The translations under genes were made by a program, and so were the position numbers. From Bacteroidaceae bacterium (GTDB lineage Bacteria; Bacteroidota; Bacteroidia; Bacteroidales; Bacteroidaceae), in the NCBI GenBank assembly GCA_024401215.1, contig JAKSLL010000009.1:1-64000 (forward strand): a stretch of 64,000 nucleotides of DNA. Reading direction: 5' to 3'. A model generated the notes under the pieces. The model was not told where the DNA came from and searched no databases. It worked only from the letters and a program-made list of their open reading frames with translations. Of the stretch, positions 1 to 64,000 are shown piece after piece. How positions within the stretch are numbered: position 1 is the first letter of the stretch; each line of letters starts with the position of its first letter.

Positions 1-8403: not shown

Positions 8404-9969
8404 TTAGAATTGGAAATAAATGAAAGGTTGTACATCGCTCGATTTAATTTGTATAACGATGAAAATCACAACGACAATTATCAAAGCTTTCACAATAAGA
8501 GGGCATTTAGTCACAACTTTCTTTGCAAATTCTGATACGGAATTTGGAAGGAAGTGAAGGGTATATCCCAAAAGCATCAAGCTTGCTACTGCCCAATAAG
8601 ACTCGCACCACTGCAAGAATATCTGAGGCTGGAATTTATTGAACACCTGATAGAAAACCTGACTTGCCACACCAAAAGACTGGGCACGGAACAACACCCA
8701 GCATGCCGCAACAAGATGGTATGTTATAATGCCAGACAAAATGACGACAAACCAATTCTTCTTTGGCTTTGGATTTTTCTTATTTGGAAGATATGACAAA
8801 GGAGACAGCTTTGGACATATTGCATGAAACATCTTATCCATACAAAGGAACAAGCCGTGAAGTCCACCCCACAAGATAAAATTCAAAGAAGCTCCATGCC
8901 ACAAACCACCAAGAAGCATTGTCATCAGCAGGTTGAAATATTGGCGGAACTTACCATGACGGTTTCCTCCCATACTTATGTAAAGATAATCCTTAAGCCA
9001 AGATGAAAGGCTGATATGCCAACGGCGCCAGAACTCTGTTATAGATGCTGACTTGTAAGGATTGTCGAAGTTTTTTGGAAACTCAAATCCGAGCAAGAGC
9101 GCAATACCTATCGCCATATCAGAATAGCCAGAGAAGTCACAATAAATTTGCAGGGTATATCCATACACAGCAAGCAGATTCTCCAATCCGCTATACAAGT
9201 CTGGCTGGTCAAACACGCGCTCCACAAAATTCACACTTATATAGTCGCTTATTATTGCCTTTTTGAAAAGACCTGCTATTATATAGAAAACTCCAGTACC
9301 AAACATTTTGTCGGTTAGAGTCAGCGGGCGACGAATCTGCGTTATAAAGTCTCTCGCACGCACAATAGGGCCTGCCACCAACTGTGGGAAAAAACTCACA
9401 TAAAAGGCATAATCCAACAGCTTGTTGAGAGGTTTTATGTTGCCACGGTACACATCCAATGTATAACTCAAAGATTGGAATGTGAAAAATGAAATACCTA
9501 CTGGCAAGAAAATATCACGAGGCTGCCATACAACCCCAACCAGATAACTTCCTGAAATGGAAGAAGGAACTTCCACCCCAAATGAATGAAGCAAATAACA
9601 AATTCCTTCGCCAATGAAATTAGTGTACTTAAAGAAAGCAAGCAGTCCTAAATCCAATACCAAGGAAAGCACCACAAGTGTCTTTGCCAGTCCTCCCCTT
9701 TCTATCCTTGATATGGCTCTTGCAATAAAATAATCAGAAACTGTGACTATGGCAAGCAGCACAAAAAACACGCCGCTACTCTTATAGTAGAAGTAATATG
9801 AAAAGAGCGTCACAAAAAGAATACGAAGTGTGTCAGCCTTTCCAAGCAAATTATATATCAGAGTGAAAACTAAAAACAAAAACAGAAAAATTCCCGAAGA
9901 AAAAATCATCGGTGACTCTGGCTGATATTCAAACTGACTTAATACCCTTAACCAATCTATGTCAAACAT
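8404..9969 (-). CDS. MBOAT-family membrane O-acyltransferase (AlgI/DltB-like)
   Basis: A 521-residue polytopic membrane protein of the MBOAT family, which moves acyl (usually acetyl) groups across or at the membrane onto extracellular polysaccharide. Family signatures are FLPVGISFFTFQSLSY, FPQLVAGPIVR, IYCDFSGYSDMAIGIALLLG, EFWRRWHISLSSWLKDYLYI and GLWHGASLNFILWGGLHG; the His of the last is the conserved active-site residue. It is the last gene of a run with two SGNH proteins directly upstream (12-base gap), the usual partners for polysaccharide O-acetylation. The acceptor polymer is not evident, since no glycan-synthesis genes lie nearby. Confidence 0.92.
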   Translation of the reverse strand: MFDIDWLRVLSQFEYQPESPMIFSSGIFLFLFLVFTLIYNLLGKADTLRILFVTLFSYYFYYKSSGVFFVLLAIVTVSDYFIARAISRIERGGLAKTLVVLSLVLDLGLLAFFKYTNFIGEGICYLLHSFGVEVPSSISGSYLVGVVWQPRDIFLPVGISFFTFQSLSYTLDVYRGNIKPLNKLLDYAFYVSFFPQLVAGPIVRARDFITQIRRPLTLTDKMFGTGVFYIIAGLFKKAIISDYISVNFVERVFDQPDLYSGLENLLAVYGYTLQIYCDFSGYSDMAIGIALLLGFEFPKNFDNPYKSASITEFWRRWHISLSSWLKDYLYISMGGNRHGKFRQYFNLLMTMLLGGLWHGASLNFILWGGLHGLFLCMDKMFHAICPKLSPLSYLPNKKNPKPKKNWFVVILSGIITYHLVAACWVLFRAQSFGVASQVFYQVFNKFQPQIFLQWCESYWAVASLMLLGYTLHFLPNSVSEFAKKVVTKCPLIVKALIIVVVIFIVIQIKSSDVQPFIYFQF

Positions 9970-9981
9970 AACCTTAAAAAA

Positions 9982-10899
9982 CTAAAATCCTTTTACCGTT
10001 TTGTATGGCTTCGCTTCCTGCGGAGTAGAGCCATGCATCATTCTTGTTTGTGAACCCGAAGTTGGGGTTCCTAAATACGCTTTATATATTGCCTCCCCAA
10101 GAAGCCTGCCTTGCAAATTATACCCCTGAGCCAGATAATGAATGCAATCTGTATTCATAAGCCCAGAGTTCTTCCAATTCGAACATGCAAAATTGACGCC
10201 ACCTGCAATGCCATAAATATCCCATACTGCATAATGATGGGAATGGCAATACGAAGTAATACTGTTTGCCACCTTCTGCGTCCTCGTATTCTCAACTTTC
10301 TGAGTTGTGTAGTGCGTACGCCTACGTCTTCCATAACCTGTTGTATATGAACCTGTACGCTCTGATATATAACTGCCAGGAGGGGTGGTAAAGAGGAAAC
10401 ACACGCCAGGGCATCTTTCTTTTATCCTTTCTGTCAGAATATCCATTGTTTCTGTATGCACATACTCATCAAAATTCGAACCGTGAGCTTCATTTGTGCC
10501 AAAAGATATAACCACCAAATCTGGGCGTTCAAAAGCAACCTTCTCTAACATATCTGCTTCATAAAAACGACGCGCCCATGCACCATTTATGCCATAATAT
10601 GTGAATTCGACATTTGGGAAATAACTTTGGAGTGTATTTCCTAAAGAGCGAGGCAGGAAATTTCCTTTCACATGGGAATCACCTATCTGCATCACCTTAA
10701 CAGGTTTCTTCTGCTTTATTTTCTTGAACACAGGAGCCAAAGCATAAGATTCATACAATTCATTATTTTTAGTGTTTCGGAAATTTGAAGGGAAAGGCGT
10801 TGATAGAGTTTGGGCGCTAAGCATATTGCTATACCCTCCCAAAACGGAAAGTACAGCAGCAATCAGCAATGCCAAATATGTTTTATTAAACTCTGTCAT
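9982..10899 (-). CDS. Exported SGNH/GDSL-family protein, partner of MBOAT
   Basis: About 305 residues. I chose ATG 10899 (MTEFNK), which gives a clean signal/anchor segment (TYLALLIAAVLSVLGG); an earlier ATG at 10959 would overlap the upstream gene by 20 bases. SGNH signatures are VMQIGDSHVKGNF (block I, nucleophile Ser in GDSH), a Gly-containing block II (YYGINGAW), VVISFGTNEAHG (block III) and DCIHYLAQGY (block V, Asp/His). It is probably periplasmic. By family logic it transfers or removes the acetyl group delivered by the neighbouring MBOAT protein. The linker between blocks III and V holds an Arg/Thr/Tyr-rich stretch. Confidence 0.82.
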   Translation of the reverse strand: MTEFNKTYLALLIAAVLSVLGGYSNMLSAQTLSTPFPSNFRNTKNNELYESYALAPVFKKIKQKKPVKVMQIGDSHVKGNFLPRSLGNTLQSYFPNVEFTYYGINGAWARRFYEADMLEKVAFERPDLVVISFGTNEAHGSNFDEYVHTETMDILTERIKERCPGVCFLFTTPPGSYISERTGSYTTGYGRRRRTHYTTQKVENTRTQKVANSITSYCHSHHYAVWDIYGIAGGVNFACSNWKNSGLMNTDCIHYLAQGYNLQGRLLGEAIYKAYLGTPTSGSQTRMMHGSTPQEAKPYKTVKGF

Positions 10900-10939
10900 C
10901 AACCAGCTTCCATTAAAATTTCTATATACGACTTTCACC

Positions 10940-12448
10940 TCAGCGTGTACGCCCATCATAATTTTCTTTTCCGTTCATAAGAACATCATACAGCAATCCT
11001 GCCAGATATTTTCCTCCTGCAAAATTGATGTGTGTATAATCGAGATTAGCCTGCTTCCTTTCTTTCATCTGAGCAATACTTCCATCACCTCCCATTGCCT
11101 CATACAGATTCCAGAATGCCACTTTGTGGTCACTCGCCATTTTACGCTCATAAGAAACAAGCTCCTTCACACCACCCATTGTATGCATTTTACCATCAGA
11201 GCCACGCTGATCCCTATCACCCATACTTACAATCAAAATACTTGCTCCAGGGTAAGCGGCTTTCATGTGGTCAATAACCTGTCCGATTTGTGAAGCATAC
11301 GAACTATAGTCTTTCTGCTTTGAATTTGCAACATTAAGGCCGAAATGTATAATAATCAAATCATAAGGACGTACTGCTGCAAAGCTTCTAAGTGTCTCCT
11401 GAGGTATTTTTGAAAGATGATGTCCTCCACTTCCTCGCATACTGTAGTTATCAACAGCCACACCTGTTTTTGAATCAAAGGCAACACCATAGAAGCGAGA
11501 GCCATTTCCTCTAACCGACATATTGAATTTACCCATCTTCATGTTCACGGTTTTCGCAACCACATTGCCAGCACCCTTCTGAGCTACTGCCACTTGGCGA
11601 GTCACTGTCTTGTACCTGACGATAGAATCAGAGTCCATATACTCTACAGTCTCCTCGTATGTCTGAGGTTCAGCAGGTGTACCATTAGAGAATAGCGACT
11701 GCATAGCGCCTCCATTCACAGAATAATCAATAGTCAAGCCGTCTCCAGGCGTATAGAACACCGTTGCGACATCAACCGAGTCAAGCAAATTCGGATACAC
11801 ATTCTTCGTTCCACGCATTTCAAATGTGGCAGTGCCCGAAGGTACAAAATAGCTACCTGCAGGACCTTGATATGAACTGTTGAATCCAGAACTTTTCTCA
11901 TTAGCATGATATTTGCTCCACCCACTTCTTCGTGTTGTCACAGAACGTCTGAAATCGGCTGACACACATTGTATCTCAACAAATCCCACACCCTTGCCCC
12001 CAAACTTCTGCTGAAGCTTTGCGCGAAGGTCCATTGTAAGAATGTCACCCTCTATATAAGAATCACCAAAATAAGCCACCCTGACAGGACGTGAGCCTGC
12101 ATTGTTGAGCGCTCGATAGAACTTATCCATCTCTCTGTGCAAACCTTGCTCATCAGCGAAATCCTCTATAGCAACCATTCCCTTTGGCACAGAATCAACA
12201 TAATTAAGCTGCTTAACCTTGACTGCTGTCGTATCTATCTTCTTTTCAACATATCCATCAATAGAGTCTGCCTTTATCTCTGCAATAATCTGGCCTTCCT
12301 CGTTGACTTTCTGCACATCACTAAGAATATTGACACGCCTGAGCTCTGTATCTGCGACTTTCGTTCGTGGCACAAAGAATAAGCACAAAAGAACAACCAA
12401 CACAATAAGTGTCAGCCAAAAACTTTTCCAAAGATTATTCTTCTTCAT
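10940..12448 (-). CDS. Membrane-anchored SGNH/GDSL-family protein
   Basis: 502 residues. One N-terminal transmembrane helix (FWLTLIVLVVLLCLFFVP) places the rest in the periplasm. After a linker comes RVAYFGDSYIEGDILTMDLR (block I, GDSY), then a beta-sandwich insertion of roughly 200 residues (about 170-330), LIIIHFGLNVAN (block III) and DYTHINFAGGKYLAGLL (block V). The insertion resembles the carbohydrate-binding inserts of acetyltransferase-type SGNH proteins. It lies between the 7TM-HD gene and the second SGNH gene in a tight minus-strand run, so it probably works with the downstream MBOAT in polysaccharide or peptidoglycan acylation. Confidence 0.82.
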   Translation of the reverse strand: MKKNNLWKSFWLTLIVLVVLLCLFFVPRTKVADTELRRVNILSDVQKVNEEGQIIAEIKADSIDGYVEKKIDTTAVKVKQLNYVDSVPKGMVAIEDFADEQGLHREMDKFYRALNNAGSRPVRVAYFGDSYIEGDILTMDLRAKLQQKFGGKGVGFVEIQCVSADFRRSVTTRRSGWSKYHANEKSSGFNSSYQGPAGSYFVPSGTATFEMRGTKNVYPNLLDSVDVATVFYTPGDGLTIDYSVNGGAMQSLFSNGTPAEPQTYEETVEYMDSDSIVRYKTVTRQVAVAQKGAGNVVAKTVNMKMGKFNMSVRGNGSRFYGVAFDSKTGVAVDNYSMRGSGGHHLSKIPQETLRSFAAVRPYDLIIIHFGLNVANSKQKDYSSYASQIGQVIDHMKAAYPGASILIVSMGDRDQRGSDGKMHTMGGVKELVSYERKMASDHKVAFWNLYEAMGGDGSIAQMKERKQANLDYTHINFAGGKYLAGLLYDVLMNGKENYDGRTR

Positions 12449-12495
12449 TTTCTATATTATATAATCCTTTTACCTTTATATACTGACAAATATCT

Positions 12496-14565
12496 TCAAT
12501 TGCCAGAAACTTCTTTTATATTCAACTCTGGGTATGATATACGAGTGTGGTATATAGTTTTCAACTTCTCCTTCAAGACAGACTTTGCAACAGCAATATC
12601 CTTGAACGTAACAGAACTTTCACTGAAGAAACCTTCTGCTACCTGTCCGTCTATAATCTTGTCAACAAGCCCATCAATACTTTCTTCGGTATATTCAGAA
12701 AGAGATCGAGAAGCCGCCTCTACTCCATCACACATCATCAGAATCGCTTCTTCTTTTGTCGATGGGTTTGGTCCTGGGTAAGTGAACAGGCTCTCATCCA
12801 CTTCCTCATCCGGATGCTCATTCTTATATGTAATATAAAAATATTTAGCCTTACCGTATCCGTGGTGAGTCTTTATGAAACGGATAATCAACTCTGGCAG
12901 ATGATTCTTCTCTGCAAGATTGATGCCATTTGTAACATGCGCGATAATTACCTCTGCACTCTTTAATGCGGAAAGATGCCTGTGAGGAGACAATCCTTTC
13001 TGATTTTCTGTGAAGAATACAGGACGCTCTGTTTTGCCTATATCATGATAGAGGGCACCTGTCCTTACCAATTGAGGTTTCGCCCCAATCTTATTCGCCA
13101 CCTCGGCACTAAGATTAGCAACCTGCATTGAATGCTGGAATGTGCCTGGTGCGACTTCTGACATACGCTGCAGTAGCGGGTTACTGATATTGCTAAGCTC
13201 AACAAGTGTCACATCACTTACAAAGCCAAACACCTTCTCAAACATCCAGAGCAGAGGGTATGTAAAGAGAAGAAGCACACCATTTATAGAGAACCACACA
13301 TAAATCCACAAATCCATCTTGACAGAATTCTCATGATAGATATAATATGCAGTATATGACACGACATACACCAAGAATATAAGGAAGGCTGTACGAATAA
13401 TCTGAGAGCGTTCAGACAATTCTCGCAGACTTTGAATGCATACTATGCCAGCTGCAAGCTGCACTATGATAAACTCATACTGCATATTAAGCTGCAATGA
13501 CATAATAAGCACCATGCCGCAATGGAACATAAACGCAGTACGAGAGTCCATGAATACGCGAATAATGATTGGCACCATACAACATGGCAACATAAACACA
13601 TTCAGCATATTATGAGATACCATCAAAGAAGCAATTATGCAGAAGAACACAGGCAAAGCAAAAAGCAGTATTCCGCTGCGATAATTGTCGAAATAGTCAG
13701 CACGGAAAAGCGTGAGATACGATATGAGAGAGATAAAAATCACTAAAACAAAAACCGTCTCACCTATAAGTCGATAAGGTATTTCTGTTGTCTTGTCCTT
13801 GTTCTTGTCACATTGTATCTGGTAGGAATTCAGCTTATCGTATATCTCCTGAGTCACAATCTCACCCCTATCCACAATCTTTTCACCTCTGTGCACTATG
13901 CCTGAGCTGTTCACGACCTCTTTCAAGACATCATTAAGCTCAGCCTGCGACTTCTCCTCATCGTAAGAAAGATTCGGTTTGATGAACTCCTGAATGTTAT
14001 ACATCTGCAGAATAAGACGTGAGTATTTCGACGTATCTGCACGCATTATATACTCATAAGCCTGAGATGTAGAATATACAGAGCCAAGAGGTGTTATCAA
14101 TGCCTGATTGCCTTTTACGACGCGGACAGAACGCCTTCCTGCATCTTTCACATTGCCATATTCAACAACAGACAGAACGCCATGCTTATACACACTGTCC
14201 AACATTGATGCTATGTAATGCGTATAGATATCAGCATTTTGTCCATTCCATGCCTTTGACCCATAACTTCTGAACTGATTAGTGAGGCTGTCACCAATTT
14301 CTCTGTCCTGAATATAATAAGGTTGGAATCGACGTATCAAGCTGTCCCGTTCGGCACTCATTGCCGAGTCGTTCTTTATTATCGGGAATTTAGTGTTAGA
14401 TATAAGCTGGTCATACTCCCATGGCTTATTCAACTCATACCTATATCCAAAATCATTATCCAACTGCATGAAATACACAATCAGTACAGTTGAGACTATC
14501 ACAAGCATCGCTTTCATCAAGATGCCCGTGATAAACAATCGTCTATGCTGCTTATTCTGTTTCAT
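12496..14565 (-). CDS. 7TM-HD family phosphohydrolase (PgpH-like)
   Basis: 689 residues in the architecture of the 7TMR-HD family: an N-terminal helix (residues 15-33), a periplasmic domain to about 270, seven hydrophobic segments between about 275 and 465, then a cytosolic HD domain. HD-domain landmarks are FQHSMQVANLSAEVANKIGA (His), GALYHDIGKTERP (His-Asp), HVTNGINLA and FIKTHHGYG. Characterised members such as Listeria PgpH hydrolyse cyclic di-AMP; that activity here is inferred from family. It lies 48 bases upstream of the SGNH genes in the same orientation and downstream of thrC. Confidence 0.88.
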   Translation of the reverse strand: MKQNKQHRRLFITGILMKAMLVIVSTVLIVYFMQLDNDFGYRYELNKPWEYDQLISNTKFPIIKNDSAMSAERDSLIRRFQPYYIQDREIGDSLTNQFRSYGSKAWNGQNADIYTHYIASMLDSVYKHGVLSVVEYGNVKDAGRRSVRVVKGNQALITPLGSVYSTSQAYEYIMRADTSKYSRLILQMYNIQEFIKPNLSYDEEKSQAELNDVLKEVVNSSGIVHRGEKIVDRGEIVTQEIYDKLNSYQIQCDKNKDKTTEIPYRLIGETVFVLVIFISLISYLTLFRADYFDNYRSGILLFALPVFFCIIASLMVSHNMLNVFMLPCCMVPIIIRVFMDSRTAFMFHCGMVLIMSLQLNMQYEFIIVQLAAGIVCIQSLRELSERSQIIRTAFLIFLVYVVSYTAYYIYHENSVKMDLWIYVWFSINGVLLLFTYPLLWMFEKVFGFVSDVTLVELSNISNPLLQRMSEVAPGTFQHSMQVANLSAEVANKIGAKPQLVRTGALYHDIGKTERPVFFTENQKGLSPHRHLSALKSAEVIIAHVTNGINLAEKNHLPELIIRFIKTHHGYGKAKYFYITYKNEHPDEEVDESLFTYPGPNPSTKEEAILMMCDGVEAASRSLSEYTEESIDGLVDKIIDGQVAEGFFSESSVTFKDIAVAKSVLKEKLKTIYHTRISYPELNIKEVSGN

Positions 14566-14676
14566 GAGTTATTTGAATTCTATAGGTATAATTCACACAC
14601 AAAGAACTGTTGACAACCGTCACACATGCTGAGTCACAAATAGAGGTAATGTGCTGCAAAGAGCAGCTCAGCCCTT

Positions 14677-15981
14677 TTACTCTGAAAGGAGGTATTTCTT
14701 GAAATCAGCAAATTCCTTGCTCATTGGCACGCTCTGCTTCTGTCCTTTCATGAAAGCCTGAAGCTTTGCAGGTATTTCTATATCTGAAGCAAGGATTCCG
14801 TCCACTGTATCTTTGAATTTAGCTGGGTGAGCTGTCTCAAGGAACACGCCAACTTCGCCTGGCTTCAGTCCCTCCTTGAGAGCACGATAGCCGCATGCTC
14901 CATGAGGGTCGCAGACGTAGCCTGTTTCAGACTTTGCCTCTTTTATTGTTTCGGCAATCATCTCATCTGTATATGTTGCGCCAGAGATGTCAGCACATAT
15001 TGCAGAATGGTCTTTCTTGTAGAGGTCATAGATACGAGCGAAGTTGCTTGGGTCGCCCACATCCATAGCATTAGCAATTGTCTGCACAGAGGCTTTTGGC
15101 TCATACTTGCCTGTTTGAAGATATTTGAAGAAAATATCATTGGCATTATTAGCAGCAATAAATCGCTTAATAGGAAGTCCCATCTTCTTTCCGAAGAGAG
15201 CAGAGCAGATATTACCAAAGTTTCCTGATGGCACACAAATGACAAGTTCATCAGCAAGACCTTTCTTCTTCATCTGTGCATAAGCATAGAAATAGTAGAA
15301 TGCCTGAGGGAGGAAACGAGCCACATTGATAGAGTTGGCAGATGTGAGCTTCATGTGTGCATTGAGGTCAGCATCCATAAATGCATTCTTAACCAGCGCC
15401 TGGCAATCATCAAACACACCATCAACTTCCACTGCTGTAATATTCTGTCCAAGAGTTGTAAACTGACACTCTTGTATTGGTGACACTTTACCCTTTGGAT
15501 AAAGCACATACACATGAATTCCATCAACACCGAGGAATCCATTAGCAACAGCAGAACCGGTATCACCACTTGTAGCTACAAGCACATTCACTTCCGAGCC
15601 GTTATTCTCCTTTTTCAAGAAATACTGAAGAAGGCGAGCCATAAAGCGAGCGCCTACATCCTTGAAAGCAAGTGTTGGACCATGGAAAAGCTCGAGCGAG
15701 TAAATGCTGTCTGTCACTTTCACACATGGACAGTCGAAAGCTAATGTATCATAAACAATCTTCTTCAAAGAGTCAGCATCAACATCTTCGCCGAAAAAAG
15801 CATCAGCAACAGTATATGCTATCTCCTGAAAAGAGAGATTTTCGATATTATCAAAAAAAGACTGAGGTAGAGCCTTAATTCTTTCTGGCATATACAAGCC
15901 TTTATCTTCGGCAAGTCCCTTTACTACCGCCTTCTCAAGTGTTGCTATTGGAGCAACTCCGTTTGTACTATAAAACTGCAT
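14677..15981 (-). CDS. thrC: Threonine synthase
   Basis: PLP enzyme converting O-phosphohomoserine to threonine, the last step of the pathway begun by the thrA product at 38978-41440. I place the start at ATG 15981 (MQFYSTNGVAPIA), matching the usual N-terminus; an in-frame ATG 24 bases earlier adds residues the family lacks. Landmarks are KGLYMPE, LELFHGPTLAFKDVGARF (the Lys forms the PLP Schiff base), VATSGDTGSAVANGFLG (phosphate loop) and CVPSGNFGNI. In many Bacteroidota thrC sits directly behind thrA and apgM; here it is 21 kb away with its own promoter. Confidence 0.95.
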   Translation of the reverse strand: MQFYSTNGVAPIATLEKAVVKGLAEDKGLYMPERIKALPQSFFDNIENLSFQEIAYTVADAFFGEDVDADSLKKIVYDTLAFDCPCVKVTDSIYSLELFHGPTLAFKDVGARFMARLLQYFLKKENNGSEVNVLVATSGDTGSAVANGFLGVDGIHVYVLYPKGKVSPIQECQFTTLGQNITAVEVDGVFDDCQALVKNAFMDADLNAHMKLTSANSINVARFLPQAFYYFYAYAQMKKKGLADELVICVPSGNFGNICSALFGKKMGLPIKRFIAANNANDIFFKYLQTGKYEPKASVQTIANAMDVGDPSNFARIYDLYKKDHSAICADISGATYTDEMIAETIKEAKSETGYVCDPHGACGYRALKEGLKPGEVGVFLETAHPAKFKDTVDGILASDIEIPAKLQAFMKGQKQSVPMSKEFADFKKYLLSE

Positions 15982-16031
15982 ATATTTAGAGTAAAATGTT
16001 ATCAATCAAAACCATTCAGTATTTCAAAGTG

Positions 16032-16039
16032 CAAAGTTA
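16032..16039 (-). promoter_or_regulatory. Probable -7 promoter element of thrC
   Basis: Minus-strand TAACTTTG matches TAnnTTTG about 50 bases before the start. A TTTG lies 22 bases further upstream, slightly wider than usual. Confidence 0.55.
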
Positions 16040-16088
16040 CGCATTATAAATGAGAAACTAACAAAAAGACAAAAATTATTACAACAAA

Positions 16089-16120
16089 AAAGTCCAGCGG
16101 AGTTTATTCCGCTGGACTTT
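16089..16120 (-). terminator. Strong hairpin terminator
   Basis: AAAGTCCAGCGGA and TCCGCTGGACTTT pair perfectly over 13 bp with a 6-base loop. T-runs on the minus-strand exit side (complement of the A-run at 16086-16092) fit termination of transcripts arriving from the 16230-21664 genes. Confidence 0.85.
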
Positions 16121-16229
16121 GAAATAATTTATTGAATAGGCTATTATATTATTACTCCTAACCACATAAAGCCTACCCTATTTAAAGAAACTATTTTGTC
16201 AATCTTTGATTTGTGTAATCCAACATAGT

Positions 16230-17624
16230 CTATCTGCCAAGAAGGATATTGATAAGTGCAGAAACGTCAGCGATGTCCACCACCTTATCGCCATTGATAT
16301 CGGCTTCTGTTGTTGCAGCACTCTTGCCCATAACGATACTGAGAAGTGCTGTCAAATCAGCATAGTTCACAACAGTGTCGCCAGTCACGTCACCCTTGAC
16401 TTTCTGCACGCCAACAACAAATGTTGCAACCATTGTTGTTCCTTCTTCATTCACTTCAATGGTGATTTCAGGATCTTTTGAGCCATTGCTCCACTGTGAG
16501 AACACAAAACCTGTACCAATAATCTCATTAGCTAAAAGTGTCACATATTGCTTGCCACCAACAAACGAAGTTGACTGAGTAACATAACCCACACCATTAC
16601 TATATGCTGCAACTGTGAATACCTTTGCGAATTGCGCAGTAAGAGTAATCGAATCTTTATCCATGTAGATGTCACGCACATTGTCTGTGTTGCCATCCTC
16701 TACCCACTTCACGAAACGATATTCATTGCTTACTGGATTAGCTGTGATTCTTGCTCTTGAACCTGCATCATACTTTCCGCTACCAATCACAGTACCCATC
16801 TTTGTATCTGCTGACTTTGCAGTGATTCTGTATGTCTTTGGCTCGAATATTGCTTCATATTCCTTATCGCCACTGACAACAATAGTTCTATGATCATTAG
16901 TATCACCATCGCTCCATTTGACAAACTGATAGAATGGATTCTTTACTGAAACCTCTAAGACTACAGATACACCAAGCTGGTATCTACCCCCACCAGTAAC
17001 TGTTCCTATGACATCGTCACCTGTTGCCTTTATCTCGCAATAAGGAGCGTCTATGCCACAATATTTACACTTACCTTTCTCATACTTATGGTCCACATGT
17101 TTTGCCTCATAAGCAATCCATTTTGAAGCTTCGTCAGTTGTTGCTTCCTTGCTGCCGTACAAAGTGTTGTTCTTAACAAGGAGCATCTGGCTGGCTGAGT
17201 CAAAAAACTTGAAATAAACAACGCTGCTAGCAGCTCTTGCCTTTGAAAGGAGAATCACATCATCAGGGTTATTACCGTCATCTACAGAAAAGTCGAAAGC
17301 ATAATTAGCAACTTTGCCATAATCCTCTGTAAAAGCACCGTCAGCATTGAAAGAAAACAAATAACCTTCAAAAAACTCCGGCATTCCATAAGGCAGAGGT
17401 GCTTCGCTTGTTATTGACAAACCATTACTATTCTGCAGATACATGAGGGAGTTCTTATTCTTCAATACATAAGTCTTACCCTCCTCAATGGTGGATGCAG
17501 GAACTTCATCAATCAAAATATCAGGAAAATCCCCACCAATCAAATCTGTTCCCTGCGCATTGACACAGAATGGTGCCAATGCCATAACTGCAGAACATAC
17601 AATTGTTCTAAATATATTCTTCAT
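16230..17624 (-). CDS. Secreted protein with InlB-like B-repeats and dockerin
   Basis: 464 residues. A signal peptide (IVCSAVMALAPFCVNAQG) leads into an N-terminal domain of about 170 residues ending in a short Cys motif (HKYEKGKCKYCG). Then come three divergent InlB B-repeat (MucBP-like) units of about 70 residues, each built as G(x)G-Y, V-KW-dG and AxF (GGGRYQLG...FVKWSDGD; GSGKYDAG...FVKWVEDG; FSQWSNGS). The C-terminus is a type I dockerin pair (DVTGDTVVNYADL and DINGDKVVDIADV). The first loop has Thr/Val where the usual Asn and Gly stand, so calcium binding may be weaker. It follows the 17642 gene by 17 bases in the same orientation, so co-transcription is likely. Probably a surface adhesin or structural protein. 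Confidence 0.82.
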   Translation of the reverse strand: MKNIFRTIVCSAVMALAPFCVNAQGTDLIGGDFPDILIDEVPASTIEEGKTYVLKNKNSLMYLQNSNGLSITSEAPLPYGMPEFFEGYLFSFNADGAFTEDYGKVANYAFDFSVDDGNNPDDVILLSKARAASSVVYFKFFDSASQMLLVKNNTLYGSKEATTDEASKWIAYEAKHVDHKYEKGKCKYCGIDAPYCEIKATGDDVIGTVTGGGRYQLGVSVVLEVSVKNPFYQFVKWSDGDTNDHRTIVVSGDKEYEAIFEPKTYRITAKSADTKMGTVIGSGKYDAGSRARITANPVSNEYRFVKWVEDGNTDNVRDIYMDKDSITLTAQFAKVFTVAAYSNGVGYVTQSTSFVGGKQYVTLLANEIIGTGFVFSQWSNGSKDPEITIEVNEEGTTMVATFVVGVQKVKGDVTGDTVVNYADLTALLSIVMGKSAATTEADINGDKVVDIADVSALINILLGR

Positions 17625-17641
17625 CTTTCTTTCCTTTTTAA

Positions 17642-20600
17642 TTACTTAACAAGAACCTTCTTAACAGAGCCATTTTCTGACTTTATAATGTTCAAACCAC
17701 GGCGAAGAGTATTTGACTTGACGCCATCGAGAGAATAGATGCTGCCCTGAACACTTGCATCGTTAGCAGCATCTGCTATTACTGTCTCTCCATCCTCGAA
17801 CAAGATTGTAAGACTCTTAACTGATGCTGAAGGCTTGTAATATGCCTTGCCAGCAGTAATTGTCTTGCCCTTATAGTTGTAGAAGCCGACCTTGCCGTTT
17901 ACTGCACCAAACACAAGTTCGTTGTCACATAATACATTTTCAAAAGTTCCTGAAAGAACGCTACGGATTGGATCGTCAGAACCATTCTTCATGACAAGTC
18001 TTACTGAAGAGCCTGTGCTACGGATGATAACACCTGTACCTGCAGGTACTGTTCCTGTCACAGCACTCATGATAAGTACATCTTCACTTTCTCCGTTGTT
18101 TGCTACATACACCTCTGCGCCTTCACCGTCAACTACAAATGCATAATCCTTATACAATGAAGTATAATAGTAATCATCCACCTTAGCAAGCTGGATTACC
18201 TCCTCTTCATCATTAGAGTATATGTTGCCATGCTTGTAAACGACCTTGCTCTTTGTTGAGTAAACTGGATACGTATTCGTTGGCAATGTCTGATACCATA
18301 CAGGCTCAGCCAAACCTAAGTTAAGCAAATAAGTAACCTCACCAGAAGCGAACTGATCCTTTGTCTTTGCTGTACTTGTCGTTGTTGTTGAAGTAGTCTG
18401 ATAGTAAGAATTCTCTATCACCACATTTGTCTCTTTGTTGCAAATACCATTCTTCTTTGTTCCTGTTCCTGTCGTCGTCAGTGAACCATAGCTGAAAGAA
18501 CGTGAAATCTTCACATTATCACCCAATGCACATATACCAGCAACTATAGTGTTCTTTACTGTTGCATTAGCGTAGCAGTTTGAAATATCAGTATTCTTAC
18601 CATAAGCAACAAACGCAGCAGACGCACCACCTGTACTGCTAAAGTTAGCGCTTACAATACCAAGGTTTGTAACCAATGCGCTATCTGTAGCTTCAATGAA
18701 AGAAGCATTTGTGCTCTGTGACAACAAACCGCTAATCTTATGACGCTGTCCGTCGAACTCTCCCATAAATGGATCCTCCTTAGTTCCTATAGGAGTCCAT
18801 TCGCGAGATGAGTCAAGAGTGATATCTTTTGTGAGCTTGCCCTTAATCTTATGACCACCTGTGTTCACACGGTTAGCAAACCAGAACAACTGACCGCCAT
18901 TAGTGATTTCATAAACACCATTCTTAGCAGTAATATCCTGATAACGCTCTTCATCACATCTTGAACAGCTACCAAATCCATTAGTGTACTGCCATATATG
19001 TCCTAATGCTGGGATGAATGCCAATTCTGCCTCTTCGATACAATTTGAATTTGTGTAGTAGTTGCCACACTGAGCGCAGAACCAAGCAGCCTCATTTCCG
19101 TTCTCCAAACAAGTTGCATCTTTCTTGCTCACATACTTTGGAGCATGACCGATTGCACTTATTGTAAGCTTATTTATGTCTGCATTCACAGTACAAGCCT
19201 CGTCGGTAAACATCTGGCTACAGTCATTACAGTACCAGTGCTTCAGCAAACCTGTCTCTGTACAAGAAGCGGCCTTTGAACGAGCTACCTTATTAGCGTG
19301 ATGAGTTGCAGCTATGACATATCGAGAGAGGTCGATTTCCACCTTGCAGTCTTCATCAGAGAAACACTTATGACAGTCAGCACACTGCCAATAAGCGTTA
19401 GTTCCCTCCTCTGTACAAGTCGCAGCCTTAGCTTCGTGAGCTTGACCAGCATGCTTCATCTGAGATTTCACAGGAATGATGTTCTCATAAACCACAACGA
19501 AAGGAACATCAAATCCACCGTCAGATTTTGCACCACCAGCATACTCAATATTTACCAAGTATGTACGGGAACCAGGAGTGGTACAAGTAGGTTCTACTCG
19601 TTTATCAATATCCTCTTTACTACCCTGAGTTTGATACATTAATATAGTACGTTTACAATCATTACAATATATTTGAGCATAACCATTTCCATCATTCGTT
19701 GGCCTAAATTTATAATCATAACCAACATGACCATGACCATGTGGCATCACATAACTTGTAGATCTTCTGTCTTTTCTAAAGTCTGTACCAAACTCCCTGC
19801 TACCATGCACTCTATATTTACCTCTTGCCTGAACAGCTATAATACCGTCATCCTTACAAGTAGCCGCTTTGCTTGTTGTAATAGTAAAGAATCCATAGTC
19901 AAGAGAGTCGGTAGTCAACTCCTGGTTGTTGACAACATAAGTTCCACAGTCATTACACTTAAGTGTGAAGTGAACTGTTGGCTTCTGTGCAGTACCGCCA
20001 AACACATAAGATGCCTCGTAGTAGTTGTCATTACCATGAGAAGAGGCATAAGTGCCAGAATACTCCTTAGTAACTATTGCGCTGTCAAGCTTGCTCTCTG
20101 TGTTGATACCTTTTCCATAGTATCCGTATGCTTTATATACAGAGTTACCAATCTTGTTACACTGTGCATCAGCATGACCTGACAAACGGATATAACCATA
20201 ATAGCTGAGTGTATCTGAAGTGAGTTCTATATCCTTAAAGAGAACTGCCTTACAGTCGTTACAAGTAAGAGAGTACTTACATTCAGGCGCGTTACCTGTG
20301 CCTCCCCATTCAAACTTAGGAGTATAAGCATTCTTATATCCGTGACCCACCTTCACAGTTTTTGTAAGATAAAGGTCTTCAGCCTCAGAATAAGTAGCGA
20401 TAGGCTTATCCCACTCAGCTGGCTGGAATGCCACATAATAGTTAAACTCATTTCCACAAGATGCATTGGCATCTGTATATGTGTATGAAGTCTTAGTTGC
20501 GCTATTTTGAATTGATGTAAGCTTTGTCACACTTGTGCTTCCTGATGCCTGACGGAACACAATCCATGAACCATCTGTCTTAGATGTGTTGTCATACTTC

Positions 20601-21664
20601 TCGCTGCTCCATGTGAGAACCATACCTTTCTCGTTCTGGACAATCGCCAAATTCTTCGGACGGATATAACCAGGGAGAGTCACTGGATCATAATCTTTGT
20701 TGTAAGCCACAAGCTGCTCATTAACCACATCACCTGACTGGAACTGATACAAGTTACCATCTGGACCAGAGAAGCGGCGAATACGAGGATATACTACTGC
20801 TGGCTCATAGTTGCTCTTCAAAGAAAGATTTGAAACCACAGACAATGCTTCTGGTTTAGAATCTGTCCAACCATAAATCTTTGACGCAAACTTGATTGAG
20901 TTTTCCCAATATTCTGCATTATTTGCTGTTGATGGCTTTTCGCTATAATCAACAAGACTATAAAGCCAGTAAACCATACGAGAGCTACCTGTGAGGTTTA
21001 CTGTGTTCATCTCAATACCAGAAACTATATGAGAAGCAGAACGGTTTCCATTACGGCGATAAGTACCTGATGTAGATGGGAAGCGGCAGATTGGTGAAGA
21101 CATGATAAGGCTGCATCCCTGCTTTGCTACCTTGCCTTCGTAATTGTGCCACATACCCTCAATCTTGATGTCGTGAGTCTTGCCATCAAATAGTTCCTCC
21201 AAGGCAACATCTACAGTAATACGCGCAGCCTTGTTTGCCTCATCCCATGACGGCTTGTTGAAAGACACGCTTCCAGAATTGAAACCAGTGCTTGTGAATC
21301 TCTTAAACGCAAGCTGCTTGTTACCATAAGATGTACAGATTTCCTGAACCTTGCTAACATCACCATAGCTGTTCTGGAAATTCTCGCTAAGCAATATGTC
21401 AGACAGGTCGCATACAGCCATACCATCGACATAAAGCATTACTGAACCTTGGTCACTAAAATAACATCCCCTTCCAGCTGAATTGAACCATACAAACTGG
21501 AAAGTGACATGAGATTTGTTACCAATAAAAGTAGGCTGAGAGTTACTTACAGAAGTAACCACAGGGTAGCGATAGTCCACGTCTGCAGCTATCGCTTTTG
21601 TTGTCCCAAACACACAGAGAAGTGCAGTCAAGACCAACACAAGATAATTCTTTTTTACTTTCAT
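17642..21664 (-). CDS. Very large cysteine-rich surface protein with GLUG repeats and T9SS-like tail
   Basis: About 1340 residues. Start chosen at ATG 21664 (MKVKKNYLVL), giving a clean signal peptide (LVLVLTALLCVFGTTKAIAA); an earlier in-frame ATG at 21712 adds a basic leader. The region from about residue 460 to 960 is an array of at least six units each containing ATCxxxG and a CxxC pair; clear examples are KAATCTEEG...WQCADC, KAASCTETG...WYCNDC and KDATCLENG...WFCAQC. This repeat type occurs in surface proteins of several gut phyla. GLUG-like strands follow (FVAYGKNTDISNCY). The C-terminus (SIYSLDG...GLNIIK...KKVLVK) resembles T9SS type A sorting signals. Function is probably adhesion; unproven. 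Confidence 0.75.
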   Translation of the reverse strand: MKVKKNYLVLVLTALLCVFGTTKAIAADVDYRYPVVTSVSNSQPTFIGNKSHVTFQFVWFNSAGRGCYFSDQGSVMLYVDGMAVCDLSDILLSENFQNSYGDVSKVQEICTSYGNKQLAFKRFTSTGFNSGSVSFNKPSWDEANKAARITVDVALEELFDGKTHDIKIEGMWHNYEGKVAKQGCSLIMSSPICRFPSTSGTYRRNGNRSASHIVSGIEMNTVNLTGSSRMVYWLYSLVDYSEKPSTANNAEYWENSIKFASKIYGWTDSKPEALSVVSNLSLKSNYEPAVVYPRIRRFSGPDGNLYQFQSGDVVNEQLVAYNKDYDPVTLPGYIRPKNLAIVQNEKGMVLTWSSEKYDNTSKTDGSWIVFRQASGSTSVTKLTSIQNSATKTSYTYTDANASCGNEFNYYVAFQPAEWDKPIATYSEAEDLYLTKTVKVGHGYKNAYTPKFEWGGTGNAPECKYSLTCNDCKAVLFKDIELTSDTLSYYGYIRLSGHADAQCNKIGNSVYKAYGYYGKGINTESKLDSAIVTKEYSGTYASSHGNDNYYEASYVFGGTAQKPTVHFTLKCNDCGTYVVNNQELTTDSLDYGFFTITTSKAATCKDDGIIAVQARGKYRVHGSREFGTDFRKDRRSTSYVMPHGHGHVGYDYKFRPTNDGNGYAQIYCNDCKRTILMYQTQGSKEDIDKRVEPTCTTPGSRTYLVNIEYAGGAKSDGGFDVPFVVVYENIIPVKSQMKHAGQAHEAKAATCTEEGTNAYWQCADCHKCFSDEDCKVEIDLSRYVIAATHHANKVARSKAASCTETGLLKHWYCNDCSQMFTDEACTVNADINKLTISAIGHAPKYVSKKDATCLENGNEAAWFCAQCGNYYTNSNCIEEAELAFIPALGHIWQYTNGFGSCSRCDEERYQDITAKNGVYEITNGGQLFWFANRVNTGGHKIKGKLTKDITLDSSREWTPIGTKEDPFMGEFDGQRHKISGLLSQSTNASFIEATDSALVTNLGIVSANFSSTGGASAAFVAYGKNTDISNCYANATVKNTIVAGICALGDNVKISRSFSYGSLTTTGTGTKKNGICNKETNVVIENSYYQTTSTTTTSTAKTKDQFASGEVTYLLNLGLAEPVWYQTLPTNTYPVYSTKSKVVYKHGNIYSNDEEEVIQLAKVDDYYYTSLYKDYAFVVDGEGAEVYVANNGESEDVLIMSAVTGTVPAGTGVIIRSTGSSVRLVMKNGSDDPIRSVLSGTFENVLCDNELVFGAVNGKVGFYNYKGKTITAGKAYYKPSASVKSLTILFEDGETVIADAANDASVQGSIYSLDGVKSNTLRRGLNIIKSENGSVKKVLVK

Positions 21665-21858
21665 TTCAAAATAGTTTCTTATTCTTGTTAACCTGATTAT
21701 TTTCCATCGCATAAGAGACTACATTAAAATAAGTTTCCTTCTAACAACAACATGCCCCTACTTCACAGTAGGCGCTAACACTCAACTCAAACAAATTCTT
21801 AATATAATCTCTTTTATATAAATCATCAAAAAGCGCTCATCATAACAAAAAATCGCCA

Positions 21859-21866
21859 CAAAGTTA
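21859..21866 (-). promoter_or_regulatory. Probable -7 promoter element for the 21664-16230 pair
   Basis: Minus-strand TAACTTTG matches TAnnTTTG. The -33 region is T-rich but has no exact TTTG. The 5' leader would be about 190 bases. Confidence 0.45.
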
Positions 21867-22022
21867 GTACATTTCTTTAAAATAAAAACATGAAAAACAG
21901 CACATTTATCATTTCCTACACATTTTAATGCCCATTTTAAACAAAAATGCATTAAAAGTGAACTTTTGAAACACAAAATGCACTTGGATAAGATTCAAGA
22001 ATCAAGAGCTTAAAAATAAAAA

Positions 22023-22064
22023 TTAAGATTCAGCAATAGGCCTAAACTCATTGCTAAATCTTAA
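22023..22064 (-). repeat. Palindromic repeat at the end of the efflux operon
   Basis: TTAAGATTCAGCAAT and ATTGCTAAATCTTAA are complementary over 14 of 15 positions around a 12-base loop. The same core, TTAAGATTTAGCA with TTGCTAAATCTTAA, recurs at 41765-41868 behind gldN. In both places it sits directly after the last gene of a minus-strand operon, so it may terminate or stabilise the transcript. Confidence 0.6.
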
Positions 22065-22088
22065 CTCTCAATTTCTATTTCTTAATTC

Positions 22089-23408
22089 TCAAAACAGTTT
22101 CTCTCCACGATAGAAGTCAAGGATTTTTTGTCTGAACACAAATGTATAGCGCGCCTGAATGGCATTCGCTTCAGCTTTCATACACGAAGTCTTTGACTCC
22201 TGATACTCAGTTGCTGTCGCCTTGCCATTCTCATACTTCTTCTCCATAAGCTGGAATGACACCTTGCTTGATGTGAAGGCGGCATCCGAACTGACACATT
22301 GCTTCTGAGCAGCAAGGGCATTGTAGTAAGCCTGCTGAATCTCCTTATACAAAGTCTTCTTCGCATCTTCAAGCTGCAGCTGCTGTGTGTGGAGCTGCAC
22401 CTTGGCTGTACGCACTGAGTTACGGGCTGAAAAGCGGTCAAAAATCGGGATTGAAAGCGACAAACCCAAATACTGGTTGAAGTTGTCGCGCATCTGCTTG
22501 CTGAATGTCTCCGCAGAAAATCCACTTGTCTTATAATATGACGAGCCCATACCCGCAGAGAAGTACACAGAAGGAAGATGTCCTGCCTTAGCCACATTGA
22601 CAGCCTTCTCTGCGCTCTCCACTCTGAGTTTCTCGGCTTCTATCTGCGGCTTCATCCCCATAGCCTCAGCATACACATTGTCGGGGGAAGCAAGAAGCAC
22701 TGCCGACGCATCGCCTGCCTCTGGCCGCACTATATCAAAACCATCAGGCGATGGCAGTTCAAGCAGCTGAGAAAGGTCAAGGAGAGCAAGCATTGCGCTG
22801 TTCTGCTGCTGTGTCAGAGCCAATTCGTCAGCAGCCACTGTTGCACGAATCTCTGCCAGTTCGCTTTCGGCTGCTTTACCGTTTTTCAGCATCAGCTCCA
22901 CACGATGCTGCTGAGCTTCAGCGAGTGCTTTCTGACGCTTGCACACTTCGACAAGATCGCTTTGATAAACAGCTTCAAGATATGCCGACACCACTTGAAT
23001 GCAGACACTCTCCCTAGCCCTGCTGAGGTCAGCAACCGCAGCCTGCAGATTGAGCTTGTTCATCTTTATCTGATTAGTCAGCTGGCCGCCTGTATAGACA
23101 GGCACATTTGTTGACACATCAAAGCTTGTGCTCTGAGTGTTTCTGTTTGCGTATGTATTCTGAGCTGTCAATCCACGTCCAAAACTCACGCTTTCGCTTG
23201 CCGATGCCGAAAGACTTGGCAGACGGTTGTTCTGTGCACTATTGAGGCTTATCTTTTGCAGTTCAACATTATTTTCCTGCTGTTTAAGAGATATATTATG
23301 ATCGAGGGCGTATGTTATGCACTTCTGCAAATCCCACTGCTGAGCAAAGGCAGAGGAAAAGCCCGTTGACATAAGTATGAAGAATGAAAAAAAGAATTGA
23401 TGTTTCAT
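22089..23408 (-). CDS. TolC-family outer-membrane efflux protein
   Basis: 439 residues with a signal peptide (FFSFFILMSTGFSSAFAQQ). The body is two repeats of long helices and short strands typical of OEP/TolC channels: KCITYALDHNISLKQQENNVELQKI at the start of repeat one and LSIPIFDRFSARNSVRTAKVQL in repeat two, then QQAYYNALAAQKQ. The length fits the family. It is the last gene of a five-gene run (ATPase, two permeases, adaptor, channel), 15 bases after the adaptor gene, and so forms the outer-membrane part of a tripartite pump or exporter. Confidence 0.93.
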   Translation of the reverse strand: MKHQFFFSFFILMSTGFSSAFAQQWDLQKCITYALDHNISLKQQENNVELQKISLNSAQNNRLPSLSASASESVSFGRGLTAQNTYANRNTQSTSFDVSTNVPVYTGGQLTNQIKMNKLNLQAAVADLSRARESVCIQVVSAYLEAVYQSDLVEVCKRQKALAEAQQHRVELMLKNGKAAESELAEIRATVAADELALTQQQNSAMLALLDLSQLLELPSPDGFDIVRPEAGDASAVLLASPDNVYAEAMGMKPQIEAEKLRVESAEKAVNVAKAGHLPSVYFSAGMGSSYYKTSGFSAETFSKQMRDNFNQYLGLSLSIPIFDRFSARNSVRTAKVQLHTQQLQLEDAKKTLYKEIQQAYYNALAAQKQCVSSDAAFTSSKVSFQLMEKKYENGKATATEYQESKTSCMKAEANAIQARYTFVFRQKILDFYRGEKLF

Positions 23409-23423
23409 CTCTAATTGTATTTA

Positions 23424-24536
23424 TTATTTCTTCACTTCGTCATCAATCTTCAAGATGCCACGCACCTTCTGACCGACTTTCAATCCACTATTTATCTCTA
23501 TATTGATGCCATCGCTGAGCCCTGTCTTCACCTGAGTCTTCTTGAATGACTGCTTTGGCACAGTATCTGTAAGCACATAAACGAATGTGCTGTCGCCGTT
23601 GAACTCGATGGCAGACTCAGGCACGCAGACAGCCTTTTCTGCTTTCTCCAGCACAATCTGCGCATTCGCTCCATAGCCAGAGCGCAGCTTCTTCCCTTCA
23701 GGCACCACAATCGCTGCCTTGATTTCAAATTGGTTTGCGCCGTTTGTCTCCACACCTTTAGGCGAGATGTATTCGAGCGATGCGTCAAGTTTCAAGTCTT
23801 GCACCGCACCAACAGTGATAACAACAGGCATACCCTCCACAATGCGACCCACCTCCGTCTCATCAATATTGCCACGGAAGATGAGCTTGCTCATATCTGC
23901 CACAGTAGCTATTGTCGTACCGTCATTGAAGGAGTTGCTCAAGATTACTGAGTTACCAATTTTCACAGGGATGTCGAGGATGAGTCCGTCGATTGTTGAA
24001 CGGATGAGAGTGGTGCTCATCTGAGCATTACTGAGCGAGATGCCTTCACGCACAATGTTAAGGGCATCTTTAGCGTTTACCATCTCTGCCTCTGCATTTT
24101 TCAAAGCCATCTCAGCCTTTTCGTAATCTTCCGCACTCACAACTTTCTCGTTATAGAGGTTTTTCATACGGGCAAAGTCCGTCTTAGCCTGCTTGAGGGT
24201 TATCTCTGCAAGCTTCACTCTGTTTTCCGAACTGCTGAGATTCGACATGTCAGGTATGACTTTCACCTTTGCTATCACCTCGTCTTTCTTCACCATCTGT
24301 CCAGCCTCCTTGTAGAGTTCTGTGATGATACCTGAAATCTGAGGTTTGATGTTCACCTCATCACGCGGTTCTATCTTGCCCGTCACAATAGTTGTCTTCT
24401 CAAGGTTCTTCACCTCCACTAAGTTTATCTCATACACATCCTCCTTTGGCTGTGACTTCTGATAGAGGAACACAAATGTTCCGATAAAGACGAGGGCAAT
24501 AAGCACAATGCCCACCCATTTCATGATTTTCTTCAT
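23424..24536 (-). CDS. HlyD/MacA-family periplasmic adaptor
   Basis: 370 residues. An N-terminal membrane anchor (WVGIVLIALVFIGTFVFLY) is followed by the barrel-sandwich hybrid/lipoyl half (VTGKIEPRDEVNIKPQISG), a helical hairpin of about 80 residues (SENRVKLAEITLKQAKTDFA ... SAEDYEKAEMALKNAEAEM), the second lipoyl half (TTLIRSTIDGLILDIPVKIG) and beta-barrel and membrane-proximal parts (FRGNIDETEVGRIVEGMPV). This is the classic membrane-fusion-protein order. It links the MacB-type permeases to the TolC channel next door. Confidence 0.93.
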   Translation of the reverse strand: MKKIMKWVGIVLIALVFIGTFVFLYQKSQPKEDVYEINLVEVKNLEKTTIVTGKIEPRDEVNIKPQISGIITELYKEAGQMVKKDEVIAKVKVIPDMSNLSSSENRVKLAEITLKQAKTDFARMKNLYNEKVVSAEDYEKAEMALKNAEAEMVNAKDALNIVREGISLSNAQMSTTLIRSTIDGLILDIPVKIGNSVILSNSFNDGTTIATVADMSKLIFRGNIDETEVGRIVEGMPVVITVGAVQDLKLDASLEYISPKGVETNGANQFEIKAAIVVPEGKKLRSGYGANAQIVLEKAEKAVCVPESAIEFNGDSTFVYVLTDTVPKQSFKKTQVKTGLSDGINIEINSGLKVGQKVRGILKIDDEVKK

Positions 24537-24603
24537 ATTGTAATTTTCTTTTTTCCTTTATATTAAAAATGTGTAACCTGCATTATTCATAGATTCAAGC
24601 TTA

Positions 24604-25905
24604 TCACTCTTCTCTCATTGCATCCACAGGCTTAATGCTCATTGCCCTTATTGCTGGGGCGAGACCGGCAAGCACGCCAAGCAGCGACAGCATAAGCACA
24701 GCACCTACAGCAACAAAAAATGATATCTGGAACTGTGCGCCTGGGCTATCCTCCTGCATGGCAGTCTCAAGCACCTGCAGCACAACGACGGCAAACACAA
24801 TGCCGCTCATTCCTGCAACTAACGTCAGCACTATCGTCTCACTCATTATCATCCTCAGAATATCGTTTGTTGTTGCACCTATAGCACGTCGGATGCCAAT
24901 CTCCGTCGTACGTTCTTTCACGGTGACAATCATTATATTGCTCACACCTATGGAACTTGCAAGAAGAGTGCCCAAGCCTATCATCCACACAAGGATGCTC
25001 ACGCCCGTGAAGAGGTTGTCAACCATACTGAATACCGCCTCAGTATTCACTTTCATCACCGCCTGAGTGTCGTCAGGGTGTATGAAATGAGTGCGTTTTA
25101 GCAGAGCCTCCACCTTATACTGCACATCCGACATCTTAAACTGAGGCTTTGCCGTAAGGCTCAGGAAATCCACCTTGTTTCCTCTGTTGTAAGTCTGCTG
25201 CATTGTTGCGTAAGGAAGACGCACGGTCGTTGAAGCTCTGCCGCCGATGCTTACACCGCCTTCGCTTCGACCGCTCACACCAACAATGCAATAATAGACG
25301 CTGTCCACACGGATATATCTGCCACACGGATTTTCTTCCTTACTCAATTTGGGGAACAGCTCCTCCACAATACGACTTCCAACCACACACACCTTTCGCC
25401 TCTGCGCATTGTCCACATCATTAAGAGCGCGTCCGAATTTTATTTTTGGGTCTTCCACTTCCGCGAAGTCCGTCCTCTCGCCTCTCACAGACACACTCAT
25501 CGAGTGATTGTCGGCAGAGGCAATGCTTCCCCAATTACTTATTGCAGGGGTACACACATCAATCTCCGGCACACACGACTTCACCCTCTGCACATCCATC
25601 AGGTCGATGTTCCACCTTCTGCCAGTCTTGAAACCCTTATACGCCATACTTGTCTGACTCGAAATCATAAAACCCGAATTGCTGGCAAATCCTGCAAAAT
25701 TCTTGGCGAGCATGCTCTCCAATCCTTTTCCTCCTCCCATCAGGGCGACAAGCATGAAGATGCCCCAGAAGATGCCGAAAGCCGTGAGGAATGTGCGTGA
25801 CTTATTGCGTGAGAGAGAGTCCATGACCTCCTCCCACTGGTCGCTGTCAAACACCAGCAGCACCCATCTTGGCATACGTAATTTCCCTTTCGCTTCTGAT
25901 GACAT
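24604..25905 (-). CDS. MacB-type ABC transporter permease
   Basis: About 433 residues. I use ATG 25905 (MSSEAKGK); the frame also has a TTG 21 bases earlier. Topology is that of the FtsX/MacB family: one N-terminal helix (FLTAFGIFWGIFMLVALMGG), a periplasmic MacB core of about 220 residues, and three C-terminal helices with the conserved block SIGVSNIMIVTVKERTTEIG and IRRAIGAT. It contains no ATPase domain, so energy comes from the separate ATPase at 27371. The two permeases probably form a heterodimer. Export substrate is unknown; drugs, peptides or lipoproteins are typical of the family. Confidence 0.9.
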   Translation of the reverse strand: MSSEAKGKLRMPRWVLLVFDSDQWEEVMDSLSRNKSRTFLTAFGIFWGIFMLVALMGGGKGLESMLAKNFAGFASNSGFMISSQTSMAYKGFKTGRRWNIDLMDVQRVKSCVPEIDVCTPAISNWGSIASADNHSMSVSVRGERTDFAEVEDPKIKFGRALNDVDNAQRRKVCVVGSRIVEELFPKLSKEENPCGRYIRVDSVYYCIVGVSGRSEGGVSIGGRASTTVRLPYATMQQTYNRGNKVDFLSLTAKPQFKMSDVQYKVEALLKRTHFIHPDDTQAVMKVNTEAVFSMVDNLFTGVSILVWMIGLGTLLASSIGVSNIMIVTVKERTTEIGIRRAIGATTNDILRMIMSETIVLTLVAGMSGIVFAVVVLQVLETAMQEDSPGAQFQISFFVAVGAVLMLSLLGVLAGLAPAIRAMSIKPVDAMREE

Positions 25906-25977
25906 GTTTTTTATTTCCTTTTCCAATGTTTATTTATTCAACTTTCTCTAGTTTGCAAGTTGCTCTGTTGGGTGAGT

Positions 25978-26023
25978 TAAGTAATGGTAAAAAACTTCCT
26001 AAAGATATTATTTCACCATTACT
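25978..26023 (+). repeat. Short repeat with inverted ends between two permease genes
   Basis: AGTAATGGT at 25980-25988 is inverted as ACCATTACT at 26015-26023. The first 30 bases (TAAGTAATGGTAAAAAACTT, then CCTAAAG) also resemble 56993-57024 after the esterase gene. The 157-base gap it occupies is unusually long for this operon. Confidence 0.4.
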
Positions 26024-26062
26024 AAAGTGGAGCGAAACTTGTATTTATTTTTTTGAGATTAT

Positions 26063-27322
26063 TCAGTTTGCTCTCAAAGCATCTATAGGCTTTATCTTCA
26101 CCGCCTTTCTCGCCGGAAAGAAACCTGCCAACGCCCCAGCCAAGATTATGACTATGGTGGCATTTATGCACACAGACAAATCCACAGTCGGGTCAATAAA
26201 ATACTTAGCCTGGAACACGCCAACATCCATCGTCTGGTTTCCCACAGCCTTGTCCATCCACTCACAGAAGAAAATGCCAAGCAGCATGCCGACATATCCA
26301 AACACCGTAGTGATGGCTATACTCTCAAGCACCACCATTCGTATTATGCTCCACGGACGAGCGCCTATGGCTCGGCGTATTCCAAACTCACGCGTGCGCT
26401 CCTTTACCGATATGAGCATGATGTTGCTTACACCCACGATGCCGCTAACCAATGTCAGGAGCCCCAGCACCCAGAACGACGTGTGCAGTATGTTCATCGC
26501 ATTCTGAGTCTTGATATTGTCACTTGCCTGATTCCATATCCATAGGGCATCCTCGTCTTCGGGAGAGAAAGAGTGAATCTGACTGCTCGCCCTCACATAG
26601 TCTTTCTCAAAAGCATCCATATCCTCCTCAGCCTTGATATTTTTTATTTTCATCGTAAGTTCATCAATGAACTTGCCTCTATTATATATGGTACTTATCG
26701 TAGTGTAGGGGGCGTAGAAGATTGTGCTGTTCGACATCTCATCGCTTTTATACACACCTACCACGGTGTACGATATGCCGCTAATATTCACAACCTGACC
26801 AACAGGATTCTCTTTCTTCTTGAAAAGCGACTCCGCACTTTTGCTGCCAATAGCAACTACCTTACGCCTCTGCTGTATGTCAATGTCATTCACAAACCTT
26901 CCCTCAAGCATCTTCAACGCTTCGGTGTCAAAATACACAGGATAGACACCATATACCGTCATTCCACTTATATAATTGCCAGCAAACGAAGAAGTGAGTC
27001 CGCCCTTCGTAAGCAAAGGGGCTACAGAAGCAACTGTTGACGTGAAGTTTCTGTTCACCATATCGACATCACGCTCATCAAGATTTATCTGCCTACCCTC
27101 TTTTATGCCCTCGTAAGGCATTGTCGTCCTTCCGCCATACACATGCACAGCATCAAAAGCCATCCCTCCCATATTGTACTCAAACGAGTGGATAAGGCCA
27201 TTGCCTGCACCTTGCAGCACAATCATAAGGAACAGACCGCTTGCAACAGCAAAACCTGTTGCTATCGTTCTGAGTTTATTGCGCATTATAGCAGAATATA
27301 TTTCCTGGAAAGAATCAAACAC
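26063..27322 (-). CDS. MacB-type ABC transporter permease
   Basis: 419 residues starting with GTG 27322; the N-terminus FDSFQEIYSAIMRNKLRT is the usual one for this subgroup. The protein has one N-terminal helix, a periplasmic MacB core and three C-terminal helices, with GVSNIMLISVKERTREFGIR and RAIGARPWSI as the conserved cytoplasmic block. It is related to, but clearly different from, the permease at 24604-25905. Its gene lies 48 bases after the ATPase gene. Confidence 0.9.
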   Translation of the reverse strand: MFDSFQEIYSAIMRNKLRTIATGFAVASGLFLMIVLQGAGNGLIHSFEYNMGGMAFDAVHVYGGRTTMPYEGIKEGRQINLDERDVDMVNRNFTSTVASVAPLLTKGGLTSSFAGNYISGMTVYGVYPVYFDTEALKMLEGRFVNDIDIQQRRKVVAIGSKSAESLFKKKENPVGQVVNISGISYTVVGVYKSDEMSNSTIFYAPYTTISTIYNRGKFIDELTMKIKNIKAEEDMDAFEKDYVRASSQIHSFSPEDEDALWIWNQASDNIKTQNAMNILHTSFWVLGLLTLVSGIVGVSNIMLISVKERTREFGIRRAIGARPWSIIRMVVLESIAITTVFGYVGMLLGIFFCEWMDKAVGNQTMDVGVFQAKYFIDPTVDLSVCINATIVIILAGALAGFFPARKAVKIKPIDALRAN

Positions 27323-27370
27323 TTGTATAAAATGATATAATCAATAATTCAACTTTAGCAGTTTACAGCT

Positions 27371-28066
27371 TCATTTACTTTTCCCATTCTCCTGGTACTC
27401 GGTTTTGTCTGTCACAACCTGACCGTCAATAATATTTATAATCCTGTCAGCCTTTCTGCCCACATCAAGTTCGTGTGTGACAACGATAATTGTCATGCCC
27501 TGCTTGTGAAGTTCAGAAAGCATGTCAAGCACCTCCACCGTAGTCTTACTGTCGAGGGCGCCTGTCGGTTCATCCGCAAGTATTATCTTTGGGTGTGTAA
27601 TCAATGCTCGTGCTATAGCCACACGCTGCTTCTGTCCGCCCGAGAGTTCGTTCGGGTAATGGTCAGCCCAATCTTTCAGACCTACTTTATCGAGATACTC
27701 CAATGCCAAGGCATTCCTTTTCTTTCTGCTCACACCTTGATAGAAAAGCGGTAGAGCAACATTCTCCATGGCGTTCTTGAAAGGTATAAGATTGAATGAC
27801 TGGAAAATAAAACCTATCATTCTGTTGCGGTAGTCAGCAGCCTTCGACTCGTTGAGATTCTTTATCAGCGTTCCGCCAAGGGTGTACTCGCCCTCGTCAT
27901 AGTCGTCGAGGATACCGAGCACATTCAGCAACGTACTCTTTCCCGAACCCGAGGCACCCATGATAGCAACAAACTCGCCCTCCTCGATATGCAGATTTAT
28001 ACCTTTCAGCACATGCAGAGGCTGTGCAGCATTATAAGTCTTATGAATGTTTGTTAATTGTAACAT
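27371..28066 (-). CDS. ABC transporter ATP-binding protein (MacB/LolD type)
   Basis: 231 residues, a single nucleotide-binding domain. Walker A is GASGSGKST, the Q-loop lies in [18 protein letters not shown], the signature is [15 protein letters not shown], Walker B is [12 protein letters not shown] and the H-loop is VVTHE. Length and motifs match the LolD/MacB-type stand-alone ATPases. First gene of the efflux operon; a near-consensus TAACTTCG lies about 22 bases upstream on the minus strand (28095-28088). Confidence 0.95.
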
Positions 28067-28095
28067 TTGGTTTAGTTTTACGGAGTGCGAAGTTA

Positions 28096-28384
28096 CAACT
28101 TTTCATCCACCTTATTGACTAATTAACATATTTTAAATACATATTATATATATATTGTCAAAAATTTTAACAGCCTGACGGCCGAACCTTTGAGCATCAA
28201 CAGCGAAAACACCCCTTACATACAACTCGAAAAGTATAGTAAAGAATGACCAAGCTCATATTTAGAGAACATTCAAACGAAAAACCTAATTAACGCATCG
28301 CATTAAGACACATCTGTTTACACTCATAAACACAAATTTCCTCCCACGAAAGTTGCAATCAGGCGAAAGAGACACAAGCAAAAA
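28096..28384. other. AT-rich non-coding start of the island
   Basis: No credible coding region and no obvious RNA. It begins the 1.3 kb gene-free stretch between the minus-strand efflux operon and the plus-strand island genes. Confidence 0.5.
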
Positions 28385-28485
28385 TGTAACACGTTTTTCA
28401 CGCAAGCGTGTAACAAGTGTAACATGCCGTATGTAACACCTGTTACACAGGGGATGAAACAAGTGTAACATCGGGCATGTTACAT
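28385..28485. repeat. Array of seven TGTAACA/TGTTACA sites
   Basis: In 101 bases, TGTAACA occurs at 28385, 28409, 28418, 28432 and 28464 and its complement TGTTACA at 28441 and 28479. Two pairs form exact palindromes: TGTAACA-CC-TGTTACA (28432-28447) and TGTAACAT-CGGGC-ATGTTACA (28464-28485). ACAAGTGTAACAT is repeated directly. The layout suggests operators for a dimeric regulator, or iterons of a replication or recombination origin. Confidence 0.7.
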
Positions 28486-28602
28486 TTTAGCATTCGGGCA
28501 AACTATTGGTGAAAATACGAGCAAGAGGGTTACATCTATGTGTGACGTACCCCACTTACCCCCCAATATATAACCGTGAGTGCACAAAAAACGTCTAAAA
28601 AC

Positions 28603-28636
28603 AAAAAGTGTCCAAAACTAACTTTAGACACTTTTT
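28603..28636. terminator. Hairpin with A- and T-tracts
   Basis: AAAAAGTGTC and GACACTTTTT pair perfectly over 10 bp around a 14-base loop. It could terminate transcription in either direction, although no gene is seen just upstream on the plus strand. Confidence 0.55.
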
Positions 28637-28774
28637 AGTTTATATTCATTTAGGCATCAGCAAGTTATTCAAAAACGTCTAATGTCTAAATGTCAATTTA
28701 AGTTTTTTATGAGGTATCTCCCTCTTATTCCTCATTTGTAGGAAAGAGGTATACACATAACCATAAAGAATTAA

Positions 28775-28870
28775 AAACAAATCTATTTAGGTACTGTTAA
28801 GAATGTTGCGGATTGGATGACTAACGTAGTCATTTCTCGTTATAAGGGTAAGCACATAGAGTTCCCATAG
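28775..28870 (+). pseudogene. Possible C-terminal gene remnant
   Basis: One frame reads about 31 codons between a TAA and TAG 28868 with protein-like composition (NVADWMTNVVISRYKGKHIE). It has no upstream start or domain. It may be the tail of a lost gene; I do not recognise it, and chance is not excluded. Confidence 0.3.
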
Positions 28871-28978
28871 TATGTTGAGATTCATCAACACTTCATTTCT
28901 CAGAATACGCTAATATTCATTTATATTGTACAATATCAACGAAGAGATTGTCGTAAATGAAAAACTTAGCGAAAAATG

Positions 28979-29009
28979 ATTGTAATAATATAATAAAACT
29001 TTACATTTG
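28979..29009 (+). promoter_or_regulatory. Bacteroidota-type promoter of the structured RNA
   Basis: ATTG at 28979-28982, a 19-base spacer and TACATTTG at 29002-29009 fit the -33/-7 consensus. Transcription would start near 29013-29016, just before the first stem of the RNA. Confidence 0.75.
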
Positions 29010-29013
29010 CAAA

Positions 29014-29338
29014 GTATAATCTTAGCTGAAAGCCCTTTACGGGGCAGAGGGCTGGGATGGTACATACATAAATAGGCGTATCTGTAAACGCTTTGGTTTT
29101 GACGTGTTGGAACTTCGCAACTTCAAACTGTTAGTCAAAAACAAAGCAACGGGGACGTCTCATGGATGTTTATATACTATATAAACGTATTACGTGTAAG
29201 GTTTTTTCTTATGCGTGATATGTCTATTTATATAACATTATCGTGGGGCTTTCAGCGTTGCTCGTTTCGACTAACATGGCAATGCGAAGGCCTCAACACG
29301 TGGAGCGAGTAAACAAGACTGGCTCCACGCTTTTTTAT
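29014..29338 (+). ncRNA. Structured non-coding RNA of unknown class, about 320 nt
   Basis: The stretch has its own promoter and terminator and no coding frame. Stems seen: GCTGAAAGCCC (29025-29035) with GGGCTTTCAGC (29246-29256), perfect 11 bp closing a 210-base domain; inside it, a 13-bp stem with one mismatch (29091-29103 with 29134-29146), a perfect 9-bp stem GTTTATATA/TATATAAAC (29168-29186) and ACGTGTAAG/CTTATGCGT with two G-U pairs (29192-29216). The first arm can instead fold locally (AGCCCT with AGGGCT, 29031-29053), so two states are possible. A terminator hairpin (29299-29329) with TTTTTT ends it. I see no signature of RNase P, tmRNA or SRP RNA. Confidence 0.75.
29299..29336 (+). 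terminator. Intrinsic terminator of the structured RNA
   Basis: CGTGGAGC and GCTCCACG form a perfect 8-bp stem with a 15-base loop, followed by CTTTTTT. Confidence 0.85.
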
Positions 29339-29387
29339 GTAGTTATACCTTGTAATGTGTAATAATACTATATAAAAAGAAGATGTT

Positions 29388-29810
29388 ATGGCAGAAAAAA
29401 CATTCAATGGCCAGATAAAGACCGCAGGGAACGATGAAATTACTCAGTTATCGAGTGATGGACATGAGGATGCGATAGCTAGCACTAAGTCCAGTGAAAT
29501 CTCCACAAATATAGGAGGTTACAATACAAAAGCATTTGCTAATATTATGATTAACAGACAATCGACCAATGTTGATGATTTTGTGGAAGTTCTGAATACA
29601 ATTAGTCCAGAAATGGGAGGCGTAACAAACCTTGGTGTTTTCTGTGATATAAATAGTGTGGAGCAGAGCGTAGCAGTTCTTTCTGATGTTGAAGAACAAT
29701 TTATTCATGTAGAAACCGAACGAGGCGAACAGCCGTACGATAAGTTGTTCAATGATGGAAGTTCTATTGAACCATACGATTTCAGTTTTAATCACTTGTT
29801 GAACAATTAA
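29388..29810 (+). CDS. Unknown acidic protein, first gene of the island
   Basis: 140 residues from ATG 29388, preceded by AGAAG at a reasonable distance. No signal peptide, membrane segment, Cys cluster or recognised domain. The protein is acidic and rich in Ser, Thr and Asn, with a stretch resembling a helical assembly segment (NVDDFVEVLNTISPEMGGV). It begins 52 bases after the RNA terminator and is followed by the zinc-finger gene after 9 bases, which suggests one operon. A weak promoter-like TATACCTTG lies at 29344-29352. Role unknown; by context it belongs to the SPFH/TerB cluster. Confidence 0.7.
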   Translation: MAEKTFNGQIKTAGNDEITQLSSDGHEDAIASTKSSEISTNIGGYNTKAFANIMINRQSTNVDDFVEVLNTISPEMGGVTNLGVFCDINSVEQSVAVLSDVEEQFIHVETERGEQPYDKLFNDGSSIEPYDFSFNHLLNN

Positions 29811-29819
29811 AGAAATGGA

Positions 29820-31895
29820 ATGGATATGAGTACAAATATGAAAATCATCAAGGAGCACACTGGGGTACTGCTTGGTTCTGTTGAGACTTGTGAATGTGAT
29901 CCTCTGATGGATTGCCGTGAATGTCATGGTACTGGCACATGTCAAGAATGTCATGGGCAAGGTGAAGTGAATTGTCACACTTGTCATGGTAATGGAAAAT
30001 GTACCGATTGTAATGGTAGAGGGCGTTGGCGCTGTAATGAATGTGGAGGATCCGGAAATTGCAGAAGATGTCATGGAACAGGAGATGTCCAGTGCTCAAA
30101 TTGCCATGGACGAGGCACAGTACAATACAAAGATATAGAAGGTCATACAGGATGGAAAGATTGTCCAAAGTGTGGCGGTTCTGGCAATACACCATGTCCG
30201 GAATGTCGCTCAGGCATGCAGAGTGCAGCAAAATTTCTTGATGAAGTAACTTTTGGAGCTGGTAGAACCTATGGTCATGGTTCTGGAAAATGTTCTAAAT
30301 GTGATGGCACTGGTGAAATAGTTTGTAAAACTTGTAACGGAACTGGCGATTGTAAAACCTGTCATGGATCTGGTCAGTTGACATGTGAACATTGTCATGG
30401 TTCTGGCGATTGTCCACGTTGTGATCATGGTAAAGTGACATGCGAAAGATGTGATGGCTCTGGCAATTACCAGACCTTTATCCGTCGCAAAACAACACTA
30501 TATGCTAAAGATTGGCGGTTCTCTGGTTCAACACCATACAAGGATATTGTAGGAGCATCGTATGGTTCGATTTTGCATGATGGTCCTGTTAAAACATGGA
30601 AAGATGCTACGCAAGTTGAATCAGATGTTGTTGATAAAACAAATAAAGAATGTGAGCAATCTTTGGGTGAAGAAAAAGAACTTTACGAGGAGTTTCTTGA
30701 GAGCTATAGAGATCAACGAGAACTTGTGACTCCAAATAATGACTCAGATAAACCTTACGCAAGGAATCTCAAGGTTCAGAAAGTGCCTGTAACAAAAATC
30801 AACTACTCTCTTAATGGTGAGAATTACGAAGTTCTTGTTGTCGGTGACAATCATATTGTAGCAGTCAAATCAATTCCAACAGTCATCAAGGGATTTGAGT
30901 TGACCAAATGGCAGAAGATCAAACTCGCTATGACAGAGAAGAGCCGCTTGAAGGCCTTTGCTCGTCTTGCTGCATACATATTCCAGTGTGATGGAAAAAG
31001 CCAGGAGGAATCTGCTGTGCTTGACTCGATGATATCTGCACTCAAATTGAATGCGTCTAAAGAATCTGCATTTAGGAAGGAATTGGATGGCTTGAATTCC
31101 AATCTTCCGTATGACAAGGTTCGTAAGATGATCAAACCTCTTCTTAAGTCAAAGAAAACAATAACGTTTACTTGGCAATGCATGGCTGTTGACAAAATGG
31201 TTACACCAGATGAGGAAAAGCTATTCAGTAATATTGTGTCAGAGTACAAGATTGATTCTAAAGAAGTGGAGCATCTCAAGGGATTGGCACAAAAGTTTGC
31301 AAAGCTTAAGAAGGATCAGTTTGCTATAGAATATGCGGACCTGTCAGATGAGTTTGCAGCGATACGCAAAAAGGTTTGGAAGACAATTCTCTTCTCTATA
31401 ATGGGTGTAGTAGTTGTCGCTTCTATAGTAGTATATATGTTAATGCCAAAAACACCACATAATAGCTCTTCAGACTATAACTCATTAGAAGAAATTTACG
31501 ACTCAATAGAAAAGGTAAAGTCGGAAGCCATTTTAGAAATAAATGGTATCGGGAAAAATGAGAAGTTATCTGATGATGTAGAATCAAATGAATTGGAAAC
31601 TGAAGAAGTTTTTGATAATATTGTGTCTGATAATCAAGAAATCAATGGTAATTATCCAGAAGCCAGTGAACGATTGCTGACAGATTCAGATCTTGCATCA
31701 ATGGACAAAACAAGTCTTAGGTATATGCGTAATGAAATTTATGCACGCCATGGATATATCTTCAAAAATCAAGAGTTACGGGAGCATTTTGAACATGAGT
31801 TCTGGTATGAAGGATTGTATTCTGATGTGTCATCAATGCTCACGGATGTTGAAAAAAAGAATGTAGCACTTATTCAGAAATACGAGAACAAATAA
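29820..31895 (+). CDS. CXXCXGXG zinc-finger / TerB-like / YARHG membrane protein
   Basis: 691 residues. Residues about 32-220 hold thirteen canonical DnaJ-type CXXCXGXG motifs (such as CRECHGTG, CHTCHGNG, CSNCHGRG, CEHCHGSG, CERCDGSG) and two degenerate ones (CPECRSG, CPRCDHG). DnaJ itself has four and a J domain; no J domain is present here. Residues about 361-500 form a helical TerB-like domain (AFARLAAYIFQCDGKSQEE; VDKMVTPDEEKLF). One transmembrane helix follows (ILFSIMGVVVVASIVVYML, about 520-542), then a linker and a YARHG domain (SLRYMRNEIYARHGYIF). The likely topology is zinc fingers and TerB in the cytosol, YARHG outside. Zinc binding and a chaperone-like or sensing role are inferred. 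Confidence 0.8.
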   Translation: MDMSTNMKIIKEHTGVLLGSVETCECDPLMDCRECHGTGTCQECHGQGEVNCHTCHGNGKCTDCNGRGRWRCNECGGSGNCRRCHGTGDVQCSNCHGRGTVQYKDIEGHTGWKDCPKCGGSGNTPCPECRSGMQSAAKFLDEVTFGAGRTYGHGSGKCSKCDGTGEIVCKTCNGTGDCKTCHGSGQLTCEHCHGSGDCPRCDHGKVTCERCDGSGNYQTFIRRKTTLYAKDWRFSGSTPYKDIVGASYGSILHDGPVKTWKDATQVESDVVDKTNKECEQSLGEEKELYEEFLESYRDQRELVTPNNDSDKPYARNLKVQKVPVTKINYSLNGENYEVLVVGDNHIVAVKSIPTVIKGFELTKWQKIKLAMTEKSRLKAFARLAAYIFQCDGKSQEESAVLDSMISALKLNASKESAFRKELDGLNSNLPYDKVRKMIKPLLKSKKTITFTWQCMAVDKMVTPDEEKLFSNIVSEYKIDSKEVEHLKGLAQKFAKLKKDQFAIEYADLSDEFAAIRKKVWKTILFSIMGVVVVASIVVYMLMPKTPHNSSSDYNSLEEIYDSIEKVKSEAILEINGIGKNEKLSDDVESNELETEEVFDNIVSDNQEINGNYPEASERLLTDSDLASMDKTSLRYMRNEIYARHGYIFKNQELREHFEHEFWYEGLYSDVSSMLTDVEKKNVALIQKYENK

Positions 31896-31904
31896 ACTAT
31901 AATT

Positions 31905-32963
31905 ATGTATTCCAAAGAATTAGAAGAACTCATTGAGAATGTCCTCGCAGATGGTGTTGTGACAGAACAGGAACGTGCGGTGCTTCGCAAGCGTGCTCAG
32001 GCATGTGGCGAAGATCCTGACGAAGTTATGATTGTAGTTGAAGGTCGTCTTGCAAAGATGAAGAAAGAGTCAGCACCAACGACACCAACTTCTGAGAAGC
32101 GTGGCAACATTGTTAAGTGCCCAAGTTGTGGTGCGCCTATTGAAGCAGGTGCAATAAAGTGTGTTGAGTGCGGTTATGTCTTTACAAATGTGAAAGCGAA
32201 TAATTCTGCTGAAAGATTTGCGAAAGAGTTGGCAGTACTACTTGACAAACATAAGGATGCTTATACTGACACAAAGAAGTCTGACAGGAATAGCGCTATC
32301 TGTGAATTTATAATGAGTTTTCCTGTCCCAACAAGTAAAGAGGATATGTTGGAGTTTCTCGCAAGTCTTGACGCAAAGCGCAGAATCAACTCAGATTTTC
32401 AGAATGCCTATGATGCAAAATACAAAGAGTGTGCGACGAAGGCAAAGATTCTGTTTGCAGGCGACAAACAGATTGAAGCCCTTTTGAGCCAAACTGAGAA
32501 ATTCTCCGTATCTAAGCTTACTAAGAAGCAGATAGTCATATTTACTGTTGTTATAATTGGGCTTATCTTTTCAATATACACTTTTATTGGCAAAAGCAAT
32601 AACGACGAGCGTGGGAAACAGGCTGTTGCGATTGCTGAAGCTCAATGTGATAGTCTATGTAGTCTTATCGAGCAACTTCCTATGCCTACAGAAACAAACT
32701 ATAAGGATGTTGAATATAGTTTGCTAAAGATTACATGGAAAGATCCTTCTTATAGTTCAGATTGGTATGATGATTATGAAAGGGCTGTAGATAATTGTAA
32801 AGACAAATTTCTTGCCAAGAAGAGAGCAATTGCTAGTCAAATATATTCTATATATAAAATTGTTTATCCTGGAGAAAATTCTAATGGGCACTGGGATGGC
32901 ACAGAAGCAAACGTTCATGCACCGCAGGAAATTTATTATCCAAAAGGTTATATCGAAAACTGA
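31905..32963 (+). CDS. TerB-like / zinc-ribbon membrane protein
   Basis: 352 residues, 9 bases after the previous gene. The N-terminus (ELIENVLADGVVTEQERAVL, residues 4-50) is a short TerB-like helical segment, followed by a zinc ribbon (CPSCGAPIEAGAIKCVECGY, about 73-92), a helical region, one transmembrane helix (IVIFTVVIIGLIFSIYTFIG, about 208-229) and an extracytoplasmic tail. The frame stops at 32963, but another frame stays open to 33096 and reads well on from it (IEN joined to DVNSMNQIASNGKEKRPI), so the intact protein may be about 45 residues longer and this copy frameshifted near 32950-32965. The domains echo those of the preceding gene. Confidence 0.75.
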   Translation: MYSKELEELIENVLADGVVTEQERAVLRKRAQACGEDPDEVMIVVEGRLAKMKKESAPTTPTSEKRGNIVKCPSCGAPIEAGAIKCVECGYVFTNVKANNSAERFAKELAVLLDKHKDAYTDTKKSDRNSAICEFIMSFPVPTSKEDMLEFLASLDAKRRINSDFQNAYDAKYKECATKAKILFAGDKQIEALLSQTEKFSVSKLTKKQIVIFTVVIIGLIFSIYTFIGKSNNDERGKQAVAIAEAQCDSLCSLIEQLPMPTETNYKDVEYSLLKITWKDPSYSSDWYDDYERAVDNCKDKFLAKKRAIASQIYSIYKIVYPGENSNGHWDGTEANVHAPQEIYYPKGYIEN

Positions 32964-33096
32964 TGTTAATAGTATGAACCAAATTGCTTCGAATGGGAAG
33001 GAAAAGAGACCTATTATCTTGTTTGAAGAGGTTGGAGGTACATATTCTCTTATAGGGAAATATGATTTCAAAGAAGATGCAAACCAACCAACATAG
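32964..33096 (+). pseudogene. Possible frameshifted C-terminus of the zinc-ribbon protein
   Basis: After the stop at 32963 the +1 frame continues for about 45 codons with a plausible protein sequence (IILFEEVGGTYSLIGKYDF). It could instead be a 40-residue ORF from ATG 32973. No ribosome-binding site is obvious. I favour a one-base deletion in the upstream gene. Confidence 0.4.
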
Positions 33097-33169
33097 GTTA
33101 AGTCTTCAATATCAAAAGAGCAATAAAAGACTGCTTTGGAGTATATAATTAATTGTCAAAAAAAGTATC

Positions 33170-34744
33170 ATGGGACTATTCGGTAATATATTTGGAAAAG
33201 GTAACAATGGTGGCATAATGGACACTATTCGTTGCGACGAGAAAGATTTTCTTATTTGGAAGTGGCGACCAGCAGGTCAGGATGCCAATTCTACAAGTAG
33301 AGAGAATGCTATTCGTATGGGCAGTAGCATCAGTGTGCGCCCAGGTCAAGCTGCGGTATTCCTGTATCAGCAGAAAGAAGGTGAATATGACGTGATTAAA
33401 GGCCCTTACAATAGTATCGTAAAAACAGACAACCTTCCTGTACTTGCGTCCATTGTTGGTCTTGCATACGATGGAGGAACACCATTCCAAGCAGAGTTGT
33501 ATTACTTCAACCTCGCAAAGGGAATGGAGATTCTGTTTACCATTCCTTATTTTCGCGTCGTTCCTGCTGAACCGGAATATAAGGCTTACTGCATTGAGGT
33601 TGCGGTAAAAGGTTCGCTAGTATTCGAGGTGTCTTCTCAAAAGGAATACATTAAGTATCTTTTTGAGGCATGGGGAGGCAACGATACCACTCTTGCGGAA
33701 CTTGAAAGCAAGGTGAAGAGCCTTCTCACTCAGGAAGTGAAGCAGATCGTGTCAAATGCGCCAAAAGATACAGGCATCTTCGTGATGCATTTCAATTCGC
33801 TTATTGGTGAGATGGGATCATATATCCTCAACCGCATTCAGAACAAGATAGCTAACCGCTTCGGCATATTGGCAACTGATGTCACAATCTCGGACATACG
33901 CTATGATGAGAATAGCGAAGGCTACCAAAACCTTAAGCGTATCACAGAGACTCAGACTCATCTCTTCAATCTTGAAAATGAAAAGAATGCTCTTCTTTCA
34001 TTTGAGATACAAAGAGAAACTATGCGCACAGATGCTGACATCAGAAATGACAGTGCACGTAGAATGGCAGATATGCAGCTTAACCATCAAGAGGATATGA
34101 TGGCTCGAACGCGTGAGGAGTCCCAATTTGCTCAACGCCAGCAGACAATGGCAGCGGCTCAGCAGGCTGCTATGATGAACGAGGCTGCAGCATACCGTGC
34201 AAATACTGCTTCAGACGTGGCAGCTCATCGCTCAAATCTTGCTTCCGAACAGAATTATTTGGGTGCGCATCAGGTTAATGTTCAGGCAGATGTAATGAAG
34301 ACAGGTCTTAATAATATGGGGCAAATGGGCAGTATGAATCTCGGTGGCGGAGAAGGACACATGAACCCTGCAGGTATGATGGCAGGCATGATGATGGGAA
34401 CAGCTGTTGCTGGACAAATGGGCAACATGATGAACAACATGGGTAGCGCATTGAACCAGAATATGCCTCAGCAGACACCTCCACCAATGCAAGGTCAGAC
34501 ACCACCGCCTATCCCACAACCACAAGTCACAACATATTATGTTTCTGTCAATGGTCAGCAGATGGGACCTTTTGATGTAAACACCCTCATGCAATATGTT
34601 CAAGTCGGACAGATAAATGCCAATACTATGGCTTGGTGCAACGGTATGCCTTCATGGACACCTATGGGACAGATTCCAGCATTAGCTATGATGTTCCAAT
34701 CTTCTTCACAAGGCGGTTGTCCACCTCCTCTTCCTAACGTATAA
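33170..34744 (+). CDS. SPFH (band 7) domain protein with C-terminal GYF_2 domain
   Basis: 524 residues. Residues about 20-265 form an SPFH/band-7 domain of the 'virion core protein' (YdjI-like) type: FLIWKWRP, ISVRPGQAAVFLYQ, AELYYFNLAKGMEILF, and the helical end RFGILATDVTISDIRYDE. A coiled coil (about 270-345, rich in Glu, Gln and Ala) follows, then a Met/Gly/Asn-rich low-complexity linker (NPAGMMAGMMMGTAV) and PPP motifs. The C-terminus is a GYF_2 (DUF4339) domain: YYVSVNGQQMGPFDVNTL...MAWCNGMPSWTPM. SPFH proteins oligomerise on membranes as scaffolds. In Bacillus the related YdjI works with zinc-ribbon membrane partners; this cluster has a similar composition. Confidence 0.88.
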   Translation: MGLFGNIFGKGNNGGIMDTIRCDEKDFLIWKWRPAGQDANSTSRENAIRMGSSISVRPGQAAVFLYQQKEGEYDVIKGPYNSIVKTDNLPVLASIVGLAYDGGTPFQAELYYFNLAKGMEILFTIPYFRVVPAEPEYKAYCIEVAVKGSLVFEVSSQKEYIKYLFEAWGGNDTTLAELESKVKSLLTQEVKQIVSNAPKDTGIFVMHFNSLIGEMGSYILNRIQNKIANRFGILATDVTISDIRYDENSEGYQNLKRITETQTHLFNLENEKNALLSFEIQRETMRTDADIRNDSARRMADMQLNHQEDMMARTREESQFAQRQQTMAAAQQAAMMNEAAAYRANTASDVAAHRSNLASEQNYLGAHQVNVQADVMKTGLNNMGQMGSMNLGGGEGHMNPAGMMAGMMMGTAVAGQMGNMMNNMGSALNQNMPQQTPPPMQGQTPPPIPQPQVTTYYVSVNGQQMGPFDVNTLMQYVQVGQINANTMAWCNGMPSWTPMGQIPALAMMFQSSSQGGCPPPLPNV

Positions 34745-34756
34745 AAAGATGTCATT

Positions 34757-35143
34757 ATGAATGTAATGGATTTCGATGCATTGGTTTATAAAAATCAAGG
34801 TTTCAACACAATGGACAAGCTTGCAGACTCAAACGTTGTGAATCAAATGTCACAGCAATCATTGCAAGCAATACAAACAATGCAGCAGATGCCGACAGCT
34901 CAGGGATTCGTCCCTGAACATGTCACATTGCCAGTGTTCCAACGTCAAACTCAGCAACAACAGCAGAAACAAGCTAATGATGTACAGATATTTATAAGTT
35001 TGAACGGCACGCAAAAAGGTCCTTTTACGTTAGAACAACTCAAAGGACTTGTAATTGCAGAGGTTGTTGACGATGATACAATGGCATGGCGTGCTGGCTT
35101 AGATAATTGGACAACTTTAAAAACATGTTTATCAACCCTCTGA
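34757..35143 (+). CDS. Small GYF_2 domain protein
   Basis: 128 residues from ATG 34757, 12 bases after the SPFH gene. The N-terminal half is Gln/Met-rich (QTMQQM, QQQQKQ) and probably disordered or coiled. The C-terminal half is a GYF_2 (DUF4339) domain: IFISLNGTQKGPFTLEQLKG and DDDTMAWRAGLDNWTTL. The domain matches the tails of the SPFH protein and of the next gene, so all three may share one partner or bind each other. No signal peptide or membrane segment. Confidence 0.82.
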   Translation: MNVMDFDALVYKNQGFNTMDKLADSNVVNQMSQQSLQAIQTMQQMPTAQGFVPEHVTLPVFQRQTQQQQQKQANDVQIFISLNGTQKGPFTLEQLKGLVIAEVVDDDTMAWRAGLDNWTTLKTCLSTL

Positions 35144-35148
35144 TTATT

Positions 35149-35478
35149 ATGGCAGAAGATAGTAGTATGTTTGAAAAAATGATGGAAATGGGTATGAGCA
35201 TGACTGTCATGAGCCAGATTCCACAGATGATGAATGGAATGATGCCAAATGTACAAAAGCCTGTGGCGTCACCTCCTCCATTAAACGAGAACCAAAACGA
35301 GGAAACCTATTTGGCTATTGATGGTCGTCAGGCAGGACCATTTTCTAATAGTGAATTGGTGGCACTTATTAACAAGGGTGTGCTTACAGAGAATACTCTA
35401 GTATGGAAAGCAAATATGTCACAATGGACTGTTGCTAAAAATGTCCCTCAAGTCAACAAATTGCTTTTATTAAATTGA
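35149..35478 (+). CDS. Small GYF_2 domain protein
   Basis: 109 residues; start ATG 35149 (MAEDSSMFEKMMEMG) lies 5 bases after the previous stop, and an earlier in-frame ATG at 35107 would overlap that gene. The N-terminus is Met-rich (MGMSMTVMSQIPQMMNGMMP), resembling the linker of the SPFH protein. The C-terminal half is a GYF_2 domain: YLAIDGRQAGPFSNSELVA and NTLVWKANMSQWTVA. It is the last intact gene of the island operon; the insertion sequence begins 91 bases later. Likely a tandem duplicate of its neighbour that has diverged. Confidence 0.8.
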   Translation: MAEDSSMFEKMMEMGMSMTVMSQIPQMMNGMMPNVQKPVASPPPLNENQNEETYLAIDGRQAGPFSNSELVALINKGVLTENTLVWKANMSQWTVAKNVPQVNKLLLLN

Positions 35479-35483
35479 AATGA

Positions 35484-35570
35484 ACCCCTCAAGTAGCTAT
35501 TGAGATCATGGGTGAGGATTGGAAACCGATATACAACGTGTTCGAAGGCTTCATTGAGAAAATATATTAG
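35484..35570 (+). pseudogene. Short gene remnant at the IS junction
   Basis: Frame open from 35484 to TAG 35568-35570, reading VAIEIMGEDWKPIYNVFEGF and a few more residues. The stop uses the first G of the inserted element; the uninterrupted target would have read TAA, so the insertion hit exactly a stop codon. With no start or upstream body it looks like the tail of a lost gene; the family is not recognised. Confidence 0.35.
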
Positions 35571-35656
35571 GGATAGTCGCAAAATAATATATACAAGCCT
35601 AACGATTTGATTGCCAGTGTTATATTTTTTGTATCTCTGCATAAGAAACAAAAAAA

Positions 35657-35692
35657 TCCCCCAAACTGCTTTGTACGGCCTGTTTTGGGGGA
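35657..35692 (+). terminator. Hairpin inside the left IS end
   Basis: TCCCCCAAAC pairs with GTTTTGGGGGA (one bulged base). It precedes the transposase start by 17 bases and could block read-through transcription from outside, as known for other IS elements. Confidence 0.6.
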
Positions 35693-35709
35693 AACGAAAA
35701 TTAATCGTC

Positions 35710-37093
35710 ATGGCAAAGGTACAACAAATTTCTGAAATAACACCAAGTTTTGCGTTCACAGAGTTCGATTTTTACAAAGATTATGAAGAATCTTTTAAAA
35801 AGCGAGATTGGACGCATTCATGCCCTCCTTCCGCTGCATGAAATGGCTGTCAGGTTCGGACTTGTAGATTCGCATCCGCATAAGAAAGCCGGTCGCAAAT
35901 CTTACTTCAGTCCGGAAGGCAAGGTGGCGCTCATGTTCCTCAAGTCGTACACAGGATTGTCTGCCCCAAAGCTTATGGAGCAACTCAACGCAAACATCCA
36001 CTATCAAATATTCTGCGGTATCCGAATCAATTCAAGGAATCCTCTGACCAACTATAAGCTCATTGATGACATCATCCTAAAGTTGTCCAACCGTCTGAAG
36101 ATACAGAATCAGCAGGAAGCACTGGCAGAAGCATGGAAGCCCTACATGAAGAATCTTGATACGCTCTATACCGATGCTACATGTTACGAGAGTGCCATGC
36201 GTTACCCCACCGATGCAAAGCTGCTGTGGGAATGTATAGAAAAGGTGTATCCGATGATGTGCGAGGCAAGCCGTGAGCTCGGCATTCACCGCATGAGGAC
36301 GAAATACCTTGATGTGTCACGTGACAACATGGCTTATGTGAAGCAACGCCGTCACACCAAGCAAAGAACTCGCAAGATGATCTGTCGCCTGTTGGATTTG
36401 CTGGGGAAGATACTCGCAGAGCTGAGAAGGCTTGACAGGGAGAATCCTTGTGCAGGACTCTTCTCTGACAAGCAACTTGCAGAAATAGAGACGATAACGA
36501 AGATATACCGTCAGCAGCGCAACCACCAGAAGAGTGGCAACGCAAAGGAAAGCATCCCTAATCGTATCGTAAGCGTCAACAAGCCATACATCCGTCCAAT
36601 CGTAAGAGGAAAGGAGATAAAGAAGGTCGAGTTTGGAGCCAAGTGCAACAACATCCTGATTGATGGCATGTCGTTCATCGAGAAGCTATCCTTCAACGCC
36701 TTCAGCGAGGGCACACGCCTTGTACATTGCGTAAAGCTTGCAGAGAAACTCTTTGGAGAGAAGATTGCCAAACTGGGCGGTGACTGCAGCTATTCCGGTA
36801 ATGACAACCGCACCTTCTGCAGTGACGAGAACATTGTGACATCGTTCTCACAAAAAGGGAAAAAGCGGGAAGCGACAGTTTCTGTCAGCATGGTCAGGAA
36901 AGAACTTGCCCGTGTACGCGCCACTGCAATGGAAGGATCCTTTGGAACACAGAAGGAGCATTACGGGCTCAAGCGGATTAACGGTCGAATCAAAAGAACG
37001 GAAATCCTGATTATCTTCTTCGGTATCCATACGGCTAATGCGGTGCAACTGGCAAGGAGAATTGCGAAGGCAGAACTCAGCCAGGCTGCCTAA
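35710..37093 (+). CDS. DDE transposase (IS5/IS1182-like), two frames
   Basis: The body lies in one frame (open from 35750, about 440 residues); its natural N-terminus lies in another (ATG 35710, MAKVQQISEITPSFAFTEFD). The frames join smoothly as DYEESFKK plus SEIGRIHALL near CTTTTAAAAAGCG (about 35792-35804), needing a +1 or -2 shift. This may be slippage on the A-run or an inactivating mutation. Catalytic regions seen are TLYTDATCYESAMRYP (first Asp), GGDCSYSGNDNR (second Asp) and AMEGSFGTQKEHYGLKRI (Glu). An N-terminal DUF772-like helical domain precedes them. Confidence 0.82.
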
Positions 37094-37106
37094 CCTCATA
37101 TCGTTC

Positions 37107-37143
37107 GGACATTTTCCCTCATGCAAGGGATAGCTATGTCCTG
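37107..37143 (+). terminator. Hairpin behind the transposase gene
   Basis: GGACAT pairs with ATGTCC and, inside, TCCCT pairs with AGGGA. There is no U-run, so this is a possible terminator or a structural part of the right IS end. Confidence 0.4.
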
Positions 37144-37342
37144 ACGAAACAAAAATCAACTCAAATAACGACAAAACTACGAAAAATGGCAGACAAGGGC
37201 AACCTTGGAAGGTATACCCTCGTCAACAAATATCAATATCTTGGAATTAAACGACAATCCCTATATTAATGAGGTGTATTCTTGTCTAAGGTAAGCATTC
37301 GATTAACATTATTGTATGATGCGCATAAAAGAAAAAACTTGA

Positions 37343-37406
37343 AAAACATTATAAAAACCGTATTACAGAATTGTTTCCAAGGTTTTATAATGTTTTCCAA
37401 GGTTTT
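37343..37406. repeat. Inverted and direct repeat between IS and apgM
   Basis: AAAACATTATAAAAACC (37343-37359) is inverted as GGTTTTATAATGTTTT (37381-37396) with one extra base. TTTCCAAGGTTTT occurs at 37374-37386 and again at 37394-37406. The rest of 37262-37611 shows no credible gene. Confidence 0.5.
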
Positions 37407-37611
37407 TCTTTCCGCACGAAGTGTAAAATCCAACATCTTACACAAAATATTGCAGTACCAATTATTTAAATTACATCAAGCAGAATGCTATGCCATTCTT
37501 AAAGTGTGTTATCTGTGTTCGAAAAATATTGTGTTTCTATTGAATAAAACATTCTATATGGCAGATGATTTCTGTATATTCTTGATGCTTGAGACAAAAA
37601 CACAAACCTAC

Positions 37612-38925
37612 TTATTTTTCATCCATGAATGCCTTTATGAATCCATCCTTTTCGAGGTTGCCATAGACACCTTGCTTGCAAGCCTCCTCGTCGAAAGTCT
37701 GCACAGAGTCGGGTTCGATGCCTGGAGCATAGATGAGGAAAGGTATTGGTTCATTGGTGTGTGTGCGATGGGCAACAGGTGTTGGATGGTCGGGAAGCAC
37801 AGCGATAGCCACTGGTTCAAGATCTGCTGTCGGTGTGCCAGCCTTGCCCCAATCCTTCACAGCCTCATAGATCGGACCTACAGCACGCTTGTCAAGATTC
37901 TCGATAGTGGTGAGCTTCAGGTCGAGATCGCCATCATGTCCAGCCTCGTCTGATGCTTCGATATGAAGATATACGAAATCATCTGTCTTAAGCGCTTCGA
38001 TGGCAGCTGCCGCCTTACCCTCATAATTGGTGTCGTACAACCCTGTAGCACCCTCCACATCAATGACACGCAAACCAGCAAGGCTGCCAATGCCACGGAT
38101 AAGGTCAACAGCAGTAATCACAGAACCACGCTTAATCTGTGGGAATGTTGTTGTGAGAGGCGTCATGTGAGGTCGATAGCCGCCAGCCCAAGGCCAAATG
38201 CTGTTTGCAGGGTCCTTGCCTTCTGCAAGACGCTGAATATTGAAAGGATGAGCAGAAAGCAGAGCCTGTGACTTCACTATGAGAGCATTGATAAGGGCTG
38301 CTGTCTTGGCTGCAGATATCGCTGTCGGCTTGCCTCCATTGGAGATGTGCGCCTGTTCGGCATCTATGTCTGGCTGAACAAGCAACGGACGCCATGACTT
38401 GAGAGGCACATCGTGAGGAGGTGTGCATTTAATGAACTTGCTTCCGCCGTTGATGACAAGGAGATGACGATACTGCACTCCTGTGTAGAAATGCACCACA
38501 TTGCCATACTCAGACACTATATCTGGGTCGGTAGCAAGCTTCTCCTGCAGATATTTGATGAGGATGTCGCCCTCCTCTGTTTCAAGACGGCCACACGAAT
38601 GGTTCTTTATGTGGTCACCCTCAATGCAGATGATATTGCATCGGATTGCCATATCATCAGGAGCGAGTTCAACGCCAATAGATGCTGCTTCGAGAGGGCC
38701 TCTACCTTCATACACCTCGTTTTGGTCGTATCCCAAGATACTGCTGTTTGCCACCTCGCTGCCTGGATGGAAACCATCCTGCACAGTCTTCAGCATGCCT
38801 GTCTTGCCTGCCTTTGCAAGCATATCCATATATGGAGTTTTTGCGTATTGGAGAAGCGTCTTGTTGCCAAGCTTTTCAACTTGCCAGTCAGCCATCCCAT
38901 CTCCTAATATAATTATGTGTTTCAA
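37612..38925 (-). CDS. apgM: apgM-family phosphoglycerate mutase-like protein; likely homoserine kinase
   Basis: 437 residues of the archaeal-type cofactor-independent phosphoglycerate mutase family (alkaline phosphatase superfamily). Metal/nucleophile motifs: HIIILGDGMADW (Asp), PGSEVANSSILGYD (nucleophile Ser), GRGPLEAASIGV, and HIEASDEAGHDGDLDLK near the C-terminal half. The start is unusual: TTG 38925 (KHIIILGDG), preceded by AAAGGTAAAAGG; the next ATG would remove the metal-binding GDG. It follows thrA by 52 bases. Bacteroidota lack a classical thrB, and this thrA-linked protein has been proposed to phosphorylate homoserine. I favour that role over glycolysis, by context. Confidence 0.85.
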   Translation of the reverse strand: MKHIIILGDGMADWQVEKLGNKTLLQYAKTPYMDMLAKAGKTGMLKTVQDGFHPGSEVANSSILGYDQNEVYEGRGPLEAASIGVELAPDDMAIRCNIICIEGDHIKNHSCGRLETEEGDILIKYLQEKLATDPDIVSEYGNVVHFYTGVQYRHLLVINGGSKFIKCTPPHDVPLKSWRPLLVQPDIDAEQAHISNGGKPTAISAAKTAALINALIVKSQALLSAHPFNIQRLAEGKDPANSIWPWAGGYRPHMTPLTTTFPQIKRGSVITAVDLIRGIGSLAGLRVIDVEGATGLYDTNYEGKAAAAIEALKTDDFVYLHIEASDEAGHDGDLDLKLTTIENLDKRAVGPIYEAVKDWGKAGTPTADLEPVAIAVLPDHPTPVAHRTHTNEPIPFLIYAPGIEPDSVQTFDEEACKQGVYGNLEKDGFIKAFMDEK

Positions 38926-38977
38926 ACCTTTTACCTTTTATATTTTACAAAGATGATCCAATTTCAAGAGAATAAGC

Positions 38978-41440
38978 CTAAATATTTGCTATGCTCATTA
39001 TATCCGCAAACACACCCGCAGCTGTAACGCTTGCGCCTGCTCCATATCCCTGAATAAGCATTGGGTACTGGTAATAGCGCTCAGTTGTGATGAGGATGAT
39101 GTTGTTGCTGCCTTCGAGGTCGTACAGAGGATGATGCTCATCAACTTTCTGCAAAGACACACATCCCTTGCCATTCTCCAGCTTAGCAACAAAACGCCAA
39201 CGCTGATGCGCTGCCTCCACCTCTTTACGCTCTGCCTCAAACTGTGCATCGAGCGAAGGGAGGTTCTTCCAGAAGTCCTCAAGCGAGCCGTCAAAGAATG
39301 ACTGAGGGATGAAGAGTGACTTCTCCACATCCTCCTGGCTCATCTTGTAACCTGCCTCACGGGAGAGGATGACAAGTTTGCGAATCACATCCTTGCCCGA
39401 GAGGTCAATACGTGGGTCGGGCTCTGCGTATCCCTCCTCTTTAGCAAGACGCACAGTCTCAGAGAAAGGTATGTCAGCAGATATCGTGTTGAAAATATAG
39501 TTGAGGGTGCCTGAAAGCACAGCCTCAAGCTTCAGTATCTTATCGCCAGAATTGATAAGGTCGTTGATAGTGTTGATGATAGGAAGTCCTGCACCAACAT
39601 TTGTCTCGAAGAGGTATTTCACCCCACGCTTGCGGGCTGTCTCCTTGAGCAGGCGGTAGTTTTCGTAATCGCCAGATGCAGCAACCTTATTTGCAGCAAC
39701 AACGGAGATGTTGTTGTTGAGGAAGTCATAATAGAGAGTTGGCACCGAACTGCTTGCTGTACAATCCACAAACACGCTATTGAAGATGTTCATGCCGATA
39801 ATCTCCTCTTTGAGTCTCTCATTGTCGGAAGATGGCGCTTCCTTGAGTTTGGCACGGAAAGCGTCAATATTGAAGTCAGAGAGATCTATGCCGTTGCGGT
39901 CGAAGATAGCATTATGGCCGCTTGCCACGCCAACAACATTTATTTTCAGATTGCGCTCTTTCTTCAGTTTCTCCTGCTGATTGGCAATCTGCTCAAGAAG
40001 GCTGCCTCCTACTGTGCCTACTCCGCAGAGAAACACATTCAGCACCTGATACTCGCTAAGGAAAAAACTGTCGTGGATGACATTAAGTGACTTGCGGAGC
40101 GACTTGCTCTCAACGACAAACGAGATATTTGTCTCTGAAGCACCCTGAGCACAAGCTATGACACTTATACCACTTCGTCCGAGAGTGCCGAAGAGCTTGC
40201 CCGCAATACCTGGCGTATGCTTCATATTCTCGCCCACGATAGCCACTGTTGCCAAGTCGCGCTCAAGCTTCATCTTATACATAGCTCCCATCTCTATCTC
40301 CTTGGCAAACTCAGCATTGAGCACCTCGCAGGCTGCATCAGCATCTTCATTGCGTACACCTATTGATGTGCTGTTCTCTGACGAAGCCTGTGACACCATA
40401 AACACGCTGATGCCATTAGCCGCCAAAGTAGAGAAGATGCGCTGGTTTACTCCTACGACACCCACCATAGAAAGACCGCTGACGGTGATGAGTGAGGTGT
40501 TGTTGATTGAAGACACACCCTTGATGGCACGCGAACTGTCGCCACTATCGTTTGTTATGATTGTGCCTGGGTCTTGAGGGCGGAAGGTGTTCTTAATAAG
40601 AATTGGGATATTCTTAACGCATACAGGGTAAATTGTTGGCGGATAGACAACCTTCGCACCGAAGTTGCATAACTCTGTCGCCTCGACATAAGAAAGCTTG
40701 TCGATAGGATATGCAGTATTGATGACGCGAGGGTCGGCAGTCATAAAGCCTGACACGTCTGTCCATATCTCAAGCACTTCAGCATCAAGAGCAGCTGCAA
40801 GGATTGCCGCAGTATAGTCGGAACCTCCACGGCCAAGGTTTGTCACCTCACCTGTGACGCAATCGGTGGATATGAATCCTCCGCACAAACAAACCTTATG
40901 GTCGGCATTGCCACTCTTGAAGTCCTTGAAAGCATCAAGAATGAGAGGATTGCTGATGGTGTTTGTATAAAGATTCTTACCCTGCTTATGCTTTGTCTTG
41001 ATGAACTCAAGAGAATTGTACCATTTAGCATTGCTGATGAGGGCAGCCACTATATTGCTTGATATTCTCTCTCCATAAGAGACAATAGCGTTGCTTGTCT
41101 TCTCGCTCAAGTCGCCAATAAGGAACACTCCCTGGTAGATGCTCTTGAGCTGTCCGAGAAGTTCGTCAACAACACTCAGCAGCTTGCTCTTCTTTTCAGC
41201 GTCAGAAATAATTGATTCTATCATCTGGTGGTGACGCTCCACCATTTCAGTATATGAGGTGAGGTATGCCGCATCGCCAGCAACAGCAAGCTTACTGGTG
41301 TTGATAAGCTTGTCGGTAATACCGCCAAGGGCTGATACAACTACAACTACAGGCTCATCGCATGCCTCTACAATTTTCTTCAGATTGAGAATACTCTCTA
41401 CGGAACCTACGGATGTTCCGCCAAACTTTAATACTTTCAC
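38978..41440 (-). CDS. thrA: Bifunctional aspartate kinase / homoserine dehydrogenase
   Basis: 820 residues with two enzymes in one chain. Residues 1-290 are aspartate kinase (KVLKFGGTSVGS; GRGGSDYTAAILA; IWTDVSGFMTADPR). Residues about 310-460 hold two ACT regulatory domains (SLITVSGLSMVGVVGVNQRI; TVAIVGENMKHTPG). Residues about 465-820 are homoserine dehydrogenase (FLCGVGTVGGSLLEQI; FVDCTASSSV; NVGAGLPIINTINDLINSGD; EGYAEPDPRIDLSGKDV). It catalyses the first and third steps to threonine and methionine. The start is GTG 41440. The ACT domains predict feedback by threonine; a leader peptide and hairpins upstream suggest attenuation too. Confidence 0.95.
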   Translation of the reverse strand: MKVLKFGGTSVGSVESILNLKKIVEACDEPVVVVVSALGGITDKLINTSKLAVAGDAAYLTSYTEMVERHHQMIESIISDAEKKSKLLSVVDELLGQLKSIYQGVFLIGDLSEKTSNAIVSYGERISSNIVAALISNAKWYNSLEFIKTKHKQGKNLYTNTISNPLILDAFKDFKSGNADHKVCLCGGFISTDCVTGEVTNLGRGGSDYTAAILAAALDAEVLEIWTDVSGFMTADPRVINTAYPIDKLSYVEATELCNFGAKVVYPPTIYPVCVKNIPILIKNTFRPQDPGTIITNDSGDSSRAIKGVSSINNTSLITVSGLSMVGVVGVNQRIFSTLAANGISVFMVSQASSENSTSIGVRNEDADAACEVLNAEFAKEIEMGAMYKMKLERDLATVAIVGENMKHTPGIAGKLFGTLGRSGISVIACAQGASETNISFVVESKSLRKSLNVIHDSFFLSEYQVLNVFLCGVGTVGGSLLEQIANQQEKLKKERNLKINVVGVASGHNAIFDRNGIDLSDFNIDAFRAKLKEAPSSDNERLKEEIIGMNIFNSVFVDCTASSSVPTLYYDFLNNNISVVAANKVAASGDYENYRLLKETARKRGVKYLFETNVGAGLPIINTINDLINSGDKILKLEAVLSGTLNYIFNTISADIPFSETVRLAKEEGYAEPDPRIDLSGKDVIRKLVILSREAGYKMSQEDVEKSLFIPQSFFDGSLEDFWKNLPSLDAQFEAERKEVEAAHQRWRFVAKLENGKGCVSLQKVDEHHPLYDLEGSNNIILITTERYYQYPMLIQGYGAGASVTAAGVFADIMSIANI

Positions 41441-41468
41441 GAGGAAATTAAAAATTAAAAGTTAAAAA

Positions 41469-41564
41469 TTATAATAAAAAAACAGCATGTGCTGACCTTT
41501 CGACTGTAGTCAGAATAACGAGATCTGCATGACATGTAACAGTCGAGCCGATACACATGCTCAT
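41469..41564 (-). CDS. Putative thr operon leader peptide, 31 residues
   Basis: A short frame from ATG 41564 to TAA 41471-41469 in the thrA leader, starting only about 5 bases after the predicted transcription start, hence nearly leaderless. It begins MSMCIGSTVTCHADLVILTT and contains four Thr and two Ile codons, including adjacent Thr codons over one hairpin arm. This resembles leader peptides of amino-acid attenuators such as E. coli thrL. An alternative is chance. Confidence 0.55.
   Translation of the reverse strand: MSMCIGSTVTCHADLVILTTVERSAHAVFLL
41476..41546 (-). promoter_or_regulatory. Candidate attenuator of thrA: competing hairpins
   Basis: On the minus strand TCGACTGT (41546-41539) pairs with ACAGTCGA (41507-41500). 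A second stem CTGAC/GTCAG (about 41514-41490) would enclose that second arm, so the two cannot coexist. Then CAGC-ACAT-GCTG followed by seven T (41493-41476) gives a weak terminator-like hairpin. The arrangement overlaps the leader peptide codons. Confidence 0.5.
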
Positions 41565-41573
41565 AATACAATG

Positions 41574-41606
41574 CAAAATTACTACAATTTGCAATAATGA
41601 CAAAAA
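41574..41606 (-). promoter_or_regulatory. Bacteroidota-type promoter of thrA
   Basis: Minus-strand TTTTTG (41606-41601), a 19-base spacer and TAATTTTG (41581-41574) fit the consensus closely. Confidence 0.75.
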
Positions 41607-41630
41607 GAAAAAGACGCAAAGTAACTATTT

Positions 41631-41868
41631 AATTAAGAATTAAGAGTTAAGATTTAAGATTTAGCAGGGACAAGCAGACTCTCTGATGTAAACTTTTAAT
41701 TAAGAATTAAGAGTTAAGAGTTAAGATTTAGCAGGGACAAGCAGACTCTTTGATGTAAACTTTTAATTAAGAATTAAGAGTTAAGAGTTAAGATTTAGCA
41801 GGAATTAGCGTACGAATGTTTGCTGACTCCTTGCTAAATCTTAAATCTTAACTCTTAATTTTGAATTG
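41631..41868. repeat. 67-bp tandem repeat with inverted end, behind gldN
   Basis: Units start at 41631, 41698 and 41765 (each AATTAAGAATTAAGAGTTAA); the period is exactly 67 bases, and the third unit is cut after about 40 bases. Units one and two differ at only a few positions. The core is repeated inverted at 41832-41868 (TTGCTAAATCTTAAATCTTA and onward), so unit three and the inverted copy form a stem of nearly 30 bp. It separates the gld operon end from the thrA promoter and probably acts as a terminator region. Confidence 0.8.
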
Positions 41869-41879
41869 AACAATTTCTG

Positions 41880-43010
41880 TTAATGACGCTGACGGCGTAC
41901 GGACACTCGTGGCCCGCTTGAGGCACTTGATGAACTTCTGCCCTCCTTCTCCTTCTTCTGGCTGCTTGTGCCTTCTTTCTTTTCCGCCACAGAGGTTGCG
42001 CCACGGCGAGTTGTGCTTGCTGCAACAGCCCCCTTGTTCTTCTTCATCTTGGCGGCTTCAAGAGCAGCAATAGAATCTTTTCTTGCAAGTTCGAGAGAGT
42101 CAACAGGAGTCTTCCATATATGCTCCTCAAAATCTGTCATCTCCTTTTCTATCTTCTTCTGCAAAGATTTCATCGAATCATTTCCTGTAGAGTCGGAAGG
42201 ATCGACCATCTGGGCTAATGACTTGCCCTGCATATTTGTTATCATATAGATGTCGCCTTTGTAATGATTTGTAGAGAAGAAGTCGTCGATTGACATCTTT
42301 GCTGCATTGTTGATGTTACTTGTCATCACAAGATACTTGCTGAGATATGTCTTCACATCATCATACTTAACCCAGAACATAGGTGACTTTCGACTGTCGC
42401 CATCACCCCATCCTCCCATATTGATGAGCGGACAAAGTGCCACCACTCGGGAGTGGTAGGTTGCTGTATTCTGGTCATAATAGCTTGACTCCTTGATATA
42501 GAAGGCTTTGACCTCTGCTGAAGGAATATCGCTGTCTTCGACTTTGACTGAGCTGCCACTGCCCTCGTAGAAGATGCTATAGTTGCGGAGCATCTCCTCA
42601 AAGTCCAGTCGGCTTGACTCTGTCTGACGAAAATCCTCTCTACCTGTATTGAGGTCGTGCTTGTATGCAGGCACTCTTCCGGCATTCAGCAATTTGAAAA
42701 GCAGCGTAAAGAGGTTCATCGACTTTCCCTCTGGCTGCACAGGGTAATAGAGCGGAGCATTCTCGTCTTTCTCGAGGTCGAGCGAACGGTAGATGTCTCT
42801 GCGCCAGCTTGGGTCGTCAGGAACATCGACAGCAGTAGGGAACATCAGGGCAGCACGGTCAGACACCTGTTGTGCCCTTTCTGTTCTTGAGTTCCTATTA
42901 GCAGCAGATGTTCTTAAACTGCTTTTGTCCTCGGTACGTCTTTTTGCGGGCTGAGCAGCAAGACTGCCTACCAAGCAAAACGCTATGATTGTGAATAATA
43001 TCTTCTTCAT
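41880..43010 (-). CDS. gldN: Type IX secretion component GldN/PorN
   Basis: 376 residues with a signal peptide (ILFTIIAFCLVGSLAAQ). The central region carries GldN features (DVPDDPSWRRDIYRSLDLEK; YPVQPEGKSMNLFTLLFKLL; YYDQNTATYHSRVVALCPL). With GldK it forms the periplasmic ring of the T9SS. The C-terminus is a long basic, Ser/Lys/Arg-rich tail (about residues 300-376, ending VSVRRQRH), probably disordered. Three bases separate it from gldM. It is the last gene of the cluster. Confidence 0.93.
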   Translation of the reverse strand: MKKILFTIIAFCLVGSLAAQPAKRRTEDKSSLRTSAANRNSRTERAQQVSDRAALMFPTAVDVPDDPSWRRDIYRSLDLEKDENAPLYYPVQPEGKSMNLFTLLFKLLNAGRVPAYKHDLNTGREDFRQTESSRLDFEEMLRNYSIFYEGSGSSVKVEDSDIPSAEVKAFYIKESSYYDQNTATYHSRVVALCPLINMGGWGDGDSRKSPMFWVKYDDVKTYLSKYLVMTSNINNAAKMSIDDFFSTNHYKGDIYMITNMQGKSLAQMVDPSDSTGNDSMKSLQKKIEKEMTDFEEHIWKTPVDSLELARKDSIAALEAAKMKKNKGAVAASTTRRGATSVAEKKEGTSSQKKEKEGRSSSSASSGPRVSVRRQRH

Positions 43011-43013
43011 ATT

Positions 43014-44576
43014 TTAGTTTATTATGACTTCAACAGGTGAAGTAAGAGTTCGTTCTATTCCATCTGGACCCACAACACGGATGCTGCTTATGTTGAAAAG
43101 CTTGCCTCTGTTGAGCGAGCGTATTTTGCCTAACTGACTCGGAGTGAACTGCGATGAATTGCTTGCATCAGGCACGACATTACCCATATTGTCAACGAAG
43201 AGAATCTGGAAGCCAACAACCTTGAAGGCGATGTCGAGCAAACCGTCATCGATGGCAGCACCTATACCTCCAGCAGAGACAATAGCCTGTTTAGAGATGC
43301 GTCCTCCCTTGAATCGAGTAGAGTTGCCATTTGCATCGGTATATTGAATGTATCCTGTTGGATCAGGAAGCTTTCTCACATGGAAAGAGAATTTGCCCAT
43401 CTCCTGCTGACGCCCCTCATTCTCGGCGGTAACAGTGAATGTCACATCCTGCCCTATCTTTGAAGGCACGGCAATGTAGTTGCCATCTTTCTTCTTTGTG
43501 AGCGAGCCGTTAGTCATCGAAAGATTTATCTTGTTGACAGGCACACCAGGCACACTCACGCTGATAGGGTTCTGATAACCAGCATACAGCATATTCATCA
43601 TTGTTGCACTCACAGTTGCTGATGGCTCTACTACGGTGTATGGCTGTGAGAATTCACGTCGGATAGACTCGCCATTGCCATTCTTCATCACAAGATAGCC
43701 TTTAAGTGTGAAGTCGCCTGTGCTTCCGCATACTGTCTCATAACGTCCATTCTCCGACTTGAGAAGGGTATTTCCAACATAAATCTCTGGTCGCTGAGTG
43801 GTGTCGACAGCCGCCATAATGATTTGTGCAGAGAATTTTCCGCCTCTGACCACCGTCTGTGAATTAGGAATGACATAAGCGTTTATCTGGTTAACACGCA
43901 CATCCTTAACATCGATATTTGAGATGAGCTGGTGAAGCACCTCGCCCTCGGCATAGCGCACATCTGTCTGAAGTTTGGTGAGAAGTGTGATAGCAGCTGC
44001 TACAGGAGTGTTCTCAAACATAGACTCCTGCCAGTTTTTGCCGAGCAGCTTAGCCTTTTTTGATGTCACCTCCGTTGTGAGATTAGCACTAACAATCTTC
44101 TTCTGCTTGTCATCGTTTATCATCTTTGTTATGCCAGTGCGATATGACTCAATAGCCTTCTTGAGCTTCTCTCCCTGTCCTACGCCAGGAGCAAGCATAA
44201 CGTGGGTGGCAGCCTCAAGATTGTCACGGCCTTCGATATTATTCACATCGGCATCTTCGCCATCTGCCTCGATAGCGATTTTCTTCTTGAGGTCTTCTGC
44301 CAGGTTATACAGGGAGTCTGACATCTTGCTCACCTCCTGAGCTTTGTTGTACCATTCACGCACCTTCTCAGGATTCTGCTTATATGCCTCCTCAAGCTTC
44401 TTATAAATCTCCTCGTTCTGCATGTTGGAATTATCCTTCGAGCGAGTGAGAGCCTCATCCACAAGAGTAAATCCCTCGAGCACATCTGATGACACATTCA
44501 GCGCCAACATTGCCATCAGCACCAAATACATCAGATTGATCATCTTCTGACGAGGACTAAGTTTTTTTCTTATCAT
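43014..44576 (-). CDS. gldM: Type IX secretion motor protein GldM/PorM
   Basis: 520 residues. The N-terminal cytoplasmic start (KKLSPRQKMINLMYLVLMAM) contains the single transmembrane helix that packs with GldL in the proton-driven motor. A large periplasmic part of stacked domains follows (DVRVNQINAYVIPNSQTVVRGGKF; YQNPISVSVPGVP; GYIQYTDANGNSTRFKGGRI). Length matches known GldM. It reaches the GldK/N ring across the periplasm. Its gene lies 16 bases after gldL. Confidence 0.95.
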   Translation of the reverse strand: MIRKKLSPRQKMINLMYLVLMAMLALNVSSDVLEGFTLVDEALTRSKDNSNMQNEEIYKKLEEAYKQNPEKVREWYNKAQEVSKMSDSLYNLAEDLKKKIAIEADGEDADVNNIEGRDNLEAATHVMLAPGVGQGEKLKKAIESYRTGITKMINDDKQKKIVSANLTTEVTSKKAKLLGKNWQESMFENTPVAAAITLLTKLQTDVRYAEGEVLHQLISNIDVKDVRVNQINAYVIPNSQTVVRGGKFSAQIIMAAVDTTQRPEIYVGNTLLKSENGRYETVCGSTGDFTLKGYLVMKNGNGESIRREFSQPYTVVEPSATVSATMMNMLYAGYQNPISVSVPGVPVNKINLSMTNGSLTKKKDGNYIAVPSKIGQDVTFTVTAENEGRQQEMGKFSFHVRKLPDPTGYIQYTDANGNSTRFKGGRISKQAIVSAGGIGAAIDDGLLDIAFKVVGFQILFVDNMGNVVPDASNSSQFTPSQLGKIRSLNRGKLFNISSIRVVGPDGIERTLTSPVEVIIN

Positions 44577-44592
44577 AGATTACCGCCCTTTA

Positions 44593-45540
44593 TCAAGAAA
44601 TCTTCATTCTCAATGCCTCAACCATCTTTGCATAAACCTCGTTGAGTTCTGCAAGCTGAGAGGCAAGTTTCTTTGTCTGTTCATTAACCTCATCTATAGT
44701 AGCAGACTGAGTGCCAACGCTCTTAAGCTGCATCTCGTAGAAACGGTTGATGCCTGTGAGTGTGCGGTTCATATTCTCCATCTCCTCTGAGTCGCGTGTG
44801 AGTCTCTTTGACTGCTCCGCAACCTCCATAAGAGTCTGAGTGAGTTCGGTAAGCTGTGACACATAATTGCGGGTAGCCTCCTGCATCTCTGGTGTCATGC
44901 CGTAATACTGTGCTGAATTGAACACAGGTGCAGCAGAGATATTCTCTGCCAACTCTGCAGCATTGACAATCTTTACAGGTGTAGGCTCCTGACTTGCTGA
45001 TGCTGCTTCGCCGCTCTGCTGAGCAGCTCCACCACCAACATGGCTTACATTGCCAAGACTTGCAGCAGCATTTGCCAATGCAGCAGCTGTCTCTTCGGAG
45101 ATGCCTGCACCGCCACCGCCGCCTATGACTACCGGTCCGCTGCCTGTGCTGCCACCAACGACAACTGTGCCGCCGCCACCGATTCCGCCATTCTTAGACG
45201 CTGCAGCAAGAGCAGCAGCTGTCTCTTCAGAAAGAGGAGTGCCTCCTGCTACATAGCCAGCATTGACGCTTGCCCTTATCTGCGCATTCTCAATCTCCTC
45301 CTCAGCAAGTTCGCGCTGATCCATACTCTCTTGAGGCTCGAAACCTGCAAGGAAGAACACAACAACCTCTGTACCCATTCCCAAGAACAGCATAATATCT
45401 GCGCCTTCCATATGGGTGATTTTGAAAAGGGCACCAAGGATTACGACTGATGCACCCCAGCTGTAAGCATAATTCAAAGCTGTCTGTCCTGCCTTTGTAC
45501 GGAGAAATCTCTGTATAGCGTTATATTGTTGTTTTGCCAT
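44593..45540 (-). CDS. gldL: Type IX secretion motor protein GldL/PorL
   Basis: 315 residues. Two N-terminal transmembrane helices (YSWGASVVILGALFKITH; DIMLFLGMGTEVVVFFLAGF) contain the Glu residue used in proton-driven rotation in this family. The cytoplasmic part has coiled-coil helices (YVSQLTELTQTLMEVAEQSK and onward). Between them is a Gly/Val-rich segment (about residues 115-150: GGGGTVVVGGSTGSGPVVIG and GGGGGAGISEE) that looks like a low-complexity linker; related copies of ETAAALA flank it, suggesting internal duplication. Confidence 0.94.
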   Translation of the reverse strand: MAKQQYNAIQRFLRTKAGQTALNYAYSWGASVVILGALFKITHMEGADIMLFLGMGTEVVVFFLAGFEPQESMDQRELAEEEIENAQIRASVNAGYVAGGTPLSEETAAALAAASKNGGIGGGGTVVVGGSTGSGPVVIGGGGGAGISEETAAALANAAASLGNVSHVGGGAAQQSGEAASASQEPTPVKIVNAAELAENISAAPVFNSAQYYGMTPEMQEATRNYVSQLTELTQTLMEVAEQSKRLTRDSEEMENMNRTLTGINRFYEMQLKSVGTQSATIDEVNEQTKKLASQLAELNEVYAKMVEALRMKIS

Positions 45541-45658
45541 ATTCTAAATTATATATTATGTTTATTTTTCTTTTCATATCCATCCGCCACACCTTAACAT
45601 TGTCAGCAATTAGTGCTTTCACAATGAAGGGGGATTCAGGCCGCTTGCGGATGTAACT

Positions 45659-47086
45659 TTATCTTCGAGCTTTGCCTGGTGTGCCCACCTGACTTCTCAC
45701 ACAACGGAAGCCGATGAAGGAACGACCGACATTTTGGTATTCGCTTGAACGCCAAGCGCTCTTGATAAAACTCTCAGGGTCTTTCCACGAACCACCTCTC
45801 ACACTCTTCTTCTTAAGTGCATAAGGGTCTTCCTTTGCAGCGTTATACACAAGAGTTGGGTTCATATCGCTCATAGAAAGCACGCCAGCCTCTGTATATA
45901 CCGTACTCGTCCATTCAGCCACATTACCAGCCATGTCATAGAGTCCGTTTGAATTTGCGCTATAGATGCCCACCTTAGAAGTGATGAGGTTGCCGTCTTT
46001 TGTGTAGTTTCCTCTGTCTGGCTTGAAGTTAGCATAGTAGCAACCTTTGTCGCTTGCCACACCTTCGTGCTCCCAAGGCAGTTCGTTGCCATCCTTGCCA
46101 CGAGCAGCAAACTCCCACTCCGCCTCAGTAGGCAAGCGGTATCTCTGCATGTATTTAGCGGCAGAGCCAAGTCCTTTGATGAGGAAGTCGGTACGCCAAT
46201 TACAGAAAGCATTGGCTTGCTCCCATGAAACTCCCACAACAGGATATTCATTGTAATTCTGATGAGTGAAGTACAAACGCATATACACCTCAGTATCTGC
46301 ATTCTGGAAGTCATTGACCCAGCATGTTGTATCAGGATACACATTTACTATATATGTATTGACAAAGTCCCACATGCTACTGAGAGGGCGAGTTATTGTC
46401 TCGCGATGTATGACACCTTCATCATCGACATAAGCAGTATCCTTGCTTATCATCACAACCTCATTGGGGTCAACCTCAATATCTGTGTTGAGTGTACGCT
46501 CGTTAGCATTAAGTCTGAACTTGCGCTTAGCAGCCATAACATGGTCAAAAGTCTCATAGCGGTAGTTAAGCTGAGACACATCAAGCATCTTCTCTCCTGT
46601 CACAGGATGATATGTGTACATTGACTCGATAATCTCTTGCTGCTCCTCGTCAGGATTTTTTGGAAGCGCCTTATTCCAGTTAAGATAAGGATGCTCAAGA
46701 GGCTCGCCCTCTTTGTCAAGTTCGATTCTGTAAGCTTCGTTGCCAGCATCAGCTAAACGCTCGCGAAGAATAGAGTCACGCACCCAATATACAAACTGGC
46801 GGTACATGGCGTTTGTCACCTCTCGCTCATCCATCCAGAATGCGTCAACACTAATATCTCTTGTTGGAATATCCTTGCCCCAAAGACTGTCTGTCTTTTC
46901 TGAGCCCATCTTAAGACTTCCACGCTTAACTAACACCATTCCATAAGGCGCTGGTTCAGACATCGAAGCGCCACTGACACCTGTAACCTCACCACCAGTA
47001 GCATTTGCTCCTCCATTGGCAGAGAAGCACGAAGCCACTAACAGCGAAATAATCGTGATACATATAGAAAAAAGAATTTTCTTCAT
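45659..47086 (-). CDS. gldK: Type IX secretion lipoprotein GldK/PorK
   Basis: 475 residues, a lipoprotein: signal SICITIISLLVASC with lipobox LVASC and Cys at residue 20. The body is an FGE-sulfatase (SUMF1) fold: MVLVKRGSLKMGSEKTDSLW, DISVDAFWMDEREVTNAMYR, YPVVGVSWEQANAFCNWRTD, YRLPTEAEWEFAARG and KKSVRGGSWKD. In T9SS this fold is structural and not catalytic; GldK forms the outer-membrane-associated ring with GldN. An insertion of about 100 residues lies between the first two conserved blocks, as usual for the family. Confidence 0.95.
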   Translation of the reverse strand: MKKILFSICITIISLLVASCFSANGGANATGGEVTGVSGASMSEPAPYGMVLVKRGSLKMGSEKTDSLWGKDIPTRDISVDAFWMDEREVTNAMYRQFVYWVRDSILRERLADAGNEAYRIELDKEGEPLEHPYLNWNKALPKNPDEEQQEIIESMYTYHPVTGEKMLDVSQLNYRYETFDHVMAAKRKFRLNANERTLNTDIEVDPNEVVMISKDTAYVDDEGVIHRETITRPLSSMWDFVNTYIVNVYPDTTCWVNDFQNADTEVYMRLYFTHQNYNEYPVVGVSWEQANAFCNWRTDFLIKGLGSAAKYMQRYRLPTEAEWEFAARGKDGNELPWEHEGVASDKGCYYANFKPDRGNYTKDGNLITSKVGIYSANSNGLYDMAGNVAEWTSTVYTEAGVLSMSDMNPTLVYNAAKEDPYALKKKSVRGGSWKDPESFIKSAWRSSEYQNVGRSFIGFRCVRSQVGTPGKARR

Positions 47087-47173
47087 CTTATGTTTTTATC
47101 TTTTTATTCTTTAGAATTATTATCTTTCATTCAATTTCGTTCTGACACAAGCCGTCCCTCATCACACTGGGGG

Positions 47174-48118
47174 TCACAGCCATCTCACGCTCTTGTGTTT
47201 GTTTCTGCCTTTCTTAAACAAATCCAAATCTGTCTTATATCCAAAAACAAGTTCGTGGCTTCCATTCAGCATGCCTATGCCTTGAGTGTACATCTGATAA
47301 TTGTATCCAATACATACACCATGGAAGACACCACCTATAAACACCGTAGTTGAAATGTCGGGACTATAGCCCAAACCGCCGTAAAAGACTCTACCGTCAT
47401 ACTCGTACATCACCTTACATTGCAAATCCTCTCTCCACGAAGTCAAGTTAGACTGCACCATAAAAGATGGGTGTACTGATAATAACGAATTTTTTAACTT
47501 TATATTGCATCCACCCATCAAATAAAACATTCTATCGATGGAAATCTCATATCTTTCACCTACAACAACTGTTGGCGCAAGCAGATGCAAACTTGATATG
47601 CCTGCCCAGTATGATGGGTGGTGATAGTAGAAACCTGCTCCGAGGTCCACTCTGTTGCCATCTACTGCTGATGATGGAAATGCAGGGTCATTGGATTCCT
47701 CCAAAGTGGCTTTTGCCGGGTCAATCTTTTCGGTGAGCACAGCCCCTTGAAAACCCGCCGCCAATCTTCCTTTCTCACCAACTTTGATGTTATAAGCATA
47801 TTGGAGGCTGATTTTCGTTGTGCTGAAAATGCCTGCATTATCGTTGAAGAAGCTAATGCCGCCGCCATGTCTCGGACTCAAGAAATAGACTGGCATGTCA
47901 GCACTTACATACATTGTTTGCGGAGCATTCTTATAACCTACCATCTGCATTGAGTAGGCTGCCTGCACATTAAGCATCCCGTCAGCACCAGAAGAGGCTG
48001 GATTATAATACGACTTCAAGGCTGTGTAGTCAGAAAACTGCACATCCCACTGCGCTCTCATAGTGATTGCCACAATGAAAAAGAGCACCAAAATCGCTGT
48101 TATTCGCTGCCTCATCAT
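47174..48118 (-). CDS. porP: Type IX secretion outer-membrane protein PorP/SprF family
   Basis: 314 residues, signal peptide (ILVLFFIVAITMRAQ), then the family start WDVQFSDYTALKSYYNPASSG and strands of a beta-barrel (AAGFQGAVLTE; FYYHHPSYWAGISSLHLLAP; GYNYQMYTQGIG). PorP/SprF proteins are outer-membrane partners of GldK or of specific surface adhesins. Position directly before gldK is the classic order porP-gldK-L-M-N. The gene begins 49 bases after the DHHW gene. Confidence 0.9.
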   Translation of the reverse strand: MMRQRITAILVLFFIVAITMRAQWDVQFSDYTALKSYYNPASSGADGMLNVQAAYSMQMVGYKNAPQTMYVSADMPVYFLSPRHGGGISFFNDNAGIFSTTKISLQYAYNIKVGEKGRLAAGFQGAVLTEKIDPAKATLEESNDPAFPSSAVDGNRVDLGAGFYYHHPSYWAGISSLHLLAPTVVVGERYEISIDRMFYLMGGCNIKLKNSLLSVHPSFMVQSNLTSWREDLQCKVMYEYDGRVFYGGLGYSPDISTTVFIGGVFHGVCIGYNYQMYTQGIGMLNGSHELVFGYKTDLDLFKKGRNKHKSVRWL

Positions 48119-48167
48119 ATAATATAACCTTTTTTCTTCCGTTTTATTGTGTCTATATCAAAAAAAA

Positions 48168-49652
48168 TCATTTTACAGCCTCTGTCTTCTCCTCTGCCCC
48201 AACATCTTTTTTCTGTTCATCAGTTTTCTTCTCACCACTACCACTCACGCCTTGAGTGAGGAAGCGCTTGTAATTATTTGCTGTACTTGAAGAATAAGCA
48301 GAGAACACATTATTTGCAAATAAGATATCTGTGATTTTATTCTTTGACACATACTTAACCATATTATCAAGGAAGTATCGGTAATCAATCACATGCACCT
48401 CCTCAAACGAATAGAAGAGCCAGCCAGGAATAACATTGCCGAAGCTGTCCTTCAAAATCATCAGTCGCCTGCCATTATTCACAGAAGTGCGTACGGCAGT
48501 AATCTTAGCATCACCACCCATGAATGTACAATACGCCCCGCCATTTCCATCGCCATAATGCATGAAAAACTTGCTGACAAATGGCTTGCCCGCACCTGTG
48601 ACATGATAACTCTTATCGACAGTATAATTTATATATGTAGTGGTATAATCAACTTTCGTCGGCACAAAATACGTAAAATCCTCTGGAGCCTCTTTCACAG
48701 AAACATCCCCCGAAGAAGCATACATCGACCCAACATATCCGTGAGTCACCTTCATCTTATACCATTCATTGACAGCCTTATATGGAACGATGTCAGACAC
48801 GGCATCAGAGCCATCAGCTCTTGTAAGCTCCTTAAAAGGCACACCAGCAATGCTCGCAAATTTCTTTGCTGCGTAATATCCACCGAGAGGCGACCAATGG
48901 TGGTCTGTCCTAAGGAAAATGCCTTCATCGGCATGCTCCCCAAGCGTCGTATAAATATCTACAGCTTTCACCTCTGGGTTGAGGTGGCTAAATATGTTGT
49001 TGATTGTGGCGCGCTGGTCTTTGGTGCATTTCCTCGCATTGTCAGGACAGTAAAACTCTATAGCAGTTGGCACAACCGTACAATAAACATTCACTTTACT
49101 GCCAAATGTTTCTTTGTATTTGTTAGCCACATTTGCATAGGCAACACCACCTGAAGCAGAACCTCCGTAAGCCATCAACGCACGAACGTTGTCGCCAGAG
49201 CCAATGATAAGAATTCCGGCATTGGCAATCTTCGCATTTTCATTTACCGACACTTTCTTGTTGTATTTCCCTATTTTGCGGTCAGCTTCAGACTGCAGCT
49301 CTTCTGCCTCGCCCTCTTCCTCTTCTGTCACAGGTTCGGGCTCAACACTTTGGGAAGTCTCGGAAGCATGAAACACCAATTCGGTATCGCCACCAACTTT
49401 CAGCTTGGAGCATTCTTTCACCTTCATGCTTATCATCATGAAGACATCTCTATGAGGCTCTGTGTCGCTGAACCAAGACGACACCTCTTTCGTGAACGAG
49501 CCATCTTTAAGCTTTTCGACGGTAAAAGCAGGGAACACCGCCAAATCTCGCTTCTCCAATTCAGAATAAGAACTTCTCGGCAGAGCTACCATCACAACAA
49601 GCAAGGCAGCAAAGCACAGCCCTACACACCATATATATATTTTACTTCTCAT
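48168..49652 (-). CDS. DHHW-family protein, membrane anchored
   Basis: 494 residues. One N-terminal helix (GLCFAALLVVMVALP) anchors it. The core carries the family signature LRTDHHWSPLGGYYAAKKFA (about residues 245-265), preceded by NIFSHLNPEVKAVDIYTTL and followed by a catalytic-fold segment (RLMILKDSFGNVIPGWLF). This is the AlgX/AlgJ-like SGNH fold with DHHW as its Asp/His block. A Glu-rich insert (EPEPVTEEEEGEAEELQSEA) and a Lys/Glu tail look disordered. It overlaps the upstream paralogue by one base and probably acts with the MBOAT protein in acylating an extracellular glycan. Confidence 0.82.
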   Translation of the reverse strand: MRSKIYIWCVGLCFAALLVVMVALPRSSYSELEKRDLAVFPAFTVEKLKDGSFTKEVSSWFSDTEPHRDVFMMISMKVKECSKLKVGGDTELVFHASETSQSVEPEPVTEEEEGEAEELQSEADRKIGKYNKKVSVNENAKIANAGILIIGSGDNVRALMAYGGSASGGVAYANVANKYKETFGSKVNVYCTVVPTAIEFYCPDNARKCTKDQRATINNIFSHLNPEVKAVDIYTTLGEHADEGIFLRTDHHWSPLGGYYAAKKFASIAGVPFKELTRADGSDAVSDIVPYKAVNEWYKMKVTHGYVGSMYASSGDVSVKEAPEDFTYFVPTKVDYTTTYINYTVDKSYHVTGAGKPFVSKFFMHYGDGNGGAYCTFMGGDAKITAVRTSVNNGRRLMILKDSFGNVIPGWLFYSFEEVHVIDYRYFLDNMVKYVSKNKITDILFANNVFSAYSSSTANNYKRFLTQGVSGSGEKKTDEQKKDVGAEEKTEAVK

Positions 49653-50770
49653 TATTGTATCAAGTATTTGGCATACATATTTGTTGTAGCCGCCGACAAG
49701 GCATGACTGATATTGTTAGCAAACAGCACATCGGTTATGCCATTCTCCGCCACATACTCGCGTATGTTCTTTGTAAAATAACGACAGTCAACAATGTATA
49801 TGTCCTCGAACGAATAGAGCAAAAAGGCAGGAATAGCATTGCCAAAGCTGTCTTTAAGTATAAGAAGCTTTCTGCCGTTATTACCCATAGCTTTTGAGTG
49901 GGTGAGGAATGTGTCTCCTCCAATAAATGTACAGTAAGTGCTGCTTGCTCCGTCCTTCATCGGGCGGAAAAACTCAAACTCCTTTTCTTCACTTTCACCT
50001 ATCACCCTCTTCCTTGTCCTGTCTAATGTGTACACCACCTGACGACAGTCATAATCCTTACGAGTTGGCACCCAATAATAGAAATCCTCTGGAGCATTCT
50101 TCACAGCATAGTTTCTTGAAAAACTGTACATAGTGCCAACAAAATTTCTCACTACTCTCTGCTCATACCATTCATTCCTTGCATCAGGAACAATCTTAGC
50201 ATCTGTGCTGTCAGTCGCCGCTTGGAGGGGAATCTCCTTAAAAGGCACTTTTGCTACTCTCGCAAACTCCTTTGCCGCATAATAAGCGCCAAGAGGAAGC
50301 CAATGATGATCTGTTCGAGAATATATGTCCTCTCTTGCATGCTGCCCAAGCGTTGTGTACACATCCACACCCTGCACCGAGTCGGAGAGGCAGGAATAGA
50401 TGGCGTTTAACACCGTAGATTGAGTCCTGCACCACTGGCTTGCAACATCAGGACTGTAAAACTCACAAGCAATAGGTATAGGCATACAATATACATTGAC
50501 ACCATCACCAAATGCTCGTTTATAGGAATTTGCACTTTCTGCATAGGCTTGAGCATTTGCTGTGCCCGAACTGAATGCACTAAAAGCACGAGTCTTATGT
50601 GTGGCATCAGCACTAACAATAATAATACTGCCTGAGCGAGTAAACTTAGCATCAGGATTGATTTTATTCACATAAGGCTTCACCTCTATCTTTTTTGTTT
50701 GCGCGCTGGCTGTGATAGATGCCGCCATAGCCAAGCAGAAAAATATTTTATTCATTATCTTTGTATTCAT
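49652..50770 (-). CDS. DHHW-family protein, exported
   Basis: About 372 residues from ATG 50770 (a TTG nine bases earlier is also in frame). A signal peptide (IFFCLAMAASITASAQ) replaces the anchor of its neighbour. Conserved: YSRTDHHWLPLGAYYAAKEF, CIPIACEFYSPDVASQW-type region before it, and LLILKDSFGNAIPAFLLYSF. The paralogue at 48168 aligns across the whole core, so the pair arose by tandem duplication. It follows the MBOAT gene by about 20 bases. Confidence 0.82.
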   Translation of the reverse strand: MNTKIMNKIFFCLAMAASITASAQTKKIEVKPYVNKINPDAKFTRSGSIIIVSADATHKTRAFSAFSSGTANAQAYAESANSYKRAFGDGVNVYCMPIPIACEFYSPDVASQWCRTQSTVLNAIYSCLSDSVQGVDVYTTLGQHAREDIYSRTDHHWLPLGAYYAAKEFARVAKVPFKEIPLQAATDSTDAKIVPDARNEWYEQRVVRNFVGTMYSFSRNYAVKNAPEDFYYWVPTRKDYDCRQVVYTLDRTRKRVIGESEEKEFEFFRPMKDGASSTYCTFIGGDTFLTHSKAMGNNGRKLLILKDSFGNAIPAFLLYSFEDIYIVDCRYFTKNIREYVAENGITDVLFANNISHALSAATTNMYAKYLIQ

Positions 50771-50789
50771 CTGTCTCAAAATTTAAAAA

Positions 50790-52238
50790 TCAGAATCTCG
50801 TGTAAATAAAAGCATTATTCGTTGCGCCAACAAGCAGAGACACGCTCAGCAGCAAAGCAACAACAGAAAAAGCAAGCTTGCTCATAAGCACGATATTGCT
50901 GTTGGCTGCACCTTTAGGATTGCAACAATAATCAAGCAGCATCTTGCACCACTTCCTCATCGGCATGCAGAACATCACAGCAAATATCCACAGCCACATA
51001 TTATTATATATAGCACTTGTTGCTATGAAATCGCCATAACTACCTCCCTGTCCGATGAAAGAGATGAAAAACTGCTTCATCTTTTCAAAATCATCAAAAT
51101 AGAATATACCCCAGCCTATCACCACCAACAGCATGCTGTAGATGTGAAGCACAAATGCAGGAATCTTATTGTGAACTTTCAGGAGAGTGTACTTCTCCGC
51201 CATGACGATTATTCCGAAATACAATCCCCACAATATGAAATTCCAACTTGCTCCATGCCACATACCTGTCAAAAACCACACCGTCATGATGTTCAACACC
51301 TGATGGCTCTTATTTCCGCCCATAGGTATGTAAACATAATCACGGAAGAAACTGCCAAGCGACATGTGCCATCTACGCCAGAAATCGCTTATGCTATTGC
51401 AGCAGTATGGATGGTTGAAGTTCTCATTGAAATGGAATCCAAGACAACGACCTATGCCTATTGCCATATCGCTGTATCCAGAGAAGTCAAAATAAATCTG
51501 CAAGGTGAACGCCACAATGCCAAGCCATGCTCCACCCATTGTCAGCCGAGTCAATTCTCCTGCAAGGAATTGATCGGAAATCTCCGACAACTGATTAGCA
51601 ATAATCACTTTCTTTGCCAATCCCACAAGGAAGCGGAACACTCCGTCAGCTATGTCTTTGCTGTTTACACTCCTATTGCCTATCTCATGAGCAACGGTGC
51701 CATATCTCACAATCGGACCTGCGATAAGCTGCGGAAACATTGACACATACAGAAGCAAATCGACAAAACGCTTCTGAACAGGTGACTCATTTCTGTAAAC
51801 ATCCACAAGATAAGATATTGACTGAAAGATATAGAAACTTATACCTATTGGCAATGCTATTTGTGGTACAGCCACACCACCAACTCCCACATCTGCCAAT
51901 GTCTGCGCTAGGAATCCAGCATATTTGAATGTGCCGAGAATTAGCAAGTTACACACCAGTCCACATACCAAAGCAGCTTTCCTGTGCTTATCACTCCCTG
52001 CTATACATCTGCCAATAACATAGTTTATCAACACGCATAACAGCAGCAAAAACACATACACAGGTTCACCCCATGCATAGAAAATCAGCGAGAATATCAC
52101 CAACATTGCATTTTTCACCACAGGTGCTGTATTGTCAGCCTTCTTGAAGCACCATCGGTCAATCAACGCTCCCAAAAGGTAGCAAAGCACAAATGCAGGT
52201 ATGAATACAAACAAGAAAAATAAATCAGAAAAGACCAT
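50790..52238 (-). CDS. MBOAT-family membrane O-acyltransferase (AlgI/DltB-like)
   Basis: 482 residues, polytopic. Family blocks: ALPIGISFYIFQSISYLVDV, FPQLIAGPIVRYG, QIYFDFSGYSDMAIGIGRCL, SDFWRRWHMSLGSFFRDYVY and GMWHGASWNFILWGLYFGI with the conserved His. It is related to the MBOAT at 8404-9969 but has different partners: here two DHHW proteins and an SGNH hydrolase. Together these form a complete acetyl-transfer set for an envelope polymer. The nearby GH25 gene hints at peptidoglycan, though that is inference. Confidence 0.92.
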   Translation of the reverse strand: MVFSDLFFLFVFIPAFVLCYLLGALIDRWCFKKADNTAPVVKNAMLVIFSLIFYAWGEPVYVFLLLLCVLINYVIGRCIAGSDKHRKAALVCGLVCNLLILGTFKYAGFLAQTLADVGVGGVAVPQIALPIGISFYIFQSISYLVDVYRNESPVQKRFVDLLLYVSMFPQLIAGPIVRYGTVAHEIGNRSVNSKDIADGVFRFLVGLAKKVIIANQLSEISDQFLAGELTRLTMGGAWLGIVAFTLQIYFDFSGYSDMAIGIGRCLGFHFNENFNHPYCCNSISDFWRRWHMSLGSFFRDYVYIPMGGNKSHQVLNIMTVWFLTGMWHGASWNFILWGLYFGIIVMAEKYTLLKVHNKIPAFVLHIYSMLLVVIGWGIFYFDDFEKMKQFFISFIGQGGSYGDFIATSAIYNNMWLWIFAVMFCMPMRKWCKMLLDYCCNPKGAANSNIVLMSKLAFSVVALLLSVSLLVGATNNAFIYTRF

Positions 52239-52280
52239 TATCTAAAACAACTTTTTAACTAAGTAGCTACTCACCACCAA

Positions 52281-53090
52281 TTAATACTCAAGCATCCCCT
52301 CAACCATATTAGCTATCACGAAGCCGTTCCTTCTCGCCCCATCAACACTTGTATGCGTACCATCGTAAGTGCGGCTCTTTGCCACTCTCTCCCTCACTTG
52401 ATAGACGCTGCACCTCTCATCCATTCTTATAGCATTCACACCCATCCTCTTGCCGCACATTTCTATCGTGTCGCCTGCCTTTCTTATCAAAGCAGCATCA
52501 ACTGCCGTACTCTGCATTGGCGTAAGCAGAATTATCTGCGCATCAGGGAATGCCTGCATAAGCATCTCGCACCCATATCTCACACTCTCTGCCAAGGTGA
52601 GAATGCTGCTCACACTTCTTGAGGTGATGTATTGACTCATATCTTGGAATGCAACATCAACAGTCTTAGCAAACACCTGAGGCCTCTTGTCCTTAAACCA
52701 CGCATCATTTGTGCCAGCAGATATAAGGATAAGGCGCGGAGACTTCTGTTCTCCATTCTTGACGGCTTCTTTCAGTCTGTTGATTTGATTATACACAACA
52801 TTATCGTTGCTAATCTTTCCGACATTCTCCACCACATTGTATTTTGTGACAGAAGTATTTGTCCAGGTAGCTCCACTACGAGCATAGCTGCGACAAGAGG
52901 CAGGGGCGAATTTCATCATAAACCAATGGCTCCACCCTTTCTCTCCGCTGCAGTCATCGCCGCCAAGCCATGTGTTTGAATCGCCAAGAAGCACAACATC
53001 TATAGAGTCATGCTTGCTTTGAGCATAAGAAGCAGTTATTGCAAATGCTATCAATGTTATTAACAGAAACAACTTTCTCATTTTTTCCAT
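52281..53090 (-). CDS. Exported SGNH/GDSL hydrolase
   Basis: 269 residues, signal peptide (LFLLITLIAFAITASYAQ). SGNH blocks: IDVVLLGDSNTWLGGDDCSG (block I), LILISAGTNDAWF (block III), and DGTHTSVDGARRNGFVIANM (block V with Asp/His). A start at 53081 (MRKLFLL) would avoid the 13-base overlap with the GH25 gene and is equally good. It is probably an acetylesterase or lipase-like enzyme acting in the periplasm or at the surface, next to the MBOAT/DHHW genes. Confidence 0.85.
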   Translation of the reverse strand: MEKMRKLFLLITLIAFAITASYAQSKHDSIDVVLLGDSNTWLGGDDCSGEKGWSHWFMMKFAPASCRSYARSGATWTNTSVTKYNVVENVGKISNDNVVYNQINRLKEAVKNGEQKSPRLILISAGTNDAWFKDKRPQVFAKTVDVAFQDMSQYITSRSVSSILTLAESVRYGCEMLMQAFPDAQIILLTPMQSTAVDAALIRKAGDTIEMCGKRMGVNAIRMDERCSVYQVRERVAKSRTYDGTHTSVDGARRNGFVIANMVEGMLEY

Positions 53091-53992
53091 TCTATATTAT
53101 CCATTCCGAATCCATTGACAAATCTATTCAAATCTGTCGGAATCCAAAAACCTCTCACATGCCCCTTGTCTGTAAACTGCCACATCAAAATGTCTGTGCC
53201 TTCTATCTTTGGCTCTTTTCCGTAACGAGCAATCCACAGAGGATATTCATTCAGTTCAGGAGAGAGGCGAGTGATATAAAAGTGATAATTGCTGTATATA
53301 ATCGGACGAGCATATTTGAAATCCATTATCTGAGCAAGACGCATAACGCTATCTTTCAATCCGACATTGTCTCCATCCGCCAGGCTTCCCATCTCTATGT
53401 CAATCACAGGCAGCAAGTCTTGCTTTTCCATGTCAACAACCTTACAGAACGAATCTATCTGAGCGTCAACACTCATCCCCATCGTGAACACCAAGTAGCT
53501 TCCCATCTTAATGCCAAGCTTTTTGCCTTCTTCCATATTCAGCAGATATTCGCTGTCAACCTTTCCGCCTGTACCAATAGCTCGTGCATAAACAAACTTA
53601 GGCTTGACTTCCGCTTTGCTCACTTCCTTCCATCTCACTCTGCCCTGGAATCTTGATATGTCAACACCGTCAAAGTCAACACTAAAAGGTTTGCCTTCTT
53701 GCTGATCTTTTCTTGGCCATGCAGGAGGTTCATTCTTCTTGCCTGCCACTTTTGTCTTTTGAGAATCTTCCTTTTGAGAGACTTTCCACAGATTAAAACC
53801 TGCATAGCCACCCACCAGCAGGCAGACAACCAAGACAATCAGAGCGCTCCAAATCCATCCAGACAAACTATTTATGTCTATACCTCCTTTTTTCTTCTTC
53901 GACTTTCTCGAGCCTTTTTTCTTGCCCGTCTTCTTTGTGCCGACTTTCTTTTTCTTCTTTCTTACCTCTTTAGGGGCTTCAGTATTTTCCAT
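53078..53992 (-). CDS. Membrane-anchored GH25 lysozyme-family muramidase
   Basis: 304 residues. The first 45 residues are extremely basic (KKKKKVGTKKTGKKKGSRKS and further), followed by one transmembrane helix (WIWSALIVLVVCLLVGGYAG) and a periplasmic GH25 domain from about residue 105: VDFDGVDISRFQGRVRWKEV (catalytic Asp), FVYARAIGTGG, GSYLVFTMGMSVDAQIDSF, LLPVIDIEMG (Asp-x-Glu) and PLWIARYG. GH25 enzymes cleave peptidoglycan. The Lys-rich cytoplasmic tail could touch nucleic acid or lipid. It lies between rmuC and the acetylation genes. Confidence 0.88.
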   Translation of the reverse strand: MENTEAPKEVRKKKKKVGTKKTGKKKGSRKSKKKKGGIDINSLSGWIWSALIVLVVCLLVGGYAGFNLWKVSQKEDSQKTKVAGKKNEPPAWPRKDQQEGKPFSVDFDGVDISRFQGRVRWKEVSKAEVKPKFVYARAIGTGGKVDSEYLLNMEEGKKLGIKMGSYLVFTMGMSVDAQIDSFCKVVDMEKQDLLPVIDIEMGSLADGDNVGLKDSVMRLAQIMDFKYARPIIYSNYHFYITRLSPELNEYPLWIARYGKEPKIEGTDILMWQFTDKGHVRGFWIPTDLNRFVNGFGMDNIEWKK

Positions 53993-54022
53993 TCAAAAAC
54001 TTTCAAATCATTGTCAAATTCT

Positions 54023-55294
54023 TTACATCTCGGATTTTGCATCTTCAGCAATCTGCTTCGAAGGCGTAACACCATAATTAAGCAATTCCTGTATCTGCTT
54101 AGACAGGTTGCCTCTGCCCTCCTTCATCTGTCCAAGTCCCTTTTCGTAGGTGTTACGCATATTTGTCAACTGCGACCCAAGCTGCAGGTAACTCTCTGCA
54201 AATGTTGCATACTTGTCATATATCTTACCTGCAGCAATGAGGATGTCGCGGTTATTCTTCTCTTGACGCGTGTTCTGCCATGTGAGAAACATAAGCCTGA
54301 GCACTACCATGAGATTAGTAGGATTGATAATCAGCACGCCTTTCTTGTATGCCATTGCACCCAGCTGAGGGTTTCTATTCATGGCAAGTATGTAGCTTCC
54401 TTCATTTGGCACAAACATGAGCACGATAGGCATAGCCTTGCCCACACTCTTCTGATACTCTGCCTGCGAGAGTTCGTTAACATGCTTCCAGATAGAGTCA
54501 TAATTTGCCTTTGCCGCAGCGTTGCGCTCTTCATCATTTTCTGCCCCCACATAATTGGAATATGCTGTTAGCGACACTTTTGAATCGATTATTATGCATG
54601 ACCCGTCTGCACCTTTGACAATTATATCAGGACGCTCGTTGGCACCGCTTTCATTCTTCACATTCCACTGCTTCACATACTCCTCTCCTTCTCTCAACCC
54701 ACTGTCACGCAATATGTTTTCCAAGACTTGCTCACCCCAGTCTCCCTGCACTTTTCCTCTATTCTTCAAGGCGTCAGCAAGATTCTGTGTTGTCTTGTCA
54801 CGCTCTTTGTCATGTTCAAATACAGCTTTGATGCTTGCCTCCAAAGCGGTAGTGTTGCGTGTCTGTTCTTCCTTGCTCGTATTGACAAGCGAGCGCAAAG
54901 CTTCAAGCTCTTTCTTCAATGGGCCAACAATCAATTCCATCTGCTCATTATTGTTGCGCTTCAGCACTTCCGCCCTCTCTATCATCTCCTTCTCAAACTG
55001 CGCCCTCATCTGTTCGCGACTCAGATTAAGTTCAGTCATGAATCTTTCTTTCATCTCTGCCTGCTCACGCTCTGCCTGCTCTCTCGAATGTATGTATGTA
55101 CGCTGCATGGCGTCAAAGTTAGCCTTGAGAGTAACATTCTCTTTCATCAAATCCTCTTTCTGCCGCCTTTCACCATCACATTCTGATTTCATCTCAGCAT
55201 AGCGCAGTTCATCCTCCCTCTGCCTCTTCCGCATAAAGAAAAAGCACAAGCCAACACACAGCACTATAGCCAACAAAGAAAAAAACAAATCCAT
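54023..55294 (-). CDS. rmuC: RmuC-family DNA recombination protein
   Basis: About 423 residues from ATG 55294 (a TTG nine bases earlier is also in frame). An N-terminal hydrophobic helix (LFFSLLAIVLCVGLCFFF) is followed by a long coiled coil (about residues 25-165) and the RmuC nuclease-like domain: NRGKVQGDWGEQVLENILRD, RPDIIVKGADGSCIIIDSKV, and FVPNEGSYILAMNRNP. RmuC is linked to limiting rearrangements at inverted repeats. First gene of the minus-strand run toward the T9SS genes. Confidence 0.92.
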   Translation of the reverse strand: MDLFFSLLAIVLCVGLCFFFMRKRQREDELRYAEMKSECDGERRQKEDLMKENVTLKANFDAMQRTYIHSREQAEREQAEMKERFMTELNLSREQMRAQFEKEMIERAEVLKRNNNEQMELIVGPLKKELEALRSLVNTSKEEQTRNTTALEASIKAVFEHDKERDKTTQNLADALKNRGKVQGDWGEQVLENILRDSGLREGEEYVKQWNVKNESGANERPDIIVKGADGSCIIIDSKVSLTAYSNYVGAENDEERNAAAKANYDSIWKHVNELSQAEYQKSVGKAMPIVLMFVPNEGSYILAMNRNPQLGAMAYKKGVLIINPTNLMVVLRLMFLTWQNTRQEKNNRDILIAAGKIYDKYATFAESYLQLGSQLTNMRNTYEKGLGQMKEGRGNLSKQIQELLNYGVTPSKQIAEDAKSEM

Positions 55295-55443
55295 AATGTT
55301 CAATCAGTTATTCTTTCTCATGTAATATCGGTAAAGCAGATAAATAGATCAATTAGAAGAAAGCCATCTCCACAGCATATCATTTTTGTCAACATTCACA
55401 CTTCTCGCATTCACAATATTCCGCTGCCCACCCAAATTTTCAG

Positions 55444-55451
55444 CAAAGATA
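55444..55451 (-). promoter_or_regulatory. Probable -7 promoter element of rmuC
   Basis: Minus-strand TATCTTTG matches TAnnTTTG; the start codon lies about 150 bases downstream. The -33 match is poor. Confidence 0.5.
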
Positions 55452-55572
55452 CATCTTTTAAATATTATATAGAAATCTGTCATCACATTTCTCATTTTTA
55501 CAATTCCTTTTAGCCTCATTCATGGCATTTTAAACTCATATTGCAACCCGATACGCCTATTCGCTAAAACAA

Positions 55573-55633
55573 TGTTGCATTACCCCACAACGATACTTTG
55601 CGTTGCCTCGCAACGACACATTGCTTTGCTAAC
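55573..55633 (+). repeat. Degenerate repeat CAACGAYACWTTGC
   Basis: CAACGATACTTTGC and CAACGACACATTGC stand 24 bases apart, each preceded by GTTGC, and the second includes a perfect 6-bp hairpin. It could be a regulatory site or remnants of a larger repeat. Confidence 0.35.
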
Positions 55634-55725
55634 TAACATCAACTCACATGAATAATGCAAGTCAGTCATTTTCACACTTGTAAGTAAATTCATCAAGAAG
55701 ATGTAAGCAAAAAAGATGTGCTTAA

Positions 55726-55757
55726 TTTGACTATATGATTTTCTTTTACTAAATTTG
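55726..55757 (+). promoter_or_regulatory. Bacteroidota-type promoter of the esterase gene
   Basis: TTTG (55726-55729), 20 bases, TAAATTTG (55750-55757). The start codon is 79 bases downstream. Confidence 0.75.
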
Positions 55758-55836
55758 CAATTTGATATATGCCATCAGCTTTTCTGATGATTATCTATCT
55801 TTTTAATAATCTTTCCACTGACGTACATTACCAAAA

Positions 55837-56994
55837 ATGAAAAAGACAAGTTTATCAATGATTTTCGCTCTTTTGAGCTTCTTTTCTGCTTCTGCTCAGC
55901 AGTCGCATGTCAACATCCAATACGACCCACAGCGAAACACGGAGAACATCACTCCATTCAGCTGCCAGGTTATCTCACCAGAAGTGCATGACGACCACTC
56001 TGTAACATTCAGAGTGAAGGCGCCTGACGCAAAAGAAGTGAAACTAACTGGCTCTATGTTTGTTGGCGAAGAGGCTCGCAAGCAAGTGCCTTTCACGAAG
56101 GGTGAAGATGGCATTTGGACGCTCAAGCTCGGACCACTCACACCAGAGATTTATTTCTACTATGTCATTGTTGACGGAGTACAGAATGTTGACCCAAACA
56201 ACACTTTCACAGGCCATGCAGCTATGCCAGCTTTCAGCATGCTTTTTGTGCATGGCGATGAACCAACATGGTATGATCCAAAGCCAGAAGTGCCACATGG
56301 AAGCATAACAACACATTACTATAAGTCATCAGTGACAAACGCTCTCCGCGATATGCTTGTATATACTCCTGCAAATTTCGATCCAAAGAAGAAGTATCCA
56401 GTACTTTACCTCATGGGCGGCTCTGGCGACCTTACCGAGACATGGGTTATGCACGGAAGGGCTAACTGGATACTCGACAATATGATTCACGAAGGATTGG
56501 CGAAGGAGATGATTGTTGTATTCCCTAACGACCAGATGGTGACACGAAGCCATCCTCAGCATACAGAATTGGCTTTCCCTCTTATCGAGAAAGAGCTTGT
56601 TGATTGTGTCATTCCTTTTGTCGAATCTCATTACAATGTGATACAAGACCGCCACTCACGCGCCCTCTGCGGATTGTCTATGGGAGGAAGAATGTCACAA
56701 TATGTGGGATTAAGAAATCTTGACGTGTTTGGCTCTGTTGGCTTATTGAGCGCAGCCATCGATGTCAGCGAAACTCCTGCCTTGAAAGACAGCGACATCA
56801 ATAACAAGCTTGACTATCTGTTCATTGGAGGCGGACCTTACGAGACAGGCTTCCTAGCACGACACACTCGACTCCACGAAGAATTGGAGAAGATGGGAGT
56901 AAAGCATGAGTATTATGTGGCAGGAGCGGCTCACGACCTTGTTACATGGCGTCACCTTCTCTATGACAGATTCTTGAGAAATCTTTGGAAATAA
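55837..56994 (+). CDS. Exported CE1-like esterase with E-set domain
   Basis: 385 residues. Signal peptide (SMIFALLSFFSASAQQ). Residues about 40-125 form an early-set (glucan-branching-type N) domain (VTFRVKAPDAKEVKLTGSM; GIWTLKLGPLTPEIYFYYVI). The alpha/beta-hydrolase esterase domain follows: MLVYTPANFDPKKKYPVLYL, ALCGLSMGGRMSQY with the nucleophile Ser in GLSMGG, and AGAAHDLVTWRHLLYDRFL with the catalytic His. This matches feruloyl/acetyl-xylan esterases of Bacteroidota that debranch plant polysaccharide. It is followed by a terminator and is probably monocistronic. Confidence 0.88.
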   Translation: MKKTSLSMIFALLSFFSASAQQSHVNIQYDPQRNTENITPFSCQVISPEVHDDHSVTFRVKAPDAKEVKLTGSMFVGEEARKQVPFTKGEDGIWTLKLGPLTPEIYFYYVIVDGVQNVDPNNTFTGHAAMPAFSMLFVHGDEPTWYDPKPEVPHGSITTHYYKSSVTNALRDMLVYTPANFDPKKKYPVLYLMGGSGDLTETWVMHGRANWILDNMIHEGLAKEMIVVFPNDQMVTRSHPQHTELAFPLIEKELVDCVIPFVESHYNVIQDRHSRALCGLSMGGRMSQYVGLRNLDVFGSVGLLSAAIDVSETPALKDSDINNKLDYLFIGGGPYETGFLARHTRLHEELEKMGVKHEYYVAGAAHDLVTWRHLLYDRFLRNLWK

Positions 56995-57101
56995 GTACTG
57001 GTGAAAAATAACTTCCTAAAGTTTTTGAGCAATAAATATCAACAGCTTTGACTTGTCTCTGTCTTACCACACAGGCTGAGGCAAGTTAACAAGAATAGAT
57101 G

Positions 57102-57141
57102 AAAAGTCCTCATGCACACATACTGCATTGAGGACTTTTTT
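57102..57141 (+). terminator. Intrinsic terminator of the esterase gene
   Basis: AAAAGTCCTCA and TGAGGACTTTT form an 11-bp perfect stem with an inner TGCA/TGCA pairing, followed by TT. Confidence 0.85.
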
Positions 57142-57220
57142 GTACCGTTTTAAACCTTGATTAGCATACATCGGTCATACTAACAAATCAATTAAATTAA
57201 ACTAAACTAAATCACTAACA

Positions 57221-57763
57221 ATGAAAAAAACTTTATTAACAGCAATACTTTTTACGCTTATAGCATTTACTGCTGCGGCGCAAAACAATAATGGCAATCA
57301 GCGACAGCGCAGACAGCGCATGGACCCTACTGAGATGCACACTCGTCAAGCAGAACGACTCATAAAAGAGATGAAGCTTGACAAAGAAAAAGAAGATTTA
57401 TTCAAGGTTCTCTATCTTGACTATCAGACTGCTCGACAAAACGCTCTCGACCCAAAGGGAGAAAATAAAGAAGAAGAGGCTATCGACTACAAGGCTCTCA
57501 CAGATGAGAAGGCAAAAGAACTCATCGAGAAGCAGCTCGCCACTCAAGAGGCACAAAACAAGATTGACCGCGAATACTACACTCGCTTCCTTGATATCAT
57601 CACTCCTACACAAGCCGCACAGATCTTCCTCCAAAGACAGATGCGTGCCAACAGACAAGGCTTCGAAGGTCAAAGAGGTGGATTTGGCGGACCTGGCAGA
57701 GGATTCGGTGGACAAGGCGGCGGATTTGGCGGTCCCGGTGGATTTGGTGGCGGAGGCTTCTAA
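57221..57763 (+). CDS. Exported helical protein with Gly-rich tail (Spy/CpxP-like)
   Basis: 180 residues. Signal peptide (LLTAILFTLIAFTAAAQ), then a basic stretch (GNQRQRRQRMDP), a helical core of about 100 residues with an ITPTQAAQIF motif resembling the LTxxQ motif of Spy/CpxP proteins, and a C-terminal tail of about 30 residues built of GGFGGPG/GRGFGGQG repeats. Spy-like proteins are periplasmic chaperones or metal-stress proteins; the match is weak, so function is tentative. It has its own following terminator. Confidence 0.72.
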   Translation: MKKTLLTAILFTLIAFTAAAQNNNGNQRQRRQRMDPTEMHTRQAERLIKEMKLDKEKEDLFKVLYLDYQTARQNALDPKGENKEEEAIDYKALTDEKAKELIEKQLATQEAQNKIDREYYTRFLDIITPTQAAQIFLQRQMRANRQGFEGQRGGFGGPGRGFGGQGGGFGGPGGFGGGGF

Positions 57764-57843
57764 TCAACTACTGATAAATCAAGCGTCCATCTTGAAGAAA
57801 GACAAAACAATAAATACCCTTAATTCAAAATAAACTTCACGAG

Positions 57844-57877
57844 GAAGGGGCTGATGCAAATTGTATCAAGCCCCTTC
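57844..57877. terminator. Bidirectional terminator between convergent genes
   Basis: GAAGGGGCT pairs with AGCCCCTTC and GATGC with GTATC (one G-U) in one near-continuous stem. It separates genes ending at 57763 (+) and 57923 (-). Confidence 0.75.
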
Positions 57878-57922
57878 TCTATTGTTATGAATATCCGATA
57901 ACTCCCTACAGGAAGAAATATG

Positions 57923-59992
57923 CTATATGATATTCAAATGCACTTCTATGATAGCCTTATACTGCTTGCCATCCGTATGCGTGTACACAACCGCCTGACG
58001 AACAACATAAGTCTTACCTCTTGTCAACCTGTTTGGGTATTGTCCAACAGAACATGCATAATCCGACGTATGTAATTCTGCAAATACTGCTGCTGTACCA
58101 TCATAAGAACAAACATTGCCCATAGTGTTGAACCAATGGCCAAAAACAGTTGATGACGATGTTGTTGTAGTTGTGTTATACTTGAATGTCTTACCATCTT
58201 TGTTTACTCCAGCAAATACAAGAGTGCCTGGCGTGCCTGGCTGCTTGTTGCTTTGCAAAGACTTCATCTGCTTCGTACTAACACCCAAAGCCTGACTGAT
58301 AGCATCCATGTCATAATTCACGACTACAGAGGTGTAAGATGACGACAAGGCAAGATTTGCATCAATGACAACTGTTGTGTCACGTCGAGCATAATCATCA
58401 GGATAAGCATCATAAGTGCGTGTTGTATTCTGTGCCGCACAGCCTTCAAACGTAACTTGATATGGCCACTGCTCATCATTATCCACTTTGTCATCCCACT
58501 CATGATGAAAATGTGAAGTAGGTGCGCCCAACACAACAAGCCATGCTCGCTTAGTATCTTCAGGAAGATCAAGTGAGGCTGTGCCTTTGATTTCGCTTGA
58601 CATCTGGCCATACACACAAGTGCCATCTTTCTTTTGAGCTACAAAACCATATCTCCATCCAGCAAACTCCTTCTTTATGCTGCGATACCCCTTTGCACCT
58701 GCTATACCTTCAAAATCAACCTTGACAGTCTTTCCTGGAACAATGCCCTTGAGGCGAATAATGTTGAAACCATAGTTTTGCGGACAGCATGAAGCATTGA
58801 CTGCGTAAGTATTTTCTGTCCCCTCCACAAATAAAAGTTGTGTGGAGAACGCATCTTGATAATTCTTACCTCGCTCACGGATGCCGTCAATATCCCATGT
58901 TGCTGTACGACAAGCATAGTCAAACATCACCTTGTTGAAGTCATCCTGCGAAAGGTTGTTCATACGCTTGAATGTTTCAACAGGATCCTCTGGTCTCCTT
59001 GTTGCGCGCCACAAACGTCCAATAAAATCCTGCCCGTAAAGCTGGCAGAAATAATACTGGCAGAAATAATTCCTGTATCTATTATCCTCATGAAGGAAGT
59101 TTTTATAAGCATTAGCTACATAATCGCCGTAGTAGTTTACCGTGAATAATGAAGATGGGAATACATTGTATGCCTGCCACTGTGCGCAGCTTTCCCACCA
59201 TCCGTTTCCACCTACGCCATTATCTCCTGTACCCCATTGCCATCCTCTGTCGCTTCCTAAGTCAGCACTAACAAGGAACTGGAACACATGCCCTATCTCA
59301 TGAGCTGCTGTGTGTCCACCCTCAGCAGATGCAGCCAATGGGTTGCAATGAAACAGACCAACATTGTAGGAAGATGTACGCTTTGTTGTTCCGTCATAAT
59401 AGGAGTATGTAGCTTTCTGACCAGAGCCGTCAGCTCGCCAAGTGGTCTGGTTAACAATAAACATCTCTATCTTCACTTTGTCTGTTGACGATTTGCCTGG
59501 TTCGAGGAATCCCAAATCTTCAACATACTTCTTCCATATCTTCTCTCCATTAGCAAGAAGTGTCTTGATATTTATCGTATGACCGTCAAGAGTAACAGAA
59601 TTATTCTTCAGCGTTAGCCCTTTCTCCCAGAAGCAAACGAAATGCTCAGACTCCATCGAACGCTGAAAACACCATTGTGACGATTCTTTTGTAAAGTCAC
59701 AAGTGCTATAACCTTCTGGTTTAGCAAGAAAGCGCTCTATAGCATCAAATCTGTAAACTCCGTCTGTTCGATAAGTTTTCGACAGCCCAACTACACGGTC
59801 GCCTGTCTCATAATATTTGAAACGCTTGAAACCTGACTTGTTGAATTCTATTGAATCGACATTACCCAAATCCACAATCTCGTTAGCGATGAAACGGTCA
59901 TTGAACTGAAACCAAAGGGTGTCAGGCTTCACCTGTGCAAATAAATTCATCGCTAAAGAGCAAGACAATATAAGAGATGTAAAACGCTTCAT
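57923..59992 (-). CDS. Secreted HEIGH-motif metallopeptidase-like protein (DUF6055/DUF4859-like)
   Basis: 689 residues with a signal peptide (LILSCSLAMNLFAQ). The central region has TAAHEIGHVFQF (HExxH, about residues 230-241) and a Glu in GWWESCAQWQ some 35 residues later, a layout like gluzincin metallopeptidases. Flanking sequence (MFIVNQTTWRADGSGQ; WRATRRPEDPVETFKRMN) resembles the DUF6055 family. The C-terminal part (LALSSSYTSVVVNYDMDAIS and FGHWFNTMGNVCSY) resembles DUF4859, a probable substrate-binding module. No T9SS sorting tail is obvious. Substrate unknown; peptidase or mucin-related activity would be a guess. Confidence 0.75.
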   Translation of the reverse strand: MKRFTSLILSCSLAMNLFAQVKPDTLWFQFNDRFIANEIVDLGNVDSIEFNKSGFKRFKYYETGDRVVGLSKTYRTDGVYRFDAIERFLAKPEGYSTCDFTKESSQWCFQRSMESEHFVCFWEKGLTLKNNSVTLDGHTINIKTLLANGEKIWKKYVEDLGFLEPGKSSTDKVKIEMFIVNQTTWRADGSGQKATYSYYDGTTKRTSSYNVGLFHCNPLAASAEGGHTAAHEIGHVFQFLVSADLGSDRGWQWGTGDNGVGGNGWWESCAQWQAYNVFPSSLFTVNYYGDYVANAYKNFLHEDNRYRNYFCQYYFCQLYGQDFIGRLWRATRRPEDPVETFKRMNNLSQDDFNKVMFDYACRTATWDIDGIRERGKNYQDAFSTQLLFVEGTENTYAVNASCCPQNYGFNIIRLKGIVPGKTVKVDFEGIAGAKGYRSIKKEFAGWRYGFVAQKKDGTCVYGQMSSEIKGTASLDLPEDTKRAWLVVLGAPTSHFHHEWDDKVDNDEQWPYQVTFEGCAAQNTTRTYDAYPDDYARRDTTVVIDANLALSSSYTSVVVNYDMDAISQALGVSTKQMKSLQSNKQPGTPGTLVFAGVNKDGKTFKYNTTTTTSSSTVFGHWFNTMGNVCSYDGTAAVFAELHTSDYACSVGQYPNRLTRGKTYVVRQAVVYTHTDGKQYKAIIEVHLNII

Positions 59993-60414
59993 TTGGTATT
60001 AAGTAGGTAATCAAAAATATTTATATGTTTATCCTCGTAGGTGTGTTCTTAATATCTATACTCTCTTTTTTGAAACACTCTTGCGCTTAGCACCTTCTCG
60101 TTCGCCTTCATTCTTTGGCTCCGACAAGTCGAGCAGAAGATAGTAATCTGCATCAAAATAAGTATCTGTACAAAATTATTTTCATAATCAAGAACCTTTA
60201 GCCTCGGCGAAGCCAATGAAGAGAATGAGAGAATGCCGTCTGGATAGCTTCTCTTAATTCCAATCGTAACGGTTTAATTCTTAATTAGTAAGAATAGTTT
60301 GCTAGCAAACTGAAAGAAGAAATCTCTAATTTCTCTAAATTCTTGATGAATATAAAAATAATTTTGACCACTTACTTAGAGTATATCTATTATAAAACTA
60401 TTTTGACCACCTAC
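59993..60414. other. Gene-free stretch with a coding remnant and repeats
   Basis: Holds the remnant at 60056-60175, the perfect palindrome AGTTTGC-TA-GCAAACT (about 60297-60312) and the repeats at 60361-60418. No intact gene and no clear promoter for the 59992 gene. Confidence 0.5.
60056..60175 (-). pseudogene. Remnant of a lost gene, C-terminal end
   Basis: About 39 codons between two stops with no start read TDTYFDADYYLLLDLSEPKN and then a Glu/Arg/Lys-rich tail ending SKKRV. Composition is protein-like and unlike the AT-rich surroundings. Family unknown; no partner half seen. Confidence 0.4.
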
Positions 60415-60418
60415 TTAT
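60361..60418 (+). repeat. ATTTTGACCACYTACTTA repeat pair; dispersed copy 2
   Basis: ATTTTGACCACTTACTTA (60361-60378) recurs as ATTTTGACCACCTACTTA (60400-60417), 39 bases apart. The interval 60377-60418 also matches 3086-3128. Confidence 0.55.
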
Positions 60419-60867
60419 TTCTTATTTACTTTAATAGAAGATGCCCCTGCAGATATGACATAAATGCCTTTAGGAAGGTTTTTAAGACTCACAGTTATTA
60501 CATCTGCATGCTTAACAACTTCAGCCTTGACATCACCACCTCCTACAGAACATACTCTAACGGATTTCACATCTGACGATGCTATCACAACTACATTATC
60601 CCTAAACGTCACATTTTCACGAGACAGCACTTGCTCGATAGAGTTAGGGTCATCTGTTGCAGATATGTAGAAATTCTTGATATCAGAAAACTCATAAGTA
60701 TCTGCATTCACAATGACCTTCCCATCTTTGAAATGTAACATTGGGTTACTCTCGCCTCCAAGAAGATAATAAACAAGAGTGCCATCTGAGAGAGTGAAAA
60801 CAACACTCTTTGCGCTCGCAGCAACAACTACAAAGCACAACATCAATAATAAAGTAAGCCTTTTCAT
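60415..60867 (-). CDS. Small exported protein with T9SS-like C-terminus
   Basis: 150 residues. Signal peptide (LTLLLMLCFVVVAASA), a first half found at the start of many Prevotella surface proteins (VFTLSDGTLVYYLLGGESNP and DGKVIVNADTYEFSDIKNFY), then a strand-rich end (VRVCSVGGGDVKAEVV; SLKNLPKGIYVISAG; SIKVNKK) resembling the T9SS type A sorting domain. So the protein is little more than an N-terminal cap plus a sorting domain, possibly the shrunken form of a larger surface protein. The last five residues overlap the repeat at 60361-60418. Confidence 0.65.
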   Translation of the reverse strand: MKRLTLLLMLCFVVVAASAKSVVFTLSDGTLVYYLLGGESNPMLHFKDGKVIVNADTYEFSDIKNFYISATDDPNSIEQVLSRENVTFRDNVVVIASSDVKSVRVCSVGGGDVKAEVVKHADVITVSLKNLPKGIYVISAGASSIKVNKK

Positions 60868-60903
60868 TTTTTCAAATAATAGCTATAAGTCACGGCATTA
60901 AGG

Positions 60904-61089
60904 TTATTTTCCTTTCTTCAGCATACCACGCACATTATACCCATACCATATCAAGGCTAAAAAGAAGACCACCATGATAGCCATCGACATAGTATCACTA
61001 AGCACTACATAAAGCCAAATGCTTGCTCCAAATCCTACAAATATAAAAATGAAGGACAGAATAAAAAAGATTGTTTTAAGATTCTCCAT
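60904..61089 (-). CDS. Small membrane protein
   Basis: 61 residues from ATG 61089 (MENLKTIFFILSFIFIFVGF); a longer frame extends upstream but adds an unlikely basic leader. Two transmembrane helices (FFILSFIFIFVGFGASIWLY; MAIMVVFFLALIWYGYNV) and a Lys-rich cytoplasmic end (MLKKGK). No recognised family. Its start lies downstream of the cysS terminator. Confidence 0.6.
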   Translation of the reverse strand: MENLKTIFFILSFIFIFVGFGASIWLYVVLSDTMSMAIMVVFFLALIWYGYNVRGMLKKGK

Positions 61090-61148
61090 AGTAATATTCT
61101 TTTTTGGTAAAGTAAAAAAAGTAATCCTGATTTTGTATTTTATGATGT

Positions 61149-61200
61149 AAGGGCAGAAATGTGTTCGACAATGTTTTGTCAAAACTCATTTCTGCCCCTT
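61149..61200 (-). terminator. Intrinsic terminator of cysS
   Basis: AAGGGCAGAAATG and CATTTCTGCCC(CTT) pair over at least 11 bp; the loop has a further GACA/TGTC stem. It begins 5 bases after the cysS stop on the minus strand. Confidence 0.8.
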
Positions 61201-61204
61201 ATTT

Positions 61205-62710
61205 CTATTTATTCAGTTTCCAAAAGAAACCATCTTTTGTGTCTTTAACTTCAAATCCGAGAGCTGCAAGATTGTCTCTGATCATATCAGATGTTGCCCA
61301 GTCTTTGTTCGCTTTAGCTTTTGAACGCTGTTCAAGCAACATGTCAACAACCTTACCAAAAGCTTCTTCGCGAGCTGAATTATCATCACCAGCAGCATTA
61401 ACTCCTGCTTTGATGCCAAGAATGTCAAACACAAATGTAGCGAACATCTGCTTCAACGCTTCAAGTGCCTCTTGTGACACCCATGCTTTCTTGTCAAGTA
61501 TGCTGTTTATCAGCTTTGAAGCCTCAAAAAGGTTGCTAATAACAATTGGCGTATTGAGGTCATCATTCATAGCTTCATAGCTCTTCTCCTCAATAGCTTT
61601 AACCTGGTCAAGAGTAACCTCAGGAGCAGATGCTACGGGTCCAGCTGTGATGTTTCCAAGAGCATTCCATGCATCAAGAAGTCTTTCAAGACCCTTCTCT
61701 GCTGCCTGAAGAGCTTCGTTAGAGAAGTCAACAGTTGAGCGGTAATGCGCCTGAAGAATAAAGAAACGAATCACCATTGCGCTGTATCCGCGCTCAAGTC
61801 GCTCATGGTCGCCAGCAAAGAACTGTGGGAGAGTTATGAAATTATTATATGACTTACCCATCTTCTTTCCGTCGATAGTAATCATATTGTTATGCATCCA
61901 ATATGTAACCATCTGATCGCCCTGAGATGCTACAGCCTGAGCTATCTCACATTCATGATGAGGGAAGACAAGGTCAAGTCCACCGCCATGAATGTCGAAA
62001 TGATTGCCAAGATACTTACGTCCCATAGCAGTACATTCGCAATGCCACCCTGGGAATCCGTCGCTCCATGGCGAAGGCCAACGCATAATATGCTCTGGCT
62101 GTGCAGCTTTCCAAAGAGCGAAATCTGCCTGATTCTTCTTTTCGCCCACTCCTGCAAGCTCGCGTGATGCATCCTTTATATTCTCAAGTGAACGTCCTGA
62201 AAGGATGCCATATTTATGAACCTTGTCATATTTCTCAACATCAAAATATACAGAGCCACAGCTTTCATAAGCAAAACCATTATCGAGAATCTGCTGAACA
62301 AGCTGCTGCTGTTCGATGATATGACCTGATGCATGCGGCTCAATTGATGGTGGAAGACACCCAAGAGCATCCATTGCCTCATGGAAGCGATTTGTATAAT
62401 ACTGAGCCACCTCCATTGGCTCAAGCTCTTCAAGACGGGCCTTCTTGGCTATCTTATCCTCTCCCTCGTCAGCATCATGCTCAAGATGACCAACATCAGT
62501 AATGTTTCTTACATATCGAACTTTATATCCAAGATGTTTGAGATAACGGAATAAAATATCGAATGTAATAGCTGGGCGAGCATGACCGAGATGCGCATCT
62601 CCATATACCGTAGGGCCACACACATACATCCCCACATGAGGTGCATGAAGTGGTTTGAAAACTTCCTTTCTACGGGTAAGAGTGTTATAAATATAAAGTG
62701 CTTGTTCCAT
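61205..62710 (-). CDS. cysS: Cysteine--tRNA ligase
   Basis: 501 residues, class I aminoacyl-tRNA synthetase charging tRNA-Cys. Landmarks: [20 protein letters not shown] (first zinc Cys and HIGH-type motif HLGH), GWHCECTAM and HHECEIAQA (other zinc ligands), [14 protein letters not shown] (KMSKS-type), and a C-terminal anticodon-binding helical domain ([15 protein letters not shown] belongs to the connective region; [20 protein letters not shown] ends the protein). Length is standard. Confidence 0.96.
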
Positions 62711-62795
62711 ACTTAATTTCTTTGTTTTTAATGTTATCTACTGAATTGAGAATAACTATTATCGCTGAAAACCACTTGCGATTGTTTTTATAATG

Positions 62796-62803
62796 CAAAG
62801 ATA
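62796..62803 (-). promoter_or_regulatory. Probable -7 promoter element of cysS
   Basis: Minus-strand TATCTTTG, exact to TAnnTTTG, about 86 bases before the start; no clear -33 element. Confidence 0.5.
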
Positions 62804-62965
62804 AAAAAAAATGTTGGCGTTTTAACACATTATTTATTAAAAAACAAGAATTGATAGCTGTTAATGCAAATAATTGCTCTTTTTCTCTCCTTTGAACCTT
62901 GTTTGATTGTTCTGCTTTCCTGTTTGCCACATTTTGACCACACCCATTCCACCTAAAAAACAAAA

Positions 62966-62994
62966 AAGTCTGTCAACTTTACGTCAACAGACTT
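62966..62994 (-). terminator. Intrinsic terminator of the TM2 gene
   Basis: AAGTCTGT and ACAGACTT pair over 8 bp; on the minus strand the stem is followed by TTTTTTG and another T-run. Confidence 0.85.
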
Positions 62995-63019
62995 AACCCT
63001 TAAGGCTTCGTTCTCTAAA

Positions 63020-63244
63020 TTACATGATAGAGATGAATTTAGCAGCCTCAACACGCTCCTGGAACTTTTCCTCAGTATCCATAAGGTACATAATACCCTC
63101 AACGATAGCAAGGATTGATGGAATACCAGTCCAGCAAAGAACGAGGTAAACGATACCTGGTACTGTGTGGCCCATGTAGAAACGGTGAACACCAAGAGAT
63201 CCACAAAGGAGAGCAAGAATTGCTGCAGTTGTCTTATTCTTCAT
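63020..63244 (-). CDS. TM2-domain membrane protein
   Basis: About 74 residues from ATG 63244 (MKNKTTAAILALLCGSLGVH); a longer frame adds an unlikely leader. TM2 signature: two transmembrane helices joined by a short polar turn, with GSLGVHRFYMGHTVPGIVYL and the second helix CWTGIPSILAIVEGIMYLMD, then a short cytoplasmic helix (EEKFQERVEAAKFI). TM2 proteins are widespread and of unclear function. Own promoter and terminator. Confidence 0.85.
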   Translation of the reverse strand: MKNKTTAAILALLCGSLGVHRFYMGHTVPGIVYLVLCWTGIPSILAIVEGIMYLMDTEEKFQERVEAAKFISIM

Positions 63245-63338
63245 TGTCGTAAATATTTTATTTCTTGTTCTCGCGGCAGAGAACATAGTTTGAAGTACAA
63301 CGAGGAGCCGCAGTCCTGTTGCTTTTTTATATTTGTTG

Positions 63339-63346
63339 CAAAATTA
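63339..63346 (-). promoter_or_regulatory. Probable -7 promoter element of the TM2 gene
   Basis: Minus-strand TAATTTTG matches TAnnTTTG; start codon about 95 bases downstream. No exact -33. Confidence 0.45.
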
Positions 63347-63419
63347 GCAACTTTATATTAAATAAAAAAATAAAAGTTAAAAAAATCTTAAAAACTTGTT
63401 ATTTTTTTACGTTTTCTAC

Positions 63420-64000
63420 CTATTCATTCAATGCACTTAATCCTTTGAATACTAAATAGGGGTCATAGCTGACGATTTCATATAAATCTTGCGAGAAAAC
63501 AAAACTGTTGCCTCCTGTCAAGAACACTCTCAAGTCAGGGAACTCCTCTCGTATGCTTCGGATATAGCCTTCTATTTCGAAGCGAGTGCCATTAACAGCC
63601 GCAGACATCATAGCCGTTTTTGTATCATTTCCAATCAACGGAGCGTCATTTTCCGCTTCAAAAAGGGGAAGTAAAGCTGTATGTTCATGCATCGCCTTCA
63701 AGCGAAGTTGCACTCCAGGAGAGATTGCACCTCCAATAATCATTCCTTCCGAATCGATAATGTCGTATGTAATACATGTGCCAGCATCAATGACCAGCAA
63801 TGTCTTGCCCTGAATTTCACTCAAGGCACCAATATCTGCAGCGAGGCGGTCTGCACCAAGTCCTTTTGGCACATTCTTCAATGCACATTCGCTTGCATAG
63901 GTAAGTCTTATAACTGGGATATCAAGAGCGTCTAATACGCTGTTTAACTGTTCGTCCTCACCTACCACACTACACAAACGAACAGACTCAATATCATAAT
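63420..64000 (-). CDS. coaX: Type III pantothenate kinase, 5' end outside window
   Basis: The frame is open to the window end (about 193 residues seen, start missing). CoaX phosphorylates pantothenate in the first step of coenzyme A synthesis. Landmarks: GLGADRLAADIGAL, TLLVIDAGTCITYDII (ASKHA phosphate motif), IIGGAISPGVQLRLKAMHEHTALLP and FLTGGNSF. The N-terminal ATP motif lies outside. The internal ATG at 63977 is not the start. Confidence 0.92.
   Translation of the reverse strand, partial: YDIESVRLCSVVGEDEQLNSVLDALDIPVIRLTYASECALKNVPKGLGADRLAADIGALSEIQGKTLLVIDAGTCITYDIIDSEGMIIGGAISPGVQLRLKAMHEHTALLPLFEAENDAPLIGNDTKTAMMSAAVNGTRFEIEGYIRSIREEFPDLRVFLTGGNSFVFSQDLYEIVSYDPYLVFKGLSALNE

What the first reader, a model, noticed from the sequence alone, without database searches (positions are those of the whole stretch)
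29010..29338. Stand-alone structured RNA of unrecognised class, with possible two-state fold
The stretch has a consensus promoter, no coding frame, at least four helices (one of 11 bp closing a 210-base domain, one with two G-U pairs, one 13-bp with a single mismatch) and an intrinsic terminator. The 5' arm can pair either with bases 29246-29256 or locally with 29048-29053, so a switch is possible. It stands directly before an accessory gene cluster. It does not show the signatures of RNase P, tmRNA, SRP RNA or a known riboswitch that I can recognise.
Basis: partly seen in the sequence, partly recalled or inferred. Interest (0 to 1): 0.75.

Follow-up and report, generated by a model that had tools for sequence, protein, structure and literature searches.

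The report
Multistate RNA switch before accessory genes
A 330-base RNA in gut bacteria, seen many times in this bacterial order but absent from the RNA family library searched, usually sits just before unrelated accessory genes and carries sets of competing folds, so it looks like a built-in switch for the gene behind it.

Summary
The structured RNA is real and is a family. It has a Bacteroidetes-type promoter, folds far better than shuffles (z -11.2) and matches no Rfam 15 family. Relatives occur across Bacteroidales (113 of 251 family genomes by blastn; 53 of 393 order genomes by a strict model search), five here, and in none of 344 other genomes sampled over the phylum. Covariation establishes two long-range helices, H1 and H2. 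Swap tests support further, mutually exclusive helices.

It is not stand-alone: in 109 of 119 loci the next gene is co-oriented, in 91 it starts within 150 nt. Past the terminator, 102 of 118 copies carry a small hairpin (D) whose loop matches the terminator arm, about 24 nt before the start codon, so read-through transcripts matter. The window copy lacks D.

Best reading: a cis-acting attenuator. An early hairpin (LH) holds strand S2. If S2 is freed, H1/H2 form and dismantle the terminator; if not, S3 pairs S4 and transcription stops. The switching is inferred; the signal is unknown. Some operons behind it encode defence or surface proteins.

The parts
29002..29009 (+). TACATTTG, Bacteroidetes -7 promoter box (TAnnTTTG, recalled consensus)
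   Evidence: such a box in 112 of 136 unique homologues against 10 by shuffling
29014..29337 (+). whole leader RNA up to the T tract; exact 5' and 3' ends inferred
29014..29063 (+). 5' variable hairpin; contains the 5' strand of P1
   Evidence: fold; swap test z -16.8
29025..29035 (+). P1 5' strand, pairs with 29246-29256 (crosses H1/H2, so a pseudoknot with them)
   Evidence: 82.9% of cells paired, 18 both-side changes against 7.7; z -7.4 (tight) and -5.4 (wide)
29075..29079 (+). P2 5' strand GGCGT: pairs with 29155-29159 or, alternatively, 29076-29079 with 29088-29091; weakly supported
   Evidence: pairs 29075-29159 and 29076-29091; z -3.0 and -4.4; no signal in the close set (+1.6 and -0.3)
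29090..29103 (+). S1: pairs with S2 (29134-29147) in the local hairpin LH
   Evidence: z -12.2 in 54 thinned divergent homologues; only -3.5 in the close set
29102..29118 (+). H1 5' strand, pairs with 29284-29301
   Evidence: swap z -42 (close set) and -32 (divergent set)
29129..29150 (+). H2 5' strand (S2 is 29134-29150), pairs with 29257-29276
   Evidence: swap z -34 and -26
29165..29238 (+). P4 (GATGT.. with ..ACATT) closing a hairpin whose tip varies in sequence and length
   Evidence: z -9.8 (P4) and -10.5 (tip); z -10.5 (P4)
29242..29249 (+). AT arm CGTGGGGC, pairs with the terminator 3' arm 29322-29329
   Evidence: 98.6% of cells paired on A3, but only one pair has changes on both sides; z -7.3; GU:AC 197:8
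29246..29256 (+). P1 3' strand, overlaps the AT arm
29257..29271 (+). S3 GTTGCTCGTTTCGAC by position: pairs with S2 (H2) or with S4; can also pair with 29276-29285
29284..29301 (+). H1 3' strand; its last three bases are also the first bases of terminator helix T
29299..29305 (+). terminator helix T 5' arm, pairs with 29323-29329
   Evidence: 84.9% of cells paired on A3; z -5.0
29305..29313 (+). S4, pairs with S3
   Evidence: 98.2% of cells paired over 195 homologues (seven pairs), GU 226 against AC 2; z -7.6
29317..29329 (+). terminator 3' arm GACTGGCTCCACG: alternative partners T, AT and, in most homologues, hairpin D
29330..29336 (+). CTTTTTT, T tract of the terminator-like hairpin
   Evidence: 174 of 193 homologues have 6 or more T in 9
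29337..29387 (+). spacer to the first gene; in most homologues it holds hairpin D, in this copy it does not (best duplex -4.7 kcal/mol)
29388..29810 (+). first gene behind the leader, 140 aa, no Pfam family
29820..31895 (+). second gene, 691 aa, YARHG domain; DnaJ-type cysteine repeats match below Pfam's cut-off
31905..35478 (+). rest of the cluster: zinc-ribbon protein, SPFH/Band_7 with GYF_2, two GYF_2 proteins

Best explanation
It is a cis-acting mRNA leader that controls the gene or operon behind it by switching between alternative folds, most likely by transcription attenuation. Supported by covariation or swap tests: strand S2 pairs with S1 (hairpin LH) or with S3 (helix H2); S3 pairs with S2 or with S4; the terminator 3' arm pairs with the AT arm, with T, or with the loop of hairpin D behind the T tract. 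Inferred logic: LH forms first during transcription. If LH persists, S3 is left for S4, and AT plus S3:S4 (or T) make a hairpin directly before the T tract, so transcription stops (OFF). If H1 and H2 form instead, H2 takes S3, H1 takes the first bases of T and P1 can take the AT arm, so the terminator is dismantled and the polymerase reads through (ON). In the read-through mRNA the D loop then holds the 3' arm about 24 nt before the start codon, which may also tune translation. A general cellular signal, small molecule or protein, probably stabilises one state; which one is not known.
For: Covariation among 136 unique homologues: scores up to 227 with sd 4.4; 14 of the 16 highest-scoring column pairs are standard pairs in 87% or more of rows (the other two are cross-pairs of neighbouring columns) and they form H1 and H2. 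H1+H2 on 40 sequences: 187 cells changed on both sides against 53 in shuffles; slid controls fall to 32-39% paired. Competing helices in 54 thinned divergent homologues: LH z -12.2, H2 core -5.1, S3:S4 -7.6, AT -7.3, T -5.0, against four controls of +1.1, +0.6, -1.8, -0.2. GU far exceeds AC in S3:S4 (226:2) and AT (197:8), so this strand acts as RNA. D loop with 3' arm: own -12.3 against swapped -10.1 (sd 0.16) and shuffled -8.2 kcal/mol over 193; z -11.7 in the 59 divergent; at -9 kcal/mol or better in 102 of 118 against 24.6 expected. D end to ATG: median 24 nt, quartiles 20-34, 141 loci. Context: 109 of 119 co-oriented, 91 of 119 within 150 nt, a TAnnTTTG box in the spacer of 2 of 91. Folding of growing transcripts of the window copy: LH, then P2, replaced by H2 and H1 once S3 is made.
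Against: No transcript, 3'-end or reporter data. The swap tests do not correct for relatedness, so small z values (P2, T, H2 core) could be partly descent. In the unguided scan of 195 sequences the pairs of LH, S3:S4, AT and T score 22-47, a range in which pairs of columns that do not pair also occur; their support rests mainly on the swap test and pair counts. In the close set LH has swap z -3.5 and P2 none, and on 40 sequences the covariation score of P2+LH+AT is reached by 51 of 500 shuffles, although cells changed on both sides (8 against 2.6) are not. P2 is paired in only 79.7% of cells. S3 has a further possible partner, 29276-29285 (z -4.3), that the model does not use. D is made after the T tract, so it cannot cause antitermination by itself. 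The window copy has no D. For the window copy P2+LH+AT is 16.9 and P2+LH+T 4.9 kcal/mol less stable than H1+H2; H1 (shortened)+H2+T is only 3.1 less stable, so T can coexist with most of H1. D matches its own arm only moderately better than arms of other copies of the same genome (strictly best in 16 of 30, p 0.013).
Confidence: 0.6

Rival explanations
1. Translation switch: the T tract is not mainly a terminator; the leader is transcribed through, and pairing of the D loop with the upstream arm, at a fairly fixed distance before the start codon, turns translation on or off, in the manner of the kissing-loop expression platform of cobalamin riboswitches (recalled).
For: D end to ATG has quartiles 20-34 nt in 141 loci although the genes are mostly unrelated; D pairing is the clearest cis contact across the T tract.
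Against: A G+C-rich arm followed by 6 or more T in 9 in 174 of 193 is what intrinsic terminators look like, and two helices that end there are conserved.
Confidence: 0.2
2. Stand-alone trans-acting RNA of about 325 nt that ends at the T tract and acts elsewhere; neighbouring genes are incidental.
For: Large pseudoknotted fold, own promoter box and terminator; several copies in many genomes; D fits foreign arms of the same genome nearly as well in many cases.
Against: 109 of 119 next genes co-oriented, 91 within 150 nt; D behind the terminator matches the arm with compensatory changes and keeps its distance to the start codon.
Confidence: 0.1
3. Processive antitermination element: the folded RNA stays on RNA polymerase and lets it read long acquired operons, like put or EAR RNAs (recalled).
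For: Genes behind it share no pathway and include defence operons.
Against: Competing helices around one terminator and the local D contact fit local attenuation better; 24 of 91 loci have a co-oriented run of one gene as far as the held sequence shows; no distal terminators were examined.
Confidence: 0.08
4. Single-stranded DNA or recombination element (attachment site for gene cassettes), the folds being DNA folds.
For: Mostly unrelated genes follow at a similar distance; in five loci a conserved cassette-like end begins right after the arm.
Against: GU pairs are tolerated more than AC mismatches on this strand in every helix counted and a promoter box is near the 5' end in 112 of 136; both point to RNA.
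Confidence: 0.02

Closest known systems
Riboswitches and leader attenuators with terminator / antiterminator / anti-antiterminator strands (recalled general class)
   Same: Promoter box, structured leader, competing strands, G+C arm and T tract, gene close behind
   Different: About 325 nt to the T tract, pseudoknotted, mostly unrelated genes behind it, plus a hairpin past the T tract that captures the terminator arm; no ligand known
Cobalamin riboswitches with kissing-loop expression platform (recalled)
   Same: A hairpin near the start codon pairs by its loop with an upstream domain
   Different: No Rfam match to cobalamin or any other family; a terminator-like hairpin lies between the two partners
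Bacteroidales-1 motif, RF01693 (listed in PMC2864571, passages seen)
   Same: Same bacterial order
   Different: No Rfam match at gathering score in the window or in 16 divergent relatives, and RF01693 is not among the matches at E up to 10 around the finding
UpxY / RfaH / LoaP leader-dependent antitermination (search listing and abstracts' beginnings; details recalled)
   Same: Leader elements that gate acquired operons
   Different: Those use a protein with a short element; here the whole leader is a large conserved fold; no protein partner was sought

Membership tests
Transcription-attenuating leader | Promoter upstream and co-oriented gene close downstream without its own promoter | tested here: met
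   TAnnTTTG in 112 of 136; 109 of 119 co-oriented, 91 of 119 within 150 nt, box in the spacer in 2 of 91; only this one promoter type was looked for
Transcription-attenuating leader | Intrinsic terminator between leader and gene | tested here: met
   arm plus 6 or more T in 9 in 174 of 193; by sequence only, termination not measured
Transcription-attenuating leader | Mutually exclusive helices, one of which blocks the terminator | tested here: met
   LH against H2, H2 against S3:S4, H1 against T, each with own-partner preference and pair counts; that one blocks termination is inferred
Transcription-attenuating leader | Termination efficiency changes with the fold | not testable with these tools
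   needs in-vitro transcription
Riboswitch | Direct binding of a ligand | not testable with these tools
   no ligand proposed; genes behind it show no shared pathway
Any Rfam 15 family | Score at or above gathering threshold | tested here: not met
   0 matches in the window and in 16 divergent loci; four matches at E 2.8-5.6 around the finding, all below gathering
Stand-alone sRNA | Independence from the neighbouring gene | tested here: not met
Processive antitermination RNA (put/EAR) | Acts on distant terminators through RNA polymerase | not tested
   no data

The most novel reading that the evidence does not exclude
An undescribed order-wide class of Bacteroidales leader RNA, often in several copies per genome, that reads one general signal and gates horizontally acquired operons (defence systems, surface proteins, stress modules) by a multi-strand switch with a post-terminator hairpin that locks read-through transcripts open.
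Probability: 0.45. Interest if true: 0.92.

Novelty: new variant of a known kind. Interest (0 to 1): 0.8.

Why it matters
A large RNA switch in common gut bacteria (records titled Segatella copri, Bacteroides, Phocaeicola, Parabacteroides and Prevotella carry it), often in several copies per genome and sometimes placed before defence or surface operons, would mean that many accessory genes in these bacteria answer to a shared RNA-read signal. The alternative folds are defined strand by strand, so the model can be tested directly. The class is absent from Rfam 15, and the family alignment would let genome annotation find its regulon.

Tried and rejected
Rfam at gathering score and, around the finding, at E up to 10: no family. 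Phage and plasmid records: no blastn match; two viral contigs by pattern. The 691-aa protein of the cluster has only partial matches in 4 phage records. A shared protein behind the RNA: rejected; among the nearest ORFs of 34 loci only four related pairs were found, and no Pfam family is in more than 5 of 89 first genes. A conserved upstream peptide: looked at by eye in the alignment and dropped, as start codons are not conserved; not tested further. A DNA-level element: disfavoured by GU over AC. Reading hairpin D as a Shine-Dalgarno signal: rejected by its distance of about 24 nt to the ATG. A trans partner for D: not excluded, own arm only moderately better. Literature: the searches listed nothing that describes this RNA as far as titles and starts of abstracts tell. 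I saw passages of PMC8040213 and PMC2864571 and the outline with abstract of PMC13370916; supplements could not be read, so a fragment of this RNA may be among the unnamed candidates of PMC8040213. Enrichment of defence genes was not measured against a control set. Only 88 of the 115 second and third genes listed were put into the alignment, and one search's own list was cut at a residue limit.

Full report
OBSERVATION. The stretch 29010-29338 is a real structured RNA. It folds at -128.5 kcal/mol against -77.7 for dinucleotide shuffles, z -11.2, 0 of 100 as good. A TACATTTG box at 29002-29009 fits the Bacteroidetes -7 consensus TAnnTTTG (recalled). No ORF of 80 aa or more overlaps it. Rfam 15 gives no match in the whole window at gathering score, and around the finding four matches at E 2.8 to 5.6, all below gathering.

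A FAMILY. Blastn finds seven matching pieces in the window's own genome; the 3'-module model R1 finds five copies at E 1e-5 or better, plus an antisense match at 0.012. That genome is 93.55% complete with 7.04% contamination, so a copy could be foreign. Blastn finds matches in 113 of 251 genomes of the family. R1, with strict filters and about ten candidates scored per genome, finds it in 53 of 393 genomes of the order, in 30 of 207 genera, up to eight copies in a genome. In a sample of 345 genomes over the phylum only the window's own genome has it; the other 344 include at least two of the same family, where it can be absent. A pattern scan of named genomes stopped at its limit with 119 stretches; the 80 titles shown are mainly Prevotella or Prevotellaceae, Segatella copri, Bacteroides, Bacteroidaceae, Phocaeicola, Parabacteroides, Muribaculaceae, Paludibacteraceae and Bacteroidales; one is titled 'uncultured Firmicutes' and one 'uncultured bacterium'. 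Two viral contigs carry it; phage and plasmid records do not by blastn. Sixteen divergent relatives also match no Rfam family at gathering score.

HELICES. nhmmer gave 225 matches; the 161 of 80 bits or more (one per locus) include 152 near full length and 136 after removing near-duplicates. An unguided covariation scan of these 136 puts H1 (29104-29109 with 29294-29299, and 29113-29114 with 29288-29289) and H2 (29129-29133 with 29272-29276) far above everything else: scores up to 227 with sd 4.4; of the 16 highest, 14 are standard pairs in 87% or more of rows and two are cross-pairs of neighbouring columns. With divergent sequences H1 extends to 29102-29103 with 29300-29301 and to 29118 with 29284. 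On 40 sequences H1+H2 have 96.0% of cells paired and 187 cells changed on both sides against 53 in shuffles; slid versions fall to 32-39% paired. P1 crosses H1/H2, so it is a pseudoknot with them. In the close set the swap test gives P1 -7.4, AT -7.9, T -8.7, LH -3.5, and no signal for P2 (+1.6), the GCGT hairpin (-0.3) or an ACGTC hairpin (-0.6).

COMPETING HELICES. I fetched 60 divergent homologues; one lacked enough upstream sequence and was left out, giving 195 aligned sequences. Column pairs of LH (29095-29142, score 47), T (29304-29324, 31), S3:S4 (29263-29307, 29; 29264-29306, 22) and AT (29246-29325, 27) then rise, but columns that do not pair also occur in that range, so the scan alone does not prove them. 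Of the 59 divergent rows I kept 54 below 80% identity and compared each strand with its own partner and with partners swapped between sequences: H1 z -32.1, H2 -26.2, H2 core -5.1, LH -12.2, S3:S4 -7.6, AT -7.3, T -5.0, P4 -10.5, S3 with 29276-29285 -4.3, P2 -3.0, GCGT hairpin -4.4; four control pairs gave +1.1, +0.6, -1.8 and -0.2. Over 195 sequences the paired percentages are H1 97.5, H2 92.0, LH 93.6, AT 95.5, T 91.7, S3:S4 98.2, P2 79.7; in the 59 divergent alone H2 is 79.0 and LH 85.0. GU outnumbers AC in each, most in S3:S4 (226:2) and AT (197:8), least in T (80:44). These helices exclude one another: S2 cannot pair S1 and S3 at once, nor S3 both S2 and S4, nor the arm both AT and T; H1's last bases are T's first. 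Caveats: the swap test ignores relatedness, and on 40 close sequences the covariation score of P2+LH+AT is reached by 51 of 500 shuffles, though cells changed on both sides (8 against 2.6) are not. On 70 3' modules AT has 98.6% and T 84.9% of cells paired.

BEHIND THE T TRACT. 174 of 193 homologues with a located arm have six or more T in the next nine bases. About 44 nt past the arm (median) lies a small hairpin D. In the close set 60 of 134 spacers carry its loop motif GG(N)AGYC against 3.9 in mononucleotide shuffles. The loop matches the terminator 3' arm: own duplex -12.3, swapped -10.1 (sd 0.16), shuffled -8.2 kcal/mol over 193; close set z -8.7; in the 59 divergent -11.9 against -9.1, z -11.7, with different but matching letters in different loci. 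D at -9 kcal/mol or better occurs in 102 of 118 loci against 24.6 expected. The distance from D to the first ATG of an ORF of 60 aa or more has median 24, quartiles 20-34, in 141 loci; loci with less than 400 nt downstream were dropped before that count. So transcripts that contain both the arm and D appear to be under selection. The window copy lacks D (best -4.7 kcal/mol); the other four copies in its genome have one, at -14.8, -14.2, -9.1 and -9.5. D fits its own arm better than other arms of its genome, but only moderately: strictly best in 16 of 30, Wilcoxon p 0.013.

CONTEXT. Of the 136 unique loci, 119 had 700 nt or more downstream and a called ORF. In these the first ORF downstream is co-oriented in 109 and starts within 150 nt in 91 (median over the co-oriented, 72 nt); the nearest upstream ORF is co-oriented in 69, opposite in 38 and not called in 12; a TAnnTTTG box lies in the spacer in 2 of 91. 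The neighbouring ORFs are mostly unrelated: four related pairs among the nearest ORFs of 34 loci. Among 89 first genes (the near ones, near-identical ones removed) the commonest Pfam families reach only five members: BspA-type LRR and SNF2 helicases; three have DUF4007. Five of the 89 match many PADLOC helicase models, best DISARM DrmD (5.5e-206) but also BrxH, DpdE and others, so the system type is not settled. Among 88 second and third genes (of 115 listed) there are two members each for SspC, SspD, type IIG restriction enzyme and BrxC models, which may overlap in the same proteins, and two with BACON domains. I did not test enrichment against a control. In the window the operon holds a 140-aa protein without Pfam match, a YARHG protein with DnaJ-type cysteine repeats, a zinc-ribbon, an SPFH-GYF_2 and two GYF_2 proteins.

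MECHANISM (inferred). Folding growing lengths of the window RNA gives LH at 29150, LH with P2 at 29170 and 29240, part of each at 29262, H2 at 29280 and H2 with H1 from 29300. If LH is held, S3 is free for S4 and, with AT or T, forms a hairpin directly before the T tract: OFF. If H1/H2 form, H2 removes S3, H1 removes the first bases of T and P1 can cover the AT arm: ON, and D then holds the arm in the mRNA. Computed energies for the window copy: H1+H2 -127.6, H1 (short)+H2+T -124.5, P2+LH+T -122.7, P2+LH+AT -110.7. So ON is the default on energy alone, and a signal that stabilises LH would turn it off; the opposite sign is not excluded. Which states terminate, the ligand and the role of D are not shown.

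NOVELTY. Nothing in Rfam 15 matches at gathering score, and eight literature searches listed no description, judged by titles and starts of abstracts. Human-microbiome candidates of 27-219 bp (PMC8040213, passages) could include fragments; the supplements were not readable. The kind, a cis-acting leader with competing helices, is known; the class, its size, its mostly unrelated downstream genes and the post-terminator partner are new as far as I could test.

Noticed in passing
L052, L071, L136, L186, L197 (right after the terminator 3' arm): The T tract is replaced by a conserved end of about 100 nt (GAACC...TGATACCATAAAGTTCCC), and D is missing in those that were tested; in three of the five (L052, L071, L197) the genes behind it run towards the RNA and include an XRE-like HTH protein of 95-106 aa (named by eye). 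This looks like a cassette that inserts at the RNA's 3' end.
   Followed up: partly
window 29388-35478: An operon of YARHG / DnaJ-type cysteine repeat, zinc ribbon, SPFH/Band_7 and GYF_2 proteins, followed by a transposase gene at 35750-37093; it resembles stress or conflict modules by domain content (recalled), function unknown.
   Followed up: no
L196 and L197: Two IMG/VR viral contigs carry the RNA. In the 13.6 kb held of L197 the neighbours look by eye like a cassette of HTH, ATPase and other accessory genes; the rest of that 50-kb contig was not read.
   Followed up: partly
window 29172-29228 and homologues: The tip of P4 varies strongly in sequence and length among homologues, yet its two halves still prefer each other in the swap test (z -10.5), as does its closing stem.
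   Followed up: no
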